In this document: one piece after another, positions 1 through 33,634 of the stretch
Position numbering within the stretch: position 1 is the first letter of the stretch
Layout: the number at the start of each line of letters is the position of its first letter
DNA from: Bacteroidota bacterium
GTDB lineage: Bacteria; Bacteroidota; Ignavibacteria; SZUA-365
DNA length: 33,634 nt
NCBI GenBank assembly: GCA_003246455.1
Contig: QKAF01000041.1
Location: 1 to 33,634 of the forward strand
Direction: 5' to 3'
Notes under the pieces: model-generated
Told to the model about the DNA's origin: nothing
What the model saw: only the letters and a program-made list of their open reading frames with translations
Databases searched by the model: none
Program-made: the position numbers and the translations under genes

Positions 1-611
1 CAGACATCCCCGACGTAGCGGCGCCAATCGGGATTATCGAGGTTCATGAGCCAGTACGGATCCTGGTGCCAGACGCGGCTCCCCGCATCAACCGTGTCGT
101 AGTGCTGAAAGAGATCCTCGAAGCGTGATCCGCCAACAGGAATCCCCTGTGCAGCAAGCCACGGGAGGAAGTGGGTGGTCCACTCCGAGACATATCCCTC
201 CGGCGACACGACGCCTATGAAACCGTCGTCGTTCAGCGTTTTCGGATTCGGGCAGTCACTGTTCCGAGCGGGATTGAGCCCGGCCGCGAGATGGTAGATC
301 AGCATGAGGAAATTCGCGTCGAAGGCCCGGAACTGCGCCGCCTGTTCGGCCCACAGTTTCTGCGATCCCGCGTAGTGCCGTGCGGCGAATGCGATCTGCG
401 CTGCGCTGAAGCGTGAAGGGATGAGCTGATCCGCCCATACCATGTTCCATCGCGCCGTGGACGGGACGAAGCGTCCGCCGGGCAGCGAAAGGCCCTGCAT
501 CACGGGTGAAGGCGTCAGCGGTTCCGGCGGCCAGTCCGCGGACTGCGCATGGAGCGCCGTCATGCCCGCCGACAGCATCAAGCAGATCAGAATCAGGTTG
601 TTTCTTTTCAT
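1..611 (-). CDS. Secreted putative glycoside hydrolase (GHL15-like), 3' end outside window
   Basis: This open frame starts at the ATG complementary to 609-611 and runs off the left edge, so only the first 203 residues are visible. Residues 1-25 form a signal peptide (MKRNN, a hydrophobic core, then ALHAQ), so the product is exported. The mature part carries an aromatic-rich pattern ('ARWNMVWADQLIPSRF', 'FLMLIYHLAAGLNP', 'FLPWLAAQGIPVGGSRFEDL', 'VWHQDPYWLMNLDNPDWRRY'). I associate this pattern with hypothetical glycosyl-hydrolase-like TIM-barrel proteins (GHL15 type); this is recognition from memory and not a catalytic-residue proof. The putative active-site acids would lie in the missing part. 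No strong Shine-Dalgarno sequence precedes the start. It is transcribed divergently from the CAP-domain lipoprotein, with 50 bp between the two starts. Confidence 0.6.
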   Translation of the reverse strand, partial: MKRNNLILICLMLSAGMTALHAQSADWPPEPLTPSPVMQGLSLPGGRFVPSTARWNMVWADQLIPSRFSAAQIAFAARHYAGSQKLWAEQAAQFRAFDANFLMLIYHLAAGLNPARNSDCPNPKTLNDDGFIGVVSPEGYVSEWTTHFLPWLAAQGIPVGGSRFEDLFQHYDTVDAGSRVWHQDPYWLMNLDNPDWRRYVGDV

Positions 612-661
612 AGGATGATGGATTTTACCGTACCAGTTGTTGCTCCTGATTACGAATTCTC

Positions 662-1264
662 ATGAGAAAAATCAATCTGCCGGATCTCCCCGCCCTCGAT
701 TCCGCATGCGTCCTTCGGACACATGGCGCCGGAGGCGAACGACAGGCGCCCGGGGCGCGACGGTTCCCGGCATTCTTGCGCAGCCGGGTCCTGCTGCCGC
801 TGGTCCTGGTACTGCTCCTGGTCTCCTGCAGCGAAGAGGACGGACCCGTCACCCCGCCCGTTGATACGGGAAACATTGCGGAGATCGAGGCGCGCGTCCA
901 CACCCTCGTCAATCAGCATCGCGTGGAAAGCGGCTATGCACCCCTCACGCGCAGCGATGTCATCGACGAGCAGGCGCGCAAGCACAGCACGAACATGGCG
1001 ACAGGCATAACGGAGCTCAACCACGACGGCTTTCCCGAGCGCGTGGAGGAAATACGGAAATCGATCAACGTCGGCGGCGCCGGCGAGACTGTCGCCATGA
1101 ACGGCGGGTACTCCGATCCGGCGAAAATCGCGGTCGACCGCTGGCTGGGGTCGCCCGACCATCTCGCCGAGATCGAGGGGAATTACGATCTCACGGGCAT
1201 CGGGGTCGCGCAGAGCACGGGTGGCGCCTATTACCTGACGCAGATTTTCATCAAGTCGCGATAA
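662..1264 (+). CDS. CAP/SCP-domain (PR-1-like) lipoprotein
   Basis: A small exported protein with one CAP domain (SCP/PR1 family) from about residue 72 to 200. Family landmarks are visible in order: 'VNQHRVESGYAPL' at the domain start, 'DEQARKHSTNMA', 'LNHDGFPER' (the His site), 'GAGETVAM' (the GEN-like motif), 'AVDRWLGSPDHLAEI' (the W..SPxH helix) and 'DLTGIGVA....YYLTQIF'. A lipobox (LLLVSC, Cys at about 56) follows a hydrophobic run, so the protein should be lipid-anchored. The annotated ATG leaves an unusually long 38-residue leader before the signal peptide. An in-frame TTG at 776-778 would give a textbook lipoprotein signal (MRSRVLLPLVLVLLLVSC) and may be the true start. Bacterial CAP proteins are extracellular, and their biochemical role is usually unknown. 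A bidirectional terminator follows the gene. Confidence 0.85.
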   Translation: MRKINLPDLPALDSACVLRTHGAGGERQAPGARRFPAFLRSRVLLPLVLVLLLVSCSEEDGPVTPPVDTGNIAEIEARVHTLVNQHRVESGYAPLTRSDVIDEQARKHSTNMATGITELNHDGFPERVEEIRKSINVGGAGETVAMNGGYSDPAKIAVDRWLGSPDHLAEIEGNYDLTGIGVAQSTGGAYYLTQIFIKSR

Positions 1265-1307
1265 TGTCCGCCGCGCGCGCCGTGTGTGCGCCGCGCAGCA
1301 GGGGTAT

Positions 1308-1344
1308 AAAAAAACGCGACGTGCACCGGGCACGCCGCGTTTTC
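1308..1344. terminator. Bidirectional terminator between CAP lipoprotein and sucD
   Basis: A long hairpin with arms AAAACGCG-a-CGTGC and GCACG-c-CGCGTTTT around the loop ACCGG. It has an A-run on one side and a T-run on the other, so it can stop transcripts from both converging genes. Confidence 0.85.
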
Positions 1345-1362
1345 ATTTCCTGCGATCGCAGG

Positions 1363-2268
1363 TTATTTCTTGACGATGCGCTTCTGTCCCTGCACTTCCA
1401 GGCCGAGCGCCTTCGAGACGGTGATACCGATGACGGCCGGACTGTCCACGACATGGATGCCCGCCTTCTTCATCGCCTGCATCTTGTCTGCCGCGGTGCC
1501 CTTTCCCCCGGCGATGATCGCACCGGCATGTCCCATGCGGCGGCCCGGAGGCGCCGTACGGCCAGCGATGAATCCGACGACCGGTTTGGTCATGTTCTGC
1601 TTTACCCACGAGGCGGCTTCTTCTTCGGCGGTGCCGCCGATCTCACCGATCATGACGACGGCATCCGTATCGGGATCCTCGTTGAAGAGTTTCAGCGCGT
1701 CGATGAACTGCGTGCCGATGATGGGATCTCCGCCGATACCGATGCAGGTCGACTGTCCGATGCCCAGCGTCGTCAGCTGATGCACCGCCTCATACGTGAG
1801 GGTGCCGCTGCGGGAGACGACGCCGACGTGTCCTTTCTTGTGAATGAAGCCCGGCATGATGCCGACTTTCGCGAGTCCCGGAGAGATGATGCCCGGGCAG
1901 TTCGGTCCGATAAGGCGGACGCCGCACTGCTCGACGTATTCGTAAGCGCGTACCATGTCGCGCGTGGGGAGTCCCTCCGTGATGCAGACGATGAGGGCGA
2001 TACCCGCGTCGGCTGCCTCCATGATGGCGTCCGCCGCTGCGAAGGGAGGAACGAAGATGACGGAGACGTTGGCCTTGGTTTTCGCGACGGCGTCCTTGAC
2101 GGTATTGAATACCGGAAGGCCGAGGTGTTCGGTGCCGCCTTTGCCCGGCGTCACTCCGCCGACCACCTTGGTACCGTACTCGATCATCTGTGTTGCATGG
2201 AAGGTCCCTTCCGAACCCGTGATGCCCTGCACGATAACGCGGCTTTTCTTGTCAACTAATACGCTCAT
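1363..2268 (-). CDS. sucD: Succinate--CoA ligase (ADP-forming) subunit alpha
   Basis: This is the alpha subunit of succinyl-CoA synthetase, the TCA-cycle enzyme that interconverts succinyl-CoA and succinate with substrate-level phosphorylation. It binds CoA and carries the phosphorylated His. The 301-residue protein matches the family length. The N-terminal CoA-binding Rossmann domain shows '[14 protein letters not shown]' and 'GGVTPGKGG'. The ligase domain shows '[10 protein letters not shown]' and '[10 protein letters not shown]', and the catalytic His lies in '[17 protein letters not shown]' near residue 249. The start at 2268 is chosen because GTGGAGAAC lies just upstream and the [11 protein letters not shown] start fits homologues; the frame extends further upstream without family similarity. 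The beta subunit (sucC) is not adjacent, so the two subunits are encoded apart. A Bacteroidota-type promoter lies 57-88 bp upstream of the start codon. Confidence 0.97.
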
Positions 2269-2324
2269 TCTGGTTCTCCACGCGCTGAGGTAGACGTAAA
2301 TGCTCTGAGAAAATTCAAGATTTT

Positions 2325-2356
2325 TAAAATTAGTGATTTCGGAAAGATGAAACAAA
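2325..2356 (-). promoter_or_regulatory. Bacteroidota-type promoter of sucD
   Basis: Read on the minus strand, TTTG (2353-2356) is followed after exactly 20 nt by TAATTTTA (2325-2332). This is close to the known Bacteroidota consensus TTTG-N19-TAnnTTTG. It would start transcription around 2318, about 50 nt upstream of the sucD ATG. Sequence match only. Confidence 0.6.
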
Positions 2357-2410
2357 CGCGGAGCAATGCCCGGGAAAGTGTAAGTTGATGAGAAGAAACC
2401 GGAGGTCCTG

Positions 2411-2818
2411 ATGGATGAAATGAGAAAAGAGCTGCTGAAAGTCCTCGGCTACTCGGACAAAGCGGTCGCAATGCTCGACGCCGAGCTGCATTACGGGGAA
2501 CTCGACGCGCCGACCGTGAGCGTGCGCCATCAGGCGGGCTGCGGCGATCTGCTGATGCTCGATCTCCGCATCGAGGATGAAATCATTCGCGATGCCGCAT
2601 TCCGTTTCGTGGGCTGCTCCGGCCTGCAGGCCTCGGCATCCGGCGTCGCGGAAATGATCATCGGACGCTCGCTCGACGAAGCTGAATTGATCGAGATGCG
2701 CGATATCGTGGAGTGGCTCGGGGGCATCCCGCAGAACAAGTACGAATGCGCCGAAGCGTCGAGCATCACCCTGAAAAAGGCGATCGAGGAGTACCGGAAG
2801 GGAACGGCAGACAGCTGA
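2411..2818 (+). CDS. Iron-sulfur cluster assembly scaffold, SufU/IscU (NifU N-terminal) family
   Basis: A 135-residue cytosolic protein of the IscU/SufU/NifU-N family, on which Fe-S clusters are built or sulfur is relayed from a cysteine desulfurase. The three family cysteines are present: Cys44 with the following Asp46 in 'AGCGD', Cys69 in '[11 protein letters not shown]', and Cys113 in 'YECAEAS'. The ASAS motif after the second Cys is typical. GGAGG sits at 2401-2405, five bases before the ATG, which fixes the start. It stands alone: no sufS, sufB or iscS is adjacent. It is divergent from sucD and convergent with the small membrane-protein gene at 2843-3472. SufE is less likely because SufE uses a single reactive Cys and a different motif. 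The choice between the SufU and IscU subtypes cannot be settled by eye. Confidence 0.88.
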
Positions 2819-2842
2819 TCGCTGATGGCTGATCGCGGCGGA

Positions 2843-3472
2843 CTAGAATTGCAGGGTGATGGTCACCGCGAGTATCGCGCCGACGATGGTCTGCGCCACG
2901 AGTGCGTCCCCGGCGATCTTCTTTTTCGGATCCATTCCCTGGGCGATGCCGACAGGCGTCCACGAGGCCCAGGTGCAGTTGTTCTCCATGATGTCGCTCT
3001 GAAACACGCCTCTCCCCCGCCAGCTCCCCCCGACATTGAACAGTTCCGTGTATCCATAGAATACGGCGTCGGCGCCCCAGGTCCACCACATGAGGTTGAA
3101 TCCGAGCGCGGTGGGCAGTCCCACCATTTCGTAGAGGAACCATGAAATGCCCAGCTGGACAAGCCCCTGCACCACGCGGTAGTAGGGTATGGACGCCGGA
3201 TGATTGCGGACGAGGTTATAGCCGATATAATCGAACAGCGCGAAGCCGAGCGTCCCGCCGGTGAGATACAGGAGCTTTTCCGTCGCGCCCGGCTCGACAG
3301 GGATGTCATGCCCGGATTCACCCAGGGAGTCTCCCGCGACGGCGGGCATTGCCATCCGGGTCTCCGGCACCGCGTCCTCACGAAACTGCGCCGTGGCCGC
3401 GGGCGCGCCGAGGAGAACGGCCAGCATCATCCAGAGTATCCGATCCACTATTCCTTTTCCTGGGACGACCAT
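2843..3472 (-). CDS. Conserved membrane protein of unknown function
   Basis: A 209-residue protein I do not recognise. It begins with a signal-like segment (hydrophobic 'ILWMMLAVLLGAPAATAQ' ending in an AxA-type site near residue 28), then a polar stretch to about residue 64. At least three hydrophobic spans follow: 'LLYLTGGTLGFALFDYIGY', a pair around 'VVQGLVQLGISWFLYEMVG' and 'ALGFNLMWWTWGADAVFYGY', and a C-terminal 'IVGAILAVTITLQF'. The aromatic-rich central span and the 'GGSWRGRGVFQSDIMENNC' loop are distinctive. An excellent GGAGGAGGAAGG ribosome site lies directly before the ATG. It is the last gene of the minus-strand TPR - secreted protein - miaE operon, 26 bp after miaE. It probably sits in the envelope; its function is unknown. 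Confidence 0.8.
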   Translation of the reverse strand: MVVPGKGIVDRILWMMLAVLLGAPAATAQFREDAVPETRMAMPAVAGDSLGESGHDIPVEPGATEKLLYLTGGTLGFALFDYIGYNLVRNHPASIPYYRVVQGLVQLGISWFLYEMVGLPTALGFNLMWWTWGADAVFYGYTELFNVGGSWRGRGVFQSDIMENNCTWASWTPVGIAQGMDPKKKIAGDALVAQTIVGAILAVTITLQF

Positions 3473-3498
3473 CCTTCCTCCTCCTGCCTGGCGGCAGC

Positions 3499-4074
3499 CT
3501 ATCCGTGCATGCGGGGTTCGTTCGGGAGAGTGCGTACGATGTCTGCTTCGATCACGGCGTATTCCTCGAGCCGTTTCTCCACCTCGTCCGGGGAGAAATA
3601 TTCACGCGCAAGCGAAAGGAACATGGCGAAGTGCCGGGCTTCGGAAGGCATGAGGCCGTCGAAGAGGTCGCGCAGCGCGCCGCCGGGGAGCGCATCGATC
3701 AGCAGCTGGAAGCGTTCGCAGCTGCGCGCTTCAATCAGTGCGGCGACGATAAGCGCGTCGAGCAGCCGCAGGGGTTCATCCCGCCGGGCATGATCGAGCA
3801 GCCGGTTCACGTACGAATCGGCCGAGTCCCGCCGCAGCGCGACGCCGCGCTCCTTGAGGCAGGCCATCACCAGGGCGAAGTGCTCGAGCTCCTCCTGTGC
3901 GTGGGCGATCATCTGTTCGACCAGAAGCGTTTTTTCGGGATACCGGTTGATGAGGCTCAATGCGGTCGATGCCGCCTTCTTCTCACAATGGACGTGATCG
4001 ATCAGCAGCGCATCGAGATCCGCGAGGGCGGCAGCGGCCCACCCGGCATTGCTTTCGCATTTGAGTCTCAGCAT
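3499..4074 (-). CDS. miaE: tRNA-(ms2io6A)-hydroxylase-type diiron protein
   Basis: MiaE is a ferritin-like non-haem diiron monooxygenase that hydroxylates the isopentenyl group of 2-methylthio-N6-isopentenyl-adenosine at tRNA position 37. The 191-residue protein matches the compact MiaE form. The four-helix-bundle ligand motifs are visible in order: Glu31 in 'HCEKKAAS', Glu62/His65 in 'EELEHF', Glu115 in 'IEARSCERF', and Glu145/His148 in 'SEARHF'. Its start lies one base after the upstream gene's stop (TGACATG), so it is translationally coupled. Housekeeping tRNA modification is an odd fit with the secreted and membrane neighbours. The operon may only be a convenience grouping, but the co-transcription is clear from the spacing. 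Confidence 0.9.
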   Translation of the reverse strand: MLRLKCESNAGWAAAALADLDALLIDHVHCEKKAASTALSLINRYPEKTLLVEQMIAHAQEELEHFALVMACLKERGVALRRDSADSYVNRLLDHARRDEPLRLLDALIVAALIEARSCERFQLLIDALPGGALRDLFDGLMPSEARHFAMFLSLAREYFSPDEVEKRLEEYAVIEADIVRTLPNEPRMHG

Positions 4075-4075
4075 G

Positions 4076-5338
4076 TCAGGTCTTCAGCTGTTTTTTCTTC
4101 GCCGCCGGGAAAAGGATGTTGTTGAGAATCAGGCGGTATCCCGGGGAATTCTTATGCAGCGACAGATCGGTCGGCGGATCCCCGACACGGTGCTGATAAT
4201 CCTCCGGATCGTGTCCGCCGTACCAGGTGAAGGTGCCGCGGCCGTAATTGCCGTGCAGATACCGCACCTCCCCGGCTCCGTCCTTCTCTGCGAGGATGGT
4301 GACCGATTTCTTGATCAGGGATTTCCTGAATGCCGTGGTCTGCCCGAGGAAGCCGGCGATGACGTTGATATGATCCTGCGTCAGCATGCTCGGCACGGGA
4401 TCGTATTTCGCGGAAAAATCGAACAGCGTGAAATAATCGTTGTCGGGACGTCCTCCGAACGCGGGCGTCATGTCGATGTCGCTGTATTCGTACTCGTAAG
4501 GATTCATCACCAGCTTGAAATTCTCGAACGCAAAGGTCTTGCTGAAGTCGAGTCGGGATTGGCAGTCGGGGTCGGGCGGGTCACCGTCGAACATCACGTC
4601 GCAGATGTCCGTGTTCTCCGCCGCCAGGGCGATGTCGTACGTGTCGGTCGCCGAGCACATCGCGAACATGAATCCCCCGCTGCCCACATAGTCCTTGATC
4701 GCGCGTGCGACGGATTTCTTCAGTTCGCTGACCTTGGTGAAGCCCAGACGCTTCGCCATCGCCTCGTTGATCGCGACCTGCTGGATGTACCAGGGGAAGG
4801 TGCTGAACTGGCCGTAGAACTTTCCGTACTGTCCGGTGAAGTCTTCGTGATGCAGGTGCAGCCAGTCGTACTCGCTCAGTTTGCCGAGCATCACGTCCTC
4901 GTCCCACAGTTTATCGTAGGGGACTTCCGCATACTCGAGGGCGAGCGTCACCGCGTCGTCCCACGGCTGAAAGTTGGGCGGCACATAGACGGCGATCTTC
5001 GGCGCCTTCTCCAGGCGCACGACATCCATATTCGCGTCGGGGCTCTGCACCTCGGCGAGAATGGACGCGGCGCTGCCGCCGTCGAGCAGGTCGAAGGACA
5101 CACCGCGGAGGCGGCATTCATCGGTGATGAACGCGTAATGGGGTATCAGGAAACTGCCCCCGCGGTAATTCAGCAGCCAGTCGGTTTCCACTCCGCGCGT
5201 GAGGGCCCAGTACACGATACCGTAGGCCTTGAGGTGATCCGTCTGCTGGAGATCCATGGGTATGAGAATGCTCTGCTGCGCGCGGACGGGCGTGGAAAGC
5301 GCCGCCGCGACGAGCAGGGCTGTCAGAAAGTGCTTCAT
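4076..5338 (-). CDS. Secreted protein of the 'asparagine synthetase B'-labelled family; class I amidotransferase-like fold suspected
   Basis: A 420-residue exported protein (signal peptide 1-20, cleavage after PVRA). Close relatives in Ignavibacteria/Chlorobi are, as I remember, often named asparagine synthetase B. This sequence shows neither the N-terminal nucleophile Cys2 glutaminase nor an ATP-pyrophosphatase domain, so that name looks wrong. The layout resembles a ThuA/class I amidotransferase-like alpha/beta domain: a first strand 'KIAVYVPPNFQPWDDAV' (about 114-130), 'YDWLHLHHEDFTG' (157-169), a possible nucleophile elbow 'GGFMFAMCSATD' with Cys228, and a C-terminal 'GRGTFTWYGGHDPEDY' (His376) followed by 'GYRLILNNILF'. 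Enzymatic activity is inference. Its ATG overlaps the upstream TPR gene's stop (TGATG), and miaE follows after one base, so it sits firmly in the operon. Confidence 0.75.
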   Translation of the reverse strand: MKHFLTALLVAAALSTPVRAQQSILIPMDLQQTDHLKAYGIVYWALTRGVETDWLLNYRGGSFLIPHYAFITDECRLRGVSFDLLDGGSAASILAEVQSPDANMDVVRLEKAPKIAVYVPPNFQPWDDAVTLALEYAEVPYDKLWDEDVMLGKLSEYDWLHLHHEDFTGQYGKFYGQFSTFPWYIQQVAINEAMAKRLGFTKVSELKKSVARAIKDYVGSGGFMFAMCSATDTYDIALAAENTDICDVMFDGDPPDPDCQSRLDFSKTFAFENFKLVMNPYEYEYSDIDMTPAFGGRPDNDYFTLFDFSAKYDPVPSMLTQDHINVIAGFLGQTTAFRKSLIKKSVTILAEKDGAGEVRYLHGNYGRGTFTWYGGHDPEDYQHRVGDPPTDLSLHKNSPGYRLILNNILFPAAKKKQLKT

Positions 5339-7200
5339 CAGGAATTCCCCTTACGGAGGTTGAGAATGCGTTCGCGTGCGCGCGCCGCGAACTGCGAAAA
5401 CGGGAAGTCGCTCAGCAGCTGCTGATAGAGGGTGATCGCGCCGGCGGCATCGTCGAGTTCGCGCTCGCGCAGTTCCGCGAGCTGGAACATGCCGCGGTCC
5501 CGGAGGAAACTGTCCTGCCGTGCATCGAGGAAGGCCTGATAGCTCGCGGCCGCGTCCTGGATCTGTCCGCTGTTCCGCTGCAGCTGCGCGAGTTTCAGGT
5601 ACGCGAGGTCAACCAGGTCGCTCGACGGGAATTCCGTAATGATGTCCTGCGTCATTGCGGCCGCCTCGCTGTATTTCCGCTGCCGTTCGAGAAAGAGTGC
5701 CGTCGCGTAACGCTGGAGCGGCACCTCGCCGGGCTGTCGGTACTGTGCGATGAGGGCGGACAAATCGAGCGCGTCGTTGGCGATGTCGGAGCCGACGTCC
5801 TCGATCAGCGGTTCGAGCTGCACGAGCACCGTATCGAAATCCCCTTTGAAGAAAAACGCCTCGGCGGTCTTGAAACGCACCTCACGCTGCAGGAGGTCCC
5901 GGGGATTTGTTGCCGGAAGGACCATGTCGTACTGCGCGATCGCGGCATCGAGATCGCCGCGGGCAACCAGGATGTCCCCGATCAGCACGTCGGCGTCGGG
6001 GTTGCCGAACACCCGGCGACGCGTGTCCGCGATCTGCCGGAGGATTTCCAGCGCACCGTCGGTGTCGCCGAAACGATGAAATTTTATATACCCGATGCGG
6101 TACAGGCTTTCATTGCCCACCGCCTGGTCCGGGTACTTCCGCGCGATTTCTTCATAAAGCGTGATTGCGCCTTCGTATGATGTCACCGCTTCACTGCTCG
6201 GATACTGTGTCGCGTTGGCCCCGGGTTCGAGCACATCCGGGAGTCCTTCCACAGCGTAGAGTTCCTCGAGGCTGCGGGCACGCTGGAATTCCGCATCGGG
6301 CACGAACGCCGCGCGCGGGTACTGCGAAGCCGCCTCGCCGAAGGCCTGCGCCGCGACGGCAAACGCGCGGTCGTTGAAGGCGCGCGTGGCGAACTTCACG
6401 ATTTCGACGCCTTCCGATCCCTTCAGGCGATCGATCGCTCGATACACCGTGAGTGCCGACGGATAGTCTTTCCTCTCCATGTACAGCCAGGCGAGCAGAT
6501 ACTGCAGCGCCTCGTTGTCCGGCGTATCGTCCACCTGTTCGCGTGCGCGGCGCACCGCCGCTTCCAGCGCCTGGGGGAGATCCGAGAACATCGAAATCTG
6601 CTGCTGGATCTGGTACAGCGTCTGCGGCGCGGCGCGCAGGTATCCGATGTACTCGTCCATGGCCGCATCGAAATCCATGTTCATGGCGCATGCACGCGCG
6701 ATGTCGAAGGCATACATCGTCGGCGACCCCAGCGCCTCGCGTCCCCTGTTCAGGTAGTCGATTGCGCGCGTATATTCCCGCGCATTCACGCACTGATCCG
6801 CGATGAGCGAATACGCCTGGGCGTTCTTCGGGTTGATTGCGATGGCCTTTTCCCATTCGTCCGCGGCGCTGTCGACCTGTCCGCTCTGCAGGCGGAGTCC
6901 ACCCAGGAACACGCGCAGCGTGAAATCCTGCGGATACTGTGCGAGCCGCTGTCTGAGCAGCGAGGCCACCTCGTCGTAGCGCTTGAGGGCCGTGAGGGTC
7001 CTGCGCACCCCTTCGAAATAGCTGCTGTTCGAGGGACGCTGCCGGAAGAGGTCCTGGTAAAACCGAAGCGCCTCCTCGTGCTTCCCGGCCTGCTCGTAGG
7101 TCTGCGCCAGCCGCAGCGTATTTATCTCATCCGCCGCCTGCCCATGCGCGCGCGGCAGCGCCACCGCAAGGAAGACGACAAGAAGCACCATGTATTTCAT
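5338..7200 (-). CDS. Secreted tetratricopeptide-repeat protein
   Basis: A 620-residue TPR protein exported by an N-terminal signal peptide (MKYMVLLVVFLAVALPRAHGQ). TPR-like helical pairs run through most of the mature chain, for example 'AQTYEQAGKHEEALRFYQDL', 'WEKAIAINPKNAQAYSLIAD', 'YLLAWLYMERKDYPSALTVY', 'YRIGYIKFHRFGDTDGALEI' and 'LAQLQRNSGQIQDAAASYQA'. The later part has the YbgF/BamD-like spacing ('EFPSSDLVDLAYLKLAQL', 'LYQQLLSDFPFSQFAARARE') common in periplasmic assembly scaffolds. The frame is open to 7269, but start 7200 is preferred because it begins at the signal peptide and lies about 35 nt downstream of a promoter-predicted start site. It is the first gene of the operon with the secreted 420-residue protein, miaE and the membrane protein. 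The likely role is protein-protein interaction in the periplasm; the partner is unknown. Confidence 0.9.
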   Translation of the reverse strand: MKYMVLLVVFLAVALPRAHGQAADEINTLRLAQTYEQAGKHEEALRFYQDLFRQRPSNSSYFEGVRRTLTALKRYDEVASLLRQRLAQYPQDFTLRVFLGGLRLQSGQVDSAADEWEKAIAINPKNAQAYSLIADQCVNAREYTRAIDYLNRGREALGSPTMYAFDIARACAMNMDFDAAMDEYIGYLRAAPQTLYQIQQQISMFSDLPQALEAAVRRAREQVDDTPDNEALQYLLAWLYMERKDYPSALTVYRAIDRLKGSEGVEIVKFATRAFNDRAFAVAAQAFGEAASQYPRAAFVPDAEFQRARSLEELYAVEGLPDVLEPGANATQYPSSEAVTSYEGAITLYEEIARKYPDQAVGNESLYRIGYIKFHRFGDTDGALEILRQIADTRRRVFGNPDADVLIGDILVARGDLDAAIAQYDMVLPATNPRDLLQREVRFKTAEAFFFKGDFDTVLVQLEPLIEDVGSDIANDALDLSALIAQYRQPGEVPLQRYATALFLERQRKYSEAAAMTQDIITEFPSSDLVDLAYLKLAQLQRNSGQIQDAAASYQAFLDARQDSFLRDRGMFQLAELRERELDDAAGAITLYQQLLSDFPFSQFAARARERILNLRKGNS

Positions 7201-7240
7201 CGCGAAACGTCGTTTGTCACATATCGGGTAATTCATCCGA

Positions 7241-7272
7241 TAATAATAGGAAGAACGCACCCGCCACACAAT
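7241..7272 (-). promoter_or_regulatory. Bacteroidota-type promoter of the TPR-miaE operon
   Basis: Read on the minus strand, ATTG (7269-7272) is followed after 20 nt by TATTATTA (7241-7248). The predicted transcript begins near 7235. That leaves about 35 nt of leader before the ATG at 7200 and makes the upstream in-frame ATG at 7236 unlikely. Confidence 0.5.
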
Positions 7273-7298
7273 GAGTACCGGTTAATTCCCCAGGCGCA

Positions 7299-7391
7299 GG
7301 AGAGGAGGGGAGAGAGAGAACGGAGGTCGCAAAGAAGATTTTACCGAGAGGCGCGTCCTCCCTTCCCTCCCTCCCTGCCTCCTCCCTCTCA
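7299..7391. other. Purine/pyrimidine tracts with a G-quadruplex motif in the TPR/dxr divergent region
   Basis: The 286-bp gap between the divergent starts (7200 and 7487) has a purine-rich block at about 7299-7326 and a pyrimidine-rich block at 7357-7391 on the plus strand. At 7360-7375 the minus strand reads GGG-A-GGG-A-GGG-AA-GGG, a canonical four-tract G-quadruplex motif with loops of 1, 1 and 2 nt. The two blocks are also partly complementary and could pair as an imperfect hairpin. No tRNA or small protein gene was seen in this gap. Confidence 0.6.
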
Positions 7392-7486
7392 TTGAATGTT
7401 TCGCCTGAAATCCGTGTTATACCCTTGTGGCGATGCGTTTCTCTGTTGCGCATGCGGAAGGGGTTGGTTAACTTGTTTAATTGTAT

Positions 7487-8680
7487 ATGAATAGCGGAAA
7501 TAAAATACTGGCAGTGTTCGGGTCGACGGGGTCGATCGGGTGCAGTACGCTCGAGGTCGTCCGCCGGCACCCCGAACATTTCACGGTCCGCTATCTCACC
7601 GGGAACAGCAACGCGGCACTGCTCGTCGAGCAGATCAGGGAATTCCGCCCTGCCGCCGTCGCGGTCAGCGATCCTGCGGCGCGCGCGCAAGTCGCGGCGG
7701 AAGTCGGGCAGCTTACCGAGGTGCTCGACGGTCCCGACGCGCTGGCCGACATCGCGGCGCGCGATGACTACGACACGATGGTCAGCAGTCTGGTCGGTTT
7801 CGCGGGACTCCTCCCCACGGTCACCGCGATCCGTGCGGGAAAAACGATCGCACTCGCGAACAAGGAAACGCTCGTGGTCGCCGGAGAAATCATCACCGCG
7901 CTGACGCGAACGCATGGCACACCCCTGCTGCCCATCGACAGCGAGCACAGCGCGATACAGCAGTGCATCGTCGGCGAGCCCGCGCACGGCGTCGCCCGGA
8001 TCATCCTCACCGCGAGCGGCGGTCCGTTCCGCGGCTGGACGACGGAGGCCCTGCAGGCAGTGACCCCGGCGCAGGCGCTGCGCCATCCGAACTGGAGCAT
8101 GGGAAGCAAGATCACCATCGACTCGGCGACCATGATGAACAAAGGGCTCGAGGTCATCGAAGCGCGCTGGCTCTTCGACGTCGATCCCTCCCGTATCGAT
8201 GTGGTCGTCCATCCGCAGAGCATCATCCACTCGATGGTGGAGTTCACCGACGGATCGGTGAAAGCCCAGCTCGGCGTTCCCGACATGAAGATCCCGATTC
8301 ACTACGCGCTCACGTATCCCGATCGCCTCGCCGCCGATTACGACCGTCTCGACATCACCCGCATCGGGACTCTGACTTTCGAGGAGCCCGACAGCGACGC
8401 ATTCCCCTGTCTGCGCCTCGCCTACGACGCGCTGCGTGCCGGAGGCACCGCGCCCGCCTGCCTGAATGCCGCGAATGAAGTCGCGGTGGCGGCGTTTCTC
8501 CGCAGGGACATCGCTTTCCCGCGCATCGCGGCACTGATCGAGGAAAGCCTCACCCATGTGCCGCAGCATTCTGTCACGTCGATTGACGACATCGTCGAGG
8601 CCGATCGTGCCACGCGTGCCTGGGCAGAGACGCATATCATGCAAACAGATTTTCAGCCAACGACCCGGATTCATACCTGA
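7487..8680 (+). CDS. dxr: 1-deoxy-D-xylulose 5-phosphate reductoisomerase
   Basis: Dxr (IspC) catalyses the NADPH-dependent rearrangement and reduction of DXP to 2-C-methyl-D-erythritol 4-phosphate, the committed step of the MEP isoprenoid pathway, in the cytosol. The 397-residue length fits. Visible motifs are the N-terminal NADPH loop 'GSTGSIG', 'ALANKETLVVAG', the metal/substrate site 'PIDSEHSA', the flexible-loop region 'TASGGPF' and 'NWSMGSKITIDSATM', 'MNKGLEVIEA', and 'QSIIHSMVEF.DGS'. The ATG at 7487 is preferred to a TTG two codons earlier. There is no clear Shine-Dalgarno site. A weak TACCCTTG element at 7420-7427 could be the -7 box. The stop overlaps the rseP start (TGATG), which makes a dxr-rseP operon, an arrangement common in bacteria. 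Confidence 0.97.
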   Translation: MNSGNKILAVFGSTGSIGCSTLEVVRRHPEHFTVRYLTGNSNAALLVEQIREFRPAAVAVSDPAARAQVAAEVGQLTEVLDGPDALADIAARDDYDTMVSSLVGFAGLLPTVTAIRAGKTIALANKETLVVAGEIITALTRTHGTPLLPIDSEHSAIQQCIVGEPAHGVARIILTASGGPFRGWTTEALQAVTPAQALRHPNWSMGSKITIDSATMMNKGLEVIEARWLFDVDPSRIDVVVHPQSIIHSMVEFTDGSVKAQLGVPDMKIPIHYALTYPDRLAADYDRLDITRIGTLTFEEPDSDAFPCLRLAYDALRAGGTAPACLNAANEVAVAAFLRRDIAFPRIAALIEESLTHVPQHSVTSIDDIVEADRATRAWAETHIMQTDFQPTTRIHT

Positions 8681-10002
8681 TGGACGCACTCGCGCAGATT
8701 CTCAGTCAGATATTCTACTTCGTCATCATCATCGGCGTACTCGTGCTCATTCATGAGCTGGGACACTTCCTTGCCGCGAAAGCGTTCGGCATGCGGGTGG
8801 AGCGATTCTCGATCGGCTTCCCGCCGCGCGCTTTCGGGAAACAGATCGGGGACACCGATTACTGCGTCTCCTGGCTCCCGATCGGCGGATACGTGAAGAT
8901 ATCCGGCATGATCGACGAGAGCATGGATACCGAGCACCTCGACAGCCCGCCCGAGCCGTGGGAATTCCGCGCGAAACCGGTGTGGCAGCGCATCATCGTG
9001 ATCGTGGCCGGCGTGGTCATGAACATCCTTCTCGCGATCGGCATCTTCTGGGGACTCAACCTCACCCAGGGCATGGAGCATCACAAGATCACGACGATCG
9101 GCCACGTACAGGACAGCAGCGTCGCGATGATTTACGGCCTGCGGACGGGCGACCGGATACTGACCATCAACGGCGAGGAAGTGGATACCTGGGAAGGAAT
9201 CCGTGAATCCATCGTCTACGCTCAGCTGACGCGCGATCTGCGCATGGAAGTGCGACGAGACGGCGAGCGCCAGCTCGTGCGCATACCCAAGAAGGCGATG
9301 CAGGGCATCGACATTTCGGTGTTCGGCATCAGTCCGGAAGGCGCGCAGACCTACATCGCGGGCGTCGAACCCGGCCTCCCTGCGTCACGCGCGAAGATGG
9401 AAGTGGGAGACATTTTCGTCACGATCAACGACCGGCCGATCTATTCGCCCGGAGACGTGATCAAGAATGTCAGCGAGAGCCCCGACAAACCGATCAAGAT
9501 CGTGTGGCTCCGCGGCGAAGAAACCATGTCGGCCTCCATCACGCCGACGGCAAACGGAAAGATCGGCATCATCCCCGTGGCCAGCATCCCGGGTCCCGTG
9601 GAGATTGTGCATTACGGGGTGTTCGAAGCGCTGGGTGTCGGCGTCCAGGGGCTCGTCCGCGTGACGGACATGTTCCTGACGAACATCTACCACATCATCA
9701 TCGGGGAAGCGAGCTTCAAACAGAGCATCGGCGGTCCGGTGAAGATCGCGGAGATGGCCGCGCAGTCGGCCGAAGCCGGCATCGTCAGCTTCCTCAGTCT
9801 CATGGCGCTGCTGAGCATCAGCCTCGCGATCATCAATATCTTTCCCATTCCCGCGCTGGACGGCGGACACCTGATCTTCCTGATTTTTGAAGGACTGTTC
9901 CGTCGCGAAGTCCCCAACAAGATCAAGATCGCCATGCAGCAGGTGGGCATGGTGCTCCTGCTGGCCCTGATGCTGTTCGTGATCTACAACGATATTTTCT
10001 GA
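8680..10002 (+). CDS. rseP: RIP metalloprotease RseP (site-2 protease)
   Basis: A 440-residue inner-membrane zinc metalloprotease that cleaves transmembrane segments, such as anti-sigma factors and leftover signal peptides. The zinc motif HELGH lies in the first membrane helix (His25, Glu26, His29), and the third ligand is in 'FPIPALDGGHL' (Asp near 394) towards the C-terminus. Two PDZ domains lie between: one around 'GLRTGDRILTINGEEVDTWE' and one around 'KMEVGDIFVTINDRPI'. The last 60 residues include the final membrane helix 'VGMVLLLALMLFVIY'. The ATG overlaps the dxr stop by one base, so translation is coupled to dxr. A strong hairpin terminator follows. No sigma factor or anti-sigma substrate is encoded nearby. 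Confidence 0.97.
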   Translation: MDALAQILSQIFYFVIIIGVLVLIHELGHFLAAKAFGMRVERFSIGFPPRAFGKQIGDTDYCVSWLPIGGYVKISGMIDESMDTEHLDSPPEPWEFRAKPVWQRIIVIVAGVVMNILLAIGIFWGLNLTQGMEHHKITTIGHVQDSSVAMIYGLRTGDRILTINGEEVDTWEGIRESIVYAQLTRDLRMEVRRDGERQLVRIPKKAMQGIDISVFGISPEGAQTYIAGVEPGLPASRAKMEVGDIFVTINDRPIYSPGDVIKNVSESPDKPIKIVWLRGEETMSASITPTANGKIGIIPVASIPGPVEIVHYGVFEALGVGVQGLVRVTDMFLTNIYHIIIGEASFKQSIGGPVKIAEMAAQSAEAGIVSFLSLMALLSISLAIINIFPIPALDGGHLIFLIFEGLFRREVPNKIKIAMQQVGMVLLLALMLFVIYNDIF

Positions 10003-10018
10003 TCGCACCCCGTGGAAA

Positions 10019-10048
10019 TGAAAAACGCCGCTCATCAGCGGCGTTTTT
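10019..10048. terminator. Bidirectional terminator between rseP and rex
   Basis: A perfect stem AAAACGCCGCT / AGCGGCGTTTT around a CATC loop, with a following T-run on the plus strand and an A-run on the other side. It serves both converging genes. Confidence 0.92.
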
Positions 10049-10093
10049 TGTTTCTGTCCGGGGCCCGGACCGGCACGGATTCGAAGGGGCTCG

Positions 10094-10741
10094 TCAGTCC
10101 CCGTTTTCCTCCGCTGCACCGCCGACGTTTTTCAGGTAGTGCGACAGCGCCATGAATCCGCCGATGATCTGCTCGTTGCGGACCTTGACGCCCGCGGGGA
10201 CGTTGAGTTCGCAGGGCGTGAAATTCCAGATCGCCAGCACCCCGGCGTTCACCGCCACCTCCGTCAGTTCCTTCGCCACGTCGCGCGGAACGGTGAGGAT
10301 GATCAATTTGATGTTCTTTTTCTGGATGATCGATGCGAGGCGGGCGACAGATACGACCTGGTGTCCCCCGATACGCGTCCCGATTTTTTCCGGATCGCTG
10401 TCGAGCACGCCCACGATTTTCAGTCCGTAGTGCTCGAAACCGGGATAGGTCGCGAGCGCGGTGCCGAGGTGTCCGCCGCCGACGACGAGCGCTTCGGTGA
10501 TTTCCTGCAGTCCGAGGAACTCTTCGATGCGCAGCCGCAATGCGGAGATACTGTATCCCTGATTCTGCTTCCCGCGTATTTTCAGATCCGCCATGTCCTT
10601 GCGAACAAGCGTTTCATTGATTTCGAGAATCTCAGAGAGTTCCCGTGACGATATGTACTCGCGCCCGACAGCCTCGTATGCGCTCAGGATCTGATGGTAG
10701 CGCGGAAGCCGGCGAAAAGCGGCTTTGGAGATACTTTCCAT
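10094..10741 (-). CDS. rex: Redox-sensing transcriptional repressor Rex
   Basis: Rex senses the NADH/NAD+ ratio and represses fermentation and respiration genes when NADH is low. The 215-residue protein has an N-terminal winged-helix domain ('LPRYHQIL', 'YISSRELSEILEINETLVRK' with the DNA-recognition helix, then 'GKQNQGY'). A Rossmann NAD(H) domain begins 'ALVVGGGHLGTAL' (88-93 GGGHLG) and continues with 'VGVLDSDPEKIG', 'LIILTVPRD', 'GVLAIWNFTPCEL' and the C-terminal swapped helix 'GGFMALSHYL'. The start at 10741 (MESISKAAFRR) is chosen because the upstream extension to 10795 has no family similarity. The gene lies about 200 bp behind the minus-strand GT9-hydrolase operon and probably has its own promoter. 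I could not find a clean Rex operator in the window. Confidence 0.96.
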   Translation of the reverse strand: MESISKAAFRRLPRYHQILSAYEAVGREYISSRELSEILEINETLVRKDMADLKIRGKQNQGYSISALRLRIEEFLGLQEITEALVVGGGHLGTALATYPGFEHYGLKIVGVLDSDPEKIGTRIGGHQVVSVARLASIIQKKNIKLIILTVPRDVAKELTEVAVNAGVLAIWNFTPCELNVPAGVKVRNEQIIGGFMALSHYLKNVGGAAEENGD

Positions 10742-10943
10742 ATGTGTAACTCGGTCAATGGTGCAAGAGCGTTGAACGAACGTGCGCAGGAGCATCCACG
10801 CGCGGGAATCCGGCAGTGATCCATGAGTCCATGGGAAAGGCAGGGTTTCTCATTCGTGCACTAATCACTAATGCAGATGAAAAAGAGGTACTTCGATTGA
10901 TCAATCCGGATAAGTGACAAGATGGGCTTTTTTCGAGAAAAAA

Positions 10944-12689
10944 TCAACGATCGAGGACGGGCCCCGGCACGGAACGGATTTCCAGGCGGGAGGGCCTTTC
11001 TGGAACGGGGAGCGCGGGAATCGTCAGCGCACCGTCGCGGAGTGCGCGCACCTGGCCGGAGGCGATTTCGGCATCGCCGACGGTGAGAGTCCATCCGTAC
11101 CACATGCCGCGCGTGACGAGGAAGCGCTGCAGACGCCGCGGCGTGACATCGGCGGTCATCGGACCGTCAGCGATGGCGAGACTGTCGCGCATCTCGAGCG
11201 CGGCGCGGCGGATGCCGGTCGACCATCGGTCCGCTTCGTCGATGACCGGTTCGTACCAGGTGACCATCGCATTCCAGTTCCCCGGCGAAACTTCGGTGGG
11301 ATCGGGGTTCGCGCTGACCCTGCTGAAGGCGGGCCAGCTGCGGTCGGAGCGGTAGCGGGACAGCGAGAAGAGATTCCCCTGCGGCGACCAGGAAAAACTG
11401 CCGCGCGCTTCGTGCCCGCGATCGTCCCAAAGGAATTCTATCCCTGCACCTTCGGCTTCCGCCGACTGCATCGCCCCGAACGCCTGTTTCCATCCAACCA
11501 CGGAATCCCTTCGCCCGCTGATCACCCGAAGGGGCGGGAAGGTCTGCATGTCGGCCTCCTGCAGCCGCGAGGCGAAATCGAGCACATTGTATACCTCGCG
11601 GCCGTCCGTCATGCGCGGATTCTGGTCGACGCTTCCCCACAGGGACTGGAACACGCGCTGTGCCGACACCCCGTGCGGTGTCTCGGTACTGTCGAACACG
11701 CGATAGTCGAGACGCGGGATGGTGATGAGTGCGGCGGCGATCCGTTCGCCCAGGGAAAAGAGCGAGAACGCCGCGCCCGAGCCGCCCATGGACACACCGC
11801 TGATGAACACGCGCGCACTGTCCACCGGCAGCTTCCGCAGCGCCCATTCGAGCGTCCACCGCACCCGCCGCCGGGTGTAGTCGACGACCCCTTCCCCGGG
11901 CGGGGCCTGAAGCTTCCCGCGGCGGGAGATCGAAATGCCGTGGTCGTAGCCGAACCAGAACGTCGGTGTCAGCGAACCCGGCAGCACGTCGTCAAGCGCC
12001 AGTACATATTCCTGCGGATTGTCGACGCCGTTGGACTGGTTCAGGAAGTGGTCTCCGCGTCCGTGCAGACGCAGTATAAGCGGATGTTTCTCCGCCTTGC
12101 CATTTTTCTGCACGCCGAAATTGAAGGGCAGCGAGGCGACGTTGCACATCGCCGGGTAGCCGGGAATATCCCGGTCCGTGACCCAGTGGGTGAAGACGTC
12201 GATCGCACGTCCCATGTAAGAGACGCGGTCCTGATGCACCGGAGACGGAATGCTCCGGTATTCCTTCACGGCGCTCGCCGTCGCATTGCGTTTCGGCCGG
12301 ATCTCCCGGAACTCGCCCTTCTCTCCCGAGGCGGTGACCGCGTAATACCACCGTCCGCCTTCCGTGGTCGTGACGACGTAGCACTCGCGCGAATGGTCGA
12401 GCTGTCCGCTCGGTCCGGGGAAGCGGAAAAAAACCGGACGGCGAAGAATTTCGCTCAGCCGCCGGTTCACCGCGTTGCCCGGGATGACAGTGTAGTGCTG
12501 TTCCGCCTGCCGCAGCGCGAGTGCGGTACGCAGCGGACGCCGTGACCGGTACACGGTGTAATGCCGCACCGCGGTTCCGGCGGATTCCCATGCCAGGAAG
12601 GTCTGTCCGCTGTAGTGGTAGACCATCAGGCCGCGCACGCGCTGCGCCTGCACACCGCCGGCGAGCACGAGGAGCAGGAACAGGGTCAT
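10944..12689 (-). CDS. Secreted alpha/beta-hydrolase (esterase-like) with N-terminal Fn3-like region
   Basis: A 581-residue exported protein. The signal peptide is MTLFLLLVLAGGVQAQ. Residues about 17-130 are beta-rich and Fn3-like ('YHYSGQTFLAWESAG', 'YTVYRS', 'WYYAVTASGEKG'). The alpha/beta-hydrolase core follows, with an oxyanion-type 'LILRLHGRGDHF', the nucleophile elbow 'GVSMGGSGA' (Ser300), a possible acid in 'ISGRRDSVVGW' and the His in 'DDRGHEARG'. A C-terminal beta-rich tail of about 100 residues ends the chain. Such enzymes cleave esters of polysaccharides or other polymers; the substrate is unknown. The start at 12689 is favoured because its ATG overlaps the DUF2851 stop (TGATG). 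An in-frame ATG at 12710 would add seven residues. Confidence 0.82.
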   Translation of the reverse strand: MTLFLLLVLAGGVQAQRVRGLMVYHYSGQTFLAWESAGTAVRHYTVYRSRRPLRTALALRQAEQHYTVIPGNAVNRRLSEILRRPVFFRFPGPSGQLDHSRECYVVTTTEGGRWYYAVTASGEKGEFREIRPKRNATASAVKEYRSIPSPVHQDRVSYMGRAIDVFTHWVTDRDIPGYPAMCNVASLPFNFGVQKNGKAEKHPLILRLHGRGDHFLNQSNGVDNPQEYVLALDDVLPGSLTPTFWFGYDHGISISRRGKLQAPPGEGVVDYTRRRVRWTLEWALRKLPVDSARVFISGVSMGGSGAAFSLFSLGERIAAALITIPRLDYRVFDSTETPHGVSAQRVFQSLWGSVDQNPRMTDGREVYNVLDFASRLQEADMQTFPPLRVISGRRDSVVGWKQAFGAMQSAEAEGAGIEFLWDDRGHEARGSFSWSPQGNLFSLSRYRSDRSWPAFSRVSANPDPTEVSPGNWNAMVTWYEPVIDEADRWSTGIRRAALEMRDSLAIADGPMTADVTPRRLQRFLVTRGMWYGWTLTVGDAEIASGQVRALRDGALTIPALPVPERPSRLEIRSVPGPVLDR

Positions 12690-13996
12690 CAGGCGGGATG
12701 CTGGAGGCATTGCGTGCAGCGTTCCTTTTCGCAGAATTCCGTGGAAAGTTCGATCATTCCCTGCTGCCGTTCGCCGTCACTGCATGAGAGCTCGAACGCC
12801 CGGGAAAGCAGGCGCGTGTGACGGTTCTGCGGTGCGGGAGCAGTGGCAACATACAACTTCAGCGCCGCGCGCGCCAGTCCCGCGTCGCTGCCCCGTTCGG
12901 ATCCATGACGGCCGGCATACAGGTGTATCGCGGGGGCCAGCACGTTGATCATGAATTCGACGATGCGCTCGGCGCCCGGGTTATCCGGCTTCCCCGCGAG
13001 ATGGAACAGCGGGGCGAAGGCCCCGGCGTCGCAGGGTCCCTCGCGGAGCAGTCCCCACAGCCGTCGCCACCATGCGGGATCGTCGAGACGACCCGCCCAC
13101 GCGGCGAACCATGCGAGGCGGCGGCCGATGCGATTGTGCGGCATGACACCGGATGCATTCCATATCCCCGCCGGCTGCGCCGCCGCCAGGTGCCCGGCAC
13201 GGCGCGACATGGGCAGAACCGCGAGTTCCCGCAGCGGCACTTTTCGCGCGAGAGTCTCGAACTGCCGCTCGTTCCCGCCGTAGCCCGTCGCGCGGGCACA
13301 CAGCTCGTACACGAGCTGCCGAAAGGCCGCCGCGTTTCCCTGTTCCCCCGCGAGCACTTCAAGACGGATCGCCATGCGCTGTTTTTTCCGGTCGAAGCGG
13401 CGCGCCGCGGCGAGCACGAGCATCGCTTCGATCCGCTGCGAAACCTGTTCCCGCGGCGCGACCGCGCCGAAGGCTCCGTCCGGACGCGGCTGTGCCGGCC
13501 CCCGCTGTGACGGTACCGGCTGTGACGGTACCGGCTGTGACGGTACCGGGCGCATGCATGCGAGCGGGTGACGGCGGCTGCGGGCCGACAGCCAGGCCTC
13601 GCGGAACGGCTGTCCGAGGTTCCGGCTCAGGACGATGGTGGGAAACGGCACGGTGACGGCGCCGTCATAGAGGCAGACGTGCAGCACGACGGTGGCGTAG
13701 CGCGGATCGCCGCCATGCCCGTGCCGACGCCAGTCTTCGGGATGCGTGTGGATTTCGATTTCCCCGCGTCGCAGAGCGCCGTCCACGGTTATCACCGCAT
13801 CGCGGAAATCAGGTCCGTCATGCCGGTTGCGCCGGCCCGGATCAATCACCCGGATGCGCCGTCGGCAGCGCGATTCGAATTCAATGTCGGGACGCGCACG
13901 CTCCAGCCACATGCGTACGACGTCGTCTTCCGGCACGGCCGGACGGCGTTCGCGAATAATCGAAACCGTGTGCGGGGAAACTGCTGCGCTGACCAT
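12689..13996 (-). CDS. DUF2851 family protein
   Basis: A 435-residue cytoplasmic-looking protein of the DUF2851 family, which is frequent in Bacteroidota/Chlorobi and has no known function. Recognisable family stretches are 'PDFRDAVITVDGALRRGEIE', 'HTHPEDWRRHGH', 'VVLHVCLYDG', 'NERQFETLARKVPL', 'MPHNRIGRRLAWFAAW' and the C-terminal cysteine signature 'GMIELSTEFCEKERCTQC'. The acidic 'GEIEIHTHPEDW' patch and the Cys cluster suggest a nuclease-like or metal-binding role, but that is inference. The start at 13996 is chosen for the GGGAG site just upstream; a GTG at 14017 is possible. A proline-rich insert encoded by a 15-bp tandem repeat sits near residues 147-168. It lies 83 bp after rpe and overlaps the hydrolase start. 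Confidence 0.85.
   Translation of the reverse strand: MVSAAVSPHTVSIIRERRPAVPEDDVVRMWLERARPDIEFESRCRRRIRVIDPGRRNRHDGPDFRDAVITVDGALRRGEIEIHTHPEDWRRHGHGGDPRYATVVLHVCLYDGAVTVPFPTIVLSRNLGQPFREAWLSARSRRHPLACMRPVPSQPVPSQPVPSQRGPAQPRPDGAFGAVAPREQVSQRIEAMLVLAAARRFDRKKQRMAIRLEVLAGEQGNAAAFRQLVYELCARATGYGGNERQFETLARKVPLRELAVLPMSRRAGHLAAAQPAGIWNASGVMPHNRIGRRLAWFAAWAGRLDDPAWWRRLWGLLREGPCDAGAFAPLFHLAGKPDNPGAERIVEFMINVLAPAIHLYAGRHGSERGSDAGLARAALKLYVATAPAPQNRHTRLLSRAFELSCSDGERQQGMIELSTEFCEKERCTQCLQHPA
13502..13549. repeat. In-frame 15-bp tandem repeat (about 3 copies) in the DUF2851 gene
   Basis: Three consecutive near-identical copies of a 15-bp unit (CGGCTGTGACGGTAC on the plus strand; the first copy has one difference). 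They encode repeated PVPSQ in the DUF2851 protein. The unit length is a multiple of three, so copy-number change keeps the frame. Confidence 0.9.
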
Positions 13997-14079
13997 CACG
14001 CTCCCTGTTCGTATCACTCCCCAACACGGGCGGAAGAATCAGAGTTCCACCTCCCGAGAATTCCGGACGAGGCGACGTT

Positions 14080-14748
14080 CTAGCCCCGGAGCGCCGCGAT
14101 GTACTGCGCGTAATCGCCCGAGGTGAAGACGGCGGATCCCGAGACGAGGATATCCGCGCCCGCGCCCTTGATCTCGGCGGCATTGTCGGCGGTCACGCCG
14201 CCGTCGACTTCGATGCGGAGATCCGTGCAGCCGATGTCGTCGGCCATGTTCCGCAGCTCGGAGATTTTTTCCAGCGCCTGCGGGATGAAGCGCTGTCCCC
14301 CGAATCCCGGGTTCACGCTCATGATCAGCACCATTTCGAGATCGGGCAGAATGTCTTTCAGCAGCCAGACCGGGGTCGCCGGATTGACGCTCACTCCGGC
14401 CGGAAGGCCGAGCGCGTGGATCGCCTGCACCGTCCGGTGCAGGTGCGCGCAGGCTTCCCAGTGCACCGTAAGAATGCCGGCGCCCGCTTTCGCAAAGTCC
14501 TCGAGATAGCGGTCGGGATCGGTGATCATCAGGTGCACGTCGAGGGGACGCGCGGCATGCGCCTTCATCGCGGCCACGACCGGCGGACCAATGGTGATGT
14601 TCGGCACGAAATGCCCGTCCATCACATCGACATGGAGAAGATCCGCGCCTGCGGCTTCGATCGCGCGGATTTCCTCGCCGATGCGTGCGAAATCACAGGA
14701 CAGCAGGGACGGGGCGATAAGCGGACGGGCTTCGGGTATGCGTTTCAT
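14080..14748 (-). CDS. rpe: Ribulose-phosphate 3-epimerase
   Basis: Rpe interconverts ribulose 5-phosphate and xylulose 5-phosphate in the pentose phosphate pathway (cytosolic, metal-dependent TIM barrel). The 222-residue length is typical. Family motifs in order are 'IAPSLLSCDFARIGEEI', 'LHVDVMDGHFVPNITIG' (catalytic Asp and metal His), 'DVHLMI' (second metal His), 'TVHWEA', 'MSVNPGFGGQ' and 'EVDGGVTADNA' (second catalytic Asp), and the phosphate-binding 'GADILVSGSAVF'. The start at 14748 overlaps the upstream lipoprotein stop as ATGA, so translation is coupled. Longer readings of the frame are not family-like. Confidence 0.97.
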   Translation of the reverse strand: MKRIPEARPLIAPSLLSCDFARIGEEIRAIEAAGADLLHVDVMDGHFVPNITIGPPVVAAMKAHAARPLDVHLMITDPDRYLEDFAKAGAGILTVHWEACAHLHRTVQAIHALGLPAGVSVNPATPVWLLKDILPDLEMVLIMSVNPGFGGQRFIPQALEKISELRNMADDIGCTDLRIEVDGGVTADNAAEIKGAGADILVSGSAVFTSGDYAQYIAALRG

Positions 14749-15158
14749 TTCTTTTTCTGTATGCGTGTGAAATCCAGTTTGTACAGCGGGCGTCCGGCCT
14801 GCTGCGCGTACTGCTCCACCGTGAGCGTGCGGACGCTGTTCGGGGCGTGGCGCTCGAGAGAAGCGATGCGCAGCGTGTCGTTCTCGAGACGCATGCGATA
14901 GATGACATAGGTGTCGGAAGGACCGTCGGGAAGCATGGTGACGACGATCGTGTCCTGCCGCACTTCGAAGCGGCATTCGCCTTCGCCTGACAATCCTTCC
15001 TGCCCGACCGCCGCCTTCGCCCCATCGGCGAAGCGGATGATATTCCCGTCGCCGTTTTTCCACGATCCGTTGAGCTGATCCTCGATCGGCGGTTCGCTGT
15101 TGCATGCGGCGAACATTGCCGCGGCGATGAGGAAAATCAGCATCCGATGGTTTTTCAT
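14745..15158 (-). CDS. Small lipoprotein of unknown function
   Basis: A 137-residue lipoprotein: MKNHRMLIFLIAAAMFAAC gives a clear lipobox with Cys at residue 19. The mature part ('LNGSWKNGDGNIIRFADG', 'CRFEVRQDTIVVTML', 'YVIYRMRLENDTLRIASLE') has the short beta-strand pattern of lipocalin-like or calycin-fold lipoproteins that begin with 'GxW'; this fold call is inference. The start at 15158 overlaps the GT9 stop as ATGA, and its own stop overlaps the rpe start the same way. It is therefore tightly embedded between a glycosyltransferase and rpe. Confidence 0.82.
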   Translation of the reverse strand: MKNHRMLIFLIAAAMFAACNSEPPIEDQLNGSWKNGDGNIIRFADGAKAAVGQEGLSGEGECRFEVRQDTIVVTMLPDGPSDTYVIYRMRLENDTLRIASLERHAPNSVRTLTVEQYAQQAGRPLYKLDFTRIQKKK

Positions 15159-16339
15159 GACCGTACCTTCGCAATGGTGGCATATCGGGAATCGGCGAAC
15201 GCGCGCACCTCGCCGGCGATGCCGTCGAGATCGATCATCGCGATGCACTCGAGCCCGTAGGGACAGCGGCGCTTCCAGCAGGGAGCGCAATGCAGGCCGT
15301 CGGGGATGAATTTCCGTCCGCGGCCGTAGAGGTCGATTTCCTCCCAGCAGCTCAGACCGAACCAGGCGAGAACATGCTTGCCGAGTCCGATGGCCAGGTG
15401 CATGCCGAAACTGTCGCCCGTGACGATGACGTCGGCGAGGTTTTCGTAGCAGATGCCGCGGCGCAACCCCTCGCGGGTCGGGGTGGAAATCAGCCGGTCA
15501 CCGAGCTCCAGCGGTTCGAGCAGCGAGGCGATGCGGGCATTGCGTTCGGTATCTTCCGGTCCCCCGAGCAGGAGAAAGCAGAGCCGCGGATCGCCGGCCA
15601 GCGCCGTGATCAGCTGGACGTGCTGTTCGACGGTCATTTTCTTGTTCGGGAAAAGCTCCGAACAGCCCGTATTGAAGCCCACGACCACGCGGCCGTCGAG
15701 CTTCCATTCGGCGCGCCGTTCGGCGCAGAATGCCTTTTCCTCGTCCGACAGCATGAGAATGTAGCCGTCGCGGTCATACGGCAGTTCCCAGCTCTCCGCG
15801 AGAATGTCCTGCCCGCTTCGCGTATTTTTGCGAAACTTGAGTTCGTCGTCGATACCCATGCGGAAATTGTAGGCCGCGGCGGGGTTCGCGGGAATGATCT
15901 GCCCGCGGTCCGATATCGTGAATCCGCGCACGTCGTCGCATCGCAGGGAAGCCGCGAATGCGCAGGCGTCGAGCGATTTGTCGGCGTTGAGGACGACATC
16001 GAAGCGCTGCTGCTGCAGAACGAGGCGGGAAGCATCGTCCCACGCGAACACGCGATCGACGAGGGGATTTCCGTCAAGCAGCCGCACGGCGTTCGCCCGG
16101 GTAATCCAGGAGACCTGGCTCACCGGCCACTGCCGTTTGATGCCGGCGAGCTGCGCGGTGGTCATTACCACGTCTCCCATCGCGTCGAGGTTGACGATGA
16201 GCACGCGCGTGCCGATCGGCTCCTGCCGCTGACACGCATCGGTGCAGTCCAACCCCGGGAAGCAGGGCTTATATCCGTTGAAATGCTTGCAATCGATGCC
16301 GTTTTTATCGAAAAACCGCTGGGGGATGTGTTCGTTCAT
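15155..16339 (-). CDS. Glycosyltransferase family 9 (heptosyltransferase-like)
   Basis: A 394-residue GT-B-fold enzyme of family 9, which adds heptose or related sugars to the lipopolysaccharide core on the cytoplasmic face of the inner membrane. Family features are 'RVLIVNLDAMGDVVMTTAQL' (45-64), 'WITRANAVRLLDGNPLVDRV', 'VVVGFNTGCSELFPNKKM', 'CFLLLGGPEDTERN' and the donor-binding 'NLADVIVTGDSFGMHLAIGL' followed by 'VLAWFGLSCWEEI'. Two cysteine clusters stand out: Cys17, 26, 32 and 36 at the N-terminus, and Cys351, 354, 359 and 365 near the C-terminus. The C-terminal one is common in heptosyltransferases. It is first in the operon with the lipoprotein, rpe, DUF2851 and hydrolase. The exact donor and acceptor sugars cannot be read from sequence. 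Confidence 0.88.
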   Translation of the reverse strand: MNEHIPQRFFDKNGIDCKHFNGYKPCFPGLDCTDACQRQEPIGTRVLIVNLDAMGDVVMTTAQLAGIKRQWPVSQVSWITRANAVRLLDGNPLVDRVFAWDDASRLVLQQQRFDVVLNADKSLDACAFAASLRCDDVRGFTISDRGQIIPANPAAAYNFRMGIDDELKFRKNTRSGQDILAESWELPYDRDGYILMLSDEEKAFCAERRAEWKLDGRVVVGFNTGCSELFPNKKMTVEQHVQLITALAGDPRLCFLLLGGPEDTERNARIASLLEPLELGDRLISTPTREGLRRGICYENLADVIVTGDSFGMHLAIGLGKHVLAWFGLSCWEEIDLYGRGRKFIPDGLHCAPCWKRRCPYGLECIAMIDLDGIAGEVRAFADSRYATIAKVRS

Positions 16340-16342
16340 GCG

Positions 16343-16374
16343 CTAATGTACTCAGTTGCGCGGTGGGAATGAAA
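16343..16374 (-). promoter_or_regulatory. Candidate promoter of the GT9-rpe operon
   Basis: On the minus strand, TTTC (16371-16374), a 20-nt spacer and TACATTAG (16343-16350) resemble the Bacteroidota consensus. The box ends only three bases before the GT9 ATG, so the transcript would be nearly leaderless. Weak match. Confidence 0.35.
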
Positions 16375-16466
16375 CGCCGCCCGGGCTGCGCCGCAGCGCG
16401 ATGAATTTTCCCCCATTTTCCGTACATTAATTGATTACGAATTTTGAGAACCAGACTGATACACAT

Positions 16467-17351
16467 ATGACTCGCAAACCTGGAACCCAGTGGGCACTCA
16501 TTCTCGGCGCCTCGTCCGGCTTCGGTGCGGCGGCGGCGCGGGAACTGTCCAAGAACGGATACAACATCCTCGGCGTGCATCTCGACCGTCAGGCCACGAT
16601 GCCCGCGGTGCACAAACTGATTCGCGACATCGAGGCGACCGGCCATCAGGCGGTGTTTTACAACGAAAACGCCGCGGACGTCCACAAACGGCATAAGATC
16701 ATCGAGGACTTCGTCGAGCGCAACCACCGTGAGGGCCGCGCGGAAATCCGGGTGCTCATGCACAGTCTCGCCTTCGGCACGCTGCGTCCGCTGGTCGGCC
16801 GCAACGAAGGAGAAATGATCAAGAAGGCGCAGCTCGAAATGACGCTGGACGTCATGGCCAACTCGCTCATTTACTGGACGCAGGATCTCGTGCGCAACAA
16901 TCTGCTCGGAAACGGGAGCCGGATCTTCGCGATGACCAGCGACGGGGCGAATCTCAATCTTCCGTTCTACGGTGCGGTATCCGCGGCGAAAGCCGCGCTC
17001 GAAAGCTATGTGCGCCAGCTCGCGATCGAACTGGGCCCGCGCGGCATCACCTGCAACGCGCTGCTCGCGGGCGTGACCGACACCCCGGCGCTGAGCAAGA
17101 TTCCCGGTGCGCGCAACATGCTGTACGCGGCGGTCGCGAAAAATCCGTTCGGCCGCGCCACCACGCCCGAAGACGTGGCGCACGCGATCATTTCCCTGAT
17201 ACAGCCCGGCACCGAGTTCATCAACGGCAACACCATCGGTGTCGACGGCGCGGAGAGCAAGGTCAGCTACGTCGGACAGAAAACGCCGTATCAGTACGCC
17301 GATCTCTCCCTGCTCAACGAAAGCAGCTGGGACCCGACAGACATTTCCTGA
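16467..17351 (+). CDS. Enoyl-ACP reductase-like SDR (FabL/FabI-type active site)
   Basis: A 294-residue NAD(P)H-dependent short-chain dehydrogenase-like protein. It has the cofactor loop 'LILGASSGFG' (11-20) and the FabI/FabL-type catalytic spacing Tyr168-x6-Lys175 in 'FYGAVSAAKAALE', instead of the Tyr-x3-Lys of ordinary SDRs. 'VLMHSLAFGTLRPL' and the tail 'RATTPEDVAHAIISLI...FINGNTIGVDGAE' also match enoyl-ACP reductases. The likely role is reducing trans-2-enoyl-ACP in fatty acid elongation. A C-terminal extension of about 35 residues is unusual. The start at 16467 is the first ATG; a TTG at 16431 is less likely. The acyl-CoA dehydrogenase gene follows by 106 bp. A trans-2-enoyl-CoA reductase role is the main alternative. 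Confidence 0.78.
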   Translation: MTRKPGTQWALILGASSGFGAAAARELSKNGYNILGVHLDRQATMPAVHKLIRDIEATGHQAVFYNENAADVHKRHKIIEDFVERNHREGRAEIRVLMHSLAFGTLRPLVGRNEGEMIKKAQLEMTLDVMANSLIYWTQDLVRNNLLGNGSRIFAMTSDGANLNLPFYGAVSAAKAALESYVRQLAIELGPRGITCNALLAGVTDTPALSKIPGARNMLYAAVAKNPFGRATTPEDVAHAIISLIQPGTEFINGNTIGVDGAESKVSYVGQKTPYQYADLSLLNESSWDPTDIS

Positions 17352-17457
17352 TGCGCCGGCAGTATTCTGCCGCGATAGATCCGGCTGTGCAGGCAGCCAC
17401 GCAATGATGCGACCGATTCCCTGAACATATATCCGGCCGTTTCACCCATAGAGAGCT

Positions 17458-18612
17458 ATGCCCATGAACCTTTTTGAATTCACTGAAGAACAGAACATGC
17501 TCCGCGACATGGTGCGGGAGTTTGTCAATGCGGAAGTCAAACCCATCGCTGCCAAGATAGATGAGGAAGAAGCAATACCCCGCGATCTGATCAACAAAAT
17601 CGGAGAACTGGGACTGTTCGGGACCGTGTTCCCGGAAGAATACGGCGGCAGCGGCTTCGGCGAAGTCGGCTACTGCATCGCGCAGGAAGAAATGGGCCGC
17701 GGCTGTCTCTCGACCGCGACCATGATCGGCGCGCACATGTCCATCGGAACCAACGCCATCTACCTTGGCGGCACCGAGGAACTCAAGCAGAAATACCTGC
17801 CGAAGCTCTGCTCCGGTGAATGGATCGCGGCATTCGGCCTCACCGAATCCACCGCCGGATCCGACTCCTTCAACGTCCGCACCCGCGCGGTGCTCGACGG
17901 CGACGAATGGGTCATCAACGGCGAGAAGCTCTGGATCACCAACGGCGGTTTCGCAGACGTGATCTCGGTGTTCGCGCGCACGACCCGCGGCGTCACGGCC
18001 TTCGCGGTCGAGACGAAATGGCCGGGCTTCAGCGCGGGTCCGAAGGAAAAGAAAATGGGAATCCGCGGCAGCATGACCAATGCCCTCACGTTCAAGGATG
18101 TCCGCGTGCCGAAGGAAAACATGATCGGCGCGGAAGGCCGCGGTTTTCTTACCGCGATGAAGACGCTCGACGCCGGCCGCCTCGGCCTCGGCGCATGCTG
18201 CGTCGGGACCGCCAAGGAGCTGATCGAGCTGTCGACCCGCTACGCCAAGGAGCGCAAGCAGTTCGATTCCCCGATCGCGAATTTCCAGGCCGTGCAGTTC
18301 ATGCTCGCCGAAATGTGGGCGACCGTGTACGCGATGGAAAGCATCGTCTACCGCACGGCGGCGGACTATGACGCCGGAAAGAAAATTTCGACGCAGTCGG
18401 CGGCCGTGAAACTGCTCTGCAGCGAAGGTCTCGAGAAAGTCGTCGATCTCGCCGTACAGATTCACGGCGGCATGGGCTACTCGCGCGAACTGCCCATCGA
18501 GCGCATGTACCGCGACAGCCGCATCAACCGCATTTTCGAAGGAACGAGTGAAATCCAGAAACTCGTCATCTCGCACGACGTGCTGAAGAAAAACGGTCTC
18601 TGGAATCTTTGA
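17458..18612 (+). CDS. Acyl-CoA dehydrogenase
   Basis: A 384-residue flavoenzyme of the acyl-CoA dehydrogenase family. It desaturates acyl-CoA to trans-2-enoyl-CoA with FAD and passes electrons to ETF. Features in order are an N-terminal helical domain ('TEEQNMLRDMVREFVNAEV'), the FAD-binding signature 'FGLTESTAGSDSFNVRT', 'WVINGEKLWITNG', 'KMGIRGSMTNALTFKDVRVP', 'YAKERKQFDSPIANFQAVQF', 'QIHGGMGYSRELPIERMYRD' and 'RIFEGTSEIQKL'. The catalytic Glu is about residue 361, the short/medium-chain position. A purine-rich AGAGAG lies just before the start; the ATG at 17464 is an alternative. It sits between the enoyl reductase and an acyltransferase, which suggests a lipid-metabolism cluster. Chain-length specificity is unknown. 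Confidence 0.95.
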   Translation: MPMNLFEFTEEQNMLRDMVREFVNAEVKPIAAKIDEEEAIPRDLINKIGELGLFGTVFPEEYGGSGFGEVGYCIAQEEMGRGCLSTATMIGAHMSIGTNAIYLGGTEELKQKYLPKLCSGEWIAAFGLTESTAGSDSFNVRTRAVLDGDEWVINGEKLWITNGGFADVISVFARTTRGVTAFAVETKWPGFSAGPKEKKMGIRGSMTNALTFKDVRVPKENMIGAEGRGFLTAMKTLDAGRLGLGACCVGTAKELIELSTRYAKERKQFDSPIANFQAVQFMLAEMWATVYAMESIVYRTAADYDAGKKISTQSAAVKLLCSEGLEKVVDLAVQIHGGMGYSRELPIERMYRDSRINRIFEGTSEIQKLVISHDVLKKNGLWNL

Positions 18613-18632
18613 TCCCGGCGCATTGCGCGGAC

Positions 18633-18666
18633 GACGCCGGGTGTCCGCACCCGGCGTCTCCTGTTT
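18633..18666 (+). terminator. Terminator after the acyl-CoA dehydrogenase gene
   Basis: A perfect 11-bp stem GACGCCGGGTG / CACCCGGCGTC (18633-18643 and 18648-18658) around a TCCG loop, followed by TCCTGTTTT. It separates the dehydrogenase from the acyltransferase transcript. Confidence 0.82.
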
Positions 18667-18733
18667 TCGCCCGAACCGGGAATCCCCCGCATGACCCGTT
18701 CACGGATTTTCCACAGCGCGCGCTGACTATCCC

Positions 18734-19519
18734 ATGATACCCCACGGAACAATTTTCGCCCGGAACGACAGCTACCATACGCCGGAAGACCGGCGCACCT
18801 CGTTCCTGCCGGCGACGCTGGCATTCTATCTCGGCGTGCTTGCCGTCGTCTTCCGTTCCTCGCACAGGGCGAAGCGCGGCAGGTACGGCGACCAGGAATG
18901 GGTCGACAGCAGTACCGACATCATGAATGCGCTCGAGCGCGCGGGATGCCGGTTGCATATCGAAGGCATGGATAATATCCGCGCGCTGGAAGGACCGGCG
19001 ATTTTTGTCGCGAATCATATGAGCACCCTCGAGACCTTCGTGCTCCCGTCACTGATCAACCCGGTGCGGCGCTGTACGTTCGTGATCAAGCCGAGCCTGA
19101 TGGATTACCCGGTGTTCGGTCCCGTCATGCGTTCCCGCGATCCCATCGTCGTCACCCGCGACAACCCGCGGCAGGATCTCCAGACCGTGCTCGACGAAGG
19201 CGCGCGCCGCCTCGAAACCGGTACGTCCATCGTCCTGTTTCCGCAGACCACCCGAAGCAACAGCTTCGACCCGGCGAAGTTCAACTCCCTCGGCGTCAAG
19301 CTCGCGAAGAAAGCCGGCGTCCCGATCGTCCCCGTCGCCCTCAAAACCGACGCGTGGAAAAACGGCAGCCTCGCCAAGGACTTCGGCCCCGTCGATCCTT
19401 CCCTCCCCATACACATCGAATTCTCCGCGCCTCTCACCGTCGAAGGCAACGGACGCGAACAGCACGAGGCCGCCGTCGCCTTCATCGCCGACCGCCTGCA
19501 GCGGTGGTCGACTAAGTAA
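18734..19519 (+). CDS. Lysophospholipid acyltransferase family protein (PlsC-like)
   Basis: A 261-residue acyltransferase of the glycerol-phosphate/lysophospholipid type, expected to transfer fatty acyl groups to a lysolipid at the inner membrane. The catalytic block reads 'VANHMSTLETFVLP' (His95-x4-Glu100), where most PlsC proteins have His-x4-Asp. The motif III block is 'LFPQTTRSNSFDP' (about 169-180), where 'FPEGTRS' is usual. 'AKKAGVPIVPVALKTDAWKN' is the following proline motif. These substitutions match a subfamily I remember from other bacteria, so the enzyme is probably active, but its acceptor may not be lysophosphatidate. A hydrophobic segment at about residues 25-40 may anchor it. 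It follows a terminator and so needs its own promoter, which I did not locate. Confidence 0.85.
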   Translation: MIPHGTIFARNDSYHTPEDRRTSFLPATLAFYLGVLAVVFRSSHRAKRGRYGDQEWVDSSTDIMNALERAGCRLHIEGMDNIRALEGPAIFVANHMSTLETFVLPSLINPVRRCTFVIKPSLMDYPVFGPVMRSRDPIVVTRDNPRQDLQTVLDEGARRLETGTSIVLFPQTTRSNSFDPAKFNSLGVKLAKKAGVPIVPVALKTDAWKNGSLAKDFGPVDPSLPIHIEFSAPLTVEGNGREQHEAAVAFIADRLQRWSTK

Positions 19520-19537
19520 AACATTCCCGTCATCGTA

Positions 19538-19571
19538 TTTGCAGGGGCGCAGCATGCTGCGCCCCTGCAAA
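19538..19571. repeat. Perfect 34-bp palindrome (REP-like element)
   Basis: Two 17-nt arms, TTTGCAGGGGCGCAGCA and its exact complement, with no loop. There is no T-run after it, so it is not a simple terminator. It resembles the dispersed GC-rich palindromes built around GGGGCGCAGC/GCTGCGCCCC that I recall from many bacterial genomes. No second copy lies in this window. Confidence 0.85.
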
Positions 19572-19581
19572 CGCGGTGAAT

Positions 19582-19609
19582 CTCCTGCCTCCTGCCTCCT
19601 GCCTCCTGC
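19582..19609. repeat. Heptanucleotide tandem repeat, four copies of CTCCTGC
   Basis: Four exact CTCCTGC units, eleven bases after the 34-bp palindrome and upstream of the outer-membrane protein gene. A frame from a GTG at 19576 would run through it. The unit is not a multiple of three, so slippage would shift that frame. Confidence 0.92.
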
Positions 19610-19671
19610 TCTTTGCGCCTTCCCCCTGCTTTTCCCTATCTTGCCCACAATCAACCGCAGGGCGCTTCGCA

Positions 19672-22600
19672 GTGCAGATTCGCATCCCGTTCGTCGTAAT
19701 CGTATTCCTCGCGGCCGGGGCCGCACTGACGCCTCCGGTGTCCGTGCGTCTGTTGGCGCAGGACGGGAGCCGTTTTTCGCGCGCGTATGCGGACACGCTC
19801 TCGTGGCGGGCGGGCGATACGCTGCGGCTCTCGCATGCCTTCGTCGAGCGCGACGGACTCTCGCTGACCTTCGATCCCCCGCTGACGCTCGATTCCACCG
19901 GTACGCCGCCCGACTCCGCCGACATCCTGCTCGACCGCCGATCGGGCAGCCTGCGTTTTTCGGAACGCGTCCGTGCGGCTGCCGACACGTCCCGAACGTA
20001 TCGCCTCGTGCTGCGCTATCGTGCGCTTCCCTTCCGCCTGCTGCCGTCGTGGCGCATGCGCGAACTGGTCACGCGTCACGAAACGCACGGCGGGGACAGG
20101 GACGCGCGCACACAGTTCGCGACGCCTTCGCAGCCGCTCAGCATGGAAAGCATCTTCGGAAGCGAACTGGAGAAAAGCGGCTACATCGGACGCGGGTTCA
20201 CCGTCGGCAGCAATCGCGATCTGAACATCAACAGCGGCTTCCGCCTGCAGCTCGCCGGGAAACTCTCGGAGGATATCACGGTGACCGGCGCGCTGACCGA
20301 CGAGAACACCCCCATTCAGCCCGAAGGGAACACGCGGACGATACAGGAACTCGACAAGGTGTTCATCAACATCGCGGGCCGGGATCTCAGTGCGACGCTG
20401 GGCGATTTCAACCTGCGCTATCCCGATTCTGAATTCGGCCGCTACAACCGCAAGCTCTCGGGCGTCCTGGGCGAAGGGAAATTCGGCGATGCCGGGGCGT
20501 CCGCCTCCTATGCCACGCTCAAGGGCACGTGGAACAGCCTGCAGTTCAACGGCATCGACGGCGTGCAGGGACCGTACCGCCTGACCGGCCGCAACGGCGA
20601 ACAACCCGTCCTCGTGCTTGCAGGGACGGAAAAGGTGTATGTCGACGGAGTGGAGATGACGCGGGGCGAAAACAACGACTACGTCATCGAATATGCCAGC
20701 GGTGAACTGTTCTTCACTCCCCGGCGACTCGTGACGAGCTACTCGCGCATCACCGTGGATTACGAGTACGCGGAACGGCAGTACACCCGTTCGATGCTCA
20801 CAGCGAACAGCAGTGCCGCCCTCGCGGGCGATCGCCTGTCACTGACGGCGCGCTATATCCGCGAGGCGGATGACGAGGACAACCCGATCGATCTCGAGTT
20901 CTCCGACGACGATCGCGCCGTGCTCCGCGCCGCCGGAGACGATGCGGGGGCCGCGTCGCGCAGCGGAGTGACCTACGCAGGCTATGACACCGCGAGGGGC
21001 ACGGGGAAAGGACAGTACCTCCGCATCGACACGCTCGTCAGCGGGACACCCACCGTCGTGTACCGCTATTCCCCGGGTGCGGACAGCGCGACCTGGTCAC
21101 TGTCGTTTTCCTTTGTCGGTGCGGGCAACGGCGACTATCGCCGGAAAACGGTCGGCACGTTCGAATTCGCCGGCATCGGCCGCGGGGACTATGCGCCGCT
21201 GCGTCTCCTTCCCCTCCCGCGCCTGCACCAGCTTGTCGATCTCCAGCTCGCCGCCTCCCCGGTCGGCGACCTGCAGCTGAACGGAGAACTCGGTGTGAGC
21301 TCCCTCGACCGCAACCGCTTTTCGGACATCGACGACGGCGACGATGCCGGGAGCGCCTGGACGATGGGCCTGCGATGGACGCCCTCCCTCCGTCATAAAA
21401 AAGATCTGGACCTGAATTTCCGGTATCGAGACGTCTCCGCGACCTTCAACCCGATCGACCGCATCAACGATATCGAATTCAACCGGAAGTGGGATCTGCA
21501 GGCGTCCGCGGCAGTGCGAGAGCGCATTACGGAAGGCGGGGCGGCCTGGTCGCCGATCGTCCCGCTGCGGCTCAGCGGCGGTTTCGGCAGCATGCAGCGC
21601 GGCGATTTTTCTTCTCTCCGTCTCGAGGGCGGCGTCGACCTCGCGCGCGGCGCCGACTCATCCCTGCCCGATCTGCGGTGGCGCATCGAGCATATCGCCA
21701 GCGACGACGGGCAGCGAGGACAGACGGGACGGTGGCTGCGCCAGCAGGGAGAGGCCACCTACACGCTCGGCCCGGCCACCCCGCGGCTCCGCTTCGAACA
21801 GGAACACCGCGAGAACCGCGACACCGCGACCGACAGCCTGCTGTTCACCAGCCTCGCCTTTGTCGATGTTCGTCCGGGCGTGCTGTTTCCCGCGTTCTGG
21901 AACATGACCTTCAGCGCGGATGTCGGGGTGCGCATCGAGGACGTCCCGCTCGAGGGCGTTCTCGAACGGCAGTCGGTCGACCTCCTGCAGCAGTACGGCT
22001 GGTCGCTGCGGCCATGGAACGATCTTTCCTCCTCGGTCACCGTCACCGTCCGCGACCGGAAATTCAGCGACGCGTTCCATGCGCGCGGCAGCAAGGACGT
22101 CCAGACCATCCTCACGAGGGCGCAGTCGCGGTACATGCCGTTCAACGGGGGCGTGCAGACCGACCTGCTCTATGAAGTCTCGACCGAACGCACCTCCCGC
22201 CTGCAGCGCGTATTCCTCAATGTCCCGCTCGGCCAGGGAAGTTACGAGTACCGCGGCGATCTGAATGGAAACGGCATCCAGGACGAGGATGAATTCGAAC
22301 TCACCCGCTTCGAGGGCGATTACATCCTGCTCACCATCCCGACCGACGAGCTCTTTCCCGTCATCGATCTCAAGAGCAGCCTCCGTCTGCGGCTGCGGCC
22401 CGACCGCATTCTCCGTGAGGAGGCAGACGCGCCGCTGTGGCAGGGCGTGCTCCGCGCGCTGTCCAGCGAAACCTTCATTCGCATCGACGAGAAAAGCGAG
22501 GAGGAACGGACGTCGGACATCTACCTGCTGCGCCTCGACCGCTTCCTCAACGACAGCACAACCCTGCGGGGCTTCCAGAATTTCCGGCAGGACCTCTTCC

Positions 22601-23214
22601 TCTTCGAACGAAGCCAGGATTTCTCCCTGCGCCTGCGCTTCGATCAGCGCGACGGTTTCAGTCAGTATGCACTGGGCAGCGAACGTTCATGGCGGCGAGA
22701 GCGATCGCTGCGGGTGAAAACGAGGCTGGTCCGCGAGATCGGCCTGCAGGCAGACGCGATCTTTCTCGACGACGAGCTGCGCACGGCCGCTGCCAGCAGC
22801 CGCGCGCGCGACATCGTTTCGGCCAACCTGATCGGGGATCTTTCCTACCGCCCGTGGAAGGACGTGGAAATCGGCTTTGTCATCGACAGCAAGACCGCGA
22901 CCGATTCATGGCCTGCCGTTCCGGTCGAAGCCGACATCACCACGCTTTCGCTGCGCAGCATCACCGCGTTTCCCGGACCGGGCCGTCTGCGCATCGAGAT
23001 CGAACGCAGCACGGTGACCTTCAACACCGAGGTCGACCGCTTTCCGTTCGAGCTGACCGACGGCCGCGCCGAGGGCACGAGCTGGGTCTGGCGCCTGAAC
23101 TTCGACTACCGTCTCACCAGTTTCATGCAGGCGACGCTTTCCTATCTCGGCCGCTCCGAAACAGAACGGGCGGTGATACACACCGCCCGCGCAGAAGTCA
23201 AAGCCTTTTTCTGA
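19672..23214 (+). CDS. Large outer-membrane beta-barrel-type protein with SprA-like N-terminal region
   Basis: A 1180-residue exported protein. GTG 19672 gives a signal peptide (MQIRIPFVVIVFLAAGAAL); the frame is open to 19576 but would add a non-signal leader encoded in the heptamer repeat. Residues about 160-250 carry 'RGFTVGSNRDLNINSGF', 'QLAGKLSEDITVTGALTDEN', 'TPIQPEGNT' and 'TLGDFNLRYPDSEFGRYNRK'. These resemble, from memory, the N-terminal part of the T9SS translocon SprA/Sov, although SprA is about twice as long. The rest is dense alternating beta strands with Arg/Asp-rich turns, a Ca-loop-like 'NGNGIQDEDEFE' near residue 865 and a terminal Phe, as in outer-membrane barrels. The function is unknown. 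A weak promoter (TTTG 19612, TATCTTG 19637) lies upstream. Its stop abuts the stop of the convergent aminopeptidase. Confidence 0.78.
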   Translation: MQIRIPFVVIVFLAAGAALTPPVSVRLLAQDGSRFSRAYADTLSWRAGDTLRLSHAFVERDGLSLTFDPPLTLDSTGTPPDSADILLDRRSGSLRFSERVRAAADTSRTYRLVLRYRALPFRLLPSWRMRELVTRHETHGGDRDARTQFATPSQPLSMESIFGSELEKSGYIGRGFTVGSNRDLNINSGFRLQLAGKLSEDITVTGALTDENTPIQPEGNTRTIQELDKVFINIAGRDLSATLGDFNLRYPDSEFGRYNRKLSGVLGEGKFGDAGASASYATLKGTWNSLQFNGIDGVQGPYRLTGRNGEQPVLVLAGTEKVYVDGVEMTRGENNDYVIEYASGELFFTPRRLVTSYSRITVDYEYAERQYTRSMLTANSSAALAGDRLSLTARYIREADDEDNPIDLEFSDDDRAVLRAAGDDAGAASRSGVTYAGYDTARGTGKGQYLRIDTLVSGTPTVVYRYSPGADSATWSLSFSFVGAGNGDYRRKTVGTFEFAGIGRGDYAPLRLLPLPRLHQLVDLQLAASPVGDLQLNGELGVSSLDRNRFSDIDDGDDAGSAWTMGLRWTPSLRHKKDLDLNFRYRDVSATFNPIDRINDIEFNRKWDLQASAAVRERITEGGAAWSPIVPLRLSGGFGSMQRGDFSSLRLEGGVDLARGADSSLPDLRWRIEHIASDDGQRGQTGRWLRQQGEATYTLGPATPRLRFEQEHRENRDTATDSLLFTSLAFVDVRPGVLFPAFWNMTFSADVGVRIEDVPLEGVLERQSVDLLQQYGWSLRPWNDLSSSVTVTVRDRKFSDAFHARGSKDVQTILTRAQSRYMPFNGGVQTDLLYEVSTERTSRLQRVFLNVPLGQGSYEYRGDLNGNGIQDEDEFELTRFEGDYILLTIPTDELFPVIDLKSSLRLRLRPDRILREEADAPLWQGVLRALSSETFIRIDEKSEEERTSDIYLLRLDRFLNDSTTLRGFQNFRQDLFLFERSQDFSLRLRFDQRDGFSQYALGSERSWRRERSLRVKTRLVREIGLQADAIFLDDELRTAAASSRARDIVSANLIGDLSYRPWKDVEIGFVIDSKTATDSWPAVPVEADITTLSLRSITAFPGPGRLRIEIERSTVTFNTEVDRFPFELTDGRAEGTSWVWRLNFDYRLTSFMQATLSYLGRSETERAVIHTARAEVKAFF

Positions 23215-24363
23215 TCAGACCGACCAGGCGCCGTCGCGCATGATGATTTCCTCCCGGCCGTCGGGATAGAAGAGCGTCACGCGCCGGGCGACGATGTCGG
23301 GCTGCAGCGAGTCGACATAGACGCGGTCGATGTGAATGACGTTTTTCGGATCGTTGAAGGATTTCGGGGAGACGATGCCGCCGAAATGCTCGCTGCGTCC
23401 GAAGGCCACGTGCAGACCGAGTTTCTCATCCATCAGCAGACTGCCGACCGCCGTGCAGCCGAAGTCGCCGAGAACCCCGTGGCCCAGCTCCGCGATATTG
23501 CCGTAGGCCGGTTCCGCCGCCAGCATGGCGCGTTCCTTCTCGCTCTGAGGCCCCGCGCTGAGAATTTCCACCGCGCGGTTTTCCGCGACGCGATAGACCA
23601 CGATCTCGCGGCCGAACTGCACGGGCACCTCGCCCTGCGTGCGGCTGGGATCACCCTCGATTTCTCCCTCGTACGGAACGATGTAGGTTTCACCGGACGG
23701 GAGGTTGCCGACGATTTTGTCGTCATGGAACATGCCGCTGCTGGGCGTCGCCGTGCGATGGCGGAGGTCGCAGTCGAGCGTGTACTCCTTGCCCTGCACG
23801 TCGAACAGGATCACCTCGCGCACCGCTTCATCGAGACGGGTCTTGATGCTCATGATGCGCTCGTGCACTTTTCCGTAGTCGAGGCTCAGCGCCGGAATCA
23901 TCGCAAGCGTGAACCCGGGCATGGTGGTGCCGCGAAAATCGTACTGCTTCGCGAGCATTTTGCAGGGCGCGGTGGCGGAAAACTCGGTCGGTGCGATGAT
24001 CAGGTCGGTGAAGGTCATCACGTCCGCGAGCGGAATGGCAAGGCCTTCGGTCTGCAGGGTGTCCGCATCGAGCATTTCCGGATTCCCGCCCCAGTGATAC
24101 AGCGTGTCGGGGAGATCGTTGTTGTTGCTGCCGACATTCGGATAATAGTAGATCTCGAGGCGCTCGAGCCCCATGTCGTTCTTGAAGGCGATCGCGCGCA
24201 TCCACCAGTTGTAGGCCATCACGCGCCGGGCGCTCCAGTCTTCATGATCGGGGACCTGCGCATCGGGCACGTCGACGATGATGGTGAGGACTTTGTCGGT
24301 CGGACGCGGTTTGAATACGGTGAGAAACAGGTGGCGAAGTGCTTCGGTGGCGAGGTACTGCAT
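23215..24363 (-). CDS. M29-like (leucyl) aminopeptidase family protein
   Basis: A 382-residue cytosolic-looking protein resembling the M29/thermophilic aminopeptidase superfamily. The C-terminal half shows 'VGNLPSGETYIVPYEGEIEG' (the family's NLPTGE motif), 'YGNIAELGHGVLGD' and 'GSLLMDEKLGLHVAFGRSEH', followed by 'HIDRVY'. The acidic and His residues in these blocks would bind the metals. The N-terminal half ('LTIIVDVPDAQVPDHEDW', 'YYYPNVGSNNNDLPDTLYHW', 'DLIIAPTEFSATAPC') is less typical, so peptidase activity is probable but not proven. The start at 24363 is chosen because upstream codons to 24876 lie inside the divergent gene. AGGACC lies upstream as a weak ribosome site. It converges exactly with the outer-membrane protein gene. 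Confidence 0.75.
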   Translation of the reverse strand: MQYLATEALRHLFLTVFKPRPTDKVLTIIVDVPDAQVPDHEDWSARRVMAYNWWMRAIAFKNDMGLERLEIYYYPNVGSNNNDLPDTLYHWGGNPEMLDADTLQTEGLAIPLADVMTFTDLIIAPTEFSATAPCKMLAKQYDFRGTTMPGFTLAMIPALSLDYGKVHERIMSIKTRLDEAVREVILFDVQGKEYTLDCDLRHRTATPSSGMFHDDKIVGNLPSGETYIVPYEGEIEGDPSRTQGEVPVQFGREIVVYRVAENRAVEILSAGPQSEKERAMLAAEPAYGNIAELGHGVLGDFGCTAVGSLLMDEKLGLHVAFGRSEHFGGIVSPKSFNDPKNVIHIDRVYVDSLQPDIVARRVTLFYPDGREEIIMRDGAWSV

Positions 24364-24432
24364 TACTTTGGTCCTGTCGTCTGGTTGAACGGCTCGATCT
24401 GCAAGATACGAAGAAAAGGCCAGCCGACCTCC

Positions 24433-24464
24433 ATTGACTTCCTCCCCGGGATACAATATGTTTA
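24433..24464 (+). promoter_or_regulatory. Bacteroidota-type promoter of the YCF48-repeat gene
   Basis: ATTG (24433-24436), a 20-nt spacer and TATGTTTA (24457-24464) match the architecture seen before sucD and the TPR operon. It lies about 100 nt before the ATG at 24563. Confidence 0.5.
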
Positions 24465-24562
24465 CGATGCCTATGTCTTTTATCACAGGTATCCGGGAAC
24501 ATGCCGGGACCTGCGGATCAGGGCACGAATTGGCGTGGGGCACGCAGAGCACAGGAGGTACG

Positions 24563-25525
24563 ATGACGCAGCGCAGCTTGGTAATCGCTGGTATTTCCCT
24601 CTTCATCTTCTGTACTGCGCCGGTCGCAGCGCAGCAGCCCGGATGGAAGTGGCAGCATCCGCTTCCGCAGGGCAACACGCTCAACGATATCGCCTTCGTC
24701 GGAGGCGGCACCTGGTTCGCCGTCGGCGACTGCGGGACGATACTGCGGTCGTCGGATGACGGTGCGACATGGGACGCGAAGCATCTTCCGCGAACGGGCA
24801 GCCTCACCGCGGTGGATATGATCGATGCCGCGATCGGTTTCGCGGTCGGCGACGCGGGCAGCATTCTGAAAACCACCGACAGCGGAAATCACTGGTCCGA
24901 GATCGCGAATTACGGCTACGGCCTGTACGGCGTCAGTTTCGGCAGCGAAGATGCTGGCATCGCGGTCGGAATCAACGGGTATGTCTTCCGCACATCGGAC
25001 GCCGGAGCGACATGGGCGTTCACGACCACCGAGGTGAATTACACGCTCCGTGACGCCGCGTTTTCCGATCCCCATCACGCAACCGTGGTCGGGGACGGCG
25101 GCATCATCCTGCGCAGCGATGACGGCGGCGTGACCTGGACGAGCGTGTACAGCGGCGTAAGTACCGGGCTCTCCGCGATTCATTTCTCCGATGCCATGAA
25201 CGGCCTCATCGTCGGTGCATCGGGCGTGATTCTCCGTTCCGCTGACGGCGGAGCGACCTGGACGATGCTGACGAGCGGCATGACCACGCGTCGGCGTCAC
25301 GACCGGGAGAATTCTGCGAACGTCAGACGGAGGACAATCGTGGTACTCCACGCCGGCCACAACCAGCCAGTCGCTCCGGGCCCTCGCATCGAGTCCATCC
25401 GGACGGATGATTGCGGTCGGGGAACGCGGCTGCATGGCTGCAAGTTCGAATGCGGGTTTCGACTGGACAGAGTTCACCATCCCGCCAGCGCTTCATCTCC
25501 AGGCCGTCGCGTTTGCGAATCGTAG
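24563..25525 (+). pseudogene. YCF48/BNR-repeat T9SS protein, 5' part (frame broken near 25280)
   Basis: This is the N-terminal part of a secreted repeat protein. A perfect AGGAGGT (24553-24559) precedes the ATG, and a signal peptide (MTQRSLVIAGISLFIFCTAPVAAQ) follows. Five beta-propeller-type repeats of 40-41 residues follow; each ends in a 'G.ILR(T/S)xDxGxxW' motif. After 'TWTMLTSG' near 25280 the reading becomes Arg/His-rich and unlike the repeats, while the repeat pattern continues in another frame ('GRILRTSDGGQSW' from 25305). The distance between the two repeat motifs is 82 nt where about 123 is expected, so about 41 (or 38) bases are missing. The protein is therefore interrupted. Residues after about 25285 in this frame are not a natural sequence. 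Confidence 0.85.
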
Positions 25526-26648
25526 CACGGGCTGCGCAACCGGCTTCGAGATAGGAATGTGGCAACATGGGGCAATGCTCAGGACCTCCGACGGAGGACA
25601 ATCGTGGCAGAGAATTGCCATCGACTCCATCCCTGCGCTGCCGGACATCTGCATGCTCGAGGACGGGACTGGATTTGCAGTCGGAGGCATCAGGACAATC
25701 CTCCGAACCTCCGACGCGGGGGAACACTGGGAGTCTCTTGACTTCGGTGGATCGGGATACTTGAATGCTGTCACTTTCGTGGACCCCGCGTATGGCTTCA
25801 TTGCCTCTGACAGCGGATTCGTCCTCCGTACCACTGACCGGGGAGACCATTGGACCCGGCAGTATACCGGCAGCGACATCCGACTGTGGGGAATTTCCTT
25901 CACGGATCGCAGCAACGGCACTGTCGTCGGCAATGGAGGCTACGCCCTTCGCACGACAGACGGTGGCGCCAGTTGGGCGGCACAGACAGTCAACGCTACC
26001 GAAGCCCTGATATCCGTCTGTTTCACGGACTCCCTGAACGGAATGCTTGTCGGGGATCGCGGGACGATGTACCGCACGACGGACGCGGGCGCGCACTGGC
26101 GTACGATCGCGAGCGGCATCGCCGAAAAACTGATGAAAGTCCGCTTCACCGATCGGGAACACGGCATCGCCGTCGGATATTCCGGGACTGTGCTGCGCAC
26201 CACCGACGGCGGCGAGAGCTGGGCGGTGCAGTTCGCCGCAACAACGGAGACGCTGTTCGGCGTCGCGTGCCTCGACTCCCTTTCCGCGACCGCCGTGGGA
26301 TTGAACGGTACCATCATCCGTACGGAAGCCGGGAGTGTCACCTCGGCCCGCTGCTCAGAGCCGCTTCCCTCCTTCCTCCAGCTCGGGCAGAACTATCCCA
26401 ATCCCTCCACCGCTTCGACCACGATCCCCTTCTCGCTGTCCCGATCCGGACACGTTTCACTGTCCGTCTACAACATACTTGGCCGCCGGGTCGCCGTGCT
26501 CGTCGACGAACAGCGGAGCGCCGGTGCGCACGCGGTACAGTTGGAGACGAACGCGCTTCCCCCGGGAGTGTACTTCTCCGTTCTCCACGGGGGAGAATTC
26601 GCCGTGACGAAAAAACTGCTGGTCCTGCATTCCGGAAGTGTGCGATAA
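25407..26648 (+). pseudogene. YCF48/BNR-repeat T9SS protein, 3' part with T9SS sorting domain
   Basis: This is the downstream part of the same broken gene, in the next frame. Sense coding extends back to about 25284. It contains eight or nine further repeats ('AMLRTSDGGQSW', 'TILRTSDAGEHW', 'FVLRTTDRGDHW', 'YALRTTDGGASW', 'TMYRTTDAGAHW', 'TVLRTTDGGESW'). It ends in a classic type A T9SS C-terminal domain ('LGQNYPNPSTASTTIPFSL', 'LSVYNILGRRVAVLVDEQ', 'GVYFSVLHGGEFAVTKKLLV'). The intact ancestor would be exported across the outer membrane and anchored or released by T9SS. There is no convincing ribosome site for an independent start. Codon use and repeat quality are intact, which suggests a recent break or an assembly collapse. 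Confidence 0.85.
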
Positions 26649-26772
26649 GTCGGGCCTCGGCCTTCCATCCCCAACATCCGGCATTCAGCACGAAATCGGT
26701 CACCCGGGGCTTTTCCAGCATATAATACGCGCAGGTCAGCATAATTGGACTGTTTTCGTACAGCCCGGCAGG

Positions 26773-26780
26773 TATCTTTA
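26773..26780 (+). promoter_or_regulatory. Possible -7 promoter box of the P460-like lipoprotein gene
   Basis: TATCTTTA lies 35 bases before the ATG at 26815 and fits TAnnTTTR. The expected -33 position reads only ACTG, so the match is partial. Confidence 0.35.
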
Positions 26781-26814
26781 CCGTGTCATCCCACATGAAG
26801 AACGGAAGGATATC

Positions 26815-27321
26815 ATGATGAGATATATCTCAACCATGTTGCTTGCCCTCGTGGCAGTGTTCGCGATCGCGTGCTCCGACGATGATACCAACGCGCCGCA
26901 GGCGCAGGAATTCATCGCCGCGGACGCGGATTTCGCAGATTTCACCGCGTGGTCGCAGACGATCACCCCGAGAAAGGGTCCCGACCCGGCGGGTCTGATT
27001 GGCGGAGCGCACAACTCCGGCGACACCTCGCTTACTCGGCGGGTGTTCGTCAGCGATGCAAACGCCAGCCGCGATTCCTACGGCCACTATCCGCTCGGCA
27101 CGCGCCTGGTGAAGGAAGTCCGTGCCGCCGACGGGTCTGTTGCTGTCGTCACCGCGATGGTCAAGCGCGGCGGCAGCTTCAACAGCAGCAACCGGAACTG
27201 GGAATGGTTCATGCTCAACGCCGACGGCACCATCATCGACCGTGGCGCGAACCTTCTCGGCGGCGCCTGCAATGCGTGTCATGCCCAGAGCGCTTCGAAG
27301 GACTATGTCTTCACGAAATAG
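26815..27321 (+). CDS. Cytochrome P460-like lipoprotein with one CxxCH haem motif
   Basis: A 168-residue lipoprotein (lipobox FAIAC, Cys20) carrying a single c-type haem attachment motif CNACH (Cys152, Cys155, His156) at the C-terminus. The body resembles the cytochrome P460 family: 'YPLGTRLVKEVRA' (93-105), 'VVTAMVKRGGSFN' (111-123) and 'WEWFMLNADGTIIDRGANLL' (129-148), leading to 'GGACNACHAQ'. P460 proteins oxidise hydroxylamine or act as haem electron carriers. Here the catalytic crosslinking Lys cannot be assigned, so an electron-transfer or stress role is as likely. AAGGA before the first ATG fixes the start; a second ATG follows directly. It lies between two T9SS-type genes and is transcribed alone. 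Confidence 0.85.
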   Translation: MMRYISTMLLALVAVFAIACSDDDTNAPQAQEFIAADADFADFTAWSQTITPRKGPDPAGLIGGAHNSGDTSLTRRVFVSDANASRDSYGHYPLGTRLVKEVRAADGSVAVVTAMVKRGGSFNSSNRNWEWFMLNADGTIIDRGANLLGGACNACHAQSASKDYVFTK

Positions 27322-27355
27322 CGGGCGGCATGTCGGCCGGCGAACTACCCCACAG

Positions 27356-27394
27356 ATAAAAAAACCGGCACCGGGTTCTGAATACCGGTGCCGG
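27356..27394 (-). terminator. Terminator of the choice-of-anchor-D gene
   Basis: On the minus strand a CCGGCACCGG / CCGGTGCCGG stem (27385-27394 with 27365-27374) is followed by a run of seven Ts. It ends the 973-residue gene and may also slow the convergent P460-like transcript. Confidence 0.88.
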
Positions 27395-27416
27395 TGTCAA
27401 ATGAACAGGGAGACGA

Positions 27417-30338
27417 TTATTTCACGAGTACCATCGTCCCGTAGGCCTGATGCGTTCCGACGCGGAGGACATACAGGTAGATACCGGGGGTATTGCCTGA
27501 CGGCATCCACTGAACGGCGTGCGACCCGGGATTCTGCGTTTCGTCGACAAGAACGGACGCAACCTGGCCGAGCGCATTGTACACCGTGACGCGCACGGGC
27601 GCGGCGCGGTGCAGGTCGTAGCGTATCGTCGTTGCGGGGTGGAACGGGTTCGGGTAATTCTGGAAGAGCGTGAATTCACCCGGAACAGACTGCAGTCGCT
27701 GCACCGAATTGACGTCGAGGCCCGTGCCTGTAACAAGCACCGTATCGGGCGAACTCGCCGCGTCGCTTTCGATGATCAGGGCTCCGGAGAGGCTGCCGAC
27801 CACGCTGGGTGTGAAGCGGATCGTATTGGCAAAGGATCCGCCGCCCGCCACCTCGAACTGGGACTGGAGCGCGGCAAAATCCGTGTTGGTCGAAGTGATC
27901 GACGACACCGTCAGCTTCAGGGTTCCAGGGTTGCTGATCGTCAGCACGAGATCCTCCTTGCTGCCGATTTCAACGGATCCGAAGGTGAGCGGTTCCGGCG
28001 CGAACGCGATCGCCGGATCCGCGACACCGGTGCCGTGCACCGTGATCGTGTTCGGCGACGACTGCGCGTTGCTGACCATCGTGAAGCTCGCGCTGACCTG
28101 TCCCGCTGCCTGCGGTGTGAAGCGCAGCGTGAAGGTTGCGGAGGACCCCGGGGCGATACCGGCGATCGGCGTCTCGAGGGTGAACTGCGAATCGCCCGAG
28201 GTGAACGACGAGATCCAGAGCGTGTCGTTCCCGGTATTCGTGACAGTCAGAGTGGTGTCCCTGTAGGACCCGACAGGTACGGCGCCGAAGGAAATATCCG
28301 ACAGATCGATCGTCAGCGTTACCTCAGGAGTGCCTGCCCCGTTGAGCGAGACAACCGTGGGCGAGGTCGAGGCATTGCTGATGATGGTCAGGTTCGCCGA
28401 CACCGAACCGACGGCGGACGGGGTGAACCGCACAGTATCGTCGAAGGATTCACCGGGCAGAAGATCTTTCGTCAGCTCATCCACCTTGAACGCCAGATTG
28501 CTCGTCGTGATGCTCGTAATCCGGAGCGTGTCGTTTCCGAGGTTCGAGATATTGAGAGCCAGCGGCTTGCTCGATCCGGTTTTCACGTTCCCGAAATAGA
28601 GCGTGGTTTTGTCGGTGCGGATCGATGCCGACCCGGTTCCCGTTCCGCTGACAAGCACCGTGTCGGGTGCGAAAACGGAATTGCTCTCGAAGACGACGAA
28701 AGCATTGAGCACTTCCTTGGAGGTCGGCTGGAACTTCAGCGTCGCCGTGGCGCTGCCCGAGGGGTCGAGCGTCATGTTGTCGACAGTCACGGTAAAGCGT
28801 GCATCGCTCGGCGTGACCGAAGCGATCGTCACGGGAGCGCCGCCGGTGTTCGTAAGAGTAACGTTCTTTGTCAGCGAATACCCGATTCCCACCGAACCGA
28901 AGGCCACGGATTTCGTGGAGAATGACAGGATCGCCGGGCTGGTCGGGAAGGATCCGTCAGCGAGAATCCGGGACGCGTAGATTTCCACGTTCGAAAACGA
29001 GGGACGGTAATCCTCCCACGTGAGAATCGCGCCGCCCTGACCGTCAGGAATCATGCGCGGGAACTGCTGGATTTTGTCCGCGGTGCATATCGCGATCCCG
29101 GGGTCGGTCCACTGCAGTGTACCGCTGTTGGAAATCCGCTGCCCGTAGATATCGGTCTGCGTCGCGCCCTTGGTCTTATCCTCGAAGGCGACGATCAGAC
29201 CGCCGGCGCCGTCCGTGGAGACGGTCGGCGACACCTGGTCACCAGTTCGATTGGACACCGACACACCGTCCGCAGGATATGTAATGGCGCCCGTGCTGTC
29301 GATGATCTGTGCGAAAACGCGTTTTTTTCCGGCAGAGCGTCCGTCTTCCCATACGAGGCCCATCACGCCGGGCCGGATCCGTGCCATCTGCGGACTCGCC
29401 TGACCGCCGCTGGTGGACGCCGGCCGGAAATTGGCCGCCTGGGTTCCGTCACGCTTCAGAATAACAAACTGCATGTTGGCAATCGACCCCGCCCAGTCTG
29501 CGAACGTGAGGAACGCGTGTCCCGCACCGTCCGAGAACAGCATCGGGGAATCCTGGTCACCGCTTCCGGTGGCGACCCCGATTCCTTTGGGGTCCCACTG
29601 CACCGCACCGTTCGCGTCGAGGCGCTGGACATACACGTCGTATTCAGGACGCGGGTAATAGGCGTACGCGATGTACGCGCCGCCGTTGCCGTCGCTGGCG
29701 ATACTCGGCGCATTCGAAAAACGCAGCGAGCCCGAGACCAGGACCTGCGAACCCCACATCAGGTTGCCGCCGGCGTCGATGCGCTGGGCGTAGATCTTGC
29801 TGATCGGCGGGAAGCCGCCGGTGTTGGCGTTCCATGTCACAATCGCGCCATGCTGGCCATCGCCGGTCACCTTGGGATCGGCCTGGTTGCTCGTATCGAA
29901 GGTCAGCGCGATGCCGTCGGGCGTCCAGAGAACTGCGCCGGAGGAATCGATGCGCTGCGCGTAAATATCATTATTGCCGTCCCTTGTATCCGTCCACACG
30001 ATGATCGCGCCCCCGGCGTCATCGGAAACGATATCCGGCTGAATCTGAGAATTCGGTGCGCCGCACACGAGGTTTCCGTTGACCGTCCACCGCACGAAAC
30101 CTGCATTGTCGATGCGCTGGGCATAAATGTCGAAGGAGTTCGATGACCCCCGTTCGTCATACCAGCAGATGATCGCACCATCCTTCCCGTCGCTGATAAT
30201 CCGGGGCCCGACCTGGTTGTTGCCGGCCTGGCAGATGGCATTGTTCATTCCCGGACTGGAACTCCACTGCGCCTGCGCGCTCATGAACGGGACGAATAAC
30301 AACATCAAGACAAAAAGTCGTATCAACCGTGACATCAT
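27417..30338 (-). CDS. T9SS-exported protein with four choice-of-anchor-D (HYDIN-like) domains
   Basis: A 973-residue secreted protein. The signal peptide is followed at about residues 25-465 by propeller-like repeats with 'D.DGGAIIVWTDTRDGNNDI', 'YAQRIDSSGAVLWT' and 'ISDGKDGAIICWYDERGSS' patterns, about eight in number. Four Ig-like choice-of-anchor-D domains of about 100 residues follow (about 468-873), each with 'F G.V..G......L.I.N.G...L.I.S' and 'F.P...G...A.L.I.SNA...P..V.L.GTG'. The last ~90 residues form a T9SS type A sorting domain ('LFQNYPNPFHPATTIRYDL', 'VYNALGQVASVLVDETQN', 'GIYLYVLRVGTHQAYGTMVL'). A clear AGGAGC precedes the first of two adjacent ATGs. The likely role is cell-surface or released extracellular protein; the ligand is unknown. 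A strong terminator follows. Confidence 0.9.
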   Translation of the reverse strand: MMSRLIRLFVLMLLFVPFMSAQAQWSSSPGMNNAICQAGNNQVGPRIISDGKDGAIICWYDERGSSNSFDIYAQRIDNAGFVRWTVNGNLVCGAPNSQIQPDIVSDDAGGAIIVWTDTRDGNNDIYAQRIDSSGAVLWTPDGIALTFDTSNQADPKVTGDGQHGAIVTWNANTGGFPPISKIYAQRIDAGGNLMWGSQVLVSGSLRFSNAPSIASDGNGGAYIAYAYYPRPEYDVYVQRLDANGAVQWDPKGIGVATGSGDQDSPMLFSDGAGHAFLTFADWAGSIANMQFVILKRDGTQAANFRPASTSGGQASPQMARIRPGVMGLVWEDGRSAGKKRVFAQIIDSTGAITYPADGVSVSNRTGDQVSPTVSTDGAGGLIVAFEDKTKGATQTDIYGQRISNSGTLQWTDPGIAICTADKIQQFPRMIPDGQGGAILTWEDYRPSFSNVEIYASRILADGSFPTSPAILSFSTKSVAFGSVGIGYSLTKNVTLTNTGGAPVTIASVTPSDARFTVTVDNMTLDPSGSATATLKFQPTSKEVLNAFVVFESNSVFAPDTVLVSGTGTGSASIRTDKTTLYFGNVKTGSSKPLALNISNLGNDTLRITSITTSNLAFKVDELTKDLLPGESFDDTVRFTPSAVGSVSANLTIISNASTSPTVVSLNGAGTPEVTLTIDLSDISFGAVPVGSYRDTTLTVTNTGNDTLWISSFTSGDSQFTLETPIAGIAPGSSATFTLRFTPQAAGQVSASFTMVSNAQSSPNTITVHGTGVADPAIAFAPEPLTFGSVEIGSKEDLVLTISNPGTLKLTVSSITSTNTDFAALQSQFEVAGGGSFANTIRFTPSVVGSLSGALIIESDAASSPDTVLVTGTGLDVNSVQRLQSVPGEFTLFQNYPNPFHPATTIRYDLHRAAPVRVTVYNALGQVASVLVDETQNPGSHAVQWMPSGNTPGIYLYVLRVGTHQAYGTMVLVK

Positions 30339-30620
30339 AATTGCTCCTGATCAATTGTATCACTGTGGATGTACTTCGTCGTATGCAAAGAACAGGGACA
30401 GCCATTCCCGGACCATGGTTACAGGTCCAGGTGGCTTCCTGGGCAGATATTTCCATTGATCCACGGCTCTCGGCGGGACCTTCTCATGTCATCCCGGAAC
30501 CTACACATCCCATCCGCCGAAGTCAAGTTTCATACGTGGTTATCTTCACCCCGCAGTTTCGCCTTGTTTTTGCCGGGGAGAAATACGTAATTGCGGCAAA
30601 CAGGATAATAGGCTCCGTTA

Positions 30621-32906
30621 ATGCTTCACCCCGTGAATCCTTCCGCGCCTCGACGGGAACTCCGCTCCGTGTTCCATGCGAACCGCCCATCGAACAGACG
30701 CCTTCCGCATGCGCGCGCCGGCGCCAGGTCCCTCCGGTTCTTCATTATCGTCGCGGCAATTGGCTGCACGTGCTTCGCGCAGAACGGCGGCGGACTCCCG
30801 CGTGATCATCGAACCCGGAGCGCGCTGCCCGAATGGCAGCGGCTGCCGGGGCCGGACGGCGGATCGGTCCGCGAAATGTACCGGACGCCGTGGGGCAGCT
30901 GGTATGCAGGAAGCGAGGGCGGCGTGTACCGCTCCGACGACGACGGCAGAACCTGGCAGAGTCTGGCGATGCTCCCGATCCGCTTCAACAGCATGCGGGC
31001 GCTGGTGCCGGTTTCCCCGGCGGTCCTCGCCGTGTGCACGGACCGCGGGAGCTTCCGGTCGAGCGACGGCGGCGCGTCGTGGTTCCCGATTCCGGCGGCG
31101 TTCACCCACCTGGCGCTCGATTCGTCCGGCGCGCTCTGCGGGCTTCTCGGCAACGCCGTATACGTCAGTCCCGACAGCGGCGTGTCGTGGAACGGGCCGA
31201 CGCTTCCCGCCGCGGGCGTGTTCGCATCGATCGCGTACAGCATGTACGCGCCGGCGCGGGGAACCATGCTGGCGATCAGCCGCGCCACCCTGTACCGCAG
31301 TACGGACGCCGGGCAGCACTGGGATTCGCTCGCCGTTCCGTTCGCCTCGCGCACGGGGTATGACGGCGGCACCCTGAGCGGCGACGGCGCAAACCTGTAT
31401 ATGACGGTTCTCCCCAGCACTTCGAACCTGATCTGGATTTACGCGAGCAGCGATACCGGCCGCAGCTGGAGAGAAATCGCGCCCCCGGTGCTGCAGTACT
31501 CCATGATCCCGGCTTTCGATGCCCGCCACGGCCGTATCGGCGTGATTGAAAGGCAGACCGCGGACTGCCGTGCGCGACTGCATATGAGCACAGACGACGG
31601 CCAGAGCTGGTCGGACGACCCGCTGACGTTCTCCGCGGCGATGTTCGCCCATATCCGGCCCGACGGAGACATCTTCGCAAGTACCTGGGACGGTGTGCAC
31701 CGTGTGGACGGCCTGTCGGGGAGTACGGCGGATGCCGACCTGGGACACGCGACATCGACCGTCCGAGCCCTCGCAACCGTGTCGGATTCGGTCCTGGTCG
31801 CAATGGGTACTTCCAGGGTGTACCGGAGTACCGATGCCGGGGCGACGTGGACGGTAACGCTGGCAACCCGGGACTGCTACATGCTCTCGGCGCGATTCAT
31901 CAAACTTGGCAGCGGCACGCTGTTCGCATCAGGCGTGGTTGCGTCGCTGGAGCGCGTATTTTATCGCAGCGAAGATGGCGGACAGCGTTGGATGCCGACG
32001 GCGTCCCCTCGGTCGGACCGTTTCCCGGATGCCATCGCGACGGACGGCGGATCACGAATACTTGCCGCGTACGGCAATGGCGAACTGTGGATAAGCAGTG
32101 ACGGCGGCACCCGGTGGGACCGCCGCACGACGCCGTTTCCCGGTACTACCGTAGCGGCCGCAGCGATTGACAGCGGCGGACGCATATTCGTCTGCCAGGA
32201 GAACGCGCTCCGTTACAGCGACGACGGACTCGTCTGGATGACGCCCACGGGTACGCTGCCCGCCATGATCTTTCCGCGCGACCTGTTCACGGACAATAAA
32301 GGCTCGGTGGTCCTCGGGGCATCCTACGACGGCGTCTTTCGATCCTCGGATCGCGGAGAGCACTGGGAGGCCGTGAACACGCGCCTGACACCGACAGGGA
32401 TCATGCGCGTCACGCATGACGGACATGGCACACTTTTCGCCACGGACGGCGAATACACATATCGTCTCCTCCCCGGCGAGACGCGGTGGGAGCTGATCGC
32501 CCGTCGACCGATTCCCGTTGCCGTGCGCTCGTTCGAATGCGCCGCATCCGGACGCCTGTTCGCTGGGACGCAGAACTTCGGCGTCTGGCAGCTCGATCCC
32601 CCCCCTCCCGATACCGATTCGTCTGACGACCTCGTCACCGCGGCTCATGAATTCGTCCTTCTCCCGGGCTACCCACAGCCCGCTGCGGGGTCCGCGGCCC
32701 TCCCCTTTGAAATTGATCGGCCCGCGACGGTCACACTCGTCATCCACGACCTTCTCGGCAGGCAGGTGCATACCGACACGCGGTCCTGTCCTGCCCCGGG
32801 CAGATATTCCTTCACCTGGGACGGTGCGGGCGTGGCAGCCGGCATGTACCTCTGCACCGTCAGCGACGGAAGCCGCCTCGCCCGCGGGCGCCTGCTTCGG
32901 ATGTGA
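30621..32906 (+). CDS. Secreted Asp-box (sialidase/BNR-like) propeller protein with degenerate T9SS tail
   Basis: A 761-residue exported protein. About eleven Asp-box motifs of the form SxDxGxxW are visible ('RSDDDGRTW', 'RSSDGGASW', 'RSTDAGQHW', 'SSDTGRSW', 'STDDGQSW', 'RSTDAGATW', 'RSEDGGQRW', 'SSDGGTRW', 'YSDDGLVW', 'RSSDRGEHW' and one more). This predicts one or two beta-propellers. These motifs alone do not show sialidase activity; no catalytic Tyr/Glu/Arg set was identified. The C-terminal domain ('LLPGYPQPAAGSAALPFEI', 'TLVIHDLLGRQVHTDTRS', 'GMYLCTVSDGSRLARGRLLR') is T9SS-like but has YPQP in place of YPNP. From the ATG at 30621 the n-region is about 37 residues long before the hydrophobic core; a GTG at 30669 may be the true start. 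The next gene starts six bases after the stop. Confidence 0.82.
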   Translation: MLHPVNPSAPRRELRSVFHANRPSNRRLPHARAGARSLRFFIIVAAIGCTCFAQNGGGLPRDHRTRSALPEWQRLPGPDGGSVREMYRTPWGSWYAGSEGGVYRSDDDGRTWQSLAMLPIRFNSMRALVPVSPAVLAVCTDRGSFRSSDGGASWFPIPAAFTHLALDSSGALCGLLGNAVYVSPDSGVSWNGPTLPAAGVFASIAYSMYAPARGTMLAISRATLYRSTDAGQHWDSLAVPFASRTGYDGGTLSGDGANLYMTVLPSTSNLIWIYASSDTGRSWREIAPPVLQYSMIPAFDARHGRIGVIERQTADCRARLHMSTDDGQSWSDDPLTFSAAMFAHIRPDGDIFASTWDGVHRVDGLSGSTADADLGHATSTVRALATVSDSVLVAMGTSRVYRSTDAGATWTVTLATRDCYMLSARFIKLGSGTLFASGVVASLERVFYRSEDGGQRWMPTASPRSDRFPDAIATDGGSRILAAYGNGELWISSDGGTRWDRRTTPFPGTTVAAAAIDSGGRIFVCQENALRYSDDGLVWMTPTGTLPAMIFPRDLFTDNKGSVVLGASYDGVFRSSDRGEHWEAVNTRLTPTGIMRVTHDGHGTLFATDGEYTYRLLPGETRWELIARRPIPVAVRSFECAASGRLFAGTQNFGVWQLDPPPPDTDSSDDLVTAAHEFVLLPGYPQPAAGSAALPFEIDRPATVTLVIHDLLGRQVHTDTRSCPAPGRYSFTWDGAGVAAGMYLCTVSDGSRLARGRLLRM

Positions 32907-32912
32907 GCCACC

Positions 32913-33634
32913 ATGAAACCTGCCGGAACTTTGACGATCGTCTGTGTGATCCTGTTTCACAGCATTCTCACGGCGCAAGCACAGAACCCGTATCCAGCGG
33001 CGATTGGAGATACGTGGGAATACATGACCTTTGATGCCCTGTCCGGAACCAGGGGCGTGGCCAGGAACACGGTACTGTCCAGATCCCTCCGGTCAGACGG
33101 GATGTACCTGATCACCTACTCCCATGCACGGCAGGCCGCGTATGATTCTGCCGGGTACGTCTACTGGATCGACTCTGAGGACAGCCTCAATCTCTGGCTT
33201 AATCTCAACGCCGCACAAGGCGAGGTCTACGATAACGATGGGAAGGATATGACCGTGGATTCGGTTTACTCCTCGATCATCTTTGACTCTGTCAGAACGG
33301 TTCATCGCTTTTCGGTCTGGTGGGGTGGCGCGCATACCGGGTCACGGATGGCAGCGTGGACTGTCGCAGAAGGCATCGGTATTCTGCTCTCGGAATCCTT
33401 CGAACCTGATTATTACTTTGAGACATTGACCGGAGCGATCATCGACGGGGATAATTTCGGTCAGACGCTCGGTATTGAAGACAGTGAATCCGATAAACCC
33501 ACGTTCTTCCATCTCGCCCAGAATTACCCCAACCCGGTAAGCACGATCACAACGATACCCTTCACCATTATAAAGCCGGAGCACGTGCGGCTGAGCATCT
33601 GTGACGTGTTGGGTCGTGAGGTGGCGGTGCTCAT
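32913..33634 (+). CDS. T9SS-exported protein of unknown function, 3' end outside window
   Basis: This partial frame starts six bases after the preceding gene's stop and is open to the window end (240 residues). A signal peptide (MKPAGTLTIVCVILFHSILTAQAQ) is followed by an unassigned beta-rich domain of about 180 residues, with 'GDTWEYMTFDALSGTRGVA', 'YVYWIDSEDSLNLWLNLNA' and 'HRFSVWWGGAHTGSR'. A T9SS sorting domain then begins ('HLAQNYPNPVSTITTIPFTI', 'LSICDVLGREVAVL') and is cut by the edge. Only the last few dozen residues are missing. It probably shares a transcript with the Asp-box gene and may be its surface partner. There is no ribosome site, so coupling is likely. Confidence 0.85.
   Translation, partial: MKPAGTLTIVCVILFHSILTAQAQNPYPAAIGDTWEYMTFDALSGTRGVARNTVLSRSLRSDGMYLITYSHARQAAYDSAGYVYWIDSEDSLNLWLNLNAAQGEVYDNDGKDMTVDSVYSSIIFDSVRTVHRFSVWWGGAHTGSRMAAWTVAEGIGILLSESFEPDYYFETLTGAIIDGDNFGQTLGIEDSESDKPTFFHLAQNYPNPVSTITTIPFTIIKPEHVRLSICDVLGREVAVL

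Follow-up and report, generated by a model that had tools for sequence, protein, structure and literature searches.

A T9SS-type YCF48 propeller gene split between two reading frames, probably by a net deletion of about 41 nucleotides

Layout of the broken gene

The window, by which we mean the whole stretch of DNA analysed here, is an entire contig (C119) of 33,634 bases from a 4.1-Mb draft genome in 165 contigs. It contains a gene of the YCF48 repeat family that lies in two pieces read in different frames. The first piece opens with the ATG at 24563, which starts frame A (position mod 3 = 2), and its N-terminus resembles a signal peptide, as judged by eye only. Likeness to the family extends to 25282; past about 25283 all of it is gone, and frame A continues as chance read-through to a stop at 25525. 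The second piece is without a signal peptide and has its earliest ATG at 25407. The features discussed below are these:

24563..25282, plus strand: gene part 1 in frame A, 240 codons to the break, with a signal-peptide-like N-terminus, five Asp-box motifs and a PF14870 match (E = 1.9e-24)
25262..25316, plus strand: the break, 55 nt from the Trp codon of motif 5 to the first codon of motif 6, as compared with the 96 that the corresponding gene of the related genome G003 leads one to expect
25284..26648, plus strand: gene part 2 in the other frame (mod 3 = 0), 454 codons, with nine Asp-box motifs and matches to PF14870 (E = 4.6e-31) and PF18962 (E = 3.4e-10)
25305..25776, plus strand: a stretch of atypical synonymous codon usage (change-point permutation p = 0.02), its left edge near the break
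26394..26624, plus strand: T9SS type A C-terminal sorting domain (Por_Secre_tail), in the second frame only, recognized by PF18962, by TIGR04183 and as a beta-sandwich in the structural model

The Asp-box motifs of frame A lie at 24746, 24869, 24989, 25112 and 25235, and those of the second frame at 25317, 25440, 25581, 25704, 25827, 25950, 26073 and 26196, followed by a ninth that is degenerate (RTEAGSVTS), so that the gene has 5 + 9 = 14 motifs. Another propeller gene stands 4 kb downstream, at 30621-32906; it is an intact secreted gene of the BNR/sortilin-like kind (Sortilin-Vps10, F510_1955-like) with a FlgD-like C-terminus, and between the two, on the minus strand at 27417-30338, is a choice-of-anchor D T9SS protein.

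Family, domains and predicted fold

The original prediction of a T9SS YCF48-repeat gene is borne out by profile searches, in which PF14870 (PSII_BNR, YCF48) scores 86.9 and 108.6 bits in the two halves with a cut-off of 27, while the tail in the second frame reaches 40.5 bits for PF18962 (cut-off 27) and 39.8 for TIGR04183 (cut-off 23). Neither half belongs to the equivalog of the Ycf48 photosystem II assembly factor, since their PRK13684 scores of 96.9 and 120.6 bits stay under the cut-off of 326. As for the features expected of a T9SS type A cargo protein, the sorting domain is present and the N-terminus appears by eye to be signal-like, but the two are in different frames.

The predicted structure of the second half (pLDDT 80) has structures of Ycf48 as its best match (E about 1e-13) and consists of a propeller followed by a beta-sandwich tail; as a model, it confirms the fold assigned to this half from its profile matches. 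The model is compatible with more than one way of closing the blades and more than one number of blades per propeller (an eight-bladed designed protein fits as well), since the fragment comprises one complete propeller and a portion of the other. Judged solely by the number of motifs, the 14 blades would probably form two seven-bladed propellers, and the open homologs described below are likewise predicted to be secreted proteins with 14 blades.

The family is large in this organism. As many as 69 stretches of its own genome match the first half of the gene, and none of the 18 further YCF48 ORFs found there has such a break; tandem YCF48 pairs that had been flagged turned out to be complete genes next to each other. 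Two YCF48 paralogs, L133:2768-4180 (G000:C148) and L142:2224-3621 (G000:C104), have GC3 values of 0.63 and 0.53 where the mean is about 0.78, a codon usage that suggests either acquisition from elsewhere or mis-binned contigs.

Spacing of the motifs and size of the loss

The regular spacing of the blades gives a measure of what is missing. Motifs follow one another in the window gene at steps of 120-123 nt, with one step of 141, and only across the break (25235 to 25317) is the step 82 nt. The difference, 123 - 82 = 41 nt, is 2 mod 3 and fits the change of frame. Our recount of the motifs thus agrees with the original prediction in its coordinates and in its spacing of 82 nt where about 120-123 is expected, and also in its dismissal of a one-base slip: a single-base slip cannot yield a spacing of 82 nt, and therefore fails as an explanation.

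How unusual such a step is can be seen from a survey of 40 YCF48 ORFs from the same genome and three genus-mates, encompassing 344 motif-to-motif steps. These group at 40-45 residues and multiples thereof, and a step of about 27 residues occurs in 0 of the 344. Ten are shorter than 38 residues, one of them being 37, while the others seem to be surplus regex hits within ordinary blades (for example 17+24 and 32+9), a reading that rests on their sums and not on single inspection of each case. Between motifs 5 and 6, the gene of G003 has a step of 41 residues and those of G005 and G008 one of 43; set against the 82 nt of the window gene, it follows that 41 nt are missing by comparison with the first and 47 by comparison with the other two, both being 2 mod 3. 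The net loss of about 41 nt proposed originally is therefore upheld by the frame arithmetic and by the steps of the relatives, with a fair range widened to 38-47 nt, always 2 mod 3. A scan of codon usage, blind to the motifs, places the frame switch at about 25285-25327, and the junction would lie at about 25280-25300, its exact point not being fixable. In more general terms, blade spacing can distinguish a deletion from a base-calling slip without a close relative.

The slot in related genomes

A near DNA copy of the gene is absent from the 60 relatives covered by a family-wide DNA search, and a scan of 84,980 species genomes returned only distant relatives, of about 32% identity over long matches. 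The surroundings of the gene are nevertheless recognizable in G003, a genome of the same genus, which shares the large upstream gene (87% identity over aligned codons) and the gene on the minus strand (93%). In matching orientation, the slot of G003 is occupied by one uninterrupted frame of 714 residues, which encodes 14 motifs along with a T9SS tail. Close to the shared minus-strand gene, G005 has an open frame of 736 codons and G008 one of 734 codons, each with 14 motifs, the latter carrying one in-frame TGA. This stop, at L193:3671-3673 (G008:C4, minus strand), takes the place of a Trp codon of G005; apart from it the two genes share 76% identity, and dN/dS is about 0.2 on either side. In G002, no propeller gene is present between the minus-strand gene and a cytochrome P460 gene.

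The two-frame layout is thus not conserved, and the finding in relatives that would have overturned the original prediction is not seen: G003 and G005 have single open frames, with steps of 41 and 43 residues where the window gene has its gap, and G008 also differs. How far these genes correspond to that of the window is a matter of degree, for the propeller proteins of the window and G003 are only 35-38% identical while their neighbours are 87-93% identical. The genes of the slot are homologs of equal build, and at most candidate vertical orthologs. When the second half is aligned with the gene of G003, a register two blades off scores about equally (610 against 605) but has four times the gaps; we dropped it, because the 14-motif register needs few gaps and matches the long step of 47/48 residues. 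In the comparison of window 24419-26648 with G003:C81 (L202), DNA similarity of 83% breaks off sharply at 24419, immediately ahead of the propeller gene. Gene replacement or very fast change would seem to have taken place in the slot, which also looks expendable, as judged from the lone stop of G008 and from G002, which is without a propeller gene there.

Origin of the break

What could have removed half a blade from an otherwise well-ordered gene? The original prediction named an assembly collapse of a repeat gene among its options, which gains no support here. No exact repeat of the window gene is longer than 18 bp, and the one of that length has a spacing of 264 nt. A periodicity of 41 nt is missing from this gene and from 13 related ORFs, where identical stretches at spacings of 35-47 measure 4-9 bp and those at 38-47 nt do not exceed 9 bp. 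A collapse in which the assembler or the polymerase confused adjacent blades was also rejected on account of its size, since it would remove about 123 nt, in frame.

Phase variation, another of the original options, fares no better, as there is neither a slippage-prone repeat at the break nor a donor cassette in the genome. Long open stretches in both frames, in a family that forms a large set of secreted proteins, might evoke some regulated or programmed arrangement, either phase variation or ribosomal frameshifting by which the two parts would be joined. However, homopolymers of at least five bases are absent from the 400 nt on either side of the break, the gene has neither tandem nor inverted repeats, and the break itself has no simple repeat; frameshifting would leave the missing half blade unrestored, and the layout is not that of G003, G005 or G008. 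We regard arrangements of this sort as highly improbable. With collapse and phase variation unsupported, what is left is either an illegitimate deletion of the ordinary kind or the joining of two different sequences.

Codon usage bears upon the latter. The original prediction described clean codon structure in both halves; in the second half it is weak from about 25305 to 25776. The left edge of this atypical stretch falls within 25199-25536 (at 90%), and the codon-usage step at the break is 0.33, compared with a largest value of 0.28 inside 13 paralogs. An edge so near the break hints at a mosaic joint: the resident sequence at about 25305-25776 may have been replaced by that of a diverged allele or paralog, with about 41 nt lost at a faulty left joint. 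The step larger than in any of the paralogs and the divergence of the slot genes, far greater than that of their neighbours, are consistent with this scenario, but a donor was not found in the genome itself, nor anything closely matching the piece in 60 relatives; moreover, p is only 0.02, the edge is placed no better than the interval just given, and codon usage also varies along the length of the G003 gene. We hold such a recombination joint to be rather unlikely. The same applies to a broader proposition, which we offer as speculative: that the slot by the conserved minus-strand gene is a site of turnover, where secreted propeller genes are refilled, diversified, broken and emptied next to neighbours that remain 87-93% identical, and that a recombination joint gone wrong produced the break in the window, which would show this turnover in progress.

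Genuine recombination and chimeric assembly would leave the same picture here. Hence the shift in codon usage near the break can equally be read as technical, the contig having joined two alleles (through a chimera of strains or a misassembly at this place) or omitted about 41 bases of a gene that is intact in the organism. The source is a draft in 165 contigs, and draft assemblies often contain spurious pseudogenes of the frameshift type, most of all where coverage is low (PMC11017572). Against a technical origin, the two halves keep register, their 14 motifs and long step of 47/48 residues matching the slot gene of G003, while a wrong join would find no repeat longer than 18 bp in the gene to promote it and the genome offers no near-identical second place for the junction. 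We take a technical break to be a possibility of some weight, without favouring it.

The explanation that we prefer, and consider fairly probable, is that a 14-blade T9SS gene of the sequenced population was thrown out of frame and inactivated by a net loss of about 41 nt, located between the Asp-box motifs of its fifth and sixth blades. The frame changes, half a blade is missing, and the same slot elsewhere in the family holds genes of the same build; all this is observed directly. Weighing against the deletion are the low identity of the slot genes, the lack of a near copy in the genomes searched, the change in codon usage near the break, which fits a join of two sequences, and the draft state of the source, in which such breaks may be technical. 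On the deletion reading, the lesion would be biological, and the intact gene would have encoded a secreted protein with 14 YCF48-type blades and a T9SS tail. Translation from 24563 would now produce a propeller fragment deprived of the sorting tail and hence not exported by the T9SS, while the second half, having no signal peptide, would not be exported either. The gene is very probably inactivated. Given the many paralogs in the genome, its loss should be tolerated, and the event is plausibly recent because 454 codons stay open.

Comparison with known systems

The window gene resembles the YCF48/HCF136 beta-propeller family (PF14870, PRK13684; PDB 2xbg, 5oj5) in its Asp-box blades of about 41 residues, in profile and in fold. 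It differs from Ycf48, which has seven blades, in its 14 motifs, its T9SS tail and the lack of any link to photosystem II, its best score of 121 bits being far from the equivalog cut-off of 326. With T9SS type A secreted proteins (TIGR04183, PF18962) it shares a sorting domain above both cut-offs, like several intact paralogs, but its tail is out of frame with the N-terminal export signal. The gene also has a parallel in bacterial frameshift pseudogenes, be they real or technical (PMC11017572), its only lesion being a small out-of-frame deletion, in a family rich in paralogs. The finding is in this respect an ordinary one, a single broken member of a large set of secreted repeat proteins, which points to a slot where genes for secreted propellers may turn over fast; from ordinary frameshift pseudogenes the window gene differs only in the possible link of its break with a codon-usage joint.
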